From the NCBI GenBank assembly GCA_002778785.1, contig PEZS01000002.1, positions 1-64,000 of the forward strand: 64,000 nt of DNA, written 5' to 3'. The translations under genes were made by a program, and so were the position numbers. The notes beneath the pieces are model-generated. The model did not search any database, had not been told where the DNA came from, and saw only the letters and a list, made by a program, of their open reading frames with translations. The stretch is from Bdellovibrionales bacterium CG10_big_fil_rev_8_21_14_0_10_45_34. Its GTDB lineage: Bacteria; Bdellovibrionota; Bdellovibrionia; Bdellovibrionales; 1-14-0-10-45-34. Below, in pieces: positions 1 to 64,000 of this stretch (position 1 is its first letter; each line of letters opens with the position of its first letter).

Positions 1-96
1 TTGGTTTCTTGGTTTCTTGGTTTCTTGGTTTCTTGGTTTCTTGGTTTCTTGGTTTCTTGGTTTCTTGGTTTCTTGGTTTCTTGGTTTCTTGGTTTC
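1..96. repeat. 8-bp tandem repeat (TTGGTTTC), 12 copies at the window edge
   Basis: Twelve perfect head-to-tail copies of TTGGTTTC run from the first base to position 96. The array is cut by the window edge, so its true length is unknown. The unit is not a multiple of three, so a length change would shift any reading frame that crossed it. No gene reading through it can be seen inside the window. The perfect identity suggests recent slippage, or an assembly-sensitive simple repeat. Confidence 0.95.
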
Positions 97-455
97 GAGC
101 ATTCTACATCTAGTTTTAAAACACTCATTTTTCGCTCTATAAAAGCAGAGAAGCGCCGACAAAACATTTTGTAAGGTGTGGAACAGTTGCACTCAAAAGA
201 ACGGCCAGAAACTCTTTATCGCCTGTTAAAAGAGCAGCCAATAAGCAGTCGAATTATTAAGTTAACTTTCAAGAAAATGAGGGAATTGCTCGTCAAGTGT
301 AAAGGCTTAGCGTCACGTAGTTAGTGATGTTTTTTTAAGACGTGCCAAGGTTTATTCACGAGTCAGTTGCGTTCTGAAAGGGCGTACAACACCGGATAGT
401 ACTCAGGCGCTGCTGCCTTACAAAAGGACCACTTGCACCAAGTACGCGACCGACA
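97..455. other. gene-poor stretch with one doubtful small ORF
   Basis: No recognised gene lies between the tandem repeat and mazF. One short frame on the plus strand, GTG at 178 to TAG at 322-324 (48 codons), has protein-like composition (basic and leucine-rich, including RPETLYRLLKEQ). It has no convincing ribosome binding site and resembles nothing I recognise. It may be the tail of a decayed gene. Confidence 0.3.
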
Positions 456-791
456 CTAGGCTTGATCAATCAACACGGAAATCTTCTTCAAGCACTCATC
501 GACAACCTCTTTTGAAGCCTTTTCGATGAATTTCGCTTTCCTGATTTTCCAATCAAGGTTTTTTAGATGATCCGCCAGAACAGCGCCATTTATCTTTTTT
601 CCAGTCACCCTTACCTCAAAGGGATAACCCTTTATATTGGAAGTAATGGGGCAGCAAATCGCTAAACCTGTTTTCTTATTATATTTTTCTGGGGAGAGAA
701 TCAAAGCTGGTCGCGTGCCCATTTGCTCATGCCCAGCCTGCGGCGTAAAATTTAGCCAAACTATGTCGCCCCTACTTGGTACATATCCCAC
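456..791 (-). CDS. mazF: MazF/PemK-family mRNA interferase toxin
   Basis: This 111-residue protein has the compact MazF/PemK fold signature: an N-terminal RGDIVWLNF strand, then GHEQMGTRPALILS, with the conserved arginine-proline-alanine segment, and CCPITSNIKGYPFEV in the centre. Family members are sequence-specific endoribonucleases that cleave mRNA when not held by their antitoxin. The start is a GTG whose first base is the last base of the upstream antitoxin's TAG stop, so the two genes are tightly coupled. The length is normal for the family. No truncation is seen, so the toxin is probably functional. Confidence 0.9.
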   Translation of the reverse strand: MGYVPSRGDIVWLNFTPQAGHEQMGTRPALILSPEKYNKKTGLAICCPITSNIKGYPFEVRVTGKKINGAVLADHLKNLDWKIRKAKFIEKASKEVVDECLKKISVLIDQA

Positions 792-1027
792 TACCAGACC
801 TCATTGCCTTCACTTTTAAAATCTTCTTCGGAATGCAAATTGGTTTTTGTAATTTGATCCAGGAGGGTATCGAGAGAATACTCTTTCTTTGCTGGAAAGA
901 TGATAATTGTGCCGTTCTTAGATTCAATTTCAACTTCCGAATTTTCACTCAAGTTTACTTTTTCGATGACGGCTTTAGGGATACGAACTCCTAATGAATT
1001 CCCCCACTTTTTTATCTTTACAGACAT
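791..1027 (-). CDS. mazE: MazE-type AbrB-fold antitoxin
   Basis: This 78-residue protein begins with the typical MazE/AbrB swapped-hairpin segment, containing KIKKWGNSLGVRIPK. A short acidic C-terminal tail follows (HSEEDFKSEGNEVW), which in this family wraps the toxin. The frame is open farther upstream, but the ATG at 1027 is chosen because AGAGGAG sits about six bases before it and the homology starts there. It is the first gene of a two-gene operon with mazF. As in other mazEF systems, MazE should bind its own promoter, and an inverted repeat over the predicted -10 box supports this. Confidence 0.9.
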   Translation of the reverse strand: MSVKIKKWGNSLGVRIPKAVIEKVNLSENSEVEIESKNGTIIIFPAKKEYSLDTLLDQITKTNLHSEEDFKSEGNEVW

Positions 1028-1044
1028 GGTTACTCCTCTGACTA

Positions 1045-1078
1045 AGTATATATAATGTTTATACTCCTCGCAAGGCAA
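1045..1078 (-). promoter_or_regulatory. mazEF promoter with overlapping inverted-repeat operator
   Basis: On the minus strand a TTGCCT box (1078-1073) and a TTATAT box (1055-1050) are 17 bases apart, just upstream of mazE. The inverted repeat AGTATA (1045-1050) / TATACT (1060-1065) overlaps the -10 region, where an autorepressing MazE complex would be expected to bind. The assignment is from pattern only. Confidence 0.5.
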
Positions 1079-1092
1079 ATATAGCAAAACGA

Positions 1093-1253
1093 GCCTTTTT
1101 GGCCGCCCCGGTAAAAAAGGCGTTAGAGATATGGGGCTTTTAGAGAACGCTGTAATGGGACCTCCCCTCAAAAAAAGAGCGGAGCTTGCTGAAATCGCTC
1201 AGTGGCTTGAGAGTCATATGGCTAAAGCTCCGAGTCCTCGAAACCGAGCTTGA
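1093..1253 (+). other. hairpin and doubtful 40-codon ORF upstream of gap
   Basis: GCCTTTTT (1093-1100) can pair with AAAAAGGC (1114-1121), giving an eight-base stem with a GC-rich loop between the divergent mazE and gap genes. A small frame, ATG 1131 to TGA 1251-1253, follows. It encodes a helical-looking peptide (LKKRAELAEIAQWLESHM) without a clear ribosome binding site. It could be a small gene or the remnant of a longer one. Confidence 0.25.
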
Positions 1254-1318
1254 TTTTTGGGGCCGGCAGTCCTAACCTCCGAGCGAAATACATCACAGAA
1301 TGAAAGAGGAGCGTGAAT

Positions 1319-2323
1319 ATGGCAAAGCCAAGAGTCGGTATTAGTGGGTTCGGACGCATCGGTAGAATACTCTTTCGAGTTGCGCACGAGGAGCTCGACA
1401 TTGTAGGTATTAACGATCTTTCTGATGCTCAAACCATGGCGCACCTCCTTAAATACGACAGCACCCACGGCCAGTTCAAGGGCGAAGTAACATTTGATGA
1501 ATCCAGCCTTACTGTAAACGGCAAGAGAATTCCGGTGAGTAAGTGTAAGAATCCCGCTGAAATTCCTTGGAAGAATTGGGAGGTAGACCTAGTTCTTGAG
1601 TGCTCTGGTGCCTTCAAAAACAAAGAAGACTTCACCAAGCACATCGATGCCGGAGCAAAGAGAGTTCTTGTGTCTGCACCGGCTGAGGGGGCGGACTTAA
1701 CCATCGTTTACGGAGTTAATCACACTGAATACAATCCGGCCAAACACACAGTCATCAGCAACGCCAGTTGCACGACAAACTGCTTGGCGCCACTAGCAAA
1801 AGTTCTTCACGAGAAGTTTGAGATCGAACGCGGTTTCATGACCACCGTTCATAGCTACACAAACGATCAACGCATCTTAGACGCCGGCCACAAAGACCTC
1901 AGAAGGGCCCGATCTGCAGCCGTATCAATGATCCCAACAACCACCGGAGCAGCGAAGGCCGTCGGAATGGTTTTGCCTGCGCTAAAAGGTAAGATTGACG
2001 GCACCAGTATTCGAGTGCCAACTCCAAATGTAAGTGTGGTCGACTTTGTGGCGAATACAAAAAAGTCTGTCGCCGCCGCGGCCATTAACTCTGCACTTAC
2101 AGAAGCCGCTAACGGAGAACTCAAGGGCGTTCTTGCGGTTGAAAAGGCGCCACTTGTGAGCTGCGACTATATTGGCAACCCTTATAGCTCGATTGTTGAT
2201 TTGCCATCCACTATGGTTTGCGGCGAAAACATGTTTAAAGTTTTCTCATGGTACGACAATGAAATGGGTTTTTCATACCGCATGGTCGACTTTGCTAAAT
2301 ACATGGCACAAAAGGGATTGTAA
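1319..2323 (+). CDS. gap: glyceraldehyde-3-phosphate dehydrogenase (GapA type)
   Basis: This 334-residue enzyme converts glyceraldehyde 3-phosphate, phosphate and NAD+ to 1,3-bisphosphoglycerate in glycolysis. The Rossmann motif GFGRIGR is at the N-terminus. The catalytic cysteine lies in NASCTTNCLAP, and the activating histidine is in TTVHSYTNDQ. The INDL segment after the second strand is typical of NAD-dependent GapA. A GTG at 1313 is also in frame, but the AGAGGAG site (1305-1311) is seven bases from the ATG at 1319, which is therefore preferred. It is the first gene of a gap-pgk-tpiA cluster on the plus strand. Length and motifs are complete. Confidence 0.98.
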   Translation: MAKPRVGISGFGRIGRILFRVAHEELDIVGINDLSDAQTMAHLLKYDSTHGQFKGEVTFDESSLTVNGKRIPVSKCKNPAEIPWKNWEVDLVLECSGAFKNKEDFTKHIDAGAKRVLVSAPAEGADLTIVYGVNHTEYNPAKHTVISNASCTTNCLAPLAKVLHEKFEIERGFMTTVHSYTNDQRILDAGHKDLRRARSAAVSMIPTTTGAAKAVGMVLPALKGKIDGTSIRVPTPNVSVVDFVANTKKSVAAAAINSALTEAANGELKGVLAVEKAPLVSCDYIGNPYSSIVDLPSTMVCGENMFKVFSWYDNEMGFSYRMVDFAKYMAQKGL

Positions 2324-2463
2324 TCGAGGTCTTTCATTCGTTTTGGTAGAAAACAGTAAATACTTTCTTGAGGGCTTTGATCCCACGGTGCCTGAGACCA
2401 ATTAGAAACAAAGAAGTCTGGGTGAAAAATCTTTTTTAGTTTGAATTTTTTAGCGGAGGAACA

Positions 2464-3660
2464 TTGGAAGTTAGCGGTTTAAACGGAATACGAAGCATCG
2501 AAGAGTTAGAACTTAGAGGCCAAAGGCTTTTTTTGCGCCTGGATTTGAATGTTCCATTTAACTCCGCGGGAGAAATCTCTGACGAAACTCGCATCCATGC
2601 TGCGCTTCCGACGATCCAGTATGCTTTAGAGAAGGGTGCAAGAATTGTTTTGGCTTCCCATCTTGGAAGACCCAAGAAACCCGAGGATCGAAGCAAATTT
2701 AGCTTAGAGCCAGTTGCTAAGGCACTCAGCCAAAAACTGAATGTAGAAGTGCAGCTCATTGAAGAGCCAGACTCTGATGCCCCGAGGGCTCTTTTGCATA
2801 ACATGCGCCCTGCTACTATGTTGCTTCTTGAAAATTTGCGTTTTGCTGAAGGCGAAGAGAAGAATTCCTCGAGCTTAGCTGAAGTTTGGGCGAGTTATTC
2901 AGATTTATATGTAAACGATGCATTTGGCTCTAGCCACCGTGCCCACGCCAGCATATCAGCCCTGCCAGGACTCATGAAAGAACGGGGCGTCGGTTTTTTG
3001 ATGAAAAAAGAAATTGAAATGCTCGATCAAGTTCTTTTTTGCAAAGACCATCCTTATGTGGCCGTCCTTGGTGGCGCAAAAGTGAGCGATAAGATCGATC
3101 TTATCGAAAACCTCATCGACAAGGTTGACACTTTTTTAATTGGTGGAGGCATGGCATACACATTTTTAGCGGCGCAAGACAAGTCGATCGGCAAATCCAT
3201 GATAGAAAAAGACAAAGTGCGGTTTGCCAAAGATCTCATGGCCCGGATTGATGCTAGAGGTAAAAAGATTCTTATTCCGGTAGACCATGTTTGCTCAAAA
3301 CAGTTTGCAGGCGCCCCGGTTGCAGAACCTGGAAGCAGCATAGGCGACGACTTGATGGGGCTTGATATTGGTCCCGCTACTGTGAATTTGTTTTCTCAAG
3401 AAATCAGAAATGCGAAAGTTGTTTTTTGGAATGGCCCAATGGGTGTTTTTGAAAAACCACCTTATGAAAAAGGAACTTTTGCAATCGCTAAAGCCATGAG
3501 TCAGTCTTCAGGCATCACAGTTGTCGGCGGAGGCGATTCGGCGGCCGCAATCAATGCATCTGGACTTTCAGAACAAGTGACACACATTTCTACCGGAGGC
3601 GGCGCAAGCCTTGAGTACCTTCAAGGCATTACACTGCCTGGTTTAAAAGCTTTGAAGTAA
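2464..3660 (+). CDS. pgk: phosphoglycerate kinase
   Basis: This 398-residue monomeric kinase transfers phosphate from 1,3-bisphosphoglycerate to ADP. Substrate-binding segments RLDLNVPF and ASHLGRPK are in the N-terminal lobe. GGAKVSDKI, FWNGPMGVFE and GGGDSAAAI follow in the nucleotide-binding lobe, in the normal order. The start is a TTG at 2464, supported by GCGGAGGA a few bases upstream. No in-frame ATG precedes the first conserved strand. It lies 140 bases after gap and is probably co-expressed with it, although the gap could hold an extra promoter. Confidence 0.98.
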   Translation: MEVSGLNGIRSIEELELRGQRLFLRLDLNVPFNSAGEISDETRIHAALPTIQYALEKGARIVLASHLGRPKKPEDRSKFSLEPVAKALSQKLNVEVQLIEEPDSDAPRALLHNMRPATMLLLENLRFAEGEEKNSSSLAEVWASYSDLYVNDAFGSSHRAHASISALPGLMKERGVGFLMKKEIEMLDQVLFCKDHPYVAVLGGAKVSDKIDLIENLIDKVDTFLIGGGMAYTFLAAQDKSIGKSMIEKDKVRFAKDLMARIDARGKKILIPVDHVCSKQFAGAPVAEPGSSIGDDLMGLDIGPATVNLFSQEIRNAKVVFWNGPMGVFEKPPYEKGTFAIAKAMSQSSGITVVGGGDSAAAINASGLSEQVTHISTGGGASLEYLQGITLPGLKALK

Positions 3661-3776
3661 ACGTTAGGAATTTTGCTATTCGGTAGAAGGTCCGTTGATT
3701 GCCGTAATCCGACAGTATACTGTGTGACAGTTGACTTAGTTGTAGACTACGTTCTTTTTGCGATCAACTCGAGTAT

Positions 3777-4622
3777 GTGCTTGGTAGGGGGATCAAACTG
3801 AAAACAAAAATTTTAGCTGGCAATTGGAAGATGAACCTCAAAGTCGAAGAGGTGAAAGCCTTTTTTGATGTTTGGAATAAAAGCTCTCTCTCAAATCGTA
3901 CGGGCAATCCGAATGGCAAACGTTCACAAGATACAGGAGTCATAGTTTTTCCGCAGGCTCATCTTCTGGCGCTCTGCCTTGAGCATGGCAAGAACGTGAG
4001 AATCGGCGCGCAAAACTGCTACAGCGAAGATACTGGCGCATTTACAGGCGAATTGTCGCCTGAAAGTCTTATGTCTCTAGGCTTAGATGTTTGCCTCGTC
4101 GGTCATAGTGAAAGACGACAGTACTTTGGCGAGACCGATCAGTTTTTGAATCTAAAAATTAAAGCCCTTCATAGAAACGCTATGACGGCCATGTATTGTG
4201 TTGGCGAGTCACTTGAAGAGAGAGAATCCGGGCGAACGTTTGAGGTCCTCAAAGAGCAGCTTCACGAGGGGCTTAACGAGATCTCAGATTTCTCTCGGTT
4301 GATAATCGCCTATGAGCCCGTTTGGGCCATAGGAACCGGTAAGCAAGCCAGCGCCAAACAAGTGGACGAGGTTCACTCATGGATCGACAAAGAGCTCACG
4401 GAGATGCTCGCTTTTCGAACCGCAAAAGGCGGCATGAACGGCCAGCCTTTGCAAAACGCACAGACGCGGAGCTCCTCGAGCGTTCCAATACTCTACGGCG
4501 GCAGTGTAAAACCCGAGACGGCCCCTGAGCTGGCAAGCCTTAAGAATATTAGTGGGTTCTTGGTGGGAGGAGCTTCGCTCAAGCCCACAGACTTTGAAAA
4601 GATAGGCCTAGCGATTTTATAG
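3777..4622 (+). CDS. tpiA: triosephosphate isomerase, with two insertions
   Basis: The TIM-barrel enzyme interconverts dihydroxyacetone phosphate and glyceraldehyde 3-phosphate. AGNWKMN carries the catalytic lysine, VGHSERR the histidine, and YEPVWAIGTG the glutamate. The phosphate-binding glycines appear in YGGSVKPE and VGGASL. At up to 281 residues it is longer than the usual 250. Extra residues sit after the first helix (around LSNRTGNPNGKRSQD) and in the loop after helix 6 (around AKGGMNGQPLQNAQTR). The frame opens with GTG at 3777, but GGGGG at 3787-3791 lies six bases before an in-frame CTG at 3798, which would give the usual N-terminus. The start is therefore uncertain. Confidence 0.95.
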   Translation: MLGRGIKLKTKILAGNWKMNLKVEEVKAFFDVWNKSSLSNRTGNPNGKRSQDTGVIVFPQAHLLALCLEHGKNVRIGAQNCYSEDTGAFTGELSPESLMSLGLDVCLVGHSERRQYFGETDQFLNLKIKALHRNAMTAMYCVGESLEERESGRTFEVLKEQLHEGLNEISDFSRLIIAYEPVWAIGTGKQASAKQVDEVHSWIDKELTEMLAFRTAKGGMNGQPLQNAQTRSSSSVPILYGGSVKPETAPELASLKNISGFLVGGASLKPTDFEKIGLAIL

Positions 4623-4751
4623 GAACATAAGGGTCAATTTCTTCGGACCTTGAAACAGAAGGTTATATCTTTTTCATAGCTCTGATTTCGAGTTGAAGCT
4701 TGGGTTAGAAGTGAAGGATTATTTCGGAGACTCGAAAAAGGAGAGCTTATC

Positions 4752-5204
4752 GTGAAAGCATGCTTTGTTCAAAAATGTCTCTGTGTTTTACTTTTAGTTT
4801 TGGCAACGTCTCGCGGCATATCAAATAGTCAGACCTTTGGCCTTCAGGTTTCTTACACCATTCAAGTAGAGGTAGCTGTTCTTGATGTGGCCTGCGTTGA
4901 ATTCTTTGGAAACAATAACGAGAGTGAAGGCTTACAGCTTTACTTCTCCCCTCAAAGCTTTACTGAAGCGAACAGAATTATGACTCAACGGGATAAGGCG
5001 AGTATGATGCTTCCGTCTGGAATGAAATGTGAGAGTCTTACCAAAGTGAACGCATGGATTCACGAAAAGTCGGACAAAATCTTAGAAAAAATCAGTGCAA
5101 ACGGTGGATTTAGAAAAATAAAAGTCGGGTTCTATAACGGTGAGAACAAAGCGAATCTAGATAAAGTGGCTTTTGAAAGGGCACTTGGACAAGTGGTATA
5201 CTAA
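4752..5204 (+). CDS. small exported protein of unknown function
   Basis: This 150-residue protein has a basic start and a hydrophobic stretch (LCVLLLVLATS) typical of a Sec signal peptide, with likely cleavage near residue 25. The mature part has two cysteines and no motif I recognise. The GTG start at 4752 is backed by AAGGAG at 4738-4743. It lies between tpiA and secG on the same strand but is separated from tpiA by about 130 bases. I can assign no function. Confidence 0.7.
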   Translation: MKACFVQKCLCVLLLVLATSRGISNSQTFGLQVSYTIQVEVAVLDVACVEFFGNNNESEGLQLYFSPQSFTEANRIMTQRDKASMMLPSGMKCESLTKVNAWIHEKSDKILEKISANGGFRKIKVGFYNGENKANLDKVAFERALGQVVY

Positions 5205-5331
5205 CGCTTTGCCAGGCCCTGATAGCAAATTTGTGTCCCCGCAGAGTCGAAAAACAGACCGCCTTGGGCATTTGATACCGACTAACTGCATCCTCCACAT
5301 AAGTTGAGCCTAAAAAGCTGAAAGTAGCTTG

Positions 5332-5361
5332 TTGTCTCTTGGCGGCAAATCATTGTAGACT
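5332..5361 (+). promoter_or_regulatory. possible secG promoter
   Basis: TTGTCT (5332-5337) and TAGACT (5356-5361) are separated by 18 bases and lie 40 bases before the secG start. This is a plausible housekeeping-type promoter by pattern only. Confidence 0.35.
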
Positions 5362-5401
5362 AGCCAGCCTGTACTTTGTCTTTGTATTTCTGGAGGTTCA
5401 A

Positions 5402-5836
5402 ATGGTGGGTTTTGTAGCCGTATTGCACATACTTGTTTGTGTCTTTTTGATTTTGCTCGTGCTGGTGCAAGATTCCAAGGGCGGAGCACTTGGCGGGCTT
5501 GGCGGAAGCTCGGGTAGCTCCAATTCTTTACTTGGTGCAACAGGTACAGCTACGTTGTTCGAAAAGATGACAAAATACGTGGTTGTCATCTTTGCAGTGA
5601 CAACACTTATACTCACTCGGTTCAGTGCCGAAAGCGCGAAGAGTGTTTTAGACGTTGGTAACTTACCTCTACCTACAAACTCATTACCTGCGCAGCCTGA
5701 AGGCGCGGCGCCAACCGAAGCTAACAACGCTGCCGGTGGTGCCACTGATGCTGCTGCGCCTGCGAATGCGGAACCTGCAGGCACGGCAGCGCCCAAGGCG
5801 CCGGTTCAACCAAATAGCGAGGCTCCCGCTAACTAA
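5402..5836 (+). CDS. secG: protein translocase subunit SecG
   Basis: SecG is an auxiliary subunit of the SecYEG channel. This 144-residue copy has a first membrane helix (residues about 3-22), then the conserved cytoplasmic QDSKGGALGGLGG segment with a serine-asparagine stretch, and a second helix (about 56-72). A long alanine/proline tail follows. The frame is open to 5339, but ATG 5402 is chosen because GGAGG lies just upstream and it begins the first helix. The tail of about 60 low-complexity residues is longer than in E. coli SecG. Its TAA stop overlaps the ATG of the next gene by one base, so the two are translationally coupled. Confidence 0.93.
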   Translation: MVGFVAVLHILVCVFLILLVLVQDSKGGALGGLGGSSGSSNSLLGATGTATLFEKMTKYVVVIFAVTTLILTRFSAESAKSVLDVGNLPLPTNSLPAQPEGAAPTEANNAAGGATDAAAPANAEPAGTAAPKAPVQPNSEAPAN

Positions 5837-6783
5837 TGAAAAATTGGGTTCCCCTCGCGGGATTACTCATTCTTGGGATTAGTCTCATTTTATTTCGAGC
5901 CCCAATCTCAAAGTGGCTTGATTCGAAACCTCACGAAGGTTTGCCTGTTGGCTCATTGATAGAAGTTCAAGGTAGTGTGACGGTTTCGATAAATGGTCAT
6001 TCCAGTCTCGCTCAAAATGGCGACCCGGTCGTATCTGGATCAACCCTCTCGACTCAAGATGCCAGCACGATGGTGCTATTAACAAGCCATTCAGAAGAGA
6101 TTCTACTTCAACCCAAATCTGAAGCCATTGTGGAATTCGTGAATGAAGACAAAGAAGCAAAGCTACTTGTTATAACACGAAGGTACGGCAGAATTGATGT
6201 AAGAAAGAGAAGCCCCGACTCTGCACTCTTGATAGTTGGAGACCCCACGCAAGAGGAGTTAACAATTACATTTACTTCGTCTTCTCAGAATGGCGCAGTT
6301 GACTCACAGTCGGGATCGCAAATGAACCCTGGTGCCTCCGATATTTTGAATATTCCGGCTGACTCCCAGAAACCTTCAGGCGAAAACACCGGCACGCTAG
6401 CGAATGATTCTCAAATCGCCAATCAAGAACAAAGTCAAAGCCAGCCATCGCCCACGTCAACTATCGCTCCACTAAGGCCAAATGATCCGCCACCCAAGGG
6501 CAGCTTGCCCAATGAATACATCGCCGGTGTCGTCAGAGGACAAAAGTCATTTTTTAATCGATGTTATGCAGACTTTTTAGCAAAAGGTGCCGTAGCAAAT
6601 GGCGAACTCGTATTTAAATTCACTATTTTGCCAACCGGACAGGTAAGAGATATATCTCGCGCCAGCGGAACCTTTAGCGATGCCCCTCTCGAGAAGTGCA
6701 TCACTAAAGTTATGGAACGGCTCTTGTTCAAACCTTTTGAAGGCGCCTCCATCATCGTCAACTATCCCATAAAGTTCGACTGA
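5836..6783 (+). CDS. FecR-like / AgmX-type C-terminal domain envelope protein
   Basis: This 315-residue protein has one N-terminal membrane anchor (residues 5-22). A FecR-like beta-rich domain (about 40-140) contains VGSLIEVQGSVTVSINGH. A Ser/Gln/Pro-rich linker and a C-terminal domain (about 220-315) follow; the latter resembles the AgmX/TonB-like fold, with FNRCYADFLAKG, GELVFKFTILPTGQV and LLFKPFEGASIIVNYPIKF. Such C-terminal domains act in periplasmic envelope processes in myxobacteria and relatives. The cysteine pair (FNRC, LEKC) is typical of the AgmX family. The ATG overlaps the secG stop (TAATG), indicating coupled expression. The precise role is unknown. Confidence 0.75.
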   Translation: MKNWVPLAGLLILGISLILFRAPISKWLDSKPHEGLPVGSLIEVQGSVTVSINGHSSLAQNGDPVVSGSTLSTQDASTMVLLTSHSEEILLQPKSEAIVEFVNEDKEAKLLVITRRYGRIDVRKRSPDSALLIVGDPTQEELTITFTSSSQNGAVDSQSGSQMNPGASDILNIPADSQKPSGENTGTLANDSQIANQEQSQSQPSPTSTIAPLRPNDPPPKGSLPNEYIAGVVRGQKSFFNRCYADFLAKGAVANGELVFKFTILPTGQVRDISRASGTFSDAPLEKCITKVMERLLFKPFEGASIIVNYPIKFD

Positions 6784-6859
6784 ACCGGTCGGATCTCGCG
6801 GCTATAAAAGAATATCGAAGACGCGAAATGAATGACGGCTTGTTAACTGGGTGAACGCC

Positions 6860-6888
6860 TTGACAAGTGTGCCCGGGTGAAATGTGCT
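6860..6888 (+). promoter_or_regulatory. promoter placed for a near-leaderless transcript
   Basis: A consensus TTGACA (6860-6865) is followed after 17 bases by a weak TGTGCT (6883-6888). Transcription would then start near 6895, almost on the GTG start codon at 6897, which has no ribosome binding site. Confidence 0.4.
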
Positions 6889-6896
6889 AGCTGAAA

Positions 6897-9050
6897 GTGA
6901 TTGTCTCTTCTTTTAAAAAAAGTGCCGGATTTATTGTGGGTGTGTTTTTTGCCGCCGGCTTTCATTTTATTTATCCGTTTTTTCGCTCTTGGGAATTAGC
7001 CTACGCAGGCTGGGTCTATATCAAACTTCAAACTTTAGCACTTTTGAATGGGCGTATCTCGTTGGGCGATACGCCGTTTGAGTTACTACCCGATTTGGCC
7101 TGGGGTAGCGGAGTTCAACAAGTCTGGGGGCTAGCAGTTCCGCTACTCTATTTGCCCTTTGAGTGGATCTCGCAGACTTTTTGGCAAACTTCTTTTGGAG
7201 ATCGCATTGTCTTTTTTATCTATTTTTCGTGCGTTTGTGGCGCAATAGGTTGGAGCATCTCTTCCCACTTTCGAAAACACTTTTGGCTGAGCTCTTTGGC
7301 TGTAGCCGCATGTTTGTTAGTGATTTTGATGGCTCCCCTTTTTGGCGGGCTGCTATCAAAGACGTTCAGTCACTATGACGAATACGCCTTGATGGGAACG
7401 TTGTGGGCCCTGTTGGGGTTCGCCCTCTATTTTCATAAACATGCATCAAGGAGTTTACCGCTTGCAATTTTCGCCGCCTTGGTTTTTGCTTCACTTCCTC
7501 ACTTTCGCCCCACACTGACGGTCTACTCATTAGGATTTTGGCTCGCGACACTCGTTGCCTACGGGAATAAGCAAGAGCCTCACCGCCACAGAACCTTTGT
7601 TCTCACCAATATTCTTTTTGTTGTGTCGGCTGTCGCCCTTCTGTGGCTCAATCAACACAGGTTCGGCTCCCCACTTGAGTTTGGCCACAACCTAAATAGC
7701 TTTGGCAATCCTGTGAAGCTATTTGAGTGGAAGTTTGGCGCTCCCATTCAGCATGAGTCTCTCATCGCTCAGGCTAGCGATCTCATTAAGTCTATGACTT
7801 TTGATCGAATTTTAAGCGGCGACACTCATCATATTCCCGAACACGCCGATGTATTTGGAGTTCTGCGGTCCCGCTCGCTTTATGCTACAGCCTTTAGCTG
7901 GTGGGACTTGGCTTTTTCACTGGCGGTATTTCTGGCTGTGATATTTCGCCTGTTGGTGAGCCTTCGCCGCACAACAACCTGGCGTGATTGCGGCGAGATT
8001 TTCTCGACAAAGATTTTACTTTTAACAGGCATTCCATTTTTAGGGCTGTTTGTTTTTTATATGGGTCACCAACACCTCGCCACACGGTATTTTTTAGATT
8101 TCTTTCCGGCGTTGGTGCTATTAAAATTGTCGTTTGTTGTATTTGCTTGCCGAAAGCTATTTAGCGGCTACAAGTCAGGGTCTACTTTACACGACGCGAG
8201 CGCTGTGCTCAACTCTAATGCCGACAGGTTCGACACCCGGTATTCCAACCATATTAGCGCTGCACTCAGTTCTGAGGCTGACAGACTCGGCACTGAAGAT
8301 CCCAGTCACGCGCCGACCACAAACGCCTTACCTAAAAATCGTTTCTTCAAAAAACTAATCTTTTGGTTTCGCGCACACCGAAGAGCCGTATTGGCGAGCG
8401 GGGTGATTGCCCTCATCGCTATTGAGCTTTATCAATTCGTTGACCGCAAGACTCACTTTGTTTTGGCACAAAGAGAGCTTAGAACACTTGATAACGGTCT
8501 TAGTTTTATGGGAAGATACGGATCGGAGCGAAAACCAATTCCCACGCGTGTCACATGCACAGATTCGACACGCTTTGATCCGCTCACTTTTGGCGATAAG
8601 ACGGGTTGGTATCCAGATCAGGACTGCCGCGTCAGCATGGCTACCCAACTTTTTTTCGAAGACTTCACTTGCATCACTCTCCGTTACGAAATGGCTGACC
8701 CCGAAAGTCCTTTTACTTCCATTATTGCACCGAGGGTGAAACAAGGTATTCACTATTTGGTTGAGGTTAATACAACTAAGGAAGCAAATTTGTTCGTAAA
8801 AACGTTTTGCAATAGCGCCGGCTCTTACCTAGCATCTACCGAAAAACCAAATGATGACTCTGACTTTGGTTCTTCTTCGAAAACTTCCGGTCCGGCCGAC
8901 ACCTCCGACACTATCGGTAATTCTAATTCTGCGTCTGCCCATAATTTCACCGACTGGCGATATCGTATTGTTTTCATTGGTTGGATAACGAGCGAAGCAT
9001 TGAGCCTTGAGCCCTTACCACTAAGATTGCTTGAAGTTGCTGTTGATTAG
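6897..9050 (+). CDS. large polytopic membrane protein, unknown (glycosyltransferase-like topology)
   Basis: This 717-residue protein has about ten hydrophobic helices in its first 400 residues and one more near 500, then a C-terminal soluble region ending at the stop. The architecture resembles integral-membrane GT-C type proteins, but I could not identify a catalytic DD or DE motif with confidence. The annotation therefore stops at membrane protein. A Ser/Thr/Asn-rich segment (about 430-480) precedes the last helix, and another low-complexity patch lies near 650-680. GTG at 6897 is the only reasonable start and lacks a Shine-Dalgarno sequence. Confidence 0.7.
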   Translation: MIVSSFKKSAGFIVGVFFAAGFHFIYPFFRSWELAYAGWVYIKLQTLALLNGRISLGDTPFELLPDLAWGSGVQQVWGLAVPLLYLPFEWISQTFWQTSFGDRIVFFIYFSCVCGAIGWSISSHFRKHFWLSSLAVAACLLVILMAPLFGGLLSKTFSHYDEYALMGTLWALLGFALYFHKHASRSLPLAIFAALVFASLPHFRPTLTVYSLGFWLATLVAYGNKQEPHRHRTFVLTNILFVVSAVALLWLNQHRFGSPLEFGHNLNSFGNPVKLFEWKFGAPIQHESLIAQASDLIKSMTFDRILSGDTHHIPEHADVFGVLRSRSLYATAFSWWDLAFSLAVFLAVIFRLLVSLRRTTTWRDCGEIFSTKILLLTGIPFLGLFVFYMGHQHLATRYFLDFFPALVLLKLSFVVFACRKLFSGYKSGSTLHDASAVLNSNADRFDTRYSNHISAALSSEADRLGTEDPSHAPTTNALPKNRFFKKLIFWFRAHRRAVLASGVIALIAIELYQFVDRKTHFVLAQRELRTLDNGLSFMGRYGSERKPIPTRVTCTDSTRFDPLTFGDKTGWYPDQDCRVSMATQLFFEDFTCITLRYEMADPESPFTSIIAPRVKQGIHYLVEVNTTKEANLFVKTFCNSAGSYLASTEKPNDDSDFGSSSKTSGPADTSDTIGNSNSASAHNFTDWRYRIVFIGWITSEALSLEPLPLRLLEVAVD

Positions 9051-9069
9051 CATCGCCTTCGGTGTTGAG

Positions 9070-9092
9070 ACTTTGGTCGCATTGACCAAAGT
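9070..9092 (+). terminator. perfect 9-bp stem-loop after the membrane-protein gene
   Basis: ACTTTGGTC (9070-9078) and GACCAAAGT (9084-9092) form a perfect stem with a five-base loop, 20 bases after the stop at 9050. No T-run follows, so it may be an RNA-stabilising or factor-dependent end rather than a classical terminator. Confidence 0.4.
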
Positions 9093-9278
9093 GTATAGAC
9101 TATCGACGTCGAACTTTTTGCCAATTTGTCTCAAGTTGAAATAACTAAATTCGTTTTATTCCCCGCCTCAAACTAGATCGCATCTGACCGAGTCTGAGAC
9201 TAAATCGCCTTAAAGTAGGTCAAATTTGATTCCGATTGATATGGGTCGCTTGGTTTCATTCAAGTTTCTGGAGGTCGC

Positions 9279-11252
9279 GTGTTCCTAAAGAGCAAATCAG
9301 TCTGCAAAAAACTGAGTCGCATTTTAATGGGTCGTGCGGTTACCGCATTTTTTTCGGCAAGTTTAGTAGGTGCAATACTTCTTTCTGCGAATTCGTCTTT
9401 TGCTTCAGGTGATTGCGCATCTGTCTACTCGTCAATCGGGGGCCGAACATATGATTGCCAATGCACAGATGATCCCGCGGTTCGGGAGATTTGTTCCTCA
9501 GCTGGATTCGGTCCAGGAGCTGCGGGGGACGCCGGCGGAGACTTCGTTTTCTCTAACGATGGCGAACAAACCAACTCAGGCGGCTCCAATCAAAACACTC
9601 AGCCAATTTCGTGGGGGCCCAATCCCGGCGGGTACGGCGTACCTGATGGAAGCACTGGCAGCGGCGACAACAATGACTCACAGACCGGCGGAGGCTCAGA
9701 AACCAACTCTCCAATTACAAACGAGCAACAAAGTATTTTAGACAACTGCCTCGGATCCTTCGCGCAGGATCAACGGCTCATGGAGCAAATCAAAGCGCTT
9801 ATCGAGAAAAATCCGTGGGCGGCCGGTTGCTTCTTTGCTGGTATGGGCTTGGCTCAAAAACTTACACAAGCTTCAAGCGAATATAAGTCTTATGTTAACT
9901 CAGGCGGCGACCCACGGGCTGGTGCAGGTGTGGGCTCCTTCGGAGCGGACAGTTTGTTGAACGTTATGGTCAAAGGCGCTAAAGGGTTTTGGCAGGGTCT
10001 AATTTCTCGCCTAGACGACGCAAGGAACAAAGTTAGCAGCAGAAAACAGCTTGCCGAAGCTAGTGCGAATATGTGCCAGAGGCGGCCTGCGAGTTTAACA
10101 GGAGTTTCCTACGAAGAAAGAATGATGGCTCAAGAAAAGGCGAAATCAAATGAAGATCCAATCACAGAGATGTTTCAAGTCCTTACCGAATTTGCCGGGC
10201 AAGGTGGCCTTGACGCCGTTGAGTGGACCACTAATCTCGAAACCGTCAAACTGATCACTCAGATCCCAAACTTCGGAGGTAATGATGCGAACCCCGGGGA
10301 TGCACTATGCATAAGAGGGCCATTAACTCCCACAAAAGACAATATCCAGAAACAAACAGACAGATTCAATCAATACATCAACGGCATGCAGTGTAAGCAA
10401 TGGGGTGAAATTGGATTAGAGCTAATCAATCTTTATGGCACAGGCTCTCTCGCCTCTGCAGCGGCAAGATCTGCTTTTGTTGCAAGAATAACAAACACTA
10501 TTAAGGCGACTGGCACCCTAGCTCGAGATGTCTATATGGCATTTGGTTCGGACGGAGCCACCCTTGGCGCTTTCGGCGCAAATGTGCGAATGAACATGCC
10601 ATCAATAACAAAGGCCTTCGGCGACTTTTTTCATACGGTCAAGCCGTCAGGCACACCCGTTCGAATGAGAATTCAACATGTAATGGACGACGGCACCAAG
10701 GTTAAATATGACGTACAGGGCGCTGTTAACAATCATGGTACCCTTCAAGGTACCGCAAGAACTTTAGACGACGTCGGGCTGCCAGCTGCTATTACTGTCG
10801 ATATACAGACGGGCGTTATTGGGGCAGGCACAATTGGTGGCCGAACAATAACAGGGGCAGAAGTCATTGAAATTTCTACGGTTATCCCGAAATCTCTCTC
10901 ATACGGTGGCTCAGGGAACACTGCCACTCTCGCTCGAGACCTTACCTCATCAGGGGTTCCTATTGGATCACCAATTAAGATCAACGGCTCTGGCCTTACC
11001 GTTGAAGTTTTAGACGCGGGCGGTGCTTTTAACGTTGGCCACAGGTTACAAATGCCAGAGGTGAGAATGACTTTTGTAAGCACTGAAGGAGAAAAAATTT
11101 TTGGGACGGTTACACTGAGAAACGCAGGGCAAGACGTATTGGCGAAAGTAGCGGTAAGTGGTGACAAAGTTCAATCAGCACTCGCACCGGGAGTGTTTCA
11201 GTCGAAAGTTAATGTGCGAGACATATTAAAAAACTGTCAAAATCTGAACTGA
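9279..11252 (+). CDS. large exported protein of unknown function
   Basis: This 657-residue protein has an N-terminal signal peptide (hydrophobic core FFSASLVGAILLSA, then SSFASG). A cysteine-containing segment (DCASVYSSIGGRTYDCQC) and a Gly/Ser/Asn-rich linker (about 75-145) follow. A helical middle and a beta-rich C-terminus with a terminal cysteine complete it. GTG 9279 is preceded by GGAGG (9270-9274). I recognise no domain. It lies 28 bases upstream of another exported protein, and the two probably form one unit that contributes to the cell surface. The function is unknown. Confidence 0.7.
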   Translation: MFLKSKSVCKKLSRILMGRAVTAFFSASLVGAILLSANSSFASGDCASVYSSIGGRTYDCQCTDDPAVREICSSAGFGPGAAGDAGGDFVFSNDGEQTNSGGSNQNTQPISWGPNPGGYGVPDGSTGSGDNNDSQTGGGSETNSPITNEQQSILDNCLGSFAQDQRLMEQIKALIEKNPWAAGCFFAGMGLAQKLTQASSEYKSYVNSGGDPRAGAGVGSFGADSLLNVMVKGAKGFWQGLISRLDDARNKVSSRKQLAEASANMCQRRPASLTGVSYEERMMAQEKAKSNEDPITEMFQVLTEFAGQGGLDAVEWTTNLETVKLITQIPNFGGNDANPGDALCIRGPLTPTKDNIQKQTDRFNQYINGMQCKQWGEIGLELINLYGTGSLASAAARSAFVARITNTIKATGTLARDVYMAFGSDGATLGAFGANVRMNMPSITKAFGDFFHTVKPSGTPVRMRIQHVMDDGTKVKYDVQGAVNNHGTLQGTARTLDDVGLPAAITVDIQTGVIGAGTIGGRTITGAEVIEISTVIPKSLSYGGSGNTATLARDLTSSGVPIGSPIKINGSGLTVEVLDAGGAFNVGHRLQMPEVRMTFVSTEGEKIFGTVTLRNAGQDVLAKVAVSGDKVQSALAPGVFQSKVNVRDILKNCQNLN

Positions 11253-11280
11253 TTTCAAGATACCTTGAGGGGATTAATTT

Positions 11281-12948
11281 ATGGGGCTAAGCCGGCGGCA
11301 AAAACTAAAGACTGTTTTCTCACTCACAGTCGTCTTGGGCGTCGTTATGATGTTTTTATTTCAGAATCTAACCACCAGCGGACCATTTTATTTGTGGTAT
11401 TGCCAGAGCTGGCAATACCCACAGATTTCAGATGTAACAATTGAAGTAAATGCGTGGCATTTTGCAAAAAATGATGAGACTCAATTTTTTATAGTAAATA
11501 GTGATCACACGTGGAATGTGGACTCCCCAGACCTGGTAGTTAGAGGCGATGGACTTACGCCAAAAGCCTCTGCGACCTTTCTTGCCAAGAATTTCAATCA
11601 GGCCGGGAAGAACGTAATGGTTGTTACATCAAAGCCTGACCCGGTCCGTTTACGCTCTGTATCGGATGCTGAACTGCTGGTTGGAAGCGGAAGTGAGTCG
11701 TTAGACACTTGCGTCCCCTTCGAAGGAACTGCTCTGCTTCAAGAAGTCGAAAAACTCAAAAAGATGGCGCAACAAGTACTCACCATCCCGCCATCGTCAC
11801 CCGAATTCGATGCCCTTTATGCTGGGTTAGCGGAGGGATCGCCTGTGATAGAGGTAACCGCGGCATACGCCAATTGCGGGACACTTGCCCATGGGCAGTC
11901 GCAAGAAAAGGTTGAAGGAAACTATTCCCCAGAGCCGCAGCAGTGCCCTAACGGTGGCAATCTCACATATACCTATCAAAAACTTGTCAATCGGACTTGC
12001 AACAACGGCCAACTTGTTTTTGTCTCTGAAAGAAAGGGTCAACTTGTCGCAAGTGCGGGCCAATGTAATCCGCCGTCTATTCAATTCACCGTCAACGGTC
12101 TGAAAAACATCACTGTCGATCCCCTTAGCAAAGTCAACTATGCGTGGTCTAGCCAAGGCGTCGCAACTGTCACCAGCACCTACTCCGCTACAAAATCTTT
12201 TTGTGGTGTTAGCTCCTTTGGTGCGTGGGAAGCAAAGACAACAAGTGGTGCCATTTCAAGTGCACTCATTCAGACTTGTCAGGCAGGCATCGCATTCACC
12301 TTAACCGTGCGTGGTGTCTCTTCAACTGGGCAAGTTGTCACTAGCTCTGTCGTTGTTAATGTGCGAGCGCCTAAACCCACTTTAAAAATCAACGCCACCG
12401 GCTACACTGTAGGTCAACAACCCACCTACACCGTCAGCGGAGCCGCGCCCAATGAAAAAATCTTCTGGCGCAGCACGAAGGATTACTATTCGACTGGTGA
12501 AACCGCCTCTTACTACGGGCACATCACTGACGCCACTGGTAGCTGGAGCGGCAAAGGCGGAATTTTTACCAGCTCTGACGCCGGCAACTGGATGAAGGAA
12601 GTCACTATCGGTGGGCGAGCAAGCTCCGTAAACTTTCAAGTCAAAAATGCTTCGACTTATTTGCCGCTCAGCTCTGTCGGCCCTACGAACCCAACCATTG
12701 ATGGCGTCAACAGTCGCGGGGTGATCGGCGGCATTCAACACATGGAGGTCTTTGGAACATTCTCTTCAAGTGGCAATAGTGTTTTGATGAACTGTACAAG
12801 GGATTCAAGATCCGTTTCAATTACTTACCAAAGCGCTAGTCAAATCAACATTGCTTGGACTCCAAAAACCACGACTGCTTTTTGTAGCATTAATGTTTCC
12901 AACTCCAAAGGCACCTCGAATGCTATGTGGCTTGGATTTATTAATTAG
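11281..12948 (+). CDS. exported protein with Ig-like beta-rich C-terminus, unknown
   Basis: This 555-residue protein starts with a membrane helix or uncleaved signal (TVVLGVVMMFLFQNL). The mature part is beta-rich. The region from about 260 to 360 looks like an immunoglobulin or PKD-like sandwich (FTVNGLKNITVDPLSKVNYAWSS cut at its ends), and a related segment follows near 360-460 (TVSGAAPNEKIFWRS). Several cysteine pairs suggest disulphides, consistent with a periplasmic or outer location. The ATG is preceded by GAGGGGATTAATT. It follows the 9279-11252 gene closely, so both are likely co-transcribed. No enzyme motif is seen. Confidence 0.7.
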   Translation: MGLSRRQKLKTVFSLTVVLGVVMMFLFQNLTTSGPFYLWYCQSWQYPQISDVTIEVNAWHFAKNDETQFFIVNSDHTWNVDSPDLVVRGDGLTPKASATFLAKNFNQAGKNVMVVTSKPDPVRLRSVSDAELLVGSGSESLDTCVPFEGTALLQEVEKLKKMAQQVLTIPPSSPEFDALYAGLAEGSPVIEVTAAYANCGTLAHGQSQEKVEGNYSPEPQQCPNGGNLTYTYQKLVNRTCNNGQLVFVSERKGQLVASAGQCNPPSIQFTVNGLKNITVDPLSKVNYAWSSQGVATVTSTYSATKSFCGVSSFGAWEAKTTSGAISSALIQTCQAGIAFTLTVRGVSSTGQVVTSSVVVNVRAPKPTLKINATGYTVGQQPTYTVSGAAPNEKIFWRSTKDYYSTGETASYYGHITDATGSWSGKGGIFTSSDAGNWMKEVTIGGRASSVNFQVKNASTYLPLSSVGPTNPTIDGVNSRGVIGGIQHMEVFGTFSSSGNSVLMNCTRDSRSVSITYQSASQINIAWTPKTTTAFCSINVSNSKGTSNAMWLGFIN

Positions 12949-13222
12949 TTAGTGTGTCGAAGTTTTTAGCCGCCAATTGGTTTCATTTTTAATGCGGGAT
13001 GGGTAAATGACACAGCCACCTCCCCATAGCAGTCTTCTAGGAGAAGCTCTAAAAATCAGTTACAGATTTTTAAAAATTAACCGTTCTAAACTGACGGCCT
13101 ACGTTGAAGCACTTGTATCATTTTAAAACAACCGTCTACTTAAACTGACTCAAAATTGTGCTCATTGCCGACACCCGACTTTCCGATAGGTATTTTAGTC
13201 TATTTTTTATCGAGGTACGTTT

Positions 13223-16200
13223 ATGATTATGAGACTAATGAAATGCCTTCTTATACTTGTGAGCTCACTTTTGCTTTCAAGCTGTGGCTTCCTCACTGAG
13301 TCCATAACGAATCTCGCGGGCGGATCAGCCCCAGCAGCTATTGTTCTAAAGCAACCCTCAATTAAGCAAGTGCAACTTAAACTCGATCCAGACGACAATC
13401 AAAATATTCAGTCAAAGGCTTCCGTTAATTGGTCGTTAGAGAACGCTGAAGGGCTTGCTGGCCTTGTCTTCACGGCTCGGGCGTTCGCAGGTAACAGCTG
13501 TTCTGGAACTCTCTTAGACGAAACTGAAACCACCAGTTTATCTGCTTTACTGAGCGTGGTGCCGAACTCCCAAAGTAGCGTTAGAATCTGGGCGCGCCTT
13601 CAATCGCAGGAACTTCACTCCAATTGCGAAACCATTGAAAGCTTTGGTGGCATCAGCCTACTTAACGACATCAATAAAATTCCAACAGCCTTAGGCTTTC
13701 GCACGCTCATTCACGAAAACAAGCTCTTCTTTGCAAATGCAGATTCGGCGAAAGGCATGGAGCTGTGGGTATCTTCAGGATCTCCTTCCGATGCGCAGAT
13801 GATCAAAGACATTTACACCGGGCCGGAAAGCTCAGAACCCCAAGAACTCGTCGCATTTGGCGACAAAGTTGTTTTCTCAGCTATCGACCCTGTATATGGT
13901 CGTGAACTCTTTATCACTGATGGAACTTCTGACGGCACCTTTCGAATTTCTGATATTGCGCCGGGCGATCTTTGGTCAAGCCCTCGCCACATGAAACAAG
14001 TTGGCAACAAGCTTTTCTTCTCGGCATACAACGAGGCGATAGGCTCTACACTATATGTGACTGAAGGCACGCTAGAGTCGACCAAACTCGTGAGCGATCC
14101 CCTGCCCGCTTCGCAAACCGCGAACACTTTACTTAATTTTTCGGAAGTCGGCGGCAAACTGCTTTTTCGAGTTAACAGCCACCCCACTTATGGAAGTGAA
14201 TGGTGGGTCTCTGACGGAAGTGAGTCGGGCACTCAAATCTTTTTTGACTTAAACCCAGGCACGGCGAGCGGCTTGACCGGCAACTTCTTTAACTGGAAGT
14301 CAAAGGTGTACTTTCAAGGATCAACTGCCGCAGAGGGACCGGAAGTGTATGTGTCAGACGGAACTGTTGCTGGCACAGTCATGGTGGCTTCTGAACCCGG
14401 TGCCGGAGGACTTGGATTTCAATCTCCTTACGGATTCGGAAACAAAATTTTCTTTTCGCCCACAAATGTAGACCAAGAACCTTGGATATCAGACGGCACC
14501 CCCGGGGGCACAGCACAAGTCAGCAACATCAATGCAGGAAACCACTCGTATGCAAGAGCCGTAGGTGCTATTGGCGATCAGGTCGTCTTTCGCGCAGACA
14601 ACGGCACGACTGTTGATCTCTATAGCTCTAATGGATCGGGAATCACAAATCTTGGAACTCTCATTTCGCGAACCTATGGTGGAAGCTTCACGCTAGCAAC
14701 CGGCCTATTTGCTAGAGGTGATGCCAATCTCGGATCCAATCTCTTTTTTGGATTCCAGAATATCTACGACAAAGGACAAGAGATCTATAAGACCCTCCTA
14801 ACAGGTGGAGTCTCTGTAGCCGTAGATGCCTTCACCGGCATAAGTTCTTCGGGAGCCCAGGTACTCGGAAATTTAGGTGGAAAAGTGATTTACTCAGCTT
14901 ACGACGGCACTGAACCTGCGTTGTTTATGTGGGACGGCGCTACTTCGCCTATAAAGCTTTCCGAATTTAACATCTCGGATGGACTCGGCACCGTTACTGG
15001 CGCTTTTGATTTTCAAAGTCCCGACTCAAATGATTTTTATTACGCCTATAATGGATCACTTGGTTCTGGGTATCTACGAGTTCGAAAGTCCGACGGCTCA
15101 GTAGTGCGGATTGAACCCACAGCAACGTCTCTAAGAGTGCGAAATCCCAACACCTCGGGTATTTACAAAGGTTATCAAAGAATTGCTGCCGGACTGTTTA
15201 TGGTGGACTGCGAATCCGACACTGCCGGCATAGAGCCCTGCGTGCTCAATGAAAATAATAACACGGTCAGCTTACTTAAAGATACGCGCGCAGGAGTAAC
15301 CAACGCTACATCTCCTTCGCTGAACAATCGATCGATTGAATTTAATGGAAAAGTTTATTTTGGAGTAGGAGCAGCTGGAGAACTTTGGGAGACAGATGGC
15401 ACTGAGGCCGGAACAAGTTTGCTTTTGACTATTCCGAACTCTGGAGGGTTCGCACCCAAAATGTTCGCTCGTTTTGGCTCTCACTTCTACTTTATAGGTA
15501 GAAATACCGATTACCGACTCTACAAGTCTGATGGTACTGTGGGCGGGACAACTTCTATACACACTTTTCCGGCTGGGCAAACTCCTAGAGATTTGGAATC
15601 AATCGGCACCACGCTCATTGTCTTGATGAACTCGGGCCAGGTGTGGACTTCTGACGGGGATACCACTACTGCCCTCCTTAAGGATCTTTATCAAGCTGCA
15701 GGCGGTTTTATGATGGATGACACCGTCTACAATGCCGGCAATAAAATATTCTTTAGCTGGAATGACGGTGCTTCGGGGTTAGAGATATTCGTTTCTGATG
15801 GCACCGTCGCCGGAACTGGGCCTCTTGAAATTGTTCCAGGAGCGACCGGCGCCGGCGTAAACGGAGCCTTCTTGGTGGCGGGCACGGGTCGGATCTACTT
15901 CTCTGCTAACGATGGAACTAACGGAGCCGAGCTTTGGACCTCAGACGGAACCATCGCAGGTACGAAAATGGTTAAAGATGGTTGTCCTGGAACTTGCGGT
16001 CTTACACCGATGAATATTTCTTTAACTGACGATGGCAGTATTTTCTTTCAAGCAAACTCGAATGGAGATTCGTCCCTCAGCGGAATCTGGCGCTCTGATG
16101 GCACAAATGCTGGCACCTATCGCCTTCGATCTGTCTATCCAGGTAGCACTCTAACTCTCGCATCCAAGGTCTTTCAAACGTCAGCCACACAGTTTTTGCT

Positions 16201-16255
16201 TATTGGAACGCATCCGATTCACGGGACAGAAATATTTAAGTTAAGAACAGAGTGA
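13223..16255 (+). CDS. giant lipoprotein with repeated DGT..GT beta-propeller-like units
   Basis: This 1010-residue lipoprotein has a type II signal peptide (LLILVSSLLLSSC, lipobox cysteine near residue 21). The mature protein contains more than ten repeats of about 45-60 residues. Their core pattern is E-L-W/F-V-S/T-D-G-T-x-x-G-T followed by a short hydrophobic stretch, for example ELFITDGTSDGT, EVYVSDGTVAGT, ELWTSDGTIAGT and EIFVSDGTVAGT. Such ELWxxDGTxxGT repeats are known from large surface proteins of myxobacteria, bdellovibrios and planctomycetes, and probably fold as a propeller. ATG 13223 follows a GAGG site. A role in adhesion or surface structure is inference. Confidence 0.8.
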   Translation: MIMRLMKCLLILVSSLLLSSCGFLTESITNLAGGSAPAAIVLKQPSIKQVQLKLDPDDNQNIQSKASVNWSLENAEGLAGLVFTARAFAGNSCSGTLLDETETTSLSALLSVVPNSQSSVRIWARLQSQELHSNCETIESFGGISLLNDINKIPTALGFRTLIHENKLFFANADSAKGMELWVSSGSPSDAQMIKDIYTGPESSEPQELVAFGDKVVFSAIDPVYGRELFITDGTSDGTFRISDIAPGDLWSSPRHMKQVGNKLFFSAYNEAIGSTLYVTEGTLESTKLVSDPLPASQTANTLLNFSEVGGKLLFRVNSHPTYGSEWWVSDGSESGTQIFFDLNPGTASGLTGNFFNWKSKVYFQGSTAAEGPEVYVSDGTVAGTVMVASEPGAGGLGFQSPYGFGNKIFFSPTNVDQEPWISDGTPGGTAQVSNINAGNHSYARAVGAIGDQVVFRADNGTTVDLYSSNGSGITNLGTLISRTYGGSFTLATGLFARGDANLGSNLFFGFQNIYDKGQEIYKTLLTGGVSVAVDAFTGISSSGAQVLGNLGGKVIYSAYDGTEPALFMWDGATSPIKLSEFNISDGLGTVTGAFDFQSPDSNDFYYAYNGSLGSGYLRVRKSDGSVVRIEPTATSLRVRNPNTSGIYKGYQRIAAGLFMVDCESDTAGIEPCVLNENNNTVSLLKDTRAGVTNATSPSLNNRSIEFNGKVYFGVGAAGELWETDGTEAGTSLLLTIPNSGGFAPKMFARFGSHFYFIGRNTDYRLYKSDGTVGGTTSIHTFPAGQTPRDLESIGTTLIVLMNSGQVWTSDGDTTTALLKDLYQAAGGFMMDDTVYNAGNKIFFSWNDGASGLEIFVSDGTVAGTGPLEIVPGATGAGVNGAFLVAGTGRIYFSANDGTNGAELWTSDGTIAGTKMVKDGCPGTCGLTPMNISLTDDGSIFFQANSNGDSSLSGIWRSDGTNAGTYRLRSVYPGSTLTLASKVFQTSATQFLLIGTHPIHGTEIFKLRTE

Positions 16256-16545
16256 ACCCGTCTCTTTTTGAAACTTGAACAACATTTCTCATTTTGGTAC
16301 GCAGAAAAGCACCGAGCTGAACTGCCGAGGCAAGCTAGTGAGGCTCGAAGGTGTTGAGCATTTACACAGTGAGAACTCTTTCAACAACTCTTCCGATTGA
16401 ATAAACAAACCAACGAGTTACACTAAAGTTTTACGATAAACAGACGCAATTATCTTAAACCTGGTGGTTTCATCTACTCTTTATTACGACCTAGAATGGC
16501 ACCTTGATTGCAACCTTAACTTTCACAAAGAAAGAGGGGTTTGAG

Positions 16546-16773
16546 ATGAAGCACATTTTATTTTTCGCGATCGCATCACTGTTTTCGGTAGGCCTTTCAG
16601 TTTCAGATGTTACAAAAGGGCAGGTAGAGAAGTTATCTGTTAGCGATATCGGGTTTACTGCAGCTAACGCAGGATGCTCCGGTTATGCAGTTACTTCCGC
16701 TTCATGCACGATGTTCGTCATAGATTGTGGAGAACGAAATCTTCGCATTTCCTTTGCCGGCGCTTGTTATTAG
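16546..16773 (+). CDS. small exported cysteine-rich protein, unknown
   Basis: This 75-residue protein has a signal peptide (MKHILFFAIASLFSVGLS). The mature part has four cysteines (GCSGY, SASCTM, VIDCGE, GACY) that could form two disulphides. The frame opens at 16504, but AGAGGGG before the ATG at 16546 and the signal sequence support the shorter version. It stands alone between larger genes. I do not recognise a family. Confidence 0.6.
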   Translation: MKHILFFAIASLFSVGLSVSDVTKGQVEKLSVSDIGFTAANAGCSGYAVTSASCTMFVIDCGERNLRISFAGACY

Positions 16774-16854
16774 TAAAGAAATCGTCACATTCCGACGAGG
16801 AATTAAGACTTAGTTTATTTTATATCGCTGCCCGCTGAGAAAGTGAGCCCAACG

Positions 16855-17598
16855 ATGAAGTTTCATAAAACTGAATACTTTTTGCTCGGGACCTTTCTCT
16901 TGGGAATATACTGGATATTAGTTAGGGACACATCATCTGTCCCTTCATTAGAGACCCCTGCCGCGACGGCATACCCATCTCAACTGAATAGTGACCGCTA
17001 CCTGGATGGGGATCAAGAATCCGCGCAGTTGCAAGAGACACAAAAGAATGGCGGCATCTCTCAGACCTCCCCAGCGGATAATGGGTCGATAAAGCAAGTA
17101 GCCCCACCTTCGGAAGCTGCTGATTTGATTTCTGGTTTTGAATCCAATCCGCAAATGCTACCCTTGGATGCCAGAAAGCGCATCGATCAAGGACCCAACA
17201 ATAAAAATCGAGATTGGCACTCCGTAACTGATGAGCGTTCAAAGGCAGAGAAGCTCAATATGTTAGTAGAAACTTTTAGTGGCTCCAATGCTGCCCGACG
17301 AATTTTGAGTACCTCTATGGAAGATATCGACCTTTCAGAGGCAAAAGATCAAGACGAATACTTATGGGTGGAATGGAATTCAGTACCCAAAGCCAATTGT
17401 AATTTTGTAAACGAAAGACAGGCACCTTTAGTCGTTAAAATCAACGAAGAGGGTAAGGTAGATTCGGCAGCACATATGGCGCCTTATGAAAACGTTCCAG
17501 TCAGCGATAATTTTTATAGTTGTGAGTTTCGACCAATGCAATTAGATGGACGATCAATAAAATACGCGTTTACCGTCGTCGCTTCCACGCCAGAATAA
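16855..17598 (+). CDS. membrane-anchored periplasmic protein, unknown
   Basis: This protein of about 247 residues has a single N-terminal hydrophobic helix (YFLLGTFLLGIYWILV). A polar, Ser/Gln/Asn-rich periplasmic part follows, with two cysteines in the C-terminal third (KANCNF and YSCEF). A GTG at 16843 is also possible as the start; neither site has a strong ribosome binding site. It converges with the minus-strand gene ending at 17623, leaving 24 bases between them. The function cannot be inferred. Confidence 0.55.
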   Translation: MKFHKTEYFLLGTFLLGIYWILVRDTSSVPSLETPAATAYPSQLNSDRYLDGDQESAQLQETQKNGGISQTSPADNGSIKQVAPPSEAADLISGFESNPQMLPLDARKRIDQGPNNKNRDWHSVTDERSKAEKLNMLVETFSGSNAARRILSTSMEDIDLSEAKDQDEYLWVEWNSVPKANCNFVNERQAPLVVKINEEGKVDSAAHMAPYENVPVSDNFYSCEFRPMQLDGRSIKYAFTVVASTPE

Positions 17599-17622
17599 TA
17601 CAATTAGCCCCCTTCCTAGTTA

Positions 17623-18927
17623 TTAACGCTCAGAATGCCTAGCCTCGGTCATCTCTTCGATAAGCCGTGCAACGCTAGTCTTCATTTCTACGATGAGGTT
17701 CTTTAGGTGTTCCTCATCTGGCGGGCGCCTACCTTTGCGGTTCTCTGGTTTATTTTCTTCTTCGGCTCGCTTTACGGCATCTATCGCATGAATAATTTCA
17801 AGAAAACGAATTCTTGGGTAAACACCAAAAGATGTCAAATCGCCGAGCTGCTGCTCAAGAGCTGCTGGGTAGGCGAACTCATAGATTCTCGTGGCTAGAA
17901 GGTGGAGTGCAATACCGTCCAGTTCTCCTGAGCCATTCAAGACTTTGAAGCCATTTTGAAACAACGATGCCAGCACCTTCGAAACTGCCTCACCCGATGC
18001 CGGCAGCTGATCCGGCCACTTTAGAACATCAATTCTCATTCCATTTTTGGCTGCGACCTGGCTTTGTTGAAAGGAGGTGCCCGTCATATCACTAATCTCA
18101 CGAATTTTTTGAAGATCTACATCTGTCAGTACCTTCATTGCTTCTTTTACCCGTGTGCGCGCACTATCTAATTCACGGGCGTTGATATGACTTTGCACTT
18201 TCACGATAAGTTCAAGCGCTTCACTAAAATCATCCGAAAGAAACAGATTTCGCTCGGCATGCAGATATACAAGATCTAAAAAAAGATCCAGGGTGGCATC
18301 TAAACTGTCGGGCTTCCCTGCGGGGGCGATCGCCGAGTCTGCTTGTGTTGCCTCAGCGATCTTGATCCAGGTTCGTAGTCCTTGAGCCGAAAGCCGCTCT
18401 CGAGGGTCTCCCTTTTTTCTCGCAACGAGATATTTCGGGAACTCAGGTCCCATCCAAATCACTTCCCCCGACATCGGGTCTTCAAACTGATTGAGCTCTT
18501 CAATGACTCGCAGACCTTGCAGAAGCGACCTTACCTGGATAACTCTCTCTTCATCTCTCACGCTGGTGGTCCCGTTCGATTCGAATAGCCAATCAAACTC
18601 AGCTCGAGGATCTGGAGTCACGCCGCCCACTGGACTAACATCCGAAGCCTTCCTAGATAATGCTCCGTTAACTCCATTAGACGGCACTCTTGCTGACTCA
18701 AAGTGTTCATCAAACAACCCCATACAAATGCCTGGTGCGTTGGGTGTCCTGCCTGGCGCATTGAGAGCCTCATAGACACGCTCCCAACGCTGCGCCTCCT
18801 GAGCGAGACGGAGCCTCTGCTGCTGACGAGCTTTACGTCGCGCGCTCACTCTAGCATTTGATACGTCCGTGACCGAAACAACTAAAAAGCCCACGAAAGT
18901 TGCGACAAGAATACCTAGGTTCAACAT
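17623..18927 (-). CDS. membrane-anchored protein of unknown function
   Basis: This 434-residue protein starts with a hydrophobic helix (LGILVATFVGFLVVSV). A strongly basic, glutamine-rich helix (SARRKARQQQRLRLAQEAQ) comes next, and the rest is mostly alpha-helical. Only one cysteine is present. The C-terminal 40 residues are charged and probably form a coiled helix. It lies downstream of the App1-like gene on the same strand, with 147 bases between them. No domain is recognised. Confidence 0.6.
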   Translation of the reverse strand: MLNLGILVATFVGFLVVSVTDVSNARVSARRKARQQQRLRLAQEAQRWERVYEALNAPGRTPNAPGICMGLFDEHFESARVPSNGVNGALSRKASDVSPVGGVTPDPRAEFDWLFESNGTTSVRDEERVIQVRSLLQGLRVIEELNQFEDPMSGEVIWMGPEFPKYLVARKKGDPRERLSAQGLRTWIKIAEATQADSAIAPAGKPDSLDATLDLFLDLVYLHAERNLFLSDDFSEALELIVKVQSHINARELDSARTRVKEAMKVLTDVDLQKIREISDMTGTSFQQSQVAAKNGMRIDVLKWPDQLPASGEAVSKVLASLFQNGFKVLNGSGELDGIALHLLATRIYEFAYPAALEQQLGDLTSFGVYPRIRFLEIIHAIDAVKRAEEENKPENRKGRRPPDEEHLKNLIVEMKTSVARLIEEMTEARHSER

Positions 18928-19074
18928 CCCTAACCGACCTCACTAAAAAGGTTTTGAAAAAAAAGAGAATGTGCGGGGTCGAATCTATAATCAAGAGTGA
19001 GTTAAAAACCCGAAGCCTTTTGTAAAAAATCCATTCGCCAACTGCAGAAGAACAATCGATCAAAAAGGACGGCA

Positions 19075-20139
19075 CTAACGGAAGTCATGTATGTAGTCAA
19101 TTTCTGCTGGGGGCGAAGGATTCTTAACGAAATCTTGATAGAACTGAGACGACGCCTGAAGGGCCATCGGATTCGGTTCGTAAAAGGGCGGCAGTAGGTT
19201 GAGAGACTTCAGCTCTTGTAAGCTTTCTTCGACGGCATCTGACAACAAAAACTTGCGTCTCAGTAAGTCCTCAAGGCCCATTGCTAGTTCATCGGGCGTG
19301 AAACCATAGTTCATTACCATGTCTTGACCCACCCGAATGAGCTGGGTCAGGGTAAGCCTCTTCGACTGAAATAGATCAAATGCCGTCTGAAATGTGTTGT
19401 AAGTTGCGATAATTTTACGACCAAATTTATCGTAGTATTCTGGATCCGTATCTGTCGCTAAGTTAATGTAGATCCTCTCAACTGGGTCTCTTGCAGCGAC
19501 GCGGGAGCGAAGTGAGAGAATAAGATCGATCTGCCTCTGTTGAGCGTTAAAAAACTCGAGAACTTTGCTCGCGGCTGAATCAGAGACTCTGTGTGAGCAC
19601 AAATCCGAAAATAAAGAATACACGACAGCATCGCTTTCGCTGTCGTCTCCCCATAGGATCATGCGTGTGTCGTCCCCAAGGTGACTCCTTAGCTCCATCA
19701 AAGCTTGAACTTTGTATCCAACATGTTGTTTAAGCCTCGAGAGCATACCGGGCCTAAGATTCCTTAAGTTGTCTTTAAAAAAAAGACCATAAGGCTTAAC
19801 CCCATCCATCTCGAGCTTGTTGCGGATTTTTTTTTCCATTTGAGGAGGCGATGCGGATACAAAATAGATCGGGAAGGGATCTTGTTCTTTTTCGAGATCT
19901 CGGCTGCTCGTTAAAGCACGAACCAGGGCCTTAGTACCTGGGACATTCTTTTTTTGAAAGGCCTTTTCGAGTGCTGTACGCAGAATTCCGCGCAAGCTCT
20001 CGAACTGGGTATCAAGGTAGGTTTTGTCGATATCCCAGACATAAACGAGCTCGGCAGTCTTAGCGTACTTTGATGTCACTAATTCAAAAAATGCCACATC
20101 CAAAGTCAGAGATGAAGCTCTCCTTCGCCAATCTGCCAT
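19075..20139 (-). CDS. App1-like (DUF2183) HAD-fold phosphatase
   Basis: This 354-residue protein contains the order of motifs seen in App1/DUF2183 phosphatases of the HAD superfamily. VWDIDKTYLDT carries the nucleophile Asp and the acid/base Asp. FVSASPPQM is motif II, a lysine-rich segment comes next, and WGDDSESDAVVY is the metal-binding motif. The yeast relative App1 dephosphorylates phosphatidic acid, so a lipid phosphate is a reasonable but unproven substrate. The C-terminal third is helical and lineage-specific. The ATG at 20139 is preferred over an upstream TTG because GAGGG lies about eight bases before it. No export signal is apparent. Confidence 0.75.
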   Translation of the reverse strand: MADWRRRASSLTLDVAFFELVTSKYAKTAELVYVWDIDKTYLDTQFESLRGILRTALEKAFQKKNVPGTKALVRALTSSRDLEKEQDPFPIYFVSASPPQMEKKIRNKLEMDGVKPYGLFFKDNLRNLRPGMLSRLKQHVGYKVQALMELRSHLGDDTRMILWGDDSESDAVVYSLFSDLCSHRVSDSAASKVLEFFNAQQRQIDLILSLRSRVAARDPVERIYINLATDTDPEYYDKFGRKIIATYNTFQTAFDLFQSKRLTLTQLIRVGQDMVMNYGFTPDELAMGLEDLLRRKFLLSDAVEESLQELKSLNLLPPFYEPNPMALQASSQFYQDFVKNPSPPAEIDYIHDFR

Positions 20140-20313
20140 ACATTTGCCCTCACAACTAGAGCCCCCAAAGGCTCTGCATGAGAGCCGACCAGGCAACGCT
20201 CATTTTATAAAATCGCTAATAGCCTCAAAAGTAAAGTAAGAATCTGCTGTTAGCGGGAACTTCACTTGCTCGACAAATAGACAAGGAAAGCTCTTGATGA
20301 TACTTCCTTGCAG

Positions 20314-21153
20314 ATGCCTATGTCCGCTATCAGTAAACCCAGTGCCTCGCTCGTAGAGATCGTCTATGACAAGCCGACCCTTTGGCCAACAGATATTCTC
20401 TGTCGAGGAATCAAAGTGTGCAGTGGAAGCAGCGGTCAATCCGTTATAGATTGCGATCCCTTTGAGTTTTTAAAATGCCTTCGTCCAAAACTGACATTTA
20501 CCCAGATTGTTTGGCTTTTTGGCCACGCAATGGAACTTGGATATGATCGCAACAAAGCCCTTGATCGAATTCGCCTTTGGGACTCTCCACAGCGCAAGAA
20601 TTGGCAACAAACCGCCGAGGCACTCTTAACAGCTCCTATCGGGTTTCAAGTCTGGACTCATGAAAAAGCTTGCGAGCTTGGTGATCTCGCTCCGCTTCTT
20701 TACCTTTCAAACTCATTTTCTGATGAAGTATGGAGTCGATGGGAAATAACAAAACAAATTTTCGCTACCAAGCAGACAGGGCTAAAGTGGTTAGAGCTTG
20801 CCATTGAAGTTGTTGGCATTTGGGAGGCGTCGGGTAAGTTAGAAGACTTGCCCGTAGCGAATTCTGTCGGGGCGGAAGGTGACCTCGAAGTTTTAAAGGA
20901 CTTTCGATTTCGAAGCTCACTCAAGCAAGAAACCCAGACTCAGGCTTATCTAAACTCCTTGAGCCTTCCACGTGGCTGCCGAATTTCATTGGTCCGAGAA
21001 GCTGATCAGTGCAAGTTGAAACTTCAACTTGAGGCTACGACCAAAACAGATTTCACCGCAAGTCTTTCAAAGCTCAGTATTATGTCTGACAAATTGGGCG
21101 ATGTCTTTGAAACAGCAAGCGCGCCTTGCCAGACCAAGGAGAGTCGGCCTTGA
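20314..21153 (+). CDS. unknown protein encoded upstream of splB-like gene
   Basis: This protein of about 279 residues has no signal peptide or membrane helix. It has an N-terminal segment followed by a helical stretch containing KLTFTQIVWLFGHAMELG, and a long helical middle. I recognise no family. Start choices are TTG 20308, ATG 20314 and ATG 20320, and none has a good ribosome binding site. Its TGA stop overlaps the TTG start of the radical SAM gene (TTGA), so the two are translated together. A partner or accessory role to that enzyme is inferred only from this coupling. Confidence 0.65.
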   Translation: MPMSAISKPSASLVEIVYDKPTLWPTDILCRGIKVCSGSSGQSVIDCDPFEFLKCLRPKLTFTQIVWLFGHAMELGYDRNKALDRIRLWDSPQRKNWQQTAEALLTAPIGFQVWTHEKACELGDLAPLLYLSNSFSDEVWSRWEITKQIFATKQTGLKWLELAIEVVGIWEASGKLEDLPVANSVGAEGDLEVLKDFRFRSSLKQETQTQAYLNSLSLPRGCRISLVREADQCKLKLQLEATTKTDFTASLSKLSIMSDKLGDVFETASAPCQTKESRP

Positions 21154-22355
21154 ATACCAGATTTGATGGTGATTTTTTGAAATCCGAGCGAGGCAGTAAC
21201 GACGGGGAACTCGTCGGCGTTACAGGCGGTGCAGTGTCGAACTCCGAACTCCCTTTCTTTGAGGAAATTTGGATTGCAGAAGAGTCTCGCGAAACTGACG
21301 TTGCAAAAAGATTTGTCTCACTTTACCCAAACAAGGTTCGGTACTGCGCTGAAAAGCCCTTCGATTTAGAGCCCACAGGCCTTACAAAAAAAGAATTTGA
21401 TGCCTCCAAAAGAAAACTTTGGATTCACCCATTTAAGGGCCAGTTTTTTAAGCGCTGCCCTGGTGCAAAGCCAAATCTCTCGTGTTGCAATTACTTTGTT
21501 CTCAACCTCGGTCTACAGTGCAATATGAATTGTAGTTACTGCTACCTTCAGAGCTACATCAATAGCCCTATGACTGAGATTTATTCCAACATTGATCAAG
21601 CCATCGATGAAATGCGGCAGATGAGCGCAGAGTATCCCGAATACTCCTACCGCGTCGGCACCGGCGAAATTGTTGATAGTCTTAGTCTTGATCCGCTCAC
21701 GCTCTACTCGCGAAAACTCATTGAATTTTTTAGAACTATTCCCCACTGGCAGCTCGAGTTTAAAACCAAGTCAGACAAGGTAGACCAGTTTCTTGACGTC
21801 GAGCACGCAGGAAACGTCATTGTGAGCTGGTCAGTGAACCCTCAATACATTGTTCAAAAAGAAGAACACTTAACGGCCTCATTAACAGATCGACTGTTGG
21901 CTGCTCAAAAATGCCGAGTTAAAGGTTTTAAATTGGCCTTTCATATCGACCCCATGATTTGGTTTGAGGAGTGGCAAAAGGCTTATGCCGAGCTCGTAGC
22001 CGAAATAACAGGGCGTTTCACACCAGCTGACATTATGTGGATCACGGTCGGAGCGCTCAGATTTCAGCCTGAGCAAAGGCATATTATGAGAGAGCGGTTT
22101 GGATTCACATCTTTAGTCAGTCAGGCCGAGATGTACCTTTCTAGAGATGGCAAAATGAGATACGATTCAAACTTACGCAATGAAATGTTTCAATTTGTTT
22201 TTAGCGAATTTAAAAAGGCCGACAGTAACTACAAAGTCACTCTTTGTATGGAGTCGCGCGAATCGTGGGTTAAAACACTTTCTGGCTCCCCTTCTCGAAA
22301 CCCAGAACTGCAAAGCCTCTTTAAACCTATCCCTAAGCCGAATGCCAGAATTTAG
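21150..22355 (+). CDS. splB: spore photoproduct lyase-like radical SAM protein
   Basis: This 401-residue protein has the radical SAM cluster motif CNMNCSYCYLQ (spacing C-x3-C-x2-C) near residue 125. The SPL-family continuation follows (YLQSYINSP), with a TIM-barrel pattern including FKTKSDKVDQFL and FKLAFHIDPMIW. SPL uses a 4Fe-4S cluster and S-adenosylmethionine to split the thymine photoproduct in spore DNA. Homologues in non-spore-formers are known and their role is unclear. TTG 21150 is chosen because AAGGAG lies eight bases upstream. The gene overlaps its upstream neighbour by four bases and its downstream neighbour by 14 bases. Confidence 0.88.
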   Translation: MNTRFDGDFLKSERGSNDGELVGVTGGAVSNSELPFFEEIWIAEESRETDVAKRFVSLYPNKVRYCAEKPFDLEPTGLTKKEFDASKRKLWIHPFKGQFFKRCPGAKPNLSCCNYFVLNLGLQCNMNCSYCYLQSYINSPMTEIYSNIDQAIDEMRQMSAEYPEYSYRVGTGEIVDSLSLDPLTLYSRKLIEFFRTIPHWQLEFKTKSDKVDQFLDVEHAGNVIVSWSVNPQYIVQKEEHLTASLTDRLLAAQKCRVKGFKLAFHIDPMIWFEEWQKAYAELVAEITGRFTPADIMWITVGALRFQPEQRHIMRERFGFTSLVSQAEMYLSRDGKMRYDSNLRNEMFQFVFSEFKKADSNYKVTLCMESRESWVKTLSGSPSRNPELQSLFKPIPKPNARI

Positions 22356-23091
22356 ACGATTCGGAGTTTCCGTAGTGCTTTTGATGACTCCACCGACTTT
22401 TGCGCAAGATATCTACGCCCCTAGCATTGCCAGATATGTTTCTGAGACCAACCTGGAGCCTCGGGAGTCAGCACTCTTGATAGACAAATTTCAACAGCTC
22501 AACGCAAAGATTCCGTTTATCAAATGGCAACAGCCTGGGCTCCCACCGTCGTTCTTGAAGTCACAAAGATCTGACTCAGCGGAAGTTGCAGTTAAGATTT
22601 CAAAACGCAATCGTGTCTGCTTGTTTTTTGTAGAACACGGATCACATTGCTGGATTCAGATGGAGCTCAATAACTTACATTCGTTAGCTAAAACATTCTC
22701 TCGCATGGGATGGGTCGGAAGAACTCTACCCCACAAGAACGGCTCCTACCTTGAGCAAATTGGCAACCACAACATGGTTGCCGTTAATTGGAATACTGCT
22801 CCGGCGGAGGAGGTTTCTTTGGCAACTCTTCGATTTGCCGAAGGTAGCACTCAGTATGATTGGAGATTCCTTGCGCGTGCCCGACTCCACAGCACAGAAG
22901 GCGACAAGGCTTTGTATGAAGTTATCGATTGGAACGAGTTGTCCCTGCAAATAATTGCCACTCATTCGCTCTTTGTACTCACAGAAAATGGAGTTATTGA
23001 GAACCCACAATCATTTCACGCTACAGAAAAGTCGTCTCCACCCTGGTGGTCTTTTTTAGGCCCATTGTCTCTTCTTCTGCTATTGCTTTGA
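22342..23091 (+). CDS. exported protein encoded with the SplB-like gene, unknown
   Basis: This 249-residue protein has a signal peptide (VSVVLLMTPPTFAQD). The mature domain contains two cysteines (VCLFF, HCWIQ) and tryptophan-rich segments, and a very hydrophobic C-terminal tail (SFLGPLSLLLLLL) could anchor it in a membrane. The open frame extends to 22180 inside splB, but the signal sequence places the start at ATG 22342. Its last 12 bases overlap the 3' end of the convergent selD gene. No homologous family is recognised. Confidence 0.6.
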   Translation: MPEFRRFGVSVVLLMTPPTFAQDIYAPSIARYVSETNLEPRESALLIDKFQQLNAKIPFIKWQQPGLPPSFLKSQRSDSAEVAVKISKRNRVCLFFVEHGSHCWIQMELNNLHSLAKTFSRMGWVGRTLPHKNGSYLEQIGNHNMVAVNWNTAPAEEVSLATLRFAEGSTQYDWRFLARARLHSTEGDKALYEVIDWNELSLQIIATHSLFVLTENGVIENPQSFHATEKSSPPWWSFLGPLSLLLLLL

Positions 23092-24141
23092 ATCTATAAA
23101 CCGCACTCGGCTTTTGCTCACGGGTGCCTCTACTCTTCCAATGACACTCGTAACGGGAAACTTTGCACGCAACACACTGACGAGCTGATCTACCCTTGAC
23201 GGGGCAACAGAAAGCAAAAGCCCTCCTGAGGTTTGTGGATCTAAAGTTAGCCAAGCTTCATCTTCCGTAATGTCATCCCAATGTGTTTCAGACTCGCAAT
23301 AATCTCGGTTGGTTTTGTGTGCGCGATTGAGATTTTTTGCACGTAGCGACTCCCTCACACCGGTAAGAAGTGGCAAGTTCCTCACAGACACCTTTGCCGA
23401 CGTGTCACTCGCTCTCATCATTTGAAGTAGGTGACCTGCTAGCCCGAAGCCTGTAATATCCGTCGCCGCATGAATACCCTTCCGAATTTCAGCAACCAAA
23501 AGTTGGGGCACACAGTTGAGTTGGGTCATAGACTCCACCATTGAATCAACCCATTCTTTGCTCGCGACGTTTGACTTTAGTGCACTAGAAAGAGTTCCCG
23601 TACCAAGCGCTTTTGTCAGCACCAAGTAGTCTCCCACTTGGGCCCCCGAATTTGTCCATTCACTGTCGTCTTCTACAAAACCAGCAACACTAAAACCAAG
23701 TTTAAGAGTGTCATCGTCTATGGAATGCCCGCCACAAAGAATTGCCCCAGACTCGTTAATTTTCTCCACCGCCCCTTGCATGAGCGGCTGAAGCAGATCG
23801 AGACTCAAGACACTTGTAGGAAAGGCCAAAATGCTCATTGCAGTGGCGGGAGTGCCTCCCATTGCATAGACATCGCTGAGTGCATTCGTAGCAGCAATGG
23901 CGCCAAAGGCATGCGGATCATCCACTATGGGAGTAAAAAAATCCAAAGTCTGAATCAAAAGTCGCCCGTCTTTTAGATCCCAAAGAGATGCATCATCCAA
24001 TGTCTGAAAGCCAACTCGCAGCTCGGTCGGTGTATGACCCTCTATCGTAGAGAGAACTTGCCTTAGAACTCCGGCGGGTAGTTTTGCAGCACAGCCGCCT
24101 TTTTTGGCGATTTGAGTAAGTCTGACTTTTTGTTCATCCAT
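23080..24141 (-). CDS. selD: selenophosphate synthetase
   Basis: SelD makes selenophosphate from selenide and ATP. The N-terminal GGCAAK segment holds the catalytic cysteine (encoded by TGT, not a selenocysteine TGA) and the conserved lysine. The second cysteine of the E. coli GCGCK motif is alanine here. LIQTLDFFTPIVDDP and NALSDVYAMGG carry the metal- and ATP-binding aspartates, and GGHSIDD and TDITGFGLAGHL follow in order. ATG 24141 is preceded by AGGAG. The gene overlaps the 3' end of mnmH by 79 bases, so they are one operon supplying selenium for tRNA modification. Confidence 0.96.
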   Translation of the reverse strand: MDEQKVRLTQIAKKGGCAAKLPAGVLRQVLSTIEGHTPTELRVGFQTLDDASLWDLKDGRLLIQTLDFFTPIVDDPHAFGAIAATNALSDVYAMGGTPATAMSILAFPTSVLSLDLLQPLMQGAVEKINESGAILCGGHSIDDDTLKLGFSVAGFVEDDSEWTNSGAQVGDYLVLTKALGTGTLSSALKSNVASKEWVDSMVESMTQLNCVPQLLVAEIRKGIHAATDITGFGLAGHLLQMMRASDTSAKVSVRNLPLLTGVRESLRAKNLNRAHKTNRDYCESETHWDDITEDEAWLTLDPQTSGGLLLSVAPSRVDQLVSVLRAKFPVTSVIGRVEAPVSKSRVRFIDSKQ

Positions 24142-25217
24142 TCTAAACACTCCTGATAGTCGCCCCGAAAGATCACTTTTCGAGATCTTCGTTCGCTAGA
24201 AAACTTGTACATCGGATCATAATAATTTTTTAATAGTCGGCTAATCCACTGGGCGTGGGGCTCAAACTCGGCACCATCTTTAAATGCTGTTTCTAAAAGA
24301 GTGCTTATATGTGCAAATTCAGCACCCCCTAATTTCTTAGAAACAGAGGTCAATTGCTTAAGTCGCAGCTCGCAAAGATTCTCAAGTGAATATTCATTTT
24401 CCAAAGGTTCCTTAACATACTCATCAAATATATTTCGTATTCGTGACTCAAAAGGAACTACAACTTCGATAATCTCTGCAGATTCCAATGTCTCTTTCAC
24501 CCCAACAGGCAGGACTCTGCGCCCTATGAGCCGGCTTTCATCTTCAGCGACAAACTTGTTAGAGCCGAGCTTGATCCATTCTACTGCTAAATTATTTTCG
24601 AACTGCACTTGGGTCGGCTGTCCGCCAATTAGCTCGCCAAAAGCACTTCCGCGATGATTTGCCAGCCTCTCAAGATCTAATGACGGCAAATTGCAGTCTC
24701 GAAGCAAACGCGATTTTCCACTCCCGGTTAGCCCAGACAAAATAACGGCCACCTTTTTGTTTTCAAGCTCTCTCAACAAGTTCGTACGCACACTCTTGTA
24801 GCCCCCTTCGACTTGATACACTCGCTGATCAACACTGCACAACTCAGACAACCATTCGCAAGCATATTTCGATCTGAGACCACCTCGGAAACACATAACA
24901 ATATAAGATTTCATGTGAGGGCTTTGATGCCATTCGCTGGCAATGGCTTTTCTTTTTTGTTCAGTAAACTTAACGCCCAATTCGATGGCTGCTTGCTGAC
25001 CAAAGGACTTGAAGGTTGTTCCTACTGCCGCTCTTTCGATATTGTTGAGTATAGGAGCGCACAAAAATCCATCAAAGTGACCAGCATCGTATTCCCCTTC
25101 GGAGCGAACATCTAAAAAACGCATCGGCAATGAAAGCGAGGCAGCCGAGTGCCCATCTATTAATAGCTGAACAACACTCCACGGATCAATTTTTTGGATA
25201 TTCGAGGACTGTGACAC
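24063..25217 (-). CDS. mnmH: tRNA 2-selenouridine synthase (MnmH/SelU)
   Basis: MnmH replaces sulphur by selenium at the wobble 2-thiouridine of certain tRNAs, using selenophosphate. The N-terminal rhodanese domain (about 15-140) has its active-site cysteine in CFRGGLRS. A P-loop GLTGSGKS follows near residue 170, and the C-terminal domain extends to the stop. A TTG at 25235 is also in frame, but the GTG at 25217 has a better-spaced AGGA upstream. The gene runs straight into selD. The usual partner is therefore adjacent, and no selA, selB or tRNA-Sec is seen in the window. Confidence 0.93.
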   Translation of the reverse strand: MSQSSNIQKIDPWSVVQLLIDGHSAASLSLPMRFLDVRSEGEYDAGHFDGFLCAPILNNIERAAVGTTFKSFGQQAAIELGVKFTEQKRKAIASEWHQSPHMKSYIVMCFRGGLRSKYACEWLSELCSVDQRVYQVEGGYKSVRTNLLRELENKKVAVILSGLTGSGKSRLLRDCNLPSLDLERLANHRGSAFGELIGGQPTQVQFENNLAVEWIKLGSNKFVAEDESRLIGRRVLPVGVKETLESAEIIEVVVPFESRIRNIFDEYVKEPLENEYSLENLCELRLKQLTSVSKKLGGAEFAHISTLLETAFKDGAEFEPHAQWISRLLKNYYDPMYKFSSERRSRKVIFRGDYQECLEWMNKKSDLLKSPKKAAVLQNYPPEF

Positions 25218-25283
25218 TCCCCCTTTTCCTACCAACCTCGATGCGTGTCAATCCGAAGCCAGAAGCCCTTTGGGCGCCAATTC

Positions 25284-26255
25284 TTAGTCGGGTGGAGGCC
25301 AAACGTAGCTTTGTCGGGGAAACTCCACCCAGCCCTCTCGAGAGGGAAAGTTCTTGGGCTTTTCCTCTGATTGACCGTGATAAGACAAGAACGCCGTTAA
25401 CGCACATATCAGTGAGTTAAAACCCTGCGGACTATCAATAAGCCTATGTAGGTCTTGCTGATAAACAAATAGACTTCCTTGCTTGGAAATTTCTCTGAGG
25501 AAGACATGCCGACTTTCAGAACTTTCCGGCGAATGCTTGAAAAATCTCAAGTGGCTTTTTGCGAGGCGTAACCCCAAGCCAATTCTCCACAAGCTTAGCT
25601 GCGGAAAAACTTCGACAACTCGGCAAGGTAATCGCGGAACAAGGTAGGTCGCACGCGCGGCCAATGGGGCATTATTTGCTCCAAGTGCATGCTGCATTTC
25701 AAATGGTTCTTCGAGCATATGAGAGACATAATACTCTACGCATCGATCAGTGTAGGGCGTATAGTGCTTTGTTCTTTTCTTTTTCTTTTTTTGGTTTAGA
25801 TGGGCCGCTCGCATCCAAACGTTGTGTTCAGCGGTACAAGTTTCGTACGATTCACACTGAACCCCGCAATTTAAACAGAGCGGAAGCGAAAGTGGGGCAT
25901 CTATTCCGATCAGTTGTAACTCGGGACCCATCTCTTGGATAAGGTTCAGCAGCTGAGAGTCAGCAGTAGAATCTTCTTTTGACTGAATTTTTAAGTGCGC
26001 GTGTTTTAAAAATAACCTGGCTGGTCCCGGATAATACTCCAGCACCGTCAAAGCTGTTCGATCCGCCTTAGCGCCAGACAAGGCGACTCCTGCAAAACGA
26101 ACGACTGAGGGCATGACTGCCGCTTCTGAAGGCAAGTTCGAGCTCTGACTGATTGGCTGCTTTTTTGCTCGTTTGCTTGAAGAACCAGTTATGTGGTTTT
26201 TATCTTTGCCACCGGTTTTGCGGCTTCGAGTGTGTGGAACCCGTTTTTTTGACAT
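25284..26255 (-). CDS. DUF429-family protein
   Basis: This 323-residue protein carries the hallmarks of DUF429, a family predicted to have an RNase H-like fold: FAGVALSGAKADRTAL near residue 55, GIDAPLSLP near 125 and VEVFPQLSLWRIG near 235. The biochemical role of the family is not settled. The first 45 residues are strongly basic and Ser/Lys-rich, unlike the domain. A lysine run (NQKKKKKRTK) lies in the middle. The ATG has GGAGG upstream. Its 5' end overlaps the 3' end of the GHMP kinase gene by 67 bases, implying co-translation. Confidence 0.75.
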   Translation of the reverse strand: MSKKRVPHTRSRKTGGKDKNHITGSSSKRAKKQPISQSSNLPSEAAVMPSVVRFAGVALSGAKADRTALTVLEYYPGPARLFLKHAHLKIQSKEDSTADSQLLNLIQEMGPELQLIGIDAPLSLPLCLNCGVQCESYETCTAEHNVWMRAAHLNQKKKKKRTKHYTPYTDRCVEYYVSHMLEEPFEMQHALGANNAPLAARATYLVPRLPCRVVEVFPQLSLWRIGLGLRLAKSHLRFFKHSPESSESRHVFLREISKQGSLFVYQQDLHRLIDSPQGFNSLICALTAFLSYHGQSEEKPKNFPSREGWVEFPRQSYVWPPPD

Positions 26256-27280
26256 AGTTGAACGACCTCCTCACGCTGCGTGGACTTAACCCAAACAAAA
26301 ACACAGCCACCGCCACCGGCACCGCAGATCTTAATCTGCCCTAACTTGCCAATAACTGCCGCGAGCCGCTCAATCTCTGGACTCGAAAAAACCTTTGAAA
26401 GTCTCAAGCGCCACTTTAATTCTTGCGCGAAAATATCTGAAAACGAATCAAAATCTTTTTTTATTAAACTAACTCTCAGGTGTTCTGAAACTTGACCTAA
26501 ACTTTTAAGGGCCTCTATTGTTTGAGCATCGCGTTCGACGACCTTTTTATAAACTTCCCAGTTATTAAGACCTGAGTGATGGGGGCGTCCCGTATAAACA
26601 ACCACTAATCTTTCTGAAAAGTCTTCCACGTCATCGATGCAATCTTCAAGATGACATCCTGAATGGTCATACCGAATAATGTTGATCCCACCTCGCAGCG
26701 CCGGAACGTAATCTTGCGTACCCGTGGGAACTCCAAGTGCTCTAGCTTCTATATTGTGCGCGATTTCAATCATTTCTAGATCAGATAAGGTTTGCCCTTC
26801 TAACTGAGCCGCTGCCTTTAATAGAGAAATAACCAACGAAGAGCTACCGCCTAGCCCACCACCTACCGGCGACTGACTACTAGTTGTTAACTCCCAACCC
26901 CCTGAAAATTCAAATTCTGAGAGAACAAGCTCCTCGAGTCCAACTGTCGTGCTCCTTGCCACTTCTTTAAGTTTTAAGAGGCTCTCATAGCTGACATTCC
27001 TGTTCATTCCTTGAGAAGAAATCCTGATTTCATTTGTCTCGAGCCTTCGGACGTCCACTCTTGTCAGTATGGATATGGCAAGGTTGATCGTGTAAAACGG
27101 ACCAAGCAGGGCATAAAAAGGCCAGAGGTCTAAAGTCCCCCCAGCCAAATCAATGCGAGTGGGCGATTCTACAAAAAAATTGTCAGGCGATCTCGACTGA
27201 GGTTGTGTATTCTGTCGACTCGTCGTCACGGTGTTACCCAATGTGCTTTCTCCTAAAGTCTCGACCACTGCAGAGCACAT
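26189..27280 (-). CDS. GHMP-family kinase (heptose-7-phosphate kinase-like)
   Basis: This 363-residue protein has the three GHMP motifs: PTRIDLAGGTLDLWPFY near residue 40, the ATP loop PVGGGLGGSSSL near 135, and KICGAGGGGCVFVWV near 320. The closest familiar relatives are HddA-type D-glycero-D-manno-heptose 7-phosphate kinases of surface-sugar synthesis. The substrate here cannot be fixed from sequence. The ATG at 27280 overlaps a TAA of a duplicated gene tail (TAATG) but lacks a ribosome binding site. A TTG at 27241 has AGGAGAAAG upstream and is a credible alternative start. It overlaps the DUF429 gene downstream. Confidence 0.85.
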   Translation of the reverse strand: MCSAVVETLGESTLGNTVTTSRQNTQPQSRSPDNFFVESPTRIDLAGGTLDLWPFYALLGPFYTINLAISILTRVDVRRLETNEIRISSQGMNRNVSYESLLKLKEVARSTTVGLEELVLSEFEFSGGWELTTSSQSPVGGGLGGSSSLVISLLKAAAQLEGQTLSDLEMIEIAHNIEARALGVPTGTQDYVPALRGGINIIRYDHSGCHLEDCIDDVEDFSERLVVVYTGRPHHSGLNNWEVYKKVVERDAQTIEALKSLGQVSEHLRVSLIKKDFDSFSDIFAQELKWRLRLSKVFSSPEIERLAAVIGKLGQIKICGAGGGGCVFVWVKSTQREEVVQLCQKNGFHTLEAAKPVAKIKTT

Positions 27281-27391
27281 TACTTATTCGTAGTAGGCGG
27301 CGCTTGGTGAGAACCCGGCGCGCCAGCCGACGACTTTACTGATTCGTAGTGGGCGGTGTTGCTTCCTGAGTATCACTCGCGCCAGAAGGCG
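27281..27391. repeat. tandem duplication of a gene 3' end, stop codon included
   Basis: The last codons of the DUF4340 gene (27336-27391) and the intergenic segment 27281-27333 are related copies. In the first 23 bases, 20 match, including the stop codon, and similarity continues through the CGCGCC segment with one three-base gap. On the minus strand the first copy ends in PPTTNQ-stop and the second would end in PPTTNK-stop, in a different frame. The second stop overlaps the GHMP kinase ATG. Confidence 0.8.
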
Positions 27392-28769
27392 TCTCTGCCT
27401 TCTTCTCTTCTGCCTTAGGCGCTTTTACAAGCGTCTGACCCGGAAGAGAACTGATCTCTAGGGATGAGATCGTAATCACTTCATCCAGTTGATTGGTCCT
27501 AGCAAAGTAAGAGTCTTGCTTGGAAGTCTTTGAGCCCCATTTAAGGCTAAACACTTCTTTACCAGAATCATCCTTGAGCTGGATTTCTCCGTCAGGCTTA
27601 TTGAGCCCACGCCCCTGACGACTGCCTAAAAACTCTTTTGCTTTCAACTCTTTCAAACGAGACAGCAACTGGCCAACCAAAGCCTGGTCTACTTCACCTT
27701 TTTTGTCTTCTGAGCCTGGCTGCCAGTTAGAACCCTGTTTCTTAATATGAATTTCAGCCAAATTTGTCTTCAGTTCAATTTCTTTAACTTTTTCTGGATC
27801 AAAATCAAACGGGGCAGAAGCATCCCTAAAGTCATCTGCTGTCTTTAGTAGCTTTGAAAGTGAGCTCGAGGCAACCTTTGCTACAAAGTTGCTACCGTCA
27901 ATGACCGCATAAGCATCGTCTTTAACTTTATTAGAAAAACGAAGTTCCACCTTTGCCTTATCTTTCGTTGTAACTTCTACTACGAGTGCGGGCATCGCCA
28001 ATTGATTAGCGGATCTTGTCTTTGAAGAATTTTCTTCAGCCACGAACTCGCTAATCCGAACTTCTGCTAGATCATTTAAGTAATTTTGAACCGTATCAGG
28101 ATCGAGATTTCTTACTTCACCCTGTGCCAGTTTCCAGCTGACAGATGTTTTCTCGAAACCCAACTTTAATCTCGGCCAAACTGTTCGATTCTCAAGCTCC
28201 AACCGCTCAACAGAATTTTTGTCGATGCGCAAAAGCATTTTGTTTCGGAAGTTTTCGGACTTCTTAGTAACGAAGCCTTCCCATTCAGAGCTTGCAAGAA
28301 GAACTTTTGGCTCTAAGTCCTTTCGAATGTATATCCGGCCTCCAAGTGCCTTTTCATTTCCGATAGAGATTTCCTCTTTAACTTCGCCTTCGCCCTGAAC
28401 GATCAGTTTCTGATTCGGCTCCAACAAACCGTATACTTTCAGGTCCGCTTCCGGTCCCTCGGCCACGACGGCTTCAGATTTCGCCTTAACCAATTGATCC
28501 AAAAAACGGTCAACCTCTGAGGAGTCTGCTTGATCAACGATAGGCTGCTCAACGTTCCATTGATTGTTGACCTTGCTTAAGACCAACTTTGCATCAGAAT
28601 TGATGAGTTCCAGCTTTTGAATCTTCTCTTTGTTAATGTCGAGAATTTGAGCTTCCTTCTCTTTGATCGCCTCTTCTTCATTCTTTTTCTTGTATTCAAA
28701 GTAATAAACGTAACCAACAAATAAAAAGACTAATACCCCAAAGATAAAGGTTCCTCGAAAGCCCTTCAT
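27336..28769 (-). CDS. DUF4340 protein of a Gld-type ABC operon
   Basis: This 477-residue protein is anchored by one N-terminal membrane helix (FIFGVLVFLFVGYVYYF). The rest is a periplasmic, charged beta-rich region made of repeated DUF4340-like units, for example KIQKLELINSDAKLVLSK, KNSVERLELENRT and KVKEIELKTNLAEIHIKK. Such proteins are regularly encoded beside GldG-like ABC auxiliaries. The ATG overlaps the stop of the upstream auxiliary gene by four bases (ATGA), with AGGAGAGG before it. The C-terminal Pro/Thr tail has been duplicated just downstream of the stop. The role in the exporter is unknown. Confidence 0.82.
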   Translation of the reverse strand: MKGFRGTFIFGVLVFLFVGYVYYFEYKKKNEEEAIKEKEAQILDINKEKIQKLELINSDAKLVLSKVNNQWNVEQPIVDQADSSEVDRFLDQLVKAKSEAVVAEGPEADLKVYGLLEPNQKLIVQGEGEVKEEISIGNEKALGGRIYIRKDLEPKVLLASSEWEGFVTKKSENFRNKMLLRIDKNSVERLELENRTVWPRLKLGFEKTSVSWKLAQGEVRNLDPDTVQNYLNDLAEVRISEFVAEENSSKTRSANQLAMPALVVEVTTKDKAKVELRFSNKVKDDAYAVIDGSNFVAKVASSSLSKLLKTADDFRDASAPFDFDPEKVKEIELKTNLAEIHIKKQGSNWQPGSEDKKGEVDQALVGQLLSRLKELKAKEFLGSRQGRGLNKPDGEIQLKDDSGKEVFSLKWGSKTSKQDSYFARTNQLDEVITISSLEISSLPGQTLVKAPKAEEKKAETPSGASDTQEATPPTTNQ

Positions 28770-30346
28770 GCCCCTCTCCTTCTAAACCAAATCACACTCG
28801 ATATGGCGAACAACACTAGTGGCAGAGGTATAAAGAAGAAGTAAATCATGGCCTGTATCTGACTCTCGTTTAAGGTTAAGCGGCTTCCACTCGCAATTTT
28901 TGGACGAATACTTATCAGATCATCCTCTTTTGCCAAGAATGAAAAACTATTTAGAGCCAAGTCGCGATTGAGCTGCTCATCGAGAAGTTGATTCGTTAAA
29001 AAATCACTGTCGCCAAAGACAACGACTGCAAAATCGCTTTTCTTCTTGGCTTCTCCCGGCGCAGCACTGTCCGCCGATTCTGATTTAGCAGAACCTTCTA
29101 CAACTGCAGCAACCGCCAAAGGACCACGCTCATCTCTAGCCGGGTCGAAACGTACCTGCTGCCCTAAATCCATTGTTGTAAAGCTACCCTGGGTGGTTTT
29201 AACAAGCTCTTCAAAACGCCAGCTTTCATTGAAGCCTTCTGCCCTTTTTAAAGGAGAGGCCAAGTGAAACAGTGTCATCTGTTCTTGCTGCCCTTTTGAA
29301 AAACCTTTTGTGATAGCATGGGTATTAGAGTAACCAGCCCCAATGGCGAGAGCTGCGCTCGCACCCAAAAGCTTGCCAAAAGGATCAACAATGAACACAT
29401 CTTTGAGCTCAACGCCGAATTTCGAAATCAGATCTTTTAAATTAGAACGCCTGCCAGGATCAGCAGCCACCAAAAGTCTGCCTCCGTCTTCAACAAACTT
29501 CTCAATAGCGGCAATCTCCGGCGCAAACAAAGCTGTTTGAGACCCCACAACAGCCAAGACACTAGCATCTTCAGGAATCTTTTGAGTTTCAACGAAATTG
29601 AGTGATTTCACTTCATAGTTTGACTCTTCAAGAGCTCTCTTAAGACGATCGGCTCCGTTTGGCTCTGTTGAGCTAAAGCTGACCTCTCCATGGCCGGTCA
29701 AAAAGTAAATCACTTTTTTTCCGTCCCGGGTAAGTTTAACGATGGCGTTAGCAATGCCCTGTTCGCTGAGATCGGTCAAAGTATTCTGCCGACCCTTATA
29801 GAGCATAATCACCGTACCAGAAGAGTCTATTCCGTATTGCTTCACTAAATCAGGGCGTTTTAGTACGTTCACGAATTCAGGCTTTACCTTGCTGGATTCC
29901 GCCTGGAACATTCCCATAATGTACTCGAACTTCTGTTTCTCTTGCCCTGAAAAGTTGTCATCCTCTCGAAAAAAAGCCAAAAATCTTAAGTCTTCGTCAA
30001 GTCCCTGCACCAGTTGAACGGTTTGATTCGAAAGAGAGTTGAGCTTTTCTTCTGTGACATCCCACTTTTTGTTATTTTTGTAGGCCACGTAGTTGATGCC
30101 AGTGAGTCCTACAATTAAAAGCAAAATCACCGAACCCAAGTTGAGCCCATGCTTTGTCGTTCTCATCGACAAGAGCTCTAAATAGAACTTCAAATCCTTA
30201 ACAAAAGCACCAATCAATAGGGCTCCAGACACCGCGAAGGGAATCCAAAAATAATCAGCCCAAGGTTGGTACAATATTCGAGCGGCGCCACCTATAGCTG
30301 CAATGAGTGCAGCACTAAAAATGAGAATTTTACCAGTTCGACTCAT
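28766..30346 (-). CDS. GldG-like ABC transporter auxiliary protein
   Basis: This 526-residue protein has membrane helices at the N-terminus (three in the first 100 residues) and one at the very C-terminus (IYFFFIPLPLVLFAISSVIWF). A large periplasmic domain of the GldG/ABC_transp_aux type lies between, including GKKVIYFLTGHGEVSF and GGRLLVAADPGRRSNL. GldG is part of the ABC system needed for gliding in Bacteroidetes, and homologues are widespread. A GTG at 30358 is in frame, but GGAGG before the ATG at 30346 places the start two bases after the permease stop. It works with the next two genes upstream. Confidence 0.85.
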   Translation of the reverse strand: MSRTGKILIFSAALIAAIGGAARILYQPWADYFWIPFAVSGALLIGAFVKDLKFYLELLSMRTTKHGLNLGSVILLLIVGLTGINYVAYKNNKKWDVTEEKLNSLSNQTVQLVQGLDEDLRFLAFFREDDNFSGQEKQKFEYIMGMFQAESSKVKPEFVNVLKRPDLVKQYGIDSSGTVIMLYKGRQNTLTDLSEQGIANAIVKLTRDGKKVIYFLTGHGEVSFSSTEPNGADRLKRALEESNYEVKSLNFVETQKIPEDASVLAVVGSQTALFAPEIAAIEKFVEDGGRLLVAADPGRRSNLKDLISKFGVELKDVFIVDPFGKLLGASAALAIGAGYSNTHAITKGFSKGQQEQMTLFHLASPLKRAEGFNESWRFEELVKTTQGSFTTMDLGQQVRFDPARDERGPLAVAAVVEGSAKSESADSAAPGEAKKKSDFAVVVFGDSDFLTNQLLDEQLNRDLALNSFSFLAKEDDLISIRPKIASGSRLTLNESQIQAMIYFFFIPLPLVLFAISSVIWFRRRGA

Positions 30347-30348
30347 TT

Positions 30349-31116
30349 TTACCTCCACCTTGCCGATTCAACGACTCTTTGGCTTAAGAAACAATAAAGC
30401 ACAATCACACTTAGCATGAACGCGAAACCCACGGTTTGAATACTGCCGCGGATAAACTGCCCGAAGTGGTTAGACACTGACATGTGCGAAAGCACGTCCT
30501 TCACCACTGCGCTATCGACGGTCGAAGCCGACCAGGCAATAAACCATAGTGACAATGAAAGGAATATCGCAACAAATCCCGACACAACAACCGAGTCACC
30601 TAACGACGAAGCGAACAAGCCGACAGCTACATAAATTGCTGACACAAGAAAAAGTCCTAAGTAGGCCGATGCAAGTGGTCCCCACTGTACCTTCGTAAAG
30701 AAGGCAGTAGCTACCGGAAACGTCATAGAAACTAGAAGCAGTACTCCGACTATGGCCGCTGCTGCGAAATACTTGCCCAGCACAATCTGCGTAGATGTGA
30801 CGGGGCTAGTAAGAAGCAAATCCATTGTGCGCGCCTTTTTCTCTTCAGTGAGTAGGCGCACAGTCAAAAACGGAACTAGGAACAAAAGGATGAGATTCAG
30901 GTTATATATGTGCCCTTGGATAACTTGTTGGTGCAAATTTGGCCCTTCGCCTCCACCTTGAAAAGACATTTGCAAAGACATCTGAGCAAATTGCACGAAC
31001 ATGTTATAGAAAAGAAAACTTGAGAAAACCATGAACAAACCAGCCACCGCATAAAATCCAGGCGAGGTAAAAAATCCTTTGAATTCTTTTACAAAAATCG
31101 TCCAAAACCCTCTCAT
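30349..31116 (-). CDS. GldF-like ABC-2 permease
   Basis: This 255-residue protein has six membrane helices and the layout of ABC-2 exporter subunits. FVKEFKGFFTSPGFY is at the N-terminus, followed by the LLTEEKKARTMDLLLTSPV coupling segment typical of GldF and NosY-like permeases. It pairs with the ATPase encoded immediately upstream; their genes overlap by four bases (ATGA). The substrate is unknown. Confidence 0.9.
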   Translation of the reverse strand: MRGFWTIFVKEFKGFFTSPGFYAVAGLFMVFSSFLFYNMFVQFAQMSLQMSFQGGGEGPNLHQQVIQGHIYNLNLILLFLVPFLTVRLLTEEKKARTMDLLLTSPVTSTQIVLGKYFAAAAIVGVLLLVSMTFPVATAFFTKVQWGPLASAYLGLFLVSAIYVAVGLFASSLGDSVVVSGFVAIFLSLSLWFIAWSASTVDSAVVKDVLSHMSVSNHFGQFIRGSIQTVGFAFMLSVIVLYCFLSQRVVESARWR

Positions 31117-32045
31117 ACGCTTGTCTCCTTAGAGGTGAGTTTTAAGAAAATGTCTTCTAACGATTCGGTTTGAGGAGTCAGCTCCAAAAGCCCCGCCCTA
31201 GCTTCAACGGCCACTCTTGATAGTTCGTCAACACTTTCAACGCCGCCGCTGATTTGCACTTCAAACGTGCGCACTCCATCAACGAGATCGACGCCTTCAA
31301 CACCTTTAAGCGCTGCGAGCTTATCTTTTAGACCGCCTACGTTGTCTCTCACCTTCAAGCGATACTTCTGATGGCCAGCCATGCGGTTGTTGAGTTCATC
31401 AAGAGTGTTCTTGGCAACAATTTTGCCTTTGTTGATGATGATGATCCTTTGGCAAGTTGCCTGAACTTCCGGAAGAATATGCGTAGAAAGCACAATTGTG
31501 TGGTGCCCTTTAAGGCTTTGAATCAGCTTTCTCATCTCCGCAACTTGTTTTGGATCAAGACCAACAGTTGGCTCGTCCAAAATCAAAATCTCTGGATCTG
31601 AAACCAATGCCTGAGCCACGCCTACGCGCTGCTTGAATCCTTTAGAGAGATTTTGTATCAGTCTTTTTGCAACATCCTGAAGATTCGTTTTCTCGATAGC
31701 CATTTCGACTTGCGATTTCAGCTTCGTTTTTGGAACACCCTTTAGTTTGGCCACAAACTTCAAATAGTCCGTGACAAACATATCTTGGTAGAGAGGGGGA
31801 TGCTCAGGCAGAAATCCAATTTTTCTCTTAACTTCAATGGGGTTTTCGAAAACATCTAGACCGGCAATTTTAACGTCGCCTGTTGTAGGCGCCATATAGC
31901 CAGTGATGATTTTCATCGTCGTCGATTTGCCTGCCCCATTCGGCCCGAGAAATCCTACAACCTCGCCTTTGTTGACGGTGAACTCAAGTGAGTCCACGGC
32001 GGTTGTGTTCCCGTAGCGTTTTGTGAGCCCTCGAATCTCAATCAT
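31113..32045 (-). CDS. ABC transporter ATPase (GldA-like)
   Basis: This 310-residue ATPase has a Walker A GPNGAGKSTTMK, an LSKGFKQRVGVAQAL signature (LSKG in place of LSGG), a Walker B LILDEPTVGLDP and a switch histidine in VLSTHIL. A C-terminal extension of about 90 residues resembles the GldA/CcmA-type regulatory tail. It is the first gene of the four-gene operon, with AGGAGGAGGG before the ATG. The gene order ATPase-permease-GldG-DUF4340 is the conserved arrangement of this system. Confidence 0.92.
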   Translation of the reverse strand: MIEIRGLTKRYGNTTAVDSLEFTVNKGEVVGFLGPNGAGKSTTMKIITGYMAPTTGDVKIAGLDVFENPIEVKRKIGFLPEHPPLYQDMFVTDYLKFVAKLKGVPKTKLKSQVEMAIEKTNLQDVAKRLIQNLSKGFKQRVGVAQALVSDPEILILDEPTVGLDPKQVAEMRKLIQSLKGHHTIVLSTHILPEVQATCQRIIIINKGKIVAKNTLDELNNRMAGHQKYRLKVRDNVGGLKDKLAALKGVEGVDLVDGVRTFEVQISGGVESVDELSRVAVEARAGLLELTPQTESLEDIFLKLTSKETSV

Positions 32046-32264
32046 TCGGCCCTCCTCCTACTTAGCTGGATCAGTTTTAGAAATGACTTTACCGCAACCC
32101 CGAAATTGTGAGTGCATCACATTTTCTGTCAAGACGCATCGGTACGGAGTCACTTGTGGGACTACGCGCGTTATCAATGGCAATTTTCGAAAGCAATGTC
32201 GATGACAGTTGTCTAAGCAAATGGACGCCGCTTTGCTTTTTTCCAAGGTGCAAGGGAGACAAAT

Positions 32265-32810
32265 ATGGACATGCAACCTCAAAAGGTGATCGCGTTTTGG
32301 TTTGAAGAGTCTGGTCCAAAAAAGTGGTATTCGGCTGAGAGCAATTTTGACGATCTCATCCGCAGTCGGTTTTCTGAGCTCGCCGAAAAGGCACAAAGGT
32401 GCGAGCTCAGTGCGTGGCGTTCATCTGCAATTGGAGCCTTGGCTGAGATTATTTTACTCGATCAGTTTTCTCGAAATCTTTATCGCGGAACGGCTCGCGC
32501 CTTTCGCTACGACGAACTTGCTTTAGCTTTGGCACAGTTCGCTCTTAATAATGGATTCGACAAAGAACTTGCTCCCAGCAAACGAGCTTTTCTCTATTTG
32601 CCTTTCATGCATTCCGAATCCAAAGCTGTGCATGAAGACGCTGTGAAACTCTTTAGCCAACCGGAGCTTGAGAACAATTTGAAATTTGAAATGCTACACA
32701 AAAATATTATTGATCGGTTCGGCCGCTACCCCCACCGAAACGAAATTCTTGGCCGCGCCCACACGATAGAGGAGATCGAGTTCCTAAAAACCCCTGGCTC
32801 CAGCTTTTAG
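32265..32810 (+). CDS. DUF924-family protein
   Basis: This 181-residue protein matches the DUF924 pattern. KVIAFWFEESGPKKWY is at the start, EIILLDQFSRNLYRGTARAF is in the middle, and FLYLPFMHSE and DRFGRYPHRNEILGR follow. The family is widespread, all-helical and of unknown function, with a distant resemblance to TPR-like folds. The ATG is preceded by AGGGAG. It is transcribed away from the ABC operon, and about 220 bases of shared upstream region separate them. Confidence 0.88.
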   Translation: MDMQPQKVIAFWFEESGPKKWYSAESNFDDLIRSRFSELAEKAQRCELSAWRSSAIGALAEIILLDQFSRNLYRGTARAFRYDELALALAQFALNNGFDKELAPSKRAFLYLPFMHSESKAVHEDAVKLFSQPELENNLKFEMLHKNIIDRFGRYPHRNEILGRAHTIEEIEFLKTPGSSF

Positions 32811-32871
32811 TGCTATGGAGCTGGCGGCATTTCTATTCACTTTAGCCATGGTGCCGCCCATCTAAAAATTA

Positions 32872-34164
32872 TTAAAGTTTTATTTGTAACACTTTGTGGG
32901 GCCCAAGGCGAACCTGACCGATTTTACCCTTTATAGGGTGTATGTGCCTGACTTCAGAAATAATAACTTCATAGCGATCACCTTTTCTGAGATCTCTTTT
33001 TGCGGCCAAATTCTTTTGCGTTAAAATCTGGGCGGCCTCCTCAAGTGTTGCCTGGCTTAGTTCCTCACTCTTGTTTCTAGAAACAATCCCATGTGGGCCC
33101 GGGTAATTTCTGAGATGCATCCAAATATGATGTGGGTTTGCTTGCCTAAGTATAAGCAGGTTCTCTTTGGCGTTTCGCCCGACACGAAATCGATGCCCAG
33201 TTTTTAACAAGAATCCCTTTTCGAAGGTTTCTTCTTTTTCCGCAGTCACCGACGCGAGCGCCTCAATGACGCCTGGTTTGTTATCTCTTCTTGGAGTCTT
33301 ATGTGCACTCTCTCCTGGCAATTCTTTAGGCCCAGCTCGGTGTCTGTTAGACTCTTTAAGAACTAATTCGTCGTACCGCTTGATATGCCCTGTAAGCTTT
33401 CTTTCTAATTTCTTGCGATTTTGATAGAGCAAGTCAGTGGCTGGTCCAAAGGATCCTTGCAACTCTTGAGTTTGAATTTTTTTGGTTGTTTCTCTCAGCG
33501 CATCTTCTAACTCTTGTTTTTGCTCAGCAAGCTTTGATAGGAGCTTTTGCTTCTTCTTAAGGATTTTATCTTGTGACGGCTGCTTAGAAGGTTCTTGACG
33601 TGATTTATGCTGTCGACCGATGTGCGATCGAAGCTTTACCGAGACTTTTTTACCTGAATTTAGTTGGAGGGTGAGAATAGAAGTCTCATGCAGCCAAGAC
33701 ACTGAACCAAAAGGAATGACTTCGCTTTTGTTTTTAGGTTCGTCATTGCTTTGGCTTTGGCTTTTAGTTTTAGAGTTGGCTTCGGTTTTGGTTTTGCTTT
33801 CGGTTTTATTACTTTTTTTTCTCTCATTTCCTTTAGGTCTGCCCACCATGAGACACGTTGAGTGCTCATCTGTTTTTACTTCGTAAACAACTGCACCCTT
33901 AAAGTGAGCATCGAAAAACAATTCAATGGGCTTTTTGACTTGTTTCTTCTTTTTAGAGATCGCTGGCGTCCAATCAGAATTTAAGTTCCCGCCAAGTTGA
34001 AACCTCGCTTCTGAAACCGAAGTAGGGATTGAATCGTGGCTCGTTTCGACTGGGGGGAGTCGCCAAACATTCATCCCCTTGTCGCCGTGAAAGCCCAGCA
34101 GGAGTTGTTCCAAATCGAGATTCAAAAAATTCAAGATTAAACTAGCTTTTTGAAGTGAAATCAT
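32872..34164 (-). CDS. NFACT-R domain protein (RqcH/Fibronectin-binding A-like), divergent
   Basis: The last 110 residues of this 430-residue protein are an NFACT-R domain: HRFRVGRNAKENLLILRQA, then HHIWMHLRNYPGPHGIV. This domain is found in RqcH/NEMF proteins of ribosome quality control and in fibronectin-binding protein homologues. The middle (about 195-290) is a coiled coil, as in the family. The N-terminal third is short and poorly conserved. It carries a Lys/Thr/Ser low-complexity insert (around KTESKTKTEANSKTK), and I cannot see a clear NFACT-N catalytic region. A peptide-tailing role is therefore uncertain. It stands alone on the minus strand. Confidence 0.78.
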   Translation of the reverse strand: MISLQKASLILNFLNLDLEQLLLGFHGDKGMNVWRLPPVETSHDSIPTSVSEARFQLGGNLNSDWTPAISKKKKQVKKPIELFFDAHFKGAVVYEVKTDEHSTCLMVGRPKGNERKKSNKTESKTKTEANSKTKSQSQSNDEPKNKSEVIPFGSVSWLHETSILTLQLNSGKKVSVKLRSHIGRQHKSRQEPSKQPSQDKILKKKQKLLSKLAEQKQELEDALRETTKKIQTQELQGSFGPATDLLYQNRKKLERKLTGHIKRYDELVLKESNRHRAGPKELPGESAHKTPRRDNKPGVIEALASVTAEKEETFEKGFLLKTGHRFRVGRNAKENLLILRQANPHHIWMHLRNYPGPHGIVSRNKSEELSQATLEEAAQILTQKNLAAKRDLRKGDRYEVIISEVRHIHPIKGKIGQVRLGPHKVLQIKL

Positions 34165-34313
34165 CTCTGAAACAATTTACTAAATCCAAACAAAAAAAGC
34201 TAGAAAAGCTCTGTGGGACCAGGAAGGGCCGCCCAATGGCTAAGGCCACTGGGTCCTCTTAATACAGGTTTGCAGTTCGGCGATAGCTCTCACCGATTGA
34301 CGACCTTGTTGAT

Positions 34314-36353
34314 TTAACGCTGAACTTGCCTGTTTAAAGAACTCATCTGCACCAAGGGTTGTTGATCGCCAGCTCTATCCTTATACCAAACACAGCTTGC
34401 ATCAGAAAACTTAATCTCAAGATTCTTTGCGGCAACGTTTGCTACGCTCATGACTCCGGGCTTGGACTTGCGAAAAATCGGCGTCACACAATCCACCGTG
34501 TAGCTGACGTTTGCTACTTTCATCTCAGCTTGAAAGTCGATCGAATAGCTACCTAAAGGGAATTTCAGCGGAGTTCCGTAAAGCTTTCTCACGTTGATCT
34601 GGCTCGCACCTGCTTTCTTTGCCAAATCGGAAACTAGTGCTTTAATTTGATTCCACTTGTAATGGTCCTTTGGTTCGGACGTCACAGGGGTGCCATCAAA
34701 ATAGCTATAGCGCCCGATGGTTTTATCAAAGTTCCGTCGACTAAAACTCGTAAAAGTCATAAGCGTGGTATCGATAGCTGTAACATCCTTAAAACGGCTA
34801 TGTGTTAGTGATTTGGAAGTCATATTCTGAATTTCGACGGTCGTGGAATCGGCTCCGCCCGCACTTGAAGCAGCGTCTTCTACAGCGGGTACTGTATCAG
34901 AACCGTCTGCGCTTACACCTTCACCAGAAGTCGGAGTCACTGTTCCGGTAGCGACAGTAGGAGCTACCGAAGTTGTAGCTCCGCCGCCTGCGGTTTGCAC
35001 CGGCGCCGGAGTTACAGTTGAAGAACTTGCCGAAGACTGACCTGAGCTCCCGCCAGTCGCTGCCGGAGTATCACCACCTTCGGTTCCCGCACCAGGTTGC
35101 TGAGTAGCATTGGTATTTTCAGAAGTTTCAGCCTCAGCAGATGGATCAACTTCTTCTGTACCATTCGGTTCGACTTGCTGACCGCCTGCCTGTTCTTGTG
35201 AGTTAGGCACTTGAGGGATTTTCTGCCCCAACGAGAAATCCAAAACTCGTTTCTTCGAATTCGCAGATGGATCAAGTTTATTAATTTCTTTCTGACGGAT
35301 TTCTTCTTCGTTAGTAGTCAGCCTTTTCAATCTTTCAAGATTGAAGACCATATCTATGAGAGTTGCTCCCTCACCGATATTGATGCTCACCTCGCCCTTA
35401 TCGTTTGTAATATCGCCAATCACTGTTGCAATGTCGTTGAGGCCTTTTATCCTAGACACTGCAGCAGCGAGAGATTCCGAGTTAGTAGCCTTCTTGACTC
35501 TTGAGAGCTTAATGCTAGAGGCATCCTTCTGTCTGCGTAACCCTCTGAGTTCCATCGCTTCTTCTGATTTGTTATCTTTTGTATTAAAGAGCTTCAGGTC
35601 TACAGACTCGATGGTAGATGCAACTTTAGTGTAATCAACAAGAGCATTTTGAATTTTAGCTGCAAGCTGGTTTGCAAGATCTAAATTCGCTTTATTAGTA
35701 TCCGTTTCTTTTGTTTTAATATCTGTTTTCACGTTGTAGGCAAGACGTCTAACTTCGACACGAAGTTTTTCTTCTTTTCCGTCGATTTCGACAGCAAGAA
35801 CTCCAATAAAAGAAGCTTCGAAGTGAATGCTTCCGGTCTCGCGGAAAGCTCTACCTTCAAATTTTACAATTTTAGGAACTTTAGTCGTCGCTACAGAAGC
35901 CTTTACAGGTATTTCCGTCATACCTGCTTCGGTCTCGTCCGTTGTACTATTTAGTAAAGGCAGCACGGCCCTTGCTTCGAGCACAGCTGGCTCAGCCTGA
36001 CCTTCGATCGTGTACGAAAGTTTTATCAAAACGTCTGCGACATCCACTTTGTCAACATCGCTAGCACTGCTATCGGTATTGGCTTGCTTTGCTACTTCGA
36101 CTTTGCCTTCAACATTGCTGATTTTGGCAGCAAGAACTGGGCTATCTTCTTTAGCGCCAGTAAGTTTCTTAACTACATCTCGTTGAAAGTTAATAGCGTC
36201 TGATTCAGCGTCTACTGTTGGCCTAGACTTATCCAGCTCGCCGTTTTTCTTAATGACTGCTTTTATCTCGCCTTTCTTACCTTTTGGCCCACAGCTTACT
36301 GCCAGCGTCGCCATAGTAAGGAGCACGAATACCCTATACATACCTTTTCTCAT
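34314..36353 (-). CDS. large lipoprotein of unknown function
   Basis: This 679-residue protein has a lipoprotein signal peptide (LLTMATLAVSCGP, with the lipid-bearing cysteine near 21). The N-terminal two thirds are charged and beta/alpha mixed. A Gly/Ser/Thr/Ala-rich linker (about 385-510) leads to a C-terminal domain with two cysteines (TVDCVTP, DASCVWY). The ATG has AAGGAGG upstream. I recognise no family, and the linker suggests a stalked surface protein. Confidence 0.7.
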   Translation of the reverse strand: MRKGMYRVFVLLTMATLAVSCGPKGKKGEIKAVIKKNGELDKSRPTVDAESDAINFQRDVVKKLTGAKEDSPVLAAKISNVEGKVEVAKQANTDSSASDVDKVDVADVLIKLSYTIEGQAEPAVLEARAVLPLLNSTTDETEAGMTEIPVKASVATTKVPKIVKFEGRAFRETGSIHFEASFIGVLAVEIDGKEEKLRVEVRRLAYNVKTDIKTKETDTNKANLDLANQLAAKIQNALVDYTKVASTIESVDLKLFNTKDNKSEEAMELRGLRRQKDASSIKLSRVKKATNSESLAAAVSRIKGLNDIATVIGDITNDKGEVSINIGEGATLIDMVFNLERLKRLTTNEEEIRQKEINKLDPSANSKKRVLDFSLGQKIPQVPNSQEQAGGQQVEPNGTEEVDPSAEAETSENTNATQQPGAGTEGGDTPAATGGSSGQSSASSSTVTPAPVQTAGGGATTSVAPTVATGTVTPTSGEGVSADGSDTVPAVEDAASSAGGADSTTVEIQNMTSKSLTHSRFKDVTAIDTTLMTFTSFSRRNFDKTIGRYSYFDGTPVTSEPKDHYKWNQIKALVSDLAKKAGASQINVRKLYGTPLKFPLGSYSIDFQAEMKVANVSYTVDCVTPIFRKSKPGVMSVANVAAKNLEIKFSDASCVWYKDRAGDQQPLVQMSSLNRQVQR

Positions 36354-36546
36354 AACGTTGCCTCCTTAAAGCAAACCTATTCATGCCTGATTTAAGCAAG
36401 TCTAGGGCCAGCCTCTATTGGGCCAATGCTCCGTAAAACCTACTTGATGTGTCTAAAATTGAGACAGGGCCGCAAATTGTCGCCTCAGCTACCTGTTCTT
36501 TTGAGTCGGACGACCCTTTTTTGTTTAGATGGGTGAAAGACTTATT

Positions 36547-37785
36547 CTACCCAGAGTTTGCGACGAATCGCACAGGCAAAAACCTTAAAGTAAAAATAGT
36601 CAGTACGAAAGCTGAACCGCTCAGACCAAGAGCTATGTAGAGAGATAATCCTGCACCATCAGCCCACCCCATAATGGAAGTCGCAAACGATTCGCAGAGG
36701 TTAGTTACCGACATAAATAGACTGAACTGAAAAGCTGCCAAAGTTTGCACGGTTCGCCTCATGAGAAAGGCATACTGAGTGGTGGTCACTGCACCTATCA
36801 AAATATAAAAGGCGGCAAAACTCACAAGAATAGTCAGCGGCGGCCAACCTATCGAAAACCCCACCTGAGAAACAACACTCAGTGCACTGCAAATTCCCAC
36901 AACCAATACAAGAAGCCGCTTTTCATTAAAACGATCAATTCCCCAGCCCCCCAAAAATGCGCCTGCGGCTGTCGCGACCGGAACAACAAAAGAATATAGC
37001 AGAGCCTGGAGGTGCGACGGAAAGCCCATGCTTTTTAGTTTAGCACTCGCAATACCGGCCGTTCCCTCGTAAGAAAGGCCGACCGTAAAAGACAAAAGAA
37101 CAAGAAGCCAAAAATTCACGCTACCTGTGCATTGCCAGATATCTCCGAAATACCGGGTGACTTGAGGTTTAATACCAGCCACATCTTTGGTTTCAACCAA
37201 TCGTCGCTTCAAAGAAGGCAGTGTCAATGAGCCAAACACAATTGCTATCGTCCAAATAAATCCAACAAGTAGTGAGAGAAAAACAGGTGCTCCCAGATGA
37301 TCTGCCAAGAATACACCAGCGCCCCCAAACAGGGATCGCCCCAGAATCATTCCCAATTGCATGAACGCATTGGCTTTACCCATGTCGTTTGAATCCACCG
37401 TCCGAACTGCGTAAGCATCGATGGCGACATCTTGCCAAGCAGCAAAAAGAGCGTGAGTCAGCAAGAGCCATTTGAGTTCTTGAATTTGAAAGTCTTCAGT
37501 AAAAATGCGTATGCACCCTAAAAGAGTCAGACCCATCATAAAGTTCGCGAATATAACTTGCGCTGCATACCTGGCGCGCAGAAAGTTGAGAGCATCAACA
37601 AATGGTGCTAGCAAAAATTTGAGCGACCACGGAAGCGCCACAAGCGCAGTTAGTAATGCAACTTCAGAAACTGGCACTCCACGACTTACCAACATGGGTG
37701 GCAGTGCCCACCAGATAAAACCAATTGGCGCGCCTTCAGACAAATAAATAAGACCAAGAACCCAGTTTCTGCGTGCCGAGCGCAA
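36547..37785 (-). CDS. major facilitator transporter, AmpG / RhtX-FptX-like
   Basis: This 412-residue, 12-helix MFS protein begins NWVLGLIYLSEGAPIGFI and contains VALPWSLKFLLAPFVDAL, a signature shared by AmpG muropeptide permeases and RhtX/FptX siderophore importers. The sequence alone does not separate the two. Its start is only two bases after the stop of the zinc-type ABC permease, so it belongs to that operon. That context makes uptake of a metal-binding compound attractive, but this is inference. Confidence 0.8.
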   Translation of the reverse strand: MRSARRNWVLGLIYLSEGAPIGFIWWALPPMLVSRGVPVSEVALLTALVALPWSLKFLLAPFVDALNFLRARYAAQVIFANFMMGLTLLGCIRIFTEDFQIQELKWLLLTHALFAAWQDVAIDAYAVRTVDSNDMGKANAFMQLGMILGRSLFGGAGVFLADHLGAPVFLSLLVGFIWTIAIVFGSLTLPSLKRRLVETKDVAGIKPQVTRYFGDIWQCTGSVNFWLLVLLSFTVGLSYEGTAGIASAKLKSMGFPSHLQALLYSFVVPVATAAGAFLGGWGIDRFNEKRLLVLVVGICSALSVVSQVGFSIGWPPLTILVSFAAFYILIGAVTTTQYAFLMRRTVQTLAAFQFSLFMSVTNLCESFATSIMGWADGAGLSLYIALGLSGSAFVLTIFTLRFLPVRFVANSG

Positions 37786-37787
37786 CG

Positions 37788-38621
37788 TCAGGAGTTCCGA
37801 CGCTCAATGCGCGAATTTGCGAAGTTTTTTTGGAGCTGAGGAAGAGCCGAAAGCAAAACAATCACACCCGTCAGCGCGGCGATGACGACTCCGGAAGACA
37901 CCTCTAACTTATGGGCGATAAAAAAACCCGTTAGACTGAGCGCTATCGCCAGTGTCCACGTAAGCCTAAGGTGCCCTCTTAAACTTTTTGTGTGAAAGGA
38001 GGCCGCTATTGAAGGCCCCAGCATGAGGGCCGAGGCCAAAATTATTCCCACGGATTTGATCGCAAACGCAACGACAATCCCAATGACCGCGAAGAACTCC
38101 AGCTGAAGCCTGAGCGCTGATCCGCCAACAAGACCCACATAAACCGGATGTAACAGATAATATTTAAAAGCTGTTCGCCTTTGCCGCAAAAATATTTCGC
38201 ATACAACAACGATGACAAGACCCACGTAGACATTTTGCCACGTCGCAGAGTCGACATCGCCAAGTAGTATATGAAGTAGCTCCTCGGGATGACCATGCCC
38301 ACTTAACGAAAGAGCAAGAACGCCGACTGCTAACATAGATGAAAAAACAACAGGCAAAAAAGAATTGAGTGACCCGGGCCTTTTATAATCGAGCCAGCCC
38401 AAATAAACCGAAAGCAGCAATATAAAGGGCGCAATCAAATAAATGGGTGCTATGCCAATGAACATGGCAAGTGCAATAGCTGGCAAACTCGAGTGCGCCA
38501 TAGCATCACCCATAAGCCCGATGGACTTCCAATCCATCCACGGAGAAAGTCGTCCCATCAAGTGAGCCAACAAAAGCAAAGTGGCAATCGTTGGTAAAAG
38601 TTCAAGTATCTCAGTGCTCAT
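37788..38621 (-). CDS. znuB: zinc/manganese-type ABC permease (ZnuB family)
   Basis: This 277-residue, multi-helix ABC-3 family permease has GLMGDAMAHSSLPAIALAMF near residue 35 and the SVGIILASALMLGPSIAA segment typical of ZnuB, MntB and TroC proteins. It overlaps the ATPase gene upstream by 11 bases. Cobalt and manganese versions share these motifs, so the metal is not certain; zinc is the most common. No periplasmic metal-binding ZnuA gene is nearby. Confidence 0.88.
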   Translation of the reverse strand: MSTEILELLPTIATLLLLAHLMGRLSPWMDWKSIGLMGDAMAHSSLPAIALAMFIGIAPIYLIAPFILLLSVYLGWLDYKRPGSLNSFLPVVFSSMLAVGVLALSLSGHGHPEELLHILLGDVDSATWQNVYVGLVIVVVCEIFLRQRRTAFKYYLLHPVYVGLVGGSALRLQLEFFAVIGIVVAFAIKSVGIILASALMLGPSIAASFHTKSLRGHLRLTWTLAIALSLTGFFIAHKLEVSSGVVIAALTGVIVLLSALPQLQKNFANSRIERRNS

Positions 38622-39324
38622 GTGAATGAATTAAACTCCCTTCACCATAGGCGCGGTGCAGACAGAGATGAAACTCTTCTGACTTCGGATCACCGTCGAA
38701 TGGGCGCTCGCCCCCTAAACAGATGACTCGCTCAACCCATTTTGTGATAGCACTTATATCGTGACTAACCATCACAACAGCAGATCCCTGTTGAGTCGCA
38801 AACTCCCTCAATAACTCAAGCACTGAATCTAAATGACCACGATCCACGCCCTCGACAGTTTCATCGAGTATCAGCAGTTTTGGCTTATGTAAGAGAGCAT
38901 GGGCAATCAACAGCCGCTGCCACTGCCCTCCTGAGAGCTCCTGAATTCTCGAATCAAGATCGATCCCCGAAAGGAGCACTCCCACCGCATGTTTTTCAAA
39001 TGCAGCATCCTTACAATTAGCCCAACTCAAAAACTCCTTTGCCTGACAGGGCACCCTCAGCGGGGGCCTAAGCCCCTGCGGGATAACCGCCAGCAGCCCC
39101 GCGCGTTTTTTTTGGTCTGGTTCCGGCAGGTTTAAAAGGCGCATTTGGCCTTTTAAAAGTGGAATTTCTCCGGCCACCGATTTTACCCACAAAGACTTAC
39201 CCGTGCCGTTGGGCCCAACAAGCCCTATCGTCTCACCCTCTGAAATAGAGAGATTCATATCCTCTACAAAGATACGACCAGCGATGCCTATTGTTGCATT
39301 CTCTAACCTGAGTATTTGGCTCAT
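38611..39324 (-). CDS. znuC: zinc/manganese-type ABC ATPase (ZnuC family)
   Basis: This 237-residue ATPase has Walker A GPNGTGKS, signature LSGGQWQR, Walker B LLILDETVEGVD and switch VMVSHD. The Walker B position normally occupied by DEP is DET here. The C-terminus carries a short His-containing tail (LIHSHEH) that could bind metal. It is the first gene of the znuC-znuB-MFS operon. A GAAAT/ATTTC inverted repeat at 39388-39402, 64 bases upstream, is a weak candidate for a metalloregulator site. Confidence 0.88.
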   Translation of the reverse strand: MSQILRLENATIGIAGRIFVEDMNLSISEGETIGLVGPNGTGKSLWVKSVAGEIPLLKGQMRLLNLPEPDQKKRAGLLAVIPQGLRPPLRVPCQAKEFLSWANCKDAAFEKHAVGVLLSGIDLDSRIQELSGGQWQRLLIAHALLHKPKLLILDETVEGVDRGHLDSVLELLREFATQQGSAVVMVSHDISAITKWVERVICLGGERPFDGDPKSEEFHLCLHRAYGEGSLIHSHEH

Positions 39325-39387
39325 AGAAATGAGTCGTCCCTGTTCGGCTTTGGGGTTTATGGGGAGTCCTTACAATTATTGCTTCAG

Positions 39388-39402
39388 GAAATAACTCATT
39401 TC
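39388..39402. promoter_or_regulatory. weak inverted repeat upstream of znuC
   Basis: GAAAT-AACTC-ATTTC lies between the divergent znuC and phnD-like genes. Its half-sites recall the outer part of some Zur sites, but the core is not conserved. Support is low. Confidence 0.2.
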
Positions 39403-39566
39403 GTGTTCAAGCGCTACAGCGAAGAGGCCCGGGTGGACACTTCGTCCCTATCAGCATCAATAACGCATGACGCAAACACAAACGCTTCGGTCCAATGAGC
39501 CGAATGCGGCTTGGCCATCTCGAACACATTTGGTAGACCTTTGGCGCCCACCTTGAAAGGGAGCTT

Positions 39567-40487
39567 ATGGGACGCACTATACAACTGAGACTTTGCTTCT
39601 TCGCCGCGTTAGTATCGCTTTTCAGTGCCTGTACGACTGAAAAGGCAGAATTAGGTACCGCAGACAACCCCATAAAGTTCTTCTTTGTTCCTTCTGTGGA
39701 CGCTATGACCCTTGAGGATACCGGCAGAATTGTTCAGGCCTACCTTGAGGAAAACACGCCCTACAAATACAAAGTTTCTATTCCAGCGAGTTACGTGGCA
39801 GTGGTGGAAGCCTTTGGAACGGAGCGCGCCGACGTAGCCTCCTTAAATACGTTTGGCTACGTACTCGCTCACGAAAAATACAAAGCTCAGGCGAGGCTTA
39901 CGGTCATTCGCTTTGGTGAAGACACCTACAAAGCCCAAATAGTCGCGCTTAAAGATGGTCCGATTAAAAAGTTAGAAGACGTCGACGGCAAAAAATTTGC
40001 TTACGTTGATCCGGCTTCCACCTCTGGATACTTGATGCCCGCGAAATTGTTTATGGATAAAGGCATTAAGCCTGCCGATTACATGTTTGCTAAAAAACAT
40101 GACAACGTCATTACGATGATCTACCAAAAACAAGTTGACGCAGGAGCCACGTTTTATTCCCCGCCCGAAGACGGCAAGATTCAGGATGCGCGGAGGTTGG
40201 TTAAAACCCAGTTTCCTGACGTTGAAGACAAAGTGAAAATAGTGGCTCTGACTGATGCTATTCCGAATGATCCGATTGTCTTTCGAGAGGGAATGCCCGA
40301 GGAGATGAAACAAACTATAGTCGATGCACTGCTAAAGTTTGTTAAGACCGAACAAGGGAAAGATGCGCTCTACAAGCTCTACGGAGTAACGGACTTCAAA
40401 GTCTGTACGGATGAAAAATACGACGGCGTCAGGGAAATGCTTAAGGCATTAGGTAAATCCGCTCATGAATTGGTCGAGAAGAAGTGA
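39567..40487 (+). CDS. phnD: PhnD-family substrate-binding lipoprotein
   Basis: This 306-residue protein has a lipoprotein signal (FFAALVSLFSACTT). PhnD-like features follow: FFFVPSVDAMTLEDTG, the FGTERADVASLNTFGY region, and FAYVDPASTSGYLMPA, which binds the oxyanion in phosphonate and phosphite binders. The protein delivers substrate to the adjacent ABC permease. No C-P lyase or phosphonatase genes are in the window, so the ligand could be phosphonate, phosphite or phosphate. The ATG has AGGGAGC upstream, and the stop overlaps phnC (TGATG). Confidence 0.9.
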   Translation: MGRTIQLRLCFFAALVSLFSACTTEKAELGTADNPIKFFFVPSVDAMTLEDTGRIVQAYLEENTPYKYKVSIPASYVAVVEAFGTERADVASLNTFGYVLAHEKYKAQARLTVIRFGEDTYKAQIVALKDGPIKKLEDVDGKKFAYVDPASTSGYLMPAKLFMDKGIKPADYMFAKKHDNVITMIYQKQVDAGATFYSPPEDGKIQDARRLVKTQFPDVEDKVKIVALTDAIPNDPIVFREGMPEEMKQTIVDALLKFVKTEQGKDALYKLYGVTDFKVCTDEKYDGVREMLKALGKSAHELVEKK

Positions 40488-41257
40488 TGTCTGACATTAT
40501 ATTAAAGATCTCTCAATTATCTAAGACTTTTCCGAACGGGGTACAGGCTCTCAAAAATGTCTCGTTTGAAGTGAAAAGAGGAGAGTTTCTTGTTGTTATT
40601 GGGCTGAGCGGCTCTGGTAAATCGACGTTGTTAAGATGTATTAATCAACTTCATCAACCAAGTTCTGGCCAGATTCTCTTTAACGGACAAGACATCACTT
40701 ATCTTGAGGGGCGAAAGGCAAGAGAGCTTCGTACCAAAATTGCGATGATTTTTCAGCAGTTCAACCTCATTGGCAGAAAAAGCGTGCTTAACAATGTGTT
40801 GATGGGGCGCCTTTCTAAGACAAATACCCTAAAAAGCTTGTTCGATCTCTTTTCAGAAAAAGACGTCGCACAATCAAAAGAATACTTGAAGCTCGTTGGT
40901 ATTGAGCAAAAAGCTTTTATAAGAGCTAATCAACTTTCCGGTGGCCAACAACAACGCGTTGCTATTGCACGGGCGCTTAACCAGAAGCCAGAAATGCTCT
41001 TAGCAGACGAGCCAGTTGCTAGCTTAGATCCTGCTACTTGCCACACCGTTATGGACTACCTTGAAAAAGTGAATAAAGAGCTCGGCATCACGATAGTTTG
41101 CAATCTTCACTTTTTGAGTCTCGTGCGTCAGTACGCTACGAGAGTTATTGCACTTAAAGGCGGAGAACTTGTATATGATGGATCGCCGAATGACATAAGT
41201 GACACATGGTTTCAGACCATTTACGGAGAAAAAGCTCGAGAAGTTCATATCAACTAG
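40487..41257 (+). CDS. phnC: PhnC-family ABC ATPase
   Basis: This 256-residue ATPase has Walker [12 protein letters not shown], a Q-loop within [10 protein letters not shown], signature [15 protein letters not shown] and Walker [13 protein letters not shown], all typical of PhnC. The ATG overlaps the phnD stop by one base (TGATG). The downstream permease starts 25 bases after its stop. The three genes form a complete importer. Confidence 0.93.
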
Positions 41258-41282
41258 CAGCTCGATTGGGGAGTTTGAATTC

Positions 41283-42305
41283 ATGCGCAAACGGTTTCGC
41301 GGTCATGTTTTAGATACGGTTCTCTTTGGTAGTTTGTTTGTCGGTATCTCGTATCTGCTCTTCAAGCCTAATTCTCAACAGCTTCTTGAACTCGATAAAA
41401 ACGTTTTGGTTATTACTGTTTGCCTCGTACTGGGTGCCTTTCTAAGTATTATTTTAGATTCGCTTCGCATTAAGACCCTGGGTGAAGTTCTTTTTGAGGC
41501 AGGACACCTTAAAGAGGCTCCAGAGACACTTTTAAGAACTTTTTGGGGCTGGCAACTTATTGTGTGCTTCCTCGCTTTTTTTGTCGCAGGCCTCCGAATC
41601 ACTGAGTTCAGTTTTTACGAACTTTTTTCAGAACAAGGGTTCCTGGGCGCCAAGAGAATCTTCTCGAGCCTCATTGACCCTAATTTTGCCATTTTACCTC
41701 GAGCCATACTCGCTATCGTAGAAACAATTTTTATCGCTTTTGTTGCGACGATCCTATCCGTTCCCGTCGCTTTTCTTCTCAGCTTTCTCGCCGCCAGAAA
41801 CATTATGGGTAAAAGCAAACTCACAATGATGATTTATGGCGCTGTACGAACCTCTTTCAACATCACACGCTCTATTGAACCCCTTATCTGGGCAATTGTA
41901 TTTTCGGTTTGGGTGGGTATCGGGCCTTTTGCGGGCATGCTTGCTCTTATGCTTCACTCAGTGGCATCTCTTGCTAAATTGTATAGTGAACTTATCGAGT
42001 GTGTCGAAGACGGCCCCATCGAGGGTATTCAGTCCACAGGAGCCGACCCACTACAAATTATTTGGTTTGCCGTTGTGCCACAGGTAACACTGCCAGTTGT
42101 GGCGGTGACCATCTACCGCTGGGATATCAACGTGCGTATGGCAACCGTGATTGGTCTTGTCGGTGGAGGCGGAATCGGAACAATGCTTATTCAGTATCAG
42201 GGCCAGGCACTTTGGCGAGAAGTCGGCTGTCTGGTGATTGTTATTGCGATTGTTGTTTGGCTTATGGATATGGCAAGCGCCCATATTCGAGAAGCCATTA
42301 AATAA
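41283..42305 (+). CDS. phnE: PhnE-family ABC permease
   Basis: This 340-residue, multi-helix permease has the binding-protein-dependent inner-membrane motif (EGIQSTGADPLQIIWFAVVPQ) and the glycine-rich VGGGGIGTMLI end typical of PhnE. The open frame extends back to 41199 inside phnC, but GGGGAG at 41268-41273 before the ATG at 41283 defines the start. An N-terminal extension of two helices precedes the PhnE core. It ends the operon; a possible terminator follows. Confidence 0.9.
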   Translation: MRKRFRGHVLDTVLFGSLFVGISYLLFKPNSQQLLELDKNVLVITVCLVLGAFLSIILDSLRIKTLGEVLFEAGHLKEAPETLLRTFWGWQLIVCFLAFFVAGLRITEFSFYELFSEQGFLGAKRIFSSLIDPNFAILPRAILAIVETIFIAFVATILSVPVAFLLSFLAARNIMGKSKLTMMIYGAVRTSFNITRSIEPLIWAIVFSVWVGIGPFAGMLALMLHSVASLAKLYSELIECVEDGPIEGIQSTGADPLQIIWFAVVPQVTLPVVAVTIYRWDINVRMATVIGLVGGGGIGTMLIQYQGQALWREVGCLVIVIAIVVWLMDMASAHIREAIK

Positions 42306-42336
42306 TGCCGTAAAATAGTTCCGCCCTACTCCCAAG

Positions 42337-42370
42337 CATTTAGCCCTCCCTCTTGGGCTTTGCTGATTTT
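42337..42370 (+). terminator. possible terminator of the phn operon
   Basis: AGCCC (42342-42346) pairs with GGGCT (42355-42359), and the outer AGCA and TGCT extend the stem. A short T-run (GATTTTTG) follows. Confidence 0.4.
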
Positions 42371-42599
42371 TGTATTCAATCCACCAGCATGCCTCTTCGA
42401 TTTACAGCATCTACTCGGCAATAGCACTTCCCTCGCAAGCTTAAAAGCATGTGGTACTGATGGGCCAGTCCTGCAAGCTAGATACTATTTATAGTCATTT
42501 GATTTTCAATTTCACAATACGTGACTTCAGAGCCGCACTGTTGTTTTTTATGGCCTCCAATATTTTACGGCATTTCAAAGACTGACGGAGGCCAAAGGA

Positions 42600-44174
42600 A
42601 TGAATAAAGTCTTTTGCTTTTTCAAGAACCTTCCCTTCTTTTGCAAAACTCAATTTCTGCCCACGACACCTAATCGTTGGAAGAGCCTCGGCAAGGGTCG
42701 CGTAGTCCAAGTTTTCTTTGGTCTTGCGGCACTTACTGCAGCGACTGAATCTTCACTTGCTCAAAACGCTAGAATTATTTCAATCTTTCAAGAACCTTCT
42801 GTTGAAGCTCGTTTAGGCGGTGCCGAAAATCCGGTGACGTTCTATGAAGATGATTTGGCTATGCCCCTAATGAATGTGAACCCGAAGCGTTTCGTTATCT
42901 TGAACATCGATGAACACTATTCTACTGAAGTGCCAGCGCACCTTGTCTCAATGCTTTGGGAAATCGTCGAACACTCATTAATTGACGGAAACCGCGTAGA
43001 CCACCACGAACATGAAAAAGGCCCCTCGAGCGCAAGTTGCTCTGGCGATTGTGATCACAATCACGCTCAAGCGGGTCACGCTCAAGCGGGTCACGCTCAA
43101 GCGGGTCACGCTCAAGCGGGTCACGCTCAAGCGGGTCATGCTCAGGCGGGTCATGCTCACACTCACAGCCATTCTCATTCTCATTCTCACAGCACTGACA
43201 CTTCCCTCGGTGAACGTGTTCAAAATATTTTGAAAGCCTCAATCACGAGAGATTTTTGGAATGAGTTCGGCAAAAAATTTAACTTCAAGAGAATCGCCAT
43301 AAACCTAAGAAGGCTCGCTAGCACACAAGACCCTACTCACGCTCAAAAGGCTGAAGTTCTTAAGGATCTTGTTAGCCTATTTCCGTTTTCTCATGGCTTC
43401 GAGATGGCATCTGGACCGCTGAGCATCGCGGTAGCTCGGATTATGGGATTTGAAAGCGTGGCTCTTGATAGCGCTCTTGGTGCTATTGGTATAACCATTT
43501 CAATCCCAGGTCTCGACCCCGTCTGTTACATCGTCATTATGGGTTACGCCGCCGAGCCTTTTCGAAATCTTGTAAGAACAAGTCGCTTGTTCGTGGAGCC
43601 TATCTTAAGCGCAGTTTGGAACCCTATTGAAAAACAATTCTCACAAATTGGGTATAATCATGATCCACTTTCCCGTTGGCAGAGAGACTTCACTGAATCC
43701 GAACGACGTCGAAACGAAAAAGACTTAAAGATTTCACGACAACCACACCAAAACGATCTTTGGCTCAGCCACGTGTATGCGCCGCAAATGGAACTTTGGA
43801 ACTCAGCGAATCACAAAACTCGCTTCCCCTTCCGAGCCCCACCCAACTATTTGGAAGTTTCGTTTGGTGCCAACGAAGTAAAACTTTTTGATCAGGATGA
43901 GCGACTATTGATGCATTTGGAGTTCTCAAACCTCAACGAACAGAGCAACTCTCGATTTCTAAAAAGGGTCTGGCTGGCAGGTGATCTTACGGCACGGGAC
44001 AAGACAAAACTTCTTAATGCCATTAAATCGCTTCACTGGAACGCTAGAGATGCCGTCAAAGAAGTCTTAAAAGAGAAGCCACAAGGGGTTTCGCAAAGAT
44101 TTTATGTGGAGTCGACTGCCGATAACGAAGTCAGGTATCACCCAAGCGCCATCGTCTGTAAGTTCTTACTCTAG
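42600..44174 (+). CDS. exported His-rich repeat protein, unknown (possible metal binder)
   Basis: This 524-residue protein has a long basic leader and a hydrophobic signal segment (VFFGLAALTAATESSLAQ). The centre (about 135-205) is extremely histidine-rich: HHEHE, DHNH, six HAQAG repeats, then alternating His/Ser. The rest is helical, with one hydrophobic segment (GAIGITISIPGLDPVCYIVIM). His-rich tracts of this kind bind zinc, nickel or cobalt in other proteins. The zinc-type ABC operon a few kb away makes metal storage plausible but unproven. The stop codon lies inside a 27-bp tandem repeat, and a second, degraded 3' end of the same gene is found at 45677-45776. Confidence 0.75.
   Translation: MNKVFCFFKNLPFFCKTQFLPTTPNRWKSLGKGRVVQVFFGLAALTAATESSLAQNARIISIFQEPSVEARLGGAENPVTFYEDDLAMPLMNVNPKRFVILNIDEHYSTEVPAHLVSMLWEIVEHSLIDGNRVDHHEHEKGPSSASCSGDCDHNHAQAGHAQAGHAQAGHAQAGHAQAGHAQAGHAHTHSHSHSHSHSTDTSLGERVQNILKASITRDFWNEFGKKFNFKRIAINLRRLASTQDPTHAQKAEVLKDLVSLFPFSHGFEMASGPLSIAVARIMGFESVALDSALGAIGITISIPGLDPVCYIVIMGYAAEPFRNLVRTSRLFVEPILSAVWNPIEKQFSQIGYNHDPLSRWQRDFTESERRRNEKDLKISRQPHQNDLWLSHVYAPQMELWNSANHKTRFPFRAPPNYLEVSFGANEVKLFDQDERLLMHLEFSNLNEQSNSRFLKRVWLAGDLTARDKTKLLNAIKSLHWNARDAVKEVLKEKPQGVSQRFYVESTADNEVRYHPSAIVCKFLL
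43062..43151 (+). repeat. 15-bp tandem repeat encoding HAQAG, six copies
   Basis: Five identical 15-bp units (CACGCTCAAGCGGGT) and a sixth with two changes encode HAQAG. The unit length is a multiple of three, so copy-number change keeps the frame and would only alter the number of histidines. Identity is nearly perfect at the DNA level, which suggests recent expansion. Confidence 0.95.
44075..44174 (+). repeat. 100-bp direct repeat, copy 1 (3' end of His-rich gene)
   Basis: These last 100 bases of the His-rich gene recur without gaps at 45677-45776, with seven mismatches. The repeats flank the toxin-antitoxin pair. Confidence 0.93.
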
Positions 44175-44214
44175 GCCATCTTCGGCAAAATCTTACTCTA
44201 GGCAACCGTCGGTC
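44161..44214 (+). repeat. 27-bp tandem repeat spanning a stop codon
   Basis: Two related 27-bp units (44161-44187 and 44188-44214) share TCTTACTCTAGGC and similar flanks. The first contains the stop of the His-rich gene (TAG 44172-44174). The second has an in-frame TAG exactly 27 bases later (44199-44201). Confidence 0.8.
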
Positions 44215-44307
44215 AAAATCCCGACACGAAGTGTGTAGAGCTAAAGACACAACTTAAACATTAAGGGAAAATCAGCATGACCAGAACAATGCGGCAAAAG
44301 AAACGAA

Positions 44308-45120
44308 TTAACTTGCAGTTTCGTCTTGTTCTTCCAATTCGCGATATTTAGGAAGATTTGTATAATAGTCAATTAGGGATTGGAGAGTTATTTCGGCATC
44401 AGAAGGTGCTTCAGCAGGCAATCCACTACGAGCCTTGCTCCAAGGACCTTCAATATGTGTTAAGTGACTCAGAGTATCGCCATCCAAGTTGCCGTATTTT
44501 TCTACAGCCCAATGCACACAAGCTTTTTGTTCCATAGAAAGATTGGACGGACTTCCAAGGTTGACATTATTTAGAGCTTTAAATCCTTTGTGCTTATCAA
44601 AAAGTTCACGCACGACTGGACCACCTCTCCAGGCCAAAATCTTTTCACCAAAAAGTGGTTTTGAATAGTGAACAAGTGACTCAACCTGAGCGTAGTAGAC
44701 AATTTTTTGTAACTTCATATATGTCGAATTTCTAGATATTAGTGCCGAAGCATATTCAGCCACATCGAGCACATTTGCCGGCTCATTTGTAGAAATGACT
44801 TCTCTAATCTGTTCTACGGAAAACCGAAGACCAATGGCACTTAAAATTGCCATGATGTTTTGAATATTTGGAATGCTCTTTCCATTAAGAATTTTGTGAA
44901 GCCCCTGACGAGATAAACCTGCATTGTCAGCAAGATCAGATTTCCCTCTTGCGGCAGCTACGTCATTGATTGCTTTGATCAAATAAAGATAATCATTATT
45001 TTCTTTGATGTCAGGATTTTGGAGAGCTTCTTTGATATGAAGAAACACAGCTTGATCGTCACCTTTTAGACTTTCAAGCAAATATTCATAAAAGCTTGAG
45101 CCTTTGTTTTTATTTGCCAT
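44308..45120 (-). CDS. antitoxin with HTH (HI1420-like) fused to Panacea/DUF4065 domain
   Basis: This 270-residue protein combines two domains. Residues about 20-105 match the addiction-module antidote HTH (SDLADNAGLSRQGLHKILNG, then IQNIMAILSAIGLRFSV). Residues about 118-250 match the SocA-like Panacea/DUF4065 domain (STYMKLQKIVYYAQ, ILAWRGGPVVRELF, SHLTHIEGPWSKAR). Panacea domains are known antitoxin modules that neutralise many toxin folds. The gene overlaps the toxin stop by 11 bases and lies downstream of it, so the order is toxin then antitoxin. It should repress its own promoter through the HTH. Confidence 0.88.
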   Translation of the reverse strand: MANKNKGSSFYEYLLESLKGDDQAVFLHIKEALQNPDIKENNDYLYLIKAINDVAAARGKSDLADNAGLSRQGLHKILNGKSIPNIQNIMAILSAIGLRFSVEQIREVISTNEPANVLDVAEYASALISRNSTYMKLQKIVYYAQVESLVHYSKPLFGEKILAWRGGPVVRELFDKHKGFKALNNVNLGSPSNLSMEQKACVHWAVEKYGNLDGDTLSHLTHIEGPWSKARSGLPAEAPSDAEITLQSLIDYYTNLPKYRELEEQDETAS

Positions 45121-45472
45121 CGGTGTTCTCCTTTTTGTTTTTAAGATATCGTTCCCACCTTTTTTCTGCGAGTTTTATATCCTCCTGTTGATTTAGTTTT
45201 GTTCCTACATGCAACAAGAGAATCAATTCGTCTCCATCAACACCAAAATAAACTCTATAGCCAGGCCCAAAATCGATTCTTAGTTCGCCCCAGCTTCCAC
45301 CCAAAATTCGATGGTCGCCGAAGTTTCCCATTTCTGCTCGCCCAATTCGCTGAGTGATCTTTCCATATTCAACATACCTGTTTTTTCTTTTTAAGAACTT
45401 CAACCATTCTTTCACTGGTTCAGTTCCACTATCTTCTTTGAAGAATTCAGCTTTTCGAAGTTTCGCTTCCAT
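45110..45472 (-). CDS. RelE/HigB-like (HI1419/Gp49-type) toxin
   Basis: This 120-residue protein has the pattern of the phage-derived Gp49-like/HI1419 addiction-module killer family: FFKEDSGTEPVKEWLKFL, then GKITQRIGRAEMGNFG, then WGELRIDFGPGYRVYFG and LILLLHVGTK. Relatives are RelE-fold toxins that act on translation. The basic C-terminal end (KRWERYLKNKK) is typical. It is the first gene of the pair, with direct-repeat operator candidates upstream. Confidence 0.9.
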   Translation of the reverse strand: MEAKLRKAEFFKEDSGTEPVKEWLKFLKRKNRYVEYGKITQRIGRAEMGNFGDHRILGGSWGELRIDFGPGYRVYFGVDGDELILLLHVGTKLNQQEDIKLAEKRWERYLKNKKENTDGK

Positions 45473-45676
45473 AGAACCCTTAGCTTTTCACCACTAAGGG
45501 TGTATTAAACTATTCGGCATTATGTCAACAACAGTTTACCTCATATGTTGTTTATGTCAATAATAGTGCACGCAAATGGGGTAAGATACTGAAATAACTT
45601 AAGAATCAGAACCTACCAATTGGCCAAGCAACTCTACAAAGAAGTTAAAGCACTCAAAATTAAGGGGGTTAAAAAA
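45473..45676. other. toxin upstream region and gene remnant
   Basis: The region holds the toxin promoter/operator repeats (45520-45567). A plus-strand frame from TTG 45619 runs into the degraded gene copy. It begins LAKQLYKEVKALKIKGVKKE and shifts frame relative to the copy. This may be the scar joining an inserted element to the truncated gene. Nothing else is recognised. Confidence 0.4.
45520..45567 (-). promoter_or_regulatory. candidate toxin-antitoxin operator (direct repeats)
   Basis: TTATGTCAACAACAGT (45520-45535) and TTATGTCAATAATAGT (45552-45567) are direct repeats 32 bases apart, three helical turns. TGTTGTT lies between them as an inverted partial copy. They sit upstream of the toxin gene, where an HTH antitoxin would bind. 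Confidence 0.5.
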
Positions 45677-45776
45677 GAAACCACAAGGGGATTCGCAAAG
45701 ATTTTATGTGGAGTCGACTGCCGATAACGAAGTCAGCTATCACCCAAGCGCCATCGTCTGCAAATTTTTGCTCTAG
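45677..45776 (+). pseudogene. degraded 3' end of a second His-rich-family gene
   Basis: This segment is 93 percent identical to 44075-44174 without gaps and encodes the same C-terminus (RFYVESTADNEV, then YHPSAIVCKFLL and TAG). Of seven differences, five are synonymous, including all four in the last 18 bases. The copy therefore probably diverged while still a coding gene. Its 5' part is missing; the toxin-antitoxin pair occupies the space between it and copy 1. Confidence 0.8.
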
Positions 45777-45866
45777 TCAGTCGGGCCAAAGCTGATCGAC
45801 CGTTATTTACTCGATTGCATAAAAACAAACAAAGCTCTTCATGAAATGGACAGCGTAGTTTGAGTG

Positions 45867-45895
45867 AAAAGCCCCCTGCGTATTGGCTAAGGGGC
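45867..45895 (-). terminator. terminator of the outer-membrane barrel gene
   Basis: On the minus strand GCCCCT (45895-45890) pairs with AGGGGGC (45877-45871), with one bulged G. TTTTC follows directly. It lies 16 bases after the stop of the barrel gene. Confidence 0.6.
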
Positions 45896-45910
45896 ACTGC
45901 GAGTTAGTAA

Positions 45911-46600
45911 TTAAAATGTGTAGCCAACTCTTAAACCAAAACCCCAAATGCGAGACTCATCAAACGCGATGGGGCCAACTTTTAGTCTGGGATTGAGAGT
46001 TTGATACTGAAGCTCCGCTATAAGTGGACCATCTGCAAAACCCAACCCCGCCTGAACGCCCAAATCACCTTCAATCGTAAGACTCTCGAAGACCCCGGTC
46101 TTGCCAACGGGAATCAAATAGTTGGGGCCGCCAAATAGATAGAGGCTTGAACTAAGCCCAAAGGTCGCATTGGGTTCGACTGTAATCATGGTAAGCTTCG
46201 ATTCGGGCAATTGCTCACTCCTTCCGCTAAATTCAGCACTATCAAAACGCCTATCGATGTGAATTACACTCCCTAACGTGTAACCGAAGCTTCTCACTTT
46301 AATGTCAGAATATCGAATTCCTATACCGGGTGCGCCCGATGACTTGATTTTCACTGCAGCAGAGCCACCAATTCCATTGATCTTTAAGTCCCAATCCTGA
46401 GCAAGAGAGTAGCCAATATTGACTCCAACACCTTTGGTTACCTGGGCACCAAGATTTTCCATTGTATCCACTGAAGTTGAACTCGTTTGGTTCGAGGATG
46501 ATTGGGCGATCGCCTCATTTTCCGTCAAACAGAGCGACGCCGCAGCTAGCAAAACGAATGCAAAATTTAGTTTGTTCCCGCGGCAGTTCTTATCAAACAT
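45911..46600 (-). CDS. outer-membrane beta-barrel protein
   Basis: This 229-residue protein has a signal peptide (FVLLAAASLCLTENEAIAQ). Alternating amphipathic strands follow, and it ends in VGYTF, the terminal aromatic residue recognised by the BAM complex. The size suits an eight-stranded barrel of the OmpW or OmpA-N type. The ATG has GGAGGAATGTT upstream. A terminator follows the stop. The function is unknown. Confidence 0.75.
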   Translation of the reverse strand: MFDKNCRGNKLNFAFVLLAAASLCLTENEAIAQSSSNQTSSTSVDTMENLGAQVTKGVGVNIGYSLAQDWDLKINGIGGSAAVKIKSSGAPGIGIRYSDIKVRSFGYTLGSVIHIDRRFDSAEFSGRSEQLPESKLTMITVEPNATFGLSSSLYLFGGPNYLIPVGKTGVFESLTIEGDLGVQAGLGFADGPLIAELQYQTLNPRLKVGPIAFDESRIWGFGLRVGYTF

Positions 46601-46839
46601 AACATTCCTCCAGATAGAATGATTCGTTCTTTCTTGGGCTTAAAGCCATGGGTCCTGATTTGCCTAATGACGACAACCAAAGAACGAAATGGTTTTGTGT
46701 GAGAGAAGATACTACTACATGCCTTCAGCACTCTGTGAGGGAAACATTTTCAATTTGAAAAAACTACTTTAGAGTATACGAAAGCGAAATGAGTCTAAAG
46801 CGACAGGAATTGTTCGACTTCTTCTTAACGGCTCTGCAA

Positions 46840-47088
46840 TCAGAGATAACGAGCGCCTTTTTCTTCTTCATACACGGGAGGTGCCAGAAATTTCATTTCA
46901 ATTTTAAGGACTCTAAGAATTGCCAGCAGCTTATCGAGCTGGATCTTTTCATGGCCTTTTTCTAGATCAAAGATCAAAGTCTTGCCGACCCCCGCTTTTT
47001 TCGCAAGGTCGCATTGGCTCAAACCGGCCCCTCTTCGACCTCTGCGAACCAAATCTTTTAACTGATCAACAGATTCAAGCGGAACCAC
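46840..47088 (-). CDS. orphan HipB-like XRE-family regulator
   Basis: This 82-residue protein is almost entirely one helix-turn-helix domain: GRRGAGLSQCDLAKKAGVGK, then LIFDLEKGHEKIQLDKLLAIL, the pattern of HipB-type antitoxins. The GTG has AAGGAAGAG upstream. A HipA kinase gene would normally follow on the same strand, but none is present before the next gene. It is therefore an orphan or a stand-alone regulator. Confidence 0.8.
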   Translation of the reverse strand: MVPLESVDQLKDLVRRGRRGAGLSQCDLAKKAGVGKTLIFDLEKGHEKIQLDKLLAILRVLKIEMKFLAPPVYEEEKGARYL

Positions 47089-47321
47089 TGCTCTTCCTTG
47101 CTGATACTGCTAGGGCGGTAAAATTATTCAATAATATTAATAGCTTATGCACACCTTAAAGATATAGCCTTGAGCGTTTTTTTGTAAACTAAAATATTTG
47201 ATATTTTTTTATATTTTAACGCAGCAAACACTGCCCCGCCCCCTCCCCCCAAGGAGCCGAGCGTCCGAACACTTAGGAACCCTTATGCTCTTTCGACTGC
47301 TCTCTTTTATTCTGCTCTTGT

Positions 47322-48671
47322 TTATTCAATTCGTTGTTTATTTAATTCGTCTTGAGATTGAGTTGGAGTCGTACCTCTACGATCAGCGTGATTATATTCA
47401 GAAAGCAAAACGTAAGATGCGACTTCACTTCCAGATTTACCTAATGACCTGCACAGAAATCCCTCCTTCGAAATCTCTGTCAACTTTGATCCATCTCGCG
47501 CGAGGATAATCTCTGATTGGCTCTGCTGCAACTCTTTGCCTTGCACCTGCGAAACTGCTTCAGAAGCACTTGAACCACTGTCGTCTTTGCAATTAGAATT
47601 CTTAAGGCTATATAAAACGTTTCTCCCTCTGTTTCTCTGCAAAAACTCCACCCATTCATTGTTTTGGTGAATCCCTACAATTTCAGACTTATAGTTGCTA
47701 GTGCATACGTAGGGGCGCGATTCAAATTTCGCTCTGGAATCCCTCGATATATTATTATTCCCCCAAGCATCTTTCCAAATGATTTTTGAATCTTGAATTT
47801 TCCAAACCATTTTTCCGGCAACGAAACCATCTTCTAATTGCACATCGGCACCGCCACATTTCAGGCTCGACAGCTCCCAGGGCCTACGTTCAAGTTTTTC
47901 CAAAGTGACAACCTCGTGAAAAAGTTCATTTGGTTCAATAACAGGCCCGACGACTCCGCCGCCGCTAGTGGCGACAGGTACTTCGTCCATCTTGATTCGG
48001 GGTTGATCGCCCTCAGGCACATTGGTTTCACCAAATGCGAGCTCGCCGATCCACGAGTTTTCTTCTGCGCTGCCAGTGACTGTTGAATTTCCGTCGTCAG
48101 CAGCGGAACCCGCGTTCTCTTGTCTTTCTTTGATCTTTTGCTGATAGGCAACTTGAACTGCCTTTACACTCTCTTCTAGTTTTTCAAGGGGTATCTCATA
48201 CTGCGCAGCTGTTTTTTGAAGCATGACGTTTTGTAGCTCAGAAAGATTAGCCACTTTGTCACCCAAGGCAACTATTAGTAAAAAATAATCTGCCCTTAGA
48301 ACACGACGCGCCTCAGGAGGTTTATCAAGCTCGCTGGTCTTTCCGTAATTCTTAATGCCTTTACCAGCAACAGTTGTCTCTACACCTTTCATGCTCCATG
48401 CATTCTCTTCTCGCTGCATAAAGGCCGGCAAGATGTGTCCATTTTCTAGCACAACGACTTGATTGCTTGACGCAAACTTCTCGTAACCTCTTGCCGCGTT
48501 AATAAACGTCAAAAGAGTCGTACCAGATAAGCATTGGGCTTTTTTAACTTCTACCGGAGATCCAACTGTGTTGTGTGATTTGTTATAAACTATCTCACCA
48601 AGATTCGCTTCATAAGTTTCTTTAAGAGAAAGAGGCTCTGTGTTTGCCACCTTCTCTTTTTGACCCAGCAT
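47322..48671 (-). pseudogene. 5'-truncated paralogue of the lipoprotein at 56201-57892
   Basis: The 449-codon frame from ATG 48671 aligns with residues about 155-420 of the lipoprotein at 56201-57892 (VKKAQCLSGTTL, ETTVAGKGIKNYGK, RRVLRADYFLL and KTAAQY/KQTAAQY are shared). It lacks signal peptide and lipobox. In-frame similarity continues upstream of the ATG to about 48745 (GLNASATSKRATEKAS against KLNGTATAKAAAE), with no start codon before a TAG at 48866-48864. The real 5' end is therefore lost. Its C-terminal 190 residues are unrelated to those of the paralogue. It may be a dead or silent cassette copy. Confidence 0.75.
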
Positions 48672-48985
48672 GAACCCTTTTATCGCGGCTTCAATCGAAG
48701 CCTTTTCAGTTGCACGTTTCGATGTAGCCGACGCATTCAGGCCCTTGCTATGTAAGACTTTCTTGTTAGAGGGATTGGGCAGCTTCTTATGGTGGTTGCC
48801 ATGAAGAGGGTACCAAACTGCATCTGAACTGATTGACGTTTTTGCCCCAATCGTTGATGCCCCCTACTCGTTAGTGCCAAAGACGATTCAGCAGAGAAAT
48901 TTTATTTGAAGTATGGGGGTTCATCTCACTGATGGATGAACCAACGACTCTGTTTCTGATCATGACGAGCTTCCCCTAAACAAAG
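48672..48985. other. remnant of truncated 5' end and intergenic region
   Basis: On the minus strand, bases 48672 to about 48745 still encode sequence similar to the intact paralogue. Upstream of that the open frame encodes unrelated sequence (AVWYPLHGNHHKKLPNP), consistent with a junction. A hairpin at 48918-48942 follows the deoxyhypusine-synthase-like gene. Nothing else is seen. Confidence 0.5.
48918..48942 (-). terminator. perfect 8-bp hairpin after the DHS-like gene
   Basis: GGTTCATC (48918-48925) and GATGAACC (48935-48942) pair around a nine-base loop, 43 bases past the DHS-like stop. No clean T-run follows. Confidence 0.35.
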
Positions 48986-49960
48986 CTATCGGCCAAGAAC
49001 ATAGGCAAAAATAAGAGGAGCTACTATGGTCGCATCGGATTCGATCATGTATTTCGGGGTATCAGCAGCAAGCTTTCCCCAAGTGATCTTTTCATTGGGC
49101 ACGGCGCCGGAGTAAGATCCAAAACTTGTTGTCGAATCACCTATTTGACAAAAATAGCCCCAAAGCGGAGTTCGGCGCTGCAAATCTTGCTCTAACATTG
49201 GCACCACACAGATGGGAAAGTCACCGGCAATCCCCCCACCAATTTGAAAAAACCCGATGGACGATTTGGATGAAGTCTCCGTGTACCACTCTGCAAGCGA
49301 CATCATGTATTCAATGCCGGTTCTCACGGTGTGAACATTTTTAATATCTTTCTCAATACAATGGGCCGCAAATATGTTGCCCGTGGTAGAGTCCTCCCAC
49401 CCAGGAACATACATCGGCAAGTTCTTCTCGGTGGCAGCCAGCAGCCAACTGTGCTTGGGATCAATCTGATATTTATCTTTTAGCTCACCCGACAGTAGAA
49501 TTTTGTAGAGAAACTCATGCGGAAAGTACTTCTCGCCTTTCGAGTCGGCGGTTTGCCAGACCTTAATCAGATGCTTTTCTAATCGACGAATCGCTTCGCC
49601 TTCTGGAATACAAGTATCCGTCACTCGGTTGAGGTGCTCATCGAGCAGCGCCTGCTCATCTGCTGGCGTCAACTCTCGCCAGTTCGGGATCACCCGGTAG
49701 TGCTCATGGGCCACTAAATTAAAAACGTCTTCTTCAAGGTTGGCCCCGGTACAAGTGATCGCATGCACCTTATCTTCGCGAATCATATCCGCAAGTATGA
49801 TACCCAGCTCTGCTGTACTCATTGCACCAGCCAGGGTGACCATCATCTTCCCGCCTGAAGCTAGGTGCTCTTTGTACCCTTGAGCTGCCCGTTTCACTGT
49901 GATGGAGTTAAAATGCTTGTAATGAGTGTCAATAAAGTCTGAAACGGGGCTTTTGCTCAT
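48986..49960 (-). CDS. deoxyhypusine synthase-family protein (bacterial)
   Basis: This 324-residue protein has the deoxyhypusine/homospermidine synthase fold. MMVTLAGAMSTAELG and AITCTGANLEEDVFNLV bind NAD, and GIEYMM and IGFFQIGGGIAGDFPIC follow. NEKITWGKLA carries the lysine that forms the covalent intermediate in the eukaryotic enzyme. Eukaryotic DHS modifies eIF5A; bacteria lack that target, and bacterial members are linked to polyamines such as homospermidine. The ATG has GAGGAGA upstream. It is divergent from lysC. Confidence 0.9.
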   Translation of the reverse strand: MSKSPVSDFIDTHYKHFNSITVKRAAQGYKEHLASGGKMMVTLAGAMSTAELGIILADMIREDKVHAITCTGANLEEDVFNLVAHEHYRVIPNWRELTPADEQALLDEHLNRVTDTCIPEGEAIRRLEKHLIKVWQTADSKGEKYFPHEFLYKILLSGELKDKYQIDPKHSWLLAATEKNLPMYVPGWEDSTTGNIFAAHCIEKDIKNVHTVRTGIEYMMSLAEWYTETSSKSSIGFFQIGGGIAGDFPICVVPMLEQDLQRRTPLWGYFCQIGDSTTSFGSYSGAVPNEKITWGKLAADTPKYMIESDATIVAPLIFAYVLGR

Positions 49961-50023
49961 GGTTCGTCTCCTCAGATTGCGATCAAAAGTACCAGTTACA
50001 ATCTACAATCAAACAATGTCAAA

Positions 50024-50052
50024 TTGAACTGTTAGACGGACGCCCCAGAATA
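50024..50052 (+). promoter_or_regulatory. possible lysC promoter
   Basis: TTGAAC (50024-50029) and AGAATA (50047-50052) are 17 bases apart, 20 bases before the lysC ATG. The leader would be short and has no clear ribosome binding site. Confidence 0.3.
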
Positions 50053-50072
50053 GAGTAAAAGTTCATAAGCAA

Positions 50073-51293
50073 ATGAAAACGCAAAGCATAGTAGTTCAAA
50101 AATTTGGCGGTACCTCAGTTGGCACCATCGAGCGGATCGAGGCACTCGCCGCAAGAATCCAAACAAGCGTCGCCAAGGGGCTAAAGCCCGTCGTTGTTGT
50201 CTCAGCGATGTCGGGCGAAACGAATCGCCTCGTTGCGCTTGCCGGACAAATCGATCCCAATTATCGGGGGATCTCCTACGATATGATTGTCGCCTCAGGC
50301 GAACAAGTCAGCGTCGGCCTTTTGGGGATAGCTCTAGAAAAACGAGGGGTTCAACCGAGACTTTTCCTAGGGTTTCAGCTGGGTATCCGCACGGACTCAG
50401 TCGCAAGCCGTGCGCGCATTGAAGACATTCGAGTCGAAAGACTTCATAAGGCCCTCGCAGACGGATGTGTGCCTGTGGTGGCGGGGTTTCAAGGGCTTGA
50501 CAGTTCTGACCAAATTACAACGCTTGGGCGCGGAGGCTCCGACACAACTGCCGTCGCATTGGCCGCCGCCCTCGAACTTGATAGCTGCGAGATTTACACA
50601 GACGTACCCGCAGTGTACACATCTGATCCGAGGGTTGTCCCAAAAGCTCGCCCCTTAAAAAGTCTTAGCTTTGAAGAGACTCTAGAGATGGCATCCCTGG
50701 GAGCAAAAGTGCTCCACATTCGCAGCGTTGAAATCGCCGCGAAGTACGGGGTAAAAATAGTACTTAAAAGCACATTTGAAGATGCCGCAGGCACCATCAT
50801 TGGCATCGAGGAGCTAGATATGGAAAAACCAGTTGTTAGCAGTGTCACATTTGAAAGAAATGTTTCTGTTTTTCGTTTGTACCCACTTAAAAAAGGCATT
50901 CAACCCCTGAGTCAAATCTTTGAAGGCCTAGCGAAGCGAGGAATAGTCGTAGATATCGTCAATCAAACGACACTTCCCGAAGGTCAACGACTAGCCTTTT
51001 CTGTATCAAGTGATGACTGCGAAGAAGCCCGGCAAATTATCAAGAAGATCGTGCCAGAAACAACAAATATGGAAGTTTTGAATCCTAAATCAAAGATTTC
51101 TGTGGTGGGCGTAGGAATGCGAAATCACACCGGAGTTGTAGAGACTTTTTTAAAGTGTTTGGAGTCTTGCGAAGCTGAACCTCATTTGATCACAACTTCT
51201 GAAATCAAAATTAGCGCTGTTGTTGAGAGTGAACTACTTGAGCCAGCAGCGCGAGAACTTCACAGTAAATTTGGCTTAGATTTAGATAGTTAA
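50073..51293 (+). CDS. lysC: aspartate kinase
   Basis: LysC phosphorylates aspartate, the first step to lysine, threonine, methionine and diaminopimelate. VQKFGGTSVGT binds ATP at the N-terminus, and LGRGGSDTTAVALAAAL is the second conserved segment. Two ACT domains (about 265-406) should provide feedback control. At 406 residues it is a monofunctional, single-start form. lysA follows 170 bases downstream on the same strand, so the two likely serve the diaminopimelate/lysine pathway together. Confidence 0.96.
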   Translation: MKTQSIVVQKFGGTSVGTIERIEALAARIQTSVAKGLKPVVVVSAMSGETNRLVALAGQIDPNYRGISYDMIVASGEQVSVGLLGIALEKRGVQPRLFLGFQLGIRTDSVASRARIEDIRVERLHKALADGCVPVVAGFQGLDSSDQITTLGRGGSDTTAVALAAALELDSCEIYTDVPAVYTSDPRVVPKARPLKSLSFEETLEMASLGAKVLHIRSVEIAAKYGVKIVLKSTFEDAAGTIIGIEELDMEKPVVSSVTFERNVSVFRLYPLKKGIQPLSQIFEGLAKRGIVVDIVNQTTLPEGQRLAFSVSSDDCEEARQIIKKIVPETTNMEVLNPKSKISVVGVGMRNHTGVVETFLKCLESCEAEPHLITTSEIKISAVVESELLEPAARELHSKFGLDLDS

Positions 51294-51466
51294 TGACCCT
51301 AAGGATTTAGTGTTGAGAGCTTACAAGGCTAGTGAAACTAAAGCCTTTGAAGAGTGCATAAGACAATCAACTGTTTTATTGATTTAGTTTTTGTATTTTT
51401 ATCCGTAAAGTAGAGACTTACAAGAGTCGTTCAAATTTCAGTTGTTATTTTTGATTCGGAGTACTA

Positions 51467-52723
51467 GTGAAATTAGCTTACGAACTAGATGTTCTTACAC
51501 TTCACAACAAGCAGGGCTCACACCCTCTCAAAGACTTTTGTGCCAACTACTCTCATCCTTTTTATTTTTACGATTTAACCTCGATCGAAGAACGAGCCCA
51601 ACTGATGTCTGAATCCGTCAAAGACATCCCCGTCCATTTTCACTTTGCAATGAAATCTAATTTTCAAAAACCTCTTCTTAAAAAGTTGATCGCGTGCGGA
51701 TGGGGTATCGATACGGTCTCTCAAGGAGAAATTGAGTTGGCTCTTGAGTGCGGTGCCACCGCCGATCAAATTGTCTTCTCTGGAGTCGGAAAGACAGCCA
51801 CCGAAATTGAGTTTTCTCTACGGTCAAAAGTAAATACGATCAACGTGGAGTCTTTTGAGGAATACGAAAGAGTCCATCAAATTGCGAGAAAATTCGGTGA
51901 TGCCACGTCAATCATTGGAGTGAGAGTGAACCCAGACGTTGACCCAATGACCCATCCATCAATCACAACGGGATTAAGAGACAATAAGTTTGGCGTCGAT
52001 TTTGAGAGTTTTTTAGCATGGCATCATCAATCAAAAGATTTTCCGCCAAGTCGGCTAGCCCTAAGCTGCCATATCGGAAGTCAAGTTCGTCACATTGGCG
52101 TGCTCAAAGAAGCCTACTTCAAAATGCTGGGCTACGTTCAAATATTAAAAAAGCGCGGTGTAGATATTGTGCACCTCGATTTGGGCGGCGGACTTGGCAT
52201 TGATTACTCAAGAGATCCGTTAGCTGTGGCGGCAAATTTTGAGAACTATTTTTTAGATGAAACAAACAAAGTAGGTTCTTCTTCGTCAAGTAAATTGAAC
52301 CTTTGGAAGTCTTATGCGAGTTTGCTGGCCGAGGTTTTTGAAAAAGCAAAAATGCCAATTTTGCTCGAACCAGGACGCATCGTTGTAGGGCCCTTTGGTG
52401 CGCTCATTGCGCAAGTTCAGTATGTTAAACGAACACCGTACAAAAACTTCGTTATTTTAGATACAGGGATGAACCACCTTATGCGGCCAATGTTGTACTC
52501 TGCTAATCACAAGATAGTTCCAATTGAAAATCCAGACCGACCAAAAGAGATTTTTGATGTTGTCGGACCGATTTGCGAATCAACAGATGTGCTCGCTCGT
52601 TCAATACCGCTGCCTTCTTTAAAGCAAGGCGAATATGTTGCCATACTTGATACCGGCGCTTACGGCGAAGTCCTTGCGAACAACTATAACTTGCGCCCAC
52701 TAGCTCCAGCTGTTTTTGTTTAA
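51467..52723 (+). CDS. lysA: diaminopimelate decarboxylase
   Basis: LysA decarboxylates meso-diaminopimelate to lysine with pyridoxal phosphate. FHFAMKSN carries the PLP lysine. HIGSQVRHIGVLKEA, LDLGGGLGIDY and EPGRIVVGPFG follow in order, and GPICESTDVLA holds the active-site cysteine contributed to the partner subunit. At 418 residues it is a normal length. The related arginine/ornithine decarboxylases share the fold, but the CES segment and the lysC neighbour favour LysA. GTG 51467 is preceded by CGGAG. Confidence 0.93.
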   Translation: MKLAYELDVLTLHNKQGSHPLKDFCANYSHPFYFYDLTSIEERAQLMSESVKDIPVHFHFAMKSNFQKPLLKKLIACGWGIDTVSQGEIELALECGATADQIVFSGVGKTATEIEFSLRSKVNTINVESFEEYERVHQIARKFGDATSIIGVRVNPDVDPMTHPSITTGLRDNKFGVDFESFLAWHHQSKDFPPSRLALSCHIGSQVRHIGVLKEAYFKMLGYVQILKKRGVDIVHLDLGGGLGIDYSRDPLAVAANFENYFLDETNKVGSSSSSKLNLWKSYASLLAEVFEKAKMPILLEPGRIVVGPFGALIAQVQYVKRTPYKNFVILDTGMNHLMRPMLYSANHKIVPIENPDRPKEIFDVVGPICESTDVLARSIPLPSLKQGEYVAILDTGAYGEVLANNYNLRPLAPAVFV

Positions 52724-53165
52724 TCGAACCTTTCAACTAGGTCACCGCCCCACTTATGGCCACCAGCTTCGGCGCTAAAGTATGGTGCGGAGATTAAGTC
52801 TGCTATTCTCAGTATATTTTGCGGAGAATATACTGGCCCGAAAGCCATCGCCTTATAAACGAAATAGTAGAGGTAAAGGAATATTGATCAGCTAATCGAT
52901 TGGCTTTTACTCATGAAAAGCCCCGGCGCCAACAGAAATACAACCTAAATCGCTAAGCTAAGACAAAACTTTTTAATTGAAATATGTCGCTGGTCGAAAG
53001 CAGTTCAAATCAATTATGGGGCCCCTAGACGGCCATAAACTTCAAACGATTAACTAATCAACAAGCAACGGTTGCTTTGCCTATTTTGAGGCATACGTTG
53101 AAGGCATGAGACACCCCCATAGTATTTCAAATGCCTTTTTACTAACAAACTCAGGAGAAAAAATC
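52724..53165. other. 442-bp gene-free region with several hairpins
   Basis: No gene is seen. Perfect inverted repeats are CAGTATATT/AATATACTG (52810-52818 and 52827-52835), GGCTTTT/AAAAGCC (52902-52908 and 52916-52922) and AAGCAAC-G-GTTGCTT (53063-53077). GGGGCCCC (53018-53025) sits in a weaker TTATGG/CCATAA stem. The first two may end the lysA transcript. The last could be an operator for the OmpA-family gene. Confidence 0.6.
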
Positions 53166-54563
53166 ATGCTACCGAAAACAAAAACTCTTAAGCCGACCAT
53201 GCCAACTATAAAGATGTTGGTTCTTGGTATCGGAGCCTCATTAATGTTTGGCTGCTCAAGCGTCGAAATGGCCGACATACCGGCTACAGCTAATCCTCGC
53301 GAGGAGATCGTTAAACTTCAATCGGAAATCAACGTGGCCACCACAAAAAACGTGGATGTCCTTGCTTCTGATAAATTTAGTAAGAGTCAAAAATATCTGA
53401 ATGATGCTAAAGTTGGTCTTGAAAAGGGAGACGATCAGAGTGACGTCTTAGATGACTTAAGAAGAGCAAAAGGAAGTCTTAATGAAGCTTATGCGGAGAC
53501 GGGCGATCGCGCAAGCCACGCCGAGGGGCTATTTCAAGCAAGACAACTTGCGCTTCAGGCGGGAGCTGGCTCTCTTCCTGAACTTAGCGCCGATCTCGCA
53601 AGCGTAGATGACGAAGTCAGCGATATAGCCGATGAACTTCAGAGCACTCGAGTCGACAAGTTGGCAAATTATCAAAACGAATACATAGATCTTGAAAGGC
53701 GTGCCGTCATTTTAACGCAACTCGGAGACTCCCAAGCCCTTGTCAACGGACTAAGGCAGGAAGACGCAGCTAAGAAAGCTCCCGTAACTTTCAAACGAGC
53801 CGAGCTTTCACTGAGAACTGCTGAATCTATTATTTCATCGAACGTTCGAAATCCAAATGGCTTCCAAGCTGCAGTCACTAAGGCCAAAACCGATGCTGCC
53901 CACTTGAGGGACGTTATGGCAACCATCCGTCAAAACGGAAACAAACTTGAAGAATCTGTTGCCATTAAAATGGTGGCTCAAAAGAAAACGATATCCGGGC
54001 TAGAGGAGAACATTGGAGACATAACTGCGCAAAGTGAGGCTAACATATCTACGATGGAAGCCGAGAATGAAAGATTGGCTGCTGCAAACCGAACGAAGGC
54101 TGCCGCGCTTGGTAGTGCCGCCACAAGGATTCAATTACAACAAGCTATGGAAGCCGCACGATCTGAATTTTCACAAGATGAAGCTGAGGCTTATCAACAA
54201 GGTGATAACCTTGTAATTCGCCTCAAAAAGGTCCCTTTCGCTTCTGGTAGAGCTGATCTTCCAGAAGAATCACTTCCGCTACTTGCTAAGGTTCTGAATG
54301 TGACGAAATCTTTAAATACATCTGCCATCAGAGTCGAAGGCCATACAGACGCTACGGGCTCAGAAGCAATCAACAAGTCGATTTCTCAAAATAGGGCAAA
54401 TGCGGTTGCAACTTATTTTAAAGCCAATGGCATGGACGACGTAAACATTGAGTCGGAAGGTTTCGGTTACAGAAAGCCGATTGCGACCAACAAAACCAAA
54501 GAAGGTCGTGCGCTGAATCGACGAGTCGATGTTGTTATAGAACTTGAATCTACAGTTGAATAA
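53166..54563 (+). CDS. OmpA-family lipoprotein with DUF4398-like N-terminus
   Basis: This 465-residue protein has a lipoprotein signal (VLGIGASLMFGC). A helical DUF4398-like region (about 30-125) contains FSKSQKYLNDAKVGLEKG, and a long coiled-coil region extends to about 335. The C-terminal OmpA peptidoglycan-binding domain has VEGHTDATGSEAINKSISQ and NRRVDVVIE. It should tie the outer membrane to peptidoglycan. The frame is open from 53106, but CAGGAG precedes the ATG at 53166. Its stop is the first of a tandem set of stop-containing repeats. A CsbD gene follows. Confidence 0.88.
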   Translation: MLPKTKTLKPTMPTIKMLVLGIGASLMFGCSSVEMADIPATANPREEIVKLQSEINVATTKNVDVLASDKFSKSQKYLNDAKVGLEKGDDQSDVLDDLRRAKGSLNEAYAETGDRASHAEGLFQARQLALQAGAGSLPELSADLASVDDEVSDIADELQSTRVDKLANYQNEYIDLERRAVILTQLGDSQALVNGLRQEDAAKKAPVTFKRAELSLRTAESIISSNVRNPNGFQAAVTKAKTDAAHLRDVMATIRQNGNKLEESVAIKMVAQKKTISGLEENIGDITAQSEANISTMEAENERLAAANRTKAAALGSAATRIQLQQAMEAARSEFSQDEAEAYQQGDNLVIRLKKVPFASGRADLPEESLPLLAKVLNVTKSLNTSAIRVEGHTDATGSEAINKSISQNRANAVATYFKANGMDDVNIESEGFGYRKPIATNKTKEGRALNRRVDVVIELESTVE

Positions 54564-54596
54564 GCAATTGAGTAAGTGGTTGAAATAGTTGAATAA
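54555..54596 (+). repeat. tandem repeat of gene end with in-frame stops
   Basis: From the last codons of the OmpA-family gene the frame reads GTT-GAA-TAA, then ATT-GAG-TAA, then GTT-GAA and again GTT-GAA-TAA. This gives three in-frame TAA codons in 36 bases, with a 12-bp periodicity. Confidence 0.75.
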
Positions 54597-54613
54597 GTCA
54601 AAATGGAGATAGC

Positions 54614-54865
54614 ATGAGCTTAAACAAGGATATTGCAAAAGGAAAATGGCTAGAAATTAAAGGCGAAGTTCAGAAGACTTGGGGAAAGTTGACCGATGAC
54701 GAACTTGAGCAGACCAAAGGCGACGCTAAAGCCATAGCTGGCCTTGTTCAACAGAAGTACGGTGAAAAACGTGAAAAGTTCCACGACCGATATGCGAAGC
54801 TTTTAAAGAATCTAGAAAATAAGAAAGACTCTGTCGTAGAAGACGTGAAGAATAAACTAAGGTAG
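54614..54865 (+). CDS. CsbD-family stress-response protein
   Basis: This 83-residue hydrophilic helical protein has the CsbD pattern GKWLEIKGEVQKTWGKLTDD followed by GDAKAIAGLVQQKYG. Family members are small proteins induced in stress or stationary phase in many bacteria. Their molecular role is unknown. It follows the OmpA-family gene by 50 bases and probably shares its transcript. A strong hairpin follows. Confidence 0.88.
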   Translation: MSLNKDIAKGKWLEIKGEVQKTWGKLTDDELEQTKGDAKAIAGLVQQKYGEKREKFHDRYAKLLKNLENKKDSVVEDVKNKLR

Positions 54866-54973
54866 CCGTTAGACTCCGCTTCCTCTTGCGCTAAGAACTT
54901 TTTACAAAGCTCACTATCCGCGTGACTGAGTGCTTTAGCGGCGAATAGGGTGCCCTGCGGCACATATAGTCAT

Positions 54974-55005
54974 TAGCAGGGCAGGCCGCTTGCAGCACCC
55001 TGCTA
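54974..55005 (+). terminator. terminator after csbD-like gene
   Basis: TAGCAGGG (54974-54981) and CCCTGCTA (54998-55005) form a perfect eight-base stem with a 16-base loop. CTTTTCTT follows. Confidence 0.55.
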
Positions 55006-55025
55006 CTTTTCTTAAAGGGGCAGGA

Positions 55026-55511
55026 ATGAAATCATCATTTTTATTTGTAGGATTGTTGCTTTACTCATCTCTCGGGTTCACACACATGTACATCGAGTGC
55101 GGGAAGAATGTAGACGTAGATAACGGCACAGTCGAAGGTTTTCACTTTGCCCTATCAACCGAAGAATCTACCGACTCATTTGCCGGCCCGGTGGGCGGGT
55201 CTTGGGAACTCAAACTGACCCAAGAGTTCGCCAAGTCTATGGGTTTGGCCTTGCAGGAGCCAAGGGCTGATGCAAATTTAGGTTGGGTCAAACCTACTCA
55301 GAAAGTCACCGCTAAAGATCTTTCAACTGAAGAATCGGACGTCGTCGAGATCACTTTGGTAAGAGAACAATCTACCACTGGCGAAGCCGGCAGGATGTAT
55401 AGGGTCTTAGATCTGTATTCAGATGAACCTACGGCAGAAGAGTTTACTTTCGGTGGAATCGCGGGATATGTTAAAACAGGCTCTTTTAAGTGCTATAGCT
55501 CAAATGACTAG
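55026..55511 (+). CDS. exported protein, unknown
   Basis: This 161-residue protein has a signal peptide (FLFVGLLLYSSLGFTH). The mature part is acidic with two cysteines (IECGKN, FKCYS), one at each end. ATG 55026 is preceded by AGGGGCAGGA; the frame is open a little farther upstream. It is followed by another small exported gene after 50 bases. No family is recognised. Confidence 0.65.
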   Translation: MKSSFLFVGLLLYSSLGFTHMYIECGKNVDVDNGTVEGFHFALSTEESTDSFAGPVGGSWELKLTQEFAKSMGLALQEPRADANLGWVKPTQKVTAKDLSTEESDVVEITLVREQSTTGEAGRMYRVLDLYSDEPTAEEFTFGGIAGYVKTGSFKCYSSND

Positions 55512-55561
55512 AGTTAGAAAAGTGAATTGTAATCAATGTATTTTTTAAGGGGAGAGTTCGA

Positions 55562-56131
55562 ATGAAATCCTTATTTAGCTTTACCATTTTGGCCTCAATA
55601 TTTTCGTTAGCTATGACTTCAAACGCCGCCTCAGCCTTGTATGGCGAGTATAATTATGTTTCGGGCGGCACGAGTCATCCTCTTGATTTTGTTTGCTCAA
55701 ATCAGCTCAATGTAGAGCAGATTTTGGGGTCTGACGGGAGTACCGTGGGATTTAGTGCTTACGGACTCAGCGGGCGTGCTGACAACGGCAGCCGCTACAA
55801 CTTCGAGACTTCTATCGAAATAAAGTATGAAGAGTTATCAAAGGGACGCATCTGCCGCAAACAGAATTCTTCAAGTACATTCGGTGGATACGTTTGCCGT
55901 CTGTCAGAAGGGGAAATGTTTTCGAAGGTCTTTAACGCGTGGAGCTGCGCCACTTCTGTCTTGAGGTTTAAGTGCGATCCAAAAAAACAAGATCATCGAA
56001 AAATTTCGTTTGTTGGCGATGGCGTTGTAGAAGTTGAAGAAAAACTCGAATATCTTTACCGCGCCCAAAACCCTTCAGGCGAAAAGACAGTCGTTCGCAA
56101 ATGCGTTTACGCAAAAGCCCCCACTCGCTAA
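55562..56131 (+). CDS. exported cysteine-containing protein, unknown
   Basis: This 189-residue protein has a signal peptide ending around SNAASA. The mature part has six cysteines (VCSN, RICRK, YVCRL, WSCAT, FKCDP, RKCVY), suggesting disulphides in the periplasm. GGGGAGAG lies before the ATG. It converges on the lipoprotein gene ending at 56201. I recognise no domain. Confidence 0.65.
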   Translation: MKSLFSFTILASIFSLAMTSNAASALYGEYNYVSGGTSHPLDFVCSNQLNVEQILGSDGSTVGFSAYGLSGRADNGSRYNFETSIEIKYEELSKGRICRKQNSSSTFGGYVCRLSEGEMFSKVFNAWSCATSVLRFKCDPKKQDHRKISFVGDGVVEVEEKLEYLYRAQNPSGEKTVVRKCVYAKAPTR

Positions 56132-56200
56132 GCGCCTTATATCTCAACTGTGCAGTAGTTAAAGCATCTGCTACGAAAGTATATGGTTGTTTCAACAATC

Positions 56201-57892
56201 CTATTCTGTGTAGTGGATTCGAAGCAATGGTTGATGACACTGCGTCCACGATGCCGGAGGAACAACGACACCATTATAGATCTCCCACTTTTGACTAGCT
56301 GGCGAGGTCTCGAAGGCTAACACATAAAACTTAAGTTCATCCCCTGATGCATGATGAAAAAAGTCTATGGTTGAGCCGCTGTAATAATATAACTCGTTTT
56401 TAATTATTCCTTTACGGCGAAGCAGTCTAACCTCGGTCGATTCCGCTTGATAAAATCCTTTCTCAACTCGTATCTCCTCTTTCGAGGTATCTTTACACCA
56501 ATCGCCCTGAGGAAGAACTTCGTCATTAAAAACCAACAGCCTACCAACGACCGCCAGCTTTATCTCGCCTTCCGCTTGCGGTTTAAGTTGATGAAAGAAG
56601 TTCAGGTGAAGGGCCACTTTTGAATCTCGATGACTCGTTGAAAACGCATATTCAAGGCCTTTACAAATCTCGTCGCCGCACTCTTTATTAAAGAATCCCT
56701 CCCCCGAGAGTTCCGCAGCACTACTCGCTAACTTCGACAGGTCCCACTTAGATAGGTCTTGCTCCAAAGATTCGTCAAGGCCCTCGCCAGATCCCACGGC
56801 GTGGCCTACGCCCATAACGAAAACTTCGTCTTGCTTCTGTCGAACGATGTTGCCTTCTGGTACGTCTGCTTCGCCAAATGAAAGTTCGCCCAACCACGAG
56901 CTTTCATCAGAACTTCCTGTGACTGTTGACTTACCTTCGGCAACTGATGAACCACTAGATTCTTGTCGCTCCTTCAACTTCTGCTGAAAGTCTTCTTTCG
57001 CTTTTTGCACACTCTCTTCTAGCTTTTCAAGCGGAATACCATACTGAGCTGCAGTTTGCTTTAGCATAGTAGTTTGCAGCTCGGCTAGGTTTTCAACCTT
57101 GTCGCCCAAAGCCAACATAAGCAGAAAGTAATCTGCCCGTAAAACCCGGCGCGGCTCAGGAAGTTTATCAAGCTCACTTACTTTGCCGTAATTCTTGATA
57201 CCTTTACCTGCTACCGTGGTCTCGATACCGTTCATTTGCCAAGCGTTTTCATTTAACTGCATGACCGCAGGCAAGATATGACCACTTTCAAGAACTACAA
57301 CTTGGTGAGAGGCGGCAAACATTTCGTACCCTCTTGTTGAGTTAACAAGAGTGAATAACGTCGTGCCAGATAAACATTGGGCCTTCTTTACATCAACCGG
57401 AGACCCCGCTGTGTTGTGAGCCTTATTGTATAGAATTTCTCCAAGATCCGCTTCGTAGGATTCTTTCATCGAAAGCACATCTACTGAGGCGACCTTTTCT
57501 TTTTGAGTGCCCAAGAAGGTTTTGATTGAAGTTTCTGCTGCAGCTTTTGCTGTCGCTGTGCCATTAAGTTTTTCAGAGTTGGCTTCGTATCGTGATGCTT
57601 CGCTCTCTATAGCTGCATCTACAATTGTTTCAAATTTGAGGGGATCGTTGTTTATAAGAGCAGTTAAAATCTCGCTTTGCTTGGAGGTCAGCTGAGCTTC
57701 TGCCTTCACCTGTACACTCTGAAGTTCAGGGTAACGCCCATACTCCAAAGTTGTATTTGTTCCGGTTGAATAATTCGTACAGCCCATTTGAACTAAGCTT
57801 AGGAAACCTAATGTGATCAAAAAGGCACTGGACTTCAAGGTAAAGTCATTTCTTCTTCTAACAGTCCGTTCGCTAAGCTTTATTAAAGCCAT
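56201..57892 (-). CDS. lipoprotein with conserved N-terminal half and variable C-terminus
   Basis: This 563-residue protein has a lipoprotein signal (FLITLGFLSLVQMGC). The region to about residue 390 is shared with the truncated copy at 47322-48671. The last 170 residues are unrelated to that copy and contain two cysteine pairs. The ATG at 57892 has GGGAGAAAC upstream; the open frame extends farther. The sharp border between conserved and divergent halves resembles a stalk carrying interchangeable tips. No enzymatic motif is seen. Confidence 0.75.
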   Translation of the reverse strand: MALIKLSERTVRRRNDFTLKSSAFLITLGFLSLVQMGCTNYSTGTNTTLEYGRYPELQSVQVKAEAQLTSKQSEILTALINNDPLKFETIVDAAIESEASRYEANSEKLNGTATAKAAAETSIKTFLGTQKEKVASVDVLSMKESYEADLGEILYNKAHNTAGSPVDVKKAQCLSGTTLFTLVNSTRGYEMFAASHQVVVLESGHILPAVMQLNENAWQMNGIETTVAGKGIKNYGKVSELDKLPEPRRVLRADYFLLMLALGDKVENLAELQTTMLKQTAAQYGIPLEKLEESVQKAKEDFQQKLKERQESSGSSVAEGKSTVTGSSDESSWLGELSFGEADVPEGNIVRQKQDEVFVMGVGHAVGSGEGLDESLEQDLSKWDLSKLASSAAELSGEGFFNKECGDEICKGLEYAFSTSHRDSKVALHLNFFHQLKPQAEGEIKLAVVGRLLVFNDEVLPQGDWCKDTSKEEIRVEKGFYQAESTEVRLLRRKGIIKNELYYYSGSTIDFFHHASGDELKFYVLAFETSPASQKWEIYNGVVVPPASWTQCHQPLLRIHYTE

Positions 57893-58009
57893 TAAAGTTT
57901 CTCCCGATTTTTTTTCGCTGATCACCGATTTACCGTTTCTCAATGAACTGCGGAATGTAGTGATTCCAGTTGACCTCAATTACTTCTCTCGCCAATTTCA
58001 CCGGTGGGT

Positions 58010-58816
58010 CTAAGGTGTGGCCTCTGGCTCTTCACTTGCCAACTTCTCAGCAGCTTTCTTATCTTTTATACTTTGAATTTTCTCTAAAAGAACCCTTTGA
58101 AAATCACCAAGATTATCGTACTGGTTCACGACGGCAAGAAAAGCTTCGCCGTTATCGGCTTTAGCAGATGAAACATTCACTCCCTTTGGTAGGTAGGCTT
58201 CAGTCACATAAGGAACTAGTCCCAGCTTTTTGAGCGCTTGATTATTAAAGGAAATTCCTTCTTTCTCCAGTGCAAGATTCGTTTGATAGGCTTTAACTTC
58301 GCTGAACAAAAGACTCGTGACGAAAAACTCCATTAACATTTCTTTTTCGTCGGAATCAACGTAACCAGCAATTCGTTTCTCTTTTATGGCCTTTGCCAAT
58401 TCCTCCATAGCTGCATTCACTTCTGGGTATTCTGCCATTACCGGCTTCATACTAATTTCGTCATAAATATGTGAGGTCTCATGGATGAGTGCATGAGCAA
58501 GTGAATCTGCATCAGCAGCTTGTGGCAAAAGAATCGAAAACGAGCCGTTTTCATTCTCTCTAATACCTCCTTGGTGACCTGATTCTGTTGCTGATTCGAT
58601 TCCATCGATACTGGCAATACTGCCGCTATTCTCTAAATTCTTAAGAACTGCAAGAGATTGGGCTCCAGTCGTTGTCGAGCTCAAGCGAGCCTTAGCTGCC
58701 GCCATCTTTTGCTCAAACGTTGGGGCTGGCTGCGGAGTCTGCTCATTTTTTTGACAACCCAGGAGACAGACGGTGCCGAATAGGGCCATAACACTCAGCG
58801 AATGTTTGATCTTCAT
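58010..58816 (-). CDS. metallopeptidase-like lipoprotein (probable internal start)
   Basis: The second part of the chimeric frame begins MKIKHSLSVMALFGTVCLLGC, a full lipoprotein signal with the lipid cysteine at residue 21. ATG 58816 has GTGAGGAAAA about seven bases before it, so independent translation of 268 residues is likely. HALIHETSHIYDE contains HExxH (HETSH) and would suit a zinc metallopeptidase. A distal glutamate ligand (EKEMLMEFF) is a candidate. It could act on the cell wall or on surface proteins. The family is not identified. Confidence 0.65.
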   Translation of the reverse strand: MKIKHSLSVMALFGTVCLLGCQKNEQTPQPAPTFEQKMAAAKARLSSTTTGAQSLAVLKNLENSGSIASIDGIESATESGHQGGIRENENGSFSILLPQAADADSLAHALIHETSHIYDEISMKPVMAEYPEVNAAMEELAKAIKEKRIAGYVDSDEKEMLMEFFVTSLLFSEVKAYQTNLALEKEGISFNNQALKKLGLVPYVTEAYLPKGVNVSSAKADNGEAFLAVVNQYDNLGDFQRVLLEKIQSIKDKKAAEKLASEEPEATP

Positions 58817-59725
58817 GCTATTTTCCTCACTTTCGCTGAACCTTTTGCAACGCTCGAGCATCGCGGTTGCTTCTTGAGAACTTCGCAAATATTTTTCTGC
58901 CAGCTCGTCGTTACCCAGTTTCTTTGCCAACTGGGCTCCCTTTTTCAACGCATTCCTCTGGACCAGAAGAGTCGCGTAGTGCCTTCCTAAAACCTCTTCC
59001 CAAATATCAAATGTAAGGTCATTTAGCTTTTCAGAAACGTAATTGAGGTCGACGGTGCTAAATTCAAAGAAGAGCGAGGGGATTTCCTCTTCTCTACCTT
59101 GCTCAATAAGATAGTCATACCATGCAAACATCGCCAACTGCCTGAGTGCTGGGCCGTCGTTTTGAGGCCTCCCCCAAGGATCCGTAAAGGGCTGCCCATC
59201 AAGATAGAATTTTGGTTGATGAAGATGAGCCTGATGAATCTTCGAAGTCGTTATGTAGCTTTTCACAAATTTCTCGATGTCAGTCGCTTGCTGTGCTGAC
59301 AGTTTCTGCAAAGTCATAAGCCGAATGAGTGATTTTACGACGAGTGCGCCATCCCTCACCCAGTGAAAACGATAAATCTGCACTTTCTTTTCTGTGGGAT
59401 CAAACGCTCCATGTGGTGCAGCCAAAATCGATCCCTCAAGATAGAATTCCCCCTCAGGAGGTTGCCACCTCTCGCCCTCGTTAATTCGTAGGTTGTAAAG
59501 CACTCTCGCTATCGAACTATGTAACCTGTGGTTTAGCTGTAGATCTAAAACTTCGACAAGAGGCAACTGAGCGCTTTGATCATTGGACTCTCCATCCGCC
59601 ACTTCGTTGCCACTTTTTTGATTCTTTTCGTGAGCAGGCAAACTGCTCGCCGAGAAAACGAGACCTATAAAAACGCCTACTGCAAATCTAGAAAGCGCAA
59701 GATTCAAAAGCCTTCGCCAGTTCAT
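58010..59725 (-). CDS. chimeric frame: truncated GH15 glucoamylase joined to a lipoprotein
   Basis: One uninterrupted 571-codon frame holds two unrelated parts. Residues about 1-303 are the N-terminal part of a GH15 glucoamylase with a signal peptide (VFIGLVFSASSLPAH). FHWVRDGALVVKSL and DPWGRPQNDGPALRQLAMFA are typical, and FDIWEEVLGRHYATL matches the general-acid segment (DLWEEVNG) of fungal enzymes. The second half of the GH15 barrel, with the catalytic base, is missing. Codon 304 begins a complete lipoprotein with its own signal peptide. The fusion may be a deletion scar. The ATG at 59725 is preferred over a GTG at 59737. Confidence 0.75.
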   Translation of the reverse strand: MNWRRLLNLALSRFAVGVFIGLVFSASSLPAHEKNQKSGNEVADGESNDQSAQLPLVEVLDLQLNHRLHSSIARVLYNLRINEGERWQPPEGEFYLEGSILAAPHGAFDPTEKKVQIYRFHWVRDGALVVKSLIRLMTLQKLSAQQATDIEKFVKSYITTSKIHQAHLHQPKFYLDGQPFTDPWGRPQNDGPALRQLAMFAWYDYLIEQGREEEIPSLFFEFSTVDLNYVSEKLNDLTFDIWEEVLGRHYATLLVQRNALKKGAQLAKKLGNDELAEKYLRSSQEATAMLERCKRFSESEENSMKIKHSLSVMALFGTVCLLGCQKNEQTPQPAPTFEQKMAAAKARLSSTTTGAQSLAVLKNLENSGSIASIDGIESATESGHQGGIRENENGSFSILLPQAADADSLAHALIHETSHIYDEISMKPVMAEYPEVNAAMEELAKAIKEKRIAGYVDSDEKEMLMEFFVTSLLFSEVKAYQTNLALEKEGISFNNQALKKLGLVPYVTEAYLPKGVNVSSAKADNGEAFLAVVNQYDNLGDFQRVLLEKIQSIKDKKAAEKLASEEPEATP

Positions 59726-59974
59726 AAGGAAATCCACCCCTTGTTGCGGTGGCTTGATATATCCAAGAATTTTGCTTCCGGGTACTGTAAAGGTTTCAAT
59801 CCCATTTTTGTCGTTTCGTCAGTCTCGCAGAAAACTCCGACTCTAGAGATCTCGAAGTCCGGGAGATGGGAACTCGAAAAGAGGCTCGAAAAATTTGTAT
59901 TTTTTTCAAGGCAGGTATCCCAAAGCGTTCAAAATAGGGTTTCAGGTCCGAAGTCATGATACTTTAGCCCTCAC

Positions 59975-60793
59975 ATGAGCACTTTTTCAAATATGAGCAC
60001 AGCTAAAGAGATAGGCCCCATCTTCGATCGTGGCAATCGACTTGTAGACAACACCAACCACCGAGCCGAAGTCCGATCATCTTTAAACAACACTCAGCGC
60101 CAGGCCGAAGGCCAATCTTCTGTAAACTGGGATAATCTCAAAAATAGCTTGGATCTTTTAGGAAATGCTTTAAGGCATCTACCCCTCAAGCACCATTACT
60201 ACAGCGAACGAAGTGTAATGAACTACCTCGAGCATCCCATCGAGATTCAGCGCGCCGTAAGAGAGCGCCTCACTTCGTACTCACACCTCATTAACGAAAT
60301 TGTACGCGAAAGAGCGGACATTACGAACAATACATTCGTCTTGAAGCGATGGCTCCAAAACTTAAAGCTTTCTACCCTCAATGAAATCTACGAACGCATC
60401 GAAGATGATAATATCGTAGAGGTCTACAACGCCCAAGGTGTTCAGGTATTTAGGAGTATTCAATTTTTCTACTTTTGCAATTATGATTTACTCGACGTAG
60501 AAACGAGAGCGTGGAATGAGCTCTACGAGAGGCATGAACTAATTAACAACAGGCTTTTTGAAATTGTGTATGATCTATTTGCCAGTCCGAACAAGGTCTT
60601 TAATATCGATGTGCCTCCTCACCCGATGAGAGAAGTTTTTTCTGATTTTCGGCAAGTATTTCGGATTGAGCACAACTGCATGGCTCCGGTATATAATTCA
60701 GACTGCAGCCTATTTGGATTTGTGAGCAGCCAAAAGGCCACGACGATAACTCAAAACGATCCAGAAGATTCATTTCTATTTTTGAAAAGGTGA
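59975..60793 (+). CDS. unknown protein coupled to an XRE regulator
   Basis: This 272-residue soluble protein is mainly helical in the centre (about 50-200), with many Tyr, Arg and His residues. The C-terminal third is less regular and ends at a stop overlapping the next gene's GTG by four bases. I recognise no family. ATG 59975 and ATG 59993 are both possible; neither has a ribosome binding site. The tight coupling to a DNA-binding protein suggests a partner or sensor, which is inference. Confidence 0.6.
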   Translation: MSTFSNMSTAKEIGPIFDRGNRLVDNTNHRAEVRSSLNNTQRQAEGQSSVNWDNLKNSLDLLGNALRHLPLKHHYYSERSVMNYLEHPIEIQRAVRERLTSYSHLINEIVRERADITNNTFVLKRWLQNLKLSTLNEIYERIEDDNIVEVYNAQGVQVFRSIQFFYFCNYDLLDVETRAWNELYERHELINNRLFEIVYDLFASPNKVFNIDVPPHPMREVFSDFRQVFRIEHNCMAPVYNSDCSLFGFVSSQKATTITQNDPEDSFLFLKR

Positions 60794-61131
60794 AAAGAGT
60801 GAAGAAAAAACGAACCGTTAAAACAGGAAGAAGCAGTGTGGTGCAAAAGGCCAAGCAGAAAAAGTGGAAAACTCTTGGGAACTACATCCGAAAGAAAAGA
60901 ATTGAATCAGGTTACTCTCAGGGTTCTGCCATGCGTCTGATCAATTCGCGGGCAACGACTCCGCAGTATTTGTCGAATATGGAGAGAGGGATTTGTGCAA
61001 TCCCAGATGATATTCTGCGAAAGATGATTTCTCTTTATAAGATCGACACAGACGAGTTTATCGAAGAGCTGCTTTCGATCGAAAAAAGCTGCCTCTACGA
61101 CACGTTTAAAATTAAGAGCCGGGCCCAGTGA
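60790..61131 (+). CDS. XRE-family DNA-binding protein
   Basis: This 113-residue protein has a basic leader (KRVKKKRTVKTGRSS) and an XRE-type helix-turn-helix (LGNYIRKKRIESGYSQG, then TPQYLSNMERGICAIPDDIL). A helical C-terminus follows (YKIDTDEFIEELLSIE). The spacing in the recognition region (INSRATTPQYLSN) is unusual by its short insert. The GTG start overlaps the upstream TGA (GTGA). It may regulate the two-gene unit or a distant target. Confidence 0.75.
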   Translation: MKRVKKKRTVKTGRSSVVQKAKQKKWKTLGNYIRKKRIESGYSQGSAMRLINSRATTPQYLSNMERGICAIPDDILRKMISLYKIDTDEFIEELLSIEKSCLYDTFKIKSRAQ

Positions 61132-61222
61132 TCTGTCTAAAAAACTTTGACTGTCTAGATAGGTAAATAAAAAGGCCCCGTTTTCTTGAATACTTGAACA
61201 CTAAAAGGCTTGAAGACCTAGT

Positions 61223-61349
61223 GACTTAAATAGCCTACAACTTGAGCCTTTAAGACTTAAATAGCCTACAACTTGAGCCTTTAAGACTTGAATAGCCTAA
61301 TCCTTTTATACCTAAGTATTTAAGACTTAAATAGCCTGCGCCTTTTAAA
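61223..61349. repeat. 31-bp tandem repeats between convergent genes
   Basis: Two perfect 31-bp units (61223-61253 and 61254-61284), starting GACTTAAATAGCC, are followed by a diverged 39-bp unit (61285-61323) and a shorter one (61324-61349). The next bases run into the 3' end of the minus-strand gene, whose stop region (AGCCTCTAAGTCTT on the minus strand) resembles the unit (AGGCTATTTAAGTCTT). The block lies between the convergent XRE and di-iron-protein genes. Confidence 0.9.
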
Positions 61350-61352
61350 GAC

Positions 61353-62048
61353 TTAGAGGCTGAGTTCGCGTCCTTTGTTGGCAACTTTTGAGTCGCCTAA
61401 AGCCAAATCTGCGATCTCATACATAAACTGATTGTAGGAATGCTCTGCTATCGCCATTGCTTTGCACACTCTGGCCTCCCTTACGGCCGAAAGCGATTCG
61501 AGAGTTTTCAGCGCTTTGTCAGCATGTCCCTCACCGGCGTGACCGGTGTCTTCTTCAACATGCACGATCATAAAAGTGCTGGCGTCGCGGCCATACTGTT
61601 TAACAAGCCGATCTGTTACTGGCGTACCAATGACTGTCGACAGACCCTCCAAATAGAGCACGCTTCCAAAAAGACAGATTGGATCTTCTCTTTCAATTAG
61701 GTAGTAAATAGAGTGATAGAATTGAGCAATACTCGGCATTTCCGGAAAGTCATTGAGATCAAACCCTAGCTTTCTCAGATCACTAAGAGCCAATCTTTCA
61801 TGAGCTTTTTCTTCTGCCGCATGCTGCATGCAGCGAAAGTGAAAAACATCATCTTCTATTCCAAAATTTGCACCAGCCAATGCGATCACGCGAGAAGCGT
61901 GACACAAGAAGTGATACATCTCACCCAACCAAAGCCCGTAATAGAGTTTATTTTCCCAAGGGGCATCCATAAACACTTTTGCTCCGGCGGCTACTGACTT
62001 TTCGTACTGCTCGCTCAAAGATTTAGAGTACGGCTTCACTAAGTTCAT
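61353..62048 (-). CDS. haem-oxygenase-like di-iron oxidase (HDO) family protein
   Basis: This 231-residue all-helical protein resembles iron-containing redox enzymes of the TenA/haem-oxygenase fold (HDO family). Candidate metal ligands are HAAEEKAHE (E79/E80, H83), YLEGLS (E134) and HVEEDTGH. The last has the H-x3-D-x2-H spacing (H163, D167, H170) typical of HDO proteins such as CADD. E43 and H50 are alternatives. HDO enzymes oxidise or cleave C-N and C-C bonds, often in small-molecule synthesis. The ATG has AAGGGAG upstream within the partner gene and overlaps its end by 26 bases. Confidence 0.75.
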   Translation of the reverse strand: MNLVKPYSKSLSEQYEKSVAAGAKVFMDAPWENKLYYGLWLGEMYHFLCHASRVIALAGANFGIEDDVFHFRCMQHAAEEKAHERLALSDLRKLGFDLNDFPEMPSIAQFYHSIYYLIEREDPICLFGSVLYLEGLSTVIGTPVTDRLVKQYGRDASTFMIVHVEEDTGHAGEGHADKALKTLESLSAVREARVCKAMAIAEHSYNQFMYEIADLALGDSKVANKGRELSL

Positions 62049-62763
62049 AACTGATTTCTCCCTTTGTTTGTTTTTTCATACTGTTTGGAATTGCTATAGT
62101 ATTTACATCCGAACTAATGAGACGGCTAAAAACATCTTTGTACTTCGAAAGGGGATAAGTAATTACTTTCTCGCTTTCATACACGACCAAGTTTGCAAAG
62201 GTGTTGGCATATGGAACATCTTCTTTCATTGAAGTTGTTCCATATTTGGCGACAAGTTTATGGAGACCAACATCATTCCTAACAATCGAAATCATCTTAG
62301 GATGACCTAGGTCCTTGAATATTTTCACCACGAAGGTGTGAAACAGATAAATCGAAGGAAGATCATAAACCTTTAACCGATACCCCTTGTCGAGCGTGAA
62401 TCCACTTGCGACGACAATACGCTCGGTGTCGCCAAACCCTGCGATGGAATCGCGATCCCATACTGATAGATAGGAGTCGTCTCGCGAGAAAAGGTAATTC
62501 ATGTCGAGAAATCTCATGCAGGCAGTGGCTATGCACTTACCGTAGAGATCCAATGATAAGATGAGGCCCTGACGACAGAAGTTGTCTGAATATGCAGTTT
62601 CTGTTGCCTTGAATTGATTGAGCTCTCGGTACGCTTCAGTCCAGTTTTGCCTCCAAAGCTGATACGAGGATTCTAAGAAATTTTTGGTCTTAGGATTGCC
62701 ATCAAAGGGAATCGCACTAAACCTCAATCCGTGGTAGAGCTTATTAATCTCCGAACTTTCCAT
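62023..62763 (-). CDS. N-acyltransferase-like (FeeM/autoinducer synthase-like) protein
   Basis: This 246-residue protein has the layout of the GNAT-fold N-acyl amino-acid synthase (FeeM) and acyl-homoserine-lactone synthase group. SYQLWRQNWTEAYRELNQF is near residue 35, and GLILSLDLYGKCIATACMRF and FGDTERIVVASGFTLDKGYR are in the core. The conserved Glu-Arg (DTERIV) fits the autoinducer-synthase-like fold. Substrates are unknown. It is first in a two-gene unit with the di-iron protein. No Shine-Dalgarno sequence precedes the ATG. Confidence 0.6.
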   Translation of the reverse strand: MESSEINKLYHGLRFSAIPFDGNPKTKNFLESSYQLWRQNWTEAYRELNQFKATETAYSDNFCRQGLILSLDLYGKCIATACMRFLDMNYLFSRDDSYLSVWDRDSIAGFGDTERIVVASGFTLDKGYRLKVYDLPSIYLFHTFVVKIFKDLGHPKMISIVRNDVGLHKLVAKYGTTSMKEDVPYANTFANLVVYESEKVITYPLSKYKDVFSRLISSDVNTIAIPNSMKKQTKGEISYELSEAVL

Positions 62764-62955
62764 GAAAAATAATCGTAGTTTAGAAACAAAATATGTGAAA
62801 GTTTTGTTGTTATCCGTATTCTTTGAGATGTCCTGTATTTGCGAAGCTTAAAGATTTCATTGGCTTACCAAATGATATTATGCGTGGTTTTTAAGTTTTA
62901 GTGTCCTAGACCCACCTATTTATTCATAAGATGTAAGTTTAACGTGCTTCTGACA

Positions 62956-64000
62956 CTAGTTGATGGCAGGAGGAGTTGCGGCGCCTTCGGTAACCCCACT
63001 GGTGGGTCGGCCACGAGCAGGCCTTTCCACAACTAGTCCTGCTGCTGAAGGGCTCTTGAATCTACTAACTATTTTCTGAACTGCGCGACTGAGAAGTGTT
63101 TTGGACTCGTCATTCACCACAAGAAAACACGGCAAAACGAACAGTGTTGATAAGGTGGAGACAACAAGCCCCCACCCAAGAGAAAACGTTATTGGTTGAG
63201 CGGTTGCAGATTCTCCAAAAAGGCCATATGCAGTCGGAAACACCCCCGCCCAGGTTGTAACAGAGGTCAAAAATATTGCCCTCAGTCTATCAGGCGCACC
63301 AGTTACGACGGCCTCTCTAAATGTTGGTTTACCACGACTCACTTCCCTGATTCTATGAACCATTACTATGCTATCGTTGACCGCCACTCCAATGACTCCC
63401 AGCAGTCCGATAATCGACATAATCGTTAGAGTGTGACCATGCGCCCACAATACCCAGAACACACCAGAAACCGCCAAAGGAATGGGAAGCGCTACAATCA
63501 TACCCGTAGTCAACGATCGAAATGTTAGAAAGAGAATCGTCAAGACGAGAACTAAGCAAGTGGCTAATACCTCGAGCGACCAATTGCGATTTTCTGTTTC
63601 ACTGCGATTGCCATCTTCCACTCTTACATTGAGACCCGCGAAACGATCTTTAATTTGATCAACGAGCTTTGCCAACTCTAGCTTGGCAGATTCAGCATTC
63701 AGTGTGGCCGAATCAAATTCGAACTGGGCTTGCTCTATTCTAGATCCGCCCTCACGCTTCAATTCTTTTAGCTCTTCGTGAAGCTCCCAATGACCTAGTT
63801 GGTTCAACGAAACTGGTCGACCAAATTTGCCCATTATTTTAATGGTGTCGATGTTCTCGACCACCGCTCTTTCGTTTGCCCCCTGCGTTTCAAGATAGAG
63901 AACAACTTCTTCATCATTCACTATTTGGCGCGAAACTTCGCTAGGAGTAAAAACCGGTGCTAAACTTTGCGTAAGATCGCTGCGCGTGATGTTATACTTC
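62956..64000 (-). CDS. RND-family efflux transporter, C-terminal part (partial)
   Basis: This frame continues off the right edge; at least 347 codons are seen. The periplasmic part is followed by the AcrB-type second membrane half: FLTFRSLTTGMIVALPIPLAV-like helices, LTIMSIIGLLGVIGVAVNDSIVM, and a final helix near LSTLFVLPCFLVV. The usual short cytoplasmic tail ends at the stop. A GTG within the frame at 63921 is not needed as a start, because the reading frame extends upstream to the edge with coherent RND sequence. The substrate is unknown. The stop is 192 bases from the acyltransferase start. Confidence 0.92.
   Translation of the reverse strand, partial: KYNITRSDLTQSLAPVFTPSEVSRQIVNDEEVVLYLETQGANERAVVENIDTIKIMGKFGRPVSLNQLGHWELHEELKELKREGGSRIEQAQFEFDSATLNAESAKLELAKLVDQIKDRFAGLNVRVEDGNRSETENRNWSLEVLATCLVLVLTILFLTFRSLTTGMIVALPIPLAVSGVFWVLWAHGHTLTIMSIIGLLGVIGVAVNDSIVMVHRIREVSRGKPTFREAVVTGAPDRLRAIFLTSVTTWAGVFPTAYGLFGESATAQPITFSLGWGLVVSTLSTLFVLPCFLVVNDESKTLLSRAVQKIVSRFKSPSAAGLVVERPARGRPTSGVTEGAATPPAIN

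Follow-up and report, generated by a model that had tools for sequence, protein, structure and literature searches.

A conserved acyltransferase–oxidase gene pair with adjoining PAS and XRE genes in Bdellovibrionota, a candidate cassette for small-molecule signalling

Introduction

AHL synthases and FeeM transfer an acyl group to an amine, and in LuxI/LuxR systems (BjaI, LasI, EsaI, MesI) the receptor LuxR is an autoinducer-binding domain fused to a helix-turn-helix (HTH) domain. Acyl-oxazolones are made by TyzABC (M. tuberculosis) and OxzAB (Pseudoalteromonas rubra), in which an N-acylase resembling FeeM and BjaI stands beside an oxidase acting on the N-acyl amino acid (PMC10404671); this oxidase is flavin-dependent, of the nitroreductase type, and is partnered by a ThiF-type cyclase. 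Haem-oxygenase-like di-metal oxidases (HDOs) include UndA, BesC, SznF and MboA, and a set of three histidine and three carboxylate ligands has been described for them (PMC13108848).

The window analysed here is the first 64,000 nucleotides of contig PEZS01000002.1 of Bdellovibrionales bacterium CG10_big_fil_rev_8_21_14_0_10_45_34 (GCA_002778785.1). A preliminary description had placed a FeeM/autoinducer-synthase-like protein and an HDO-family protein at 61353–62763, and had suggested that the two make and oxidise an N-acylated signal or lipid by a pairing without a described pathway. Consistent with the latter statement, our searches of the open-access literature found no paper on an acyltransferase–HDO pairing or on a Bdellovibrio autoinducer synthase. 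The described system closest in logic is TyzA/TyzBC, where a flavin oxidase works with a FeeM-like N-acylase.

Results and Discussion

Organisation of the locus

Both genes were confirmed as open reading frames (ORFs; 62763–62023 and 62048–61353), together with the 26-nt overlap that had been reported between them. The range described earlier holds the acyltransferase and HDO genes but misses the other half of the cassette, a PAS-domain gene and an XRE-type regulator gene at 59975–61131. The features of the locus are as follows.

59975–60793, plus strand: PAS-domain protein, 272 aa (conservation, AlphaFold2 model, Foldseek); proposed receptor of the product
60790–61131, plus strand: XRE-type helix-turn-helix regulator, 113 aa (Pfam HTH_3); proposed DNA-binding output
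61223–61299, no strand: 31-bp direct repeats, 2.5 copies, with degenerate copies on to about 61345; possible regulator sites
61353–62048, minus strand: HDO, 231 aa, ATG start (ORF, Pfam PF14518, structural relatives); proposed oxidative tailoring enzyme
62023–62763, minus strand: acyltransferase, 246 aa, ATG start (ORF call); proposed signal or N-acyl synthase
62058–62062, minus strand: Shine-Dalgarno-like GGGAG ahead of the HDO ATG, within the acyltransferase gene (sequence reading)
62956–66171 of the contig, minus strand: RND permease, upstream neighbour of the acyltransferase on the same strand

The GGGAG in front of the HDO start was rated good or convincing as a Shine-Dalgarno sequence. 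The stop of the PAS gene and the start of the XRE gene overlap by 4 nt, and the PAS and HDO genes are convergent. The repeats, of which 2.5 copies are near-perfect and the others degenerate, sit between the two convergent gene pairs (XRE on one side, HDO on the other) and occur only once in the window's genome. No known RNA families were found at the locus, and promoter and terminator scans there were not better than shuffles.

When the neighbours of the window acyltransferase were examined by Pfam, the HDO gene adjoined it and the others were the PAS/XRE genes and the RND gene. The RND exporter indeed lies upstream on the same strand, as had been noted, but it was rejected as part of the system, because it is not conserved beside other cassettes.

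A separate observation concerns 58010–59737 (minus strand), where a single ORF comprises a glycoside hydrolase 15-like part and what resembles another lipoprotein, the latter having a signal peptide of its own (internal MKIKHSLSVMALFGTVCLLGC). This ORF is possibly an in-frame fusion of two genes.

Fold and family of the acyltransferase

The 246-aa acyltransferase gave zero matches in Pfam and NCBIfam, including their LuxI and FeeM sequence models, and curated models for FeeM and for N-acyl amino acid synthases were likewise unmatched. PF00765 was not among the families matched by 36 members of its family. Since PDB sequence-profile searches with the acyltransferase and PAS families yielded noise only, the folds of both were checked by structure prediction. 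In the AlphaFold2 model of the acyltransferase, built with 12 relatives, pLDDT was 81 and pTM 0.81. The ten best PDB matches of this model in Foldseek were exclusively the AHL synthases BjaI, LasI and MesI and FeeM, with E values of 3e-7 for BjaI (5w8a), 2e-6 for LasI and 6e-6 to 1e-5 for FeeM (2G0B; TM-score normalised to the target, 0.60–0.65), whereas RpaI, TofI and EsaI ranked lower, among ordinary GNATs. The protein is therefore modelled as a GNAT-like enzyme with the autoinducer-synthase (LuxI/FeeM) fold. The earlier description of it as FeeM/autoinducer-synthase-like thus agrees with structure prediction, in which BjaI, LasI, MesI and FeeM came ahead of ordinary GNATs, and a first protein lacking any GNAT/autoinducer fold is not what was found.

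Membership of LuxI by sequence was rejected, because PF00765 was matched neither by the family nor in the window's genome; this genome also had no match to the LuxR autoinducer-binding domain (PF03472). Canonical LuxI (PF00765) was detected in only 2 of the 141 genomes of the order (L069 in G133 and L070 in G132). Homologues of the cassette acyltransferase were detected by profile search in 94 of the 141. Both carriers of PF00765 belong to one genus and have no cassette acyltransferase. With FeeM, the cassette enzyme shares the fold, the size and the presumed N-acylation of an amine, but it differs in being unmatched in Pfam and NCBIfam, in having an HDO as its partner and in the attached PAS and XRE genes. 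In strand 4, the window protein has a serine where most relatives have a glutamate, and no clear link was found between this difference and the presence of the HDO.

The oxidase and its relatives

The assignment of the second protein to the HDO family was upheld. It matched Pfam PF14518 (E = 1.6e-9), and the profile of its family matched the solved and characterised HDO MboA (E = 7.8e-6) and PDB 3DDE (E = 1.6e-19). The ligand columns E80, H83, E134, H163 and D167 and the final histidine were invariant across 33 relatives. By spacing, this final histidine is H170; the aligner gave H175, owing to a 5-aa insertion in the window protein. As read from its sequence, the 231-aa protein thus carries the six-ligand set E80, H83, E134, H163, D167 and H170, with three histidines and three carboxylates. 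It shares PF14518, these ligands and the MboA profile match with the described enzymes, but belongs to a separate subgroup that is linked to the acyltransferase.

A further relative was found in a conserved operon of T_hemolysin, AMP-binding enzyme, HDO, SDR and TPR genes (L122, L123 and L124; plasmids of Vibrio, Citrobacter and Salinivibrio), on whose product no paper was found in the open-access literature. This operon is also compact, and its HDO is a clear relative of the cassette HDO (hhalign probability 99.5%), but it includes an adenylating enzyme and an SDR, and no PAS/XRE pair was seen in it. Homology of T_hemolysin to the acyltransferase was unsupported by hhalign, a comparison of low power with only 3 sequences.

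These relatives raise the question of whether the locus is a small secondary-metabolite cluster, producing a toxin or antibiotic against prey or competitors under local regulators. HDOs are common as natural-product enzymes (PMC13108848), MboA is among the relatives and a related HDO occurs in the gammaproteobacterial operon above. However, the cassette has no NRPS/PKS, no resistance gene and no conserved exporter, and its minimal core of synthase, oxidase and regulators is spread over much of a phylum. We therefore regard a toxin or antibiotic cluster as improbable.

Conservation of the acyltransferase–HDO pair

Genome mining for the two genes showed that the pair is strongly conserved. Among 60 relatives of the same order, the acyltransferase adjoined nearly every HDO match. 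Profile searches of the order (141 genomes) placed an acyltransferase homologue within 600 bp of 94 out of the 104 close HDO homologues; it was on the same strand in 89 cases, and in 81 of these it lay upstream. Chance would be expected to give about 0.1 such adjacencies, an estimate to be read with the relatedness of the genomes in mind. At least two of the ten unpaired close HDOs were at contig edges. As an internal control, 14 of the 16 more distant HDOs of the same genomes had no acyltransferase beside them, and the other two were fragments of true members; the link is therefore specific to this HDO subgroup. Outside the order, all 19 genomes of Bdellovibrionota with a strong HDO match had the acyltransferase beside it, with one intervening gene in two of them. 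A collection scan with a narrower HDO alignment returned 12 loci, and the named organisms were all Bdellovibrionota (Bdellovibrio, Bdellovibrionales, Bacteriovoracaceae and Bacteriovorax). At one locus (L112:3732–5174, G199), a histidine kinase gene on the opposite strand lies between the acyltransferase and HDO genes.

Two different fusions of the acyltransferase and the HDO were also found (G048, 455 aa; G068, 458 aa). Because most genomes have the two genes side by side and some have them joined in one, their products very probably act in consecutive or cooperating steps. Gene overlaps are common in bacteria, and the two genes might in principle be adjacent by chance or co-transcribed without a common pathway; the frequency of adjacency within the order, its consistency in the genomes outside it and the fusions refute this explanation, which we consider almost certainly wrong.

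Exchange of the oxidase

The HDO is not the sole oxidase found beside the acyltransferase. Three loci (L114, L117 and L120) have a membrane fatty-acid desaturase in its place, and another (L111) has both an HDO and a fatty-acid desaturase; at L045, a fatty-acid desaturase family protein adjoins the acyltransferase. An FAD-dependent oxidase adjoins it at L118, where the HDO is absent, and at L101:1565–3877 (G272), which also has no HDO, the acyltransferase is fused to an FAD_binding_4 oxidase in a protein of 770 aa. Since different oxidases fill the same slot, this exchange suggests that its key feature is the oxidation of the product or substrate of the acyltransferase.

PAS and XRE genes

Neighbour clustering recovered the family of the PAS protein (window ORF 59975–60793) in 42 of 54 short loci. 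It was present at all 12 named loci and in 97 of the 141 genomes of the order. The AlphaFold2 model of the 272-aa protein (pLDDT 80) shows helices at the N terminus and a PAS domain at the C terminus, and in Foldseek it matched the PAS domain of NifL (2gj3, E = 3e-4), PAS-B of HIF2a/ARNT and many other PAS domains. Pfam matches to PAS were weak and limited to 3 of 14 relatives, with none for the window protein; the PAS fold is thus assigned from the model. A weak match of one relative to the LuxR autoinducer-binding domain was not counted as evidence.

The adjoining 113-aa protein matched Pfam HTH_3 above the family cut-off (E = 3.1e-5). Among the 12 named loci, the XRE gene was found at only seven. 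At all 21 loci with both genes, it was close to the PAS gene and on the same strand, in either order. No PAS–XRE fusion was found among the loci fetched. In the complete genome G031, the PAS, acyltransferase and HDO genes all run in one direction. All four genes are present on plasmid pBdHM1 of Bdellovibrio sp. HM001, each annotated as a hypothetical protein, and the cassette is therefore self-contained and can travel as a unit.

PAS paralogues numbered up to eight per genome among the 141 genomes, and among the matches listed, only 72 of 150 PAS copies had an acyltransferase or HDO gene no more than 2 kb away. An orphan XRE–PAS pair without a synthase occurs at L105. PAS paralogues thus often occur away from any synthase, a pattern like that of LuxR solos. 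A receptor cluster of three adjacent PAS paralogues and an XRE gene, with no synthase, was observed at L109:2717–4863 (G048).

The acyltransferase and PAS proteins evolve faster than the HDO. Among 40 complete cassettes, the acyltransferase–PAS distances were correlated given the HDO (partial r = 0.43, p < 0.001; strongly diverged sequences, without species-tree control), and the corresponding partial correlations were smaller for acyltransferase–HDO (0.25) and HDO–PAS (0.24). Because of saturation and the lack of species-tree control, this co-variation is taken as supportive only.

Oxygen, redox and light are also detected by PAS domains, and several such sensor proteins are among the Foldseek matches of the window protein. 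The main rival to a signalling role accordingly holds that the acyltransferase and HDO produce an oxidised N-acyl lipid retained by the cell, such as an N-acyl amino acid or an acyl-oxazolone-like compound, and that PAS and XRE only regulate its synthesis by oxygen, redox or membrane state. It would fit the frequent role of PAS domains as oxygen or redox sensors and the fatty-acid desaturases of some cassettes, as well as the precedent of TyzA of M. tuberculosis, a FeeM/BjaI-like N-acylase that acts with a flavin oxidase to give acyl-oxazolones (PMC10404671). Three observations argue against it: PAS paralogues occur apart from synthases; the co-variation of synthase and PAS beyond that with the HDO fits synthase–receptor specificity better than generic redox sensing; and the synthase and PAS proteins diverge quickly compared with the HDO, which would be unusual for a structural lipid enzyme. 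We thus consider a cell-retained lipid unlikely, though less so than a toxin or antibiotic.

Proposed signalling cassette

Based on the genes and their conservation as a cassette, the modelled folds, the metal-ligand set, the exchange of oxidases and the synthase–PAS co-variation, we favour, with some reserve, the interpretation that the four genes form a self-contained Bdellovibrionota cassette for a diffusible small-molecule signal, which would work in the manner of LuxI/LuxR with another receptor and with oxidative tailoring. Against it count the failure of the acyltransferase to match LuxI and FeeM sequence models, the strand-4 serine of the window copy, the other stimuli that PAS domains sense, the recovery of XRE genes at only part of the named loci and the lack of a conserved exporter. 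With acyl-ACP or acyl-CoA as donor, the acyltransferase would acylate an amine, and the HDO would oxidise the acyl or amine part of the product, or of its precursor, with O2 at its di-metal centre. The finished molecule would then be bound by the PAS protein, which, by interacting with the adjacent XRE regulator, would alter gene expression; the molecule itself would be exported and used between cells. We infer that the pair makes and oxidises an N-acylated signal, a proposal of the preliminary description that is strengthened by the neighbouring PAS and XRE genes, by the exchange of oxidases and by the way synthase and PAS co-vary.

The likeness to LuxI/LuxR extends to the synthase fold, as modelled, to the presence of a ligand-sensor-like protein and an HTH regulator, and to sensor paralogues without a synthase, which recall LuxR solos. 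In contrast, the cassette synthase fails PF00765, sensor and HTH are separate PAS and XRE-type proteins, and an oxidase belongs to the core. The cassette would thus work like LuxI/LuxR, yet it is not a member of that system. With TyzABC and OxzAB, it shares the placement of an N-acylase of the FeeM/BjaI type beside an oxidase, but the oxidase adjoining the acyltransferase here is an HDO, and we saw no PAS/XRE pair described for those systems.

Whether these predators thereby have a new class of cell–cell signalling is, in our judgement, evenly balanced. Such a class would combine an enzyme of the autoinducer-synthase fold, an exchangeable oxidase (HDO, desaturase or FAD-dependent) that gives the signal its identity, and a new family of PAS receptors with XRE regulators, including unlinked receptors that listen in. 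If true, enzymes of the autoinducer-synthase fold would gain an oxidative tailoring step, and a kind of receptor without sequence relation to LuxR would be recognised. To our knowledge, communication among predatory bacteria of this order is little understood, and a cassette of synthase, oxidase, sensor and regulator would open it to direct testing.
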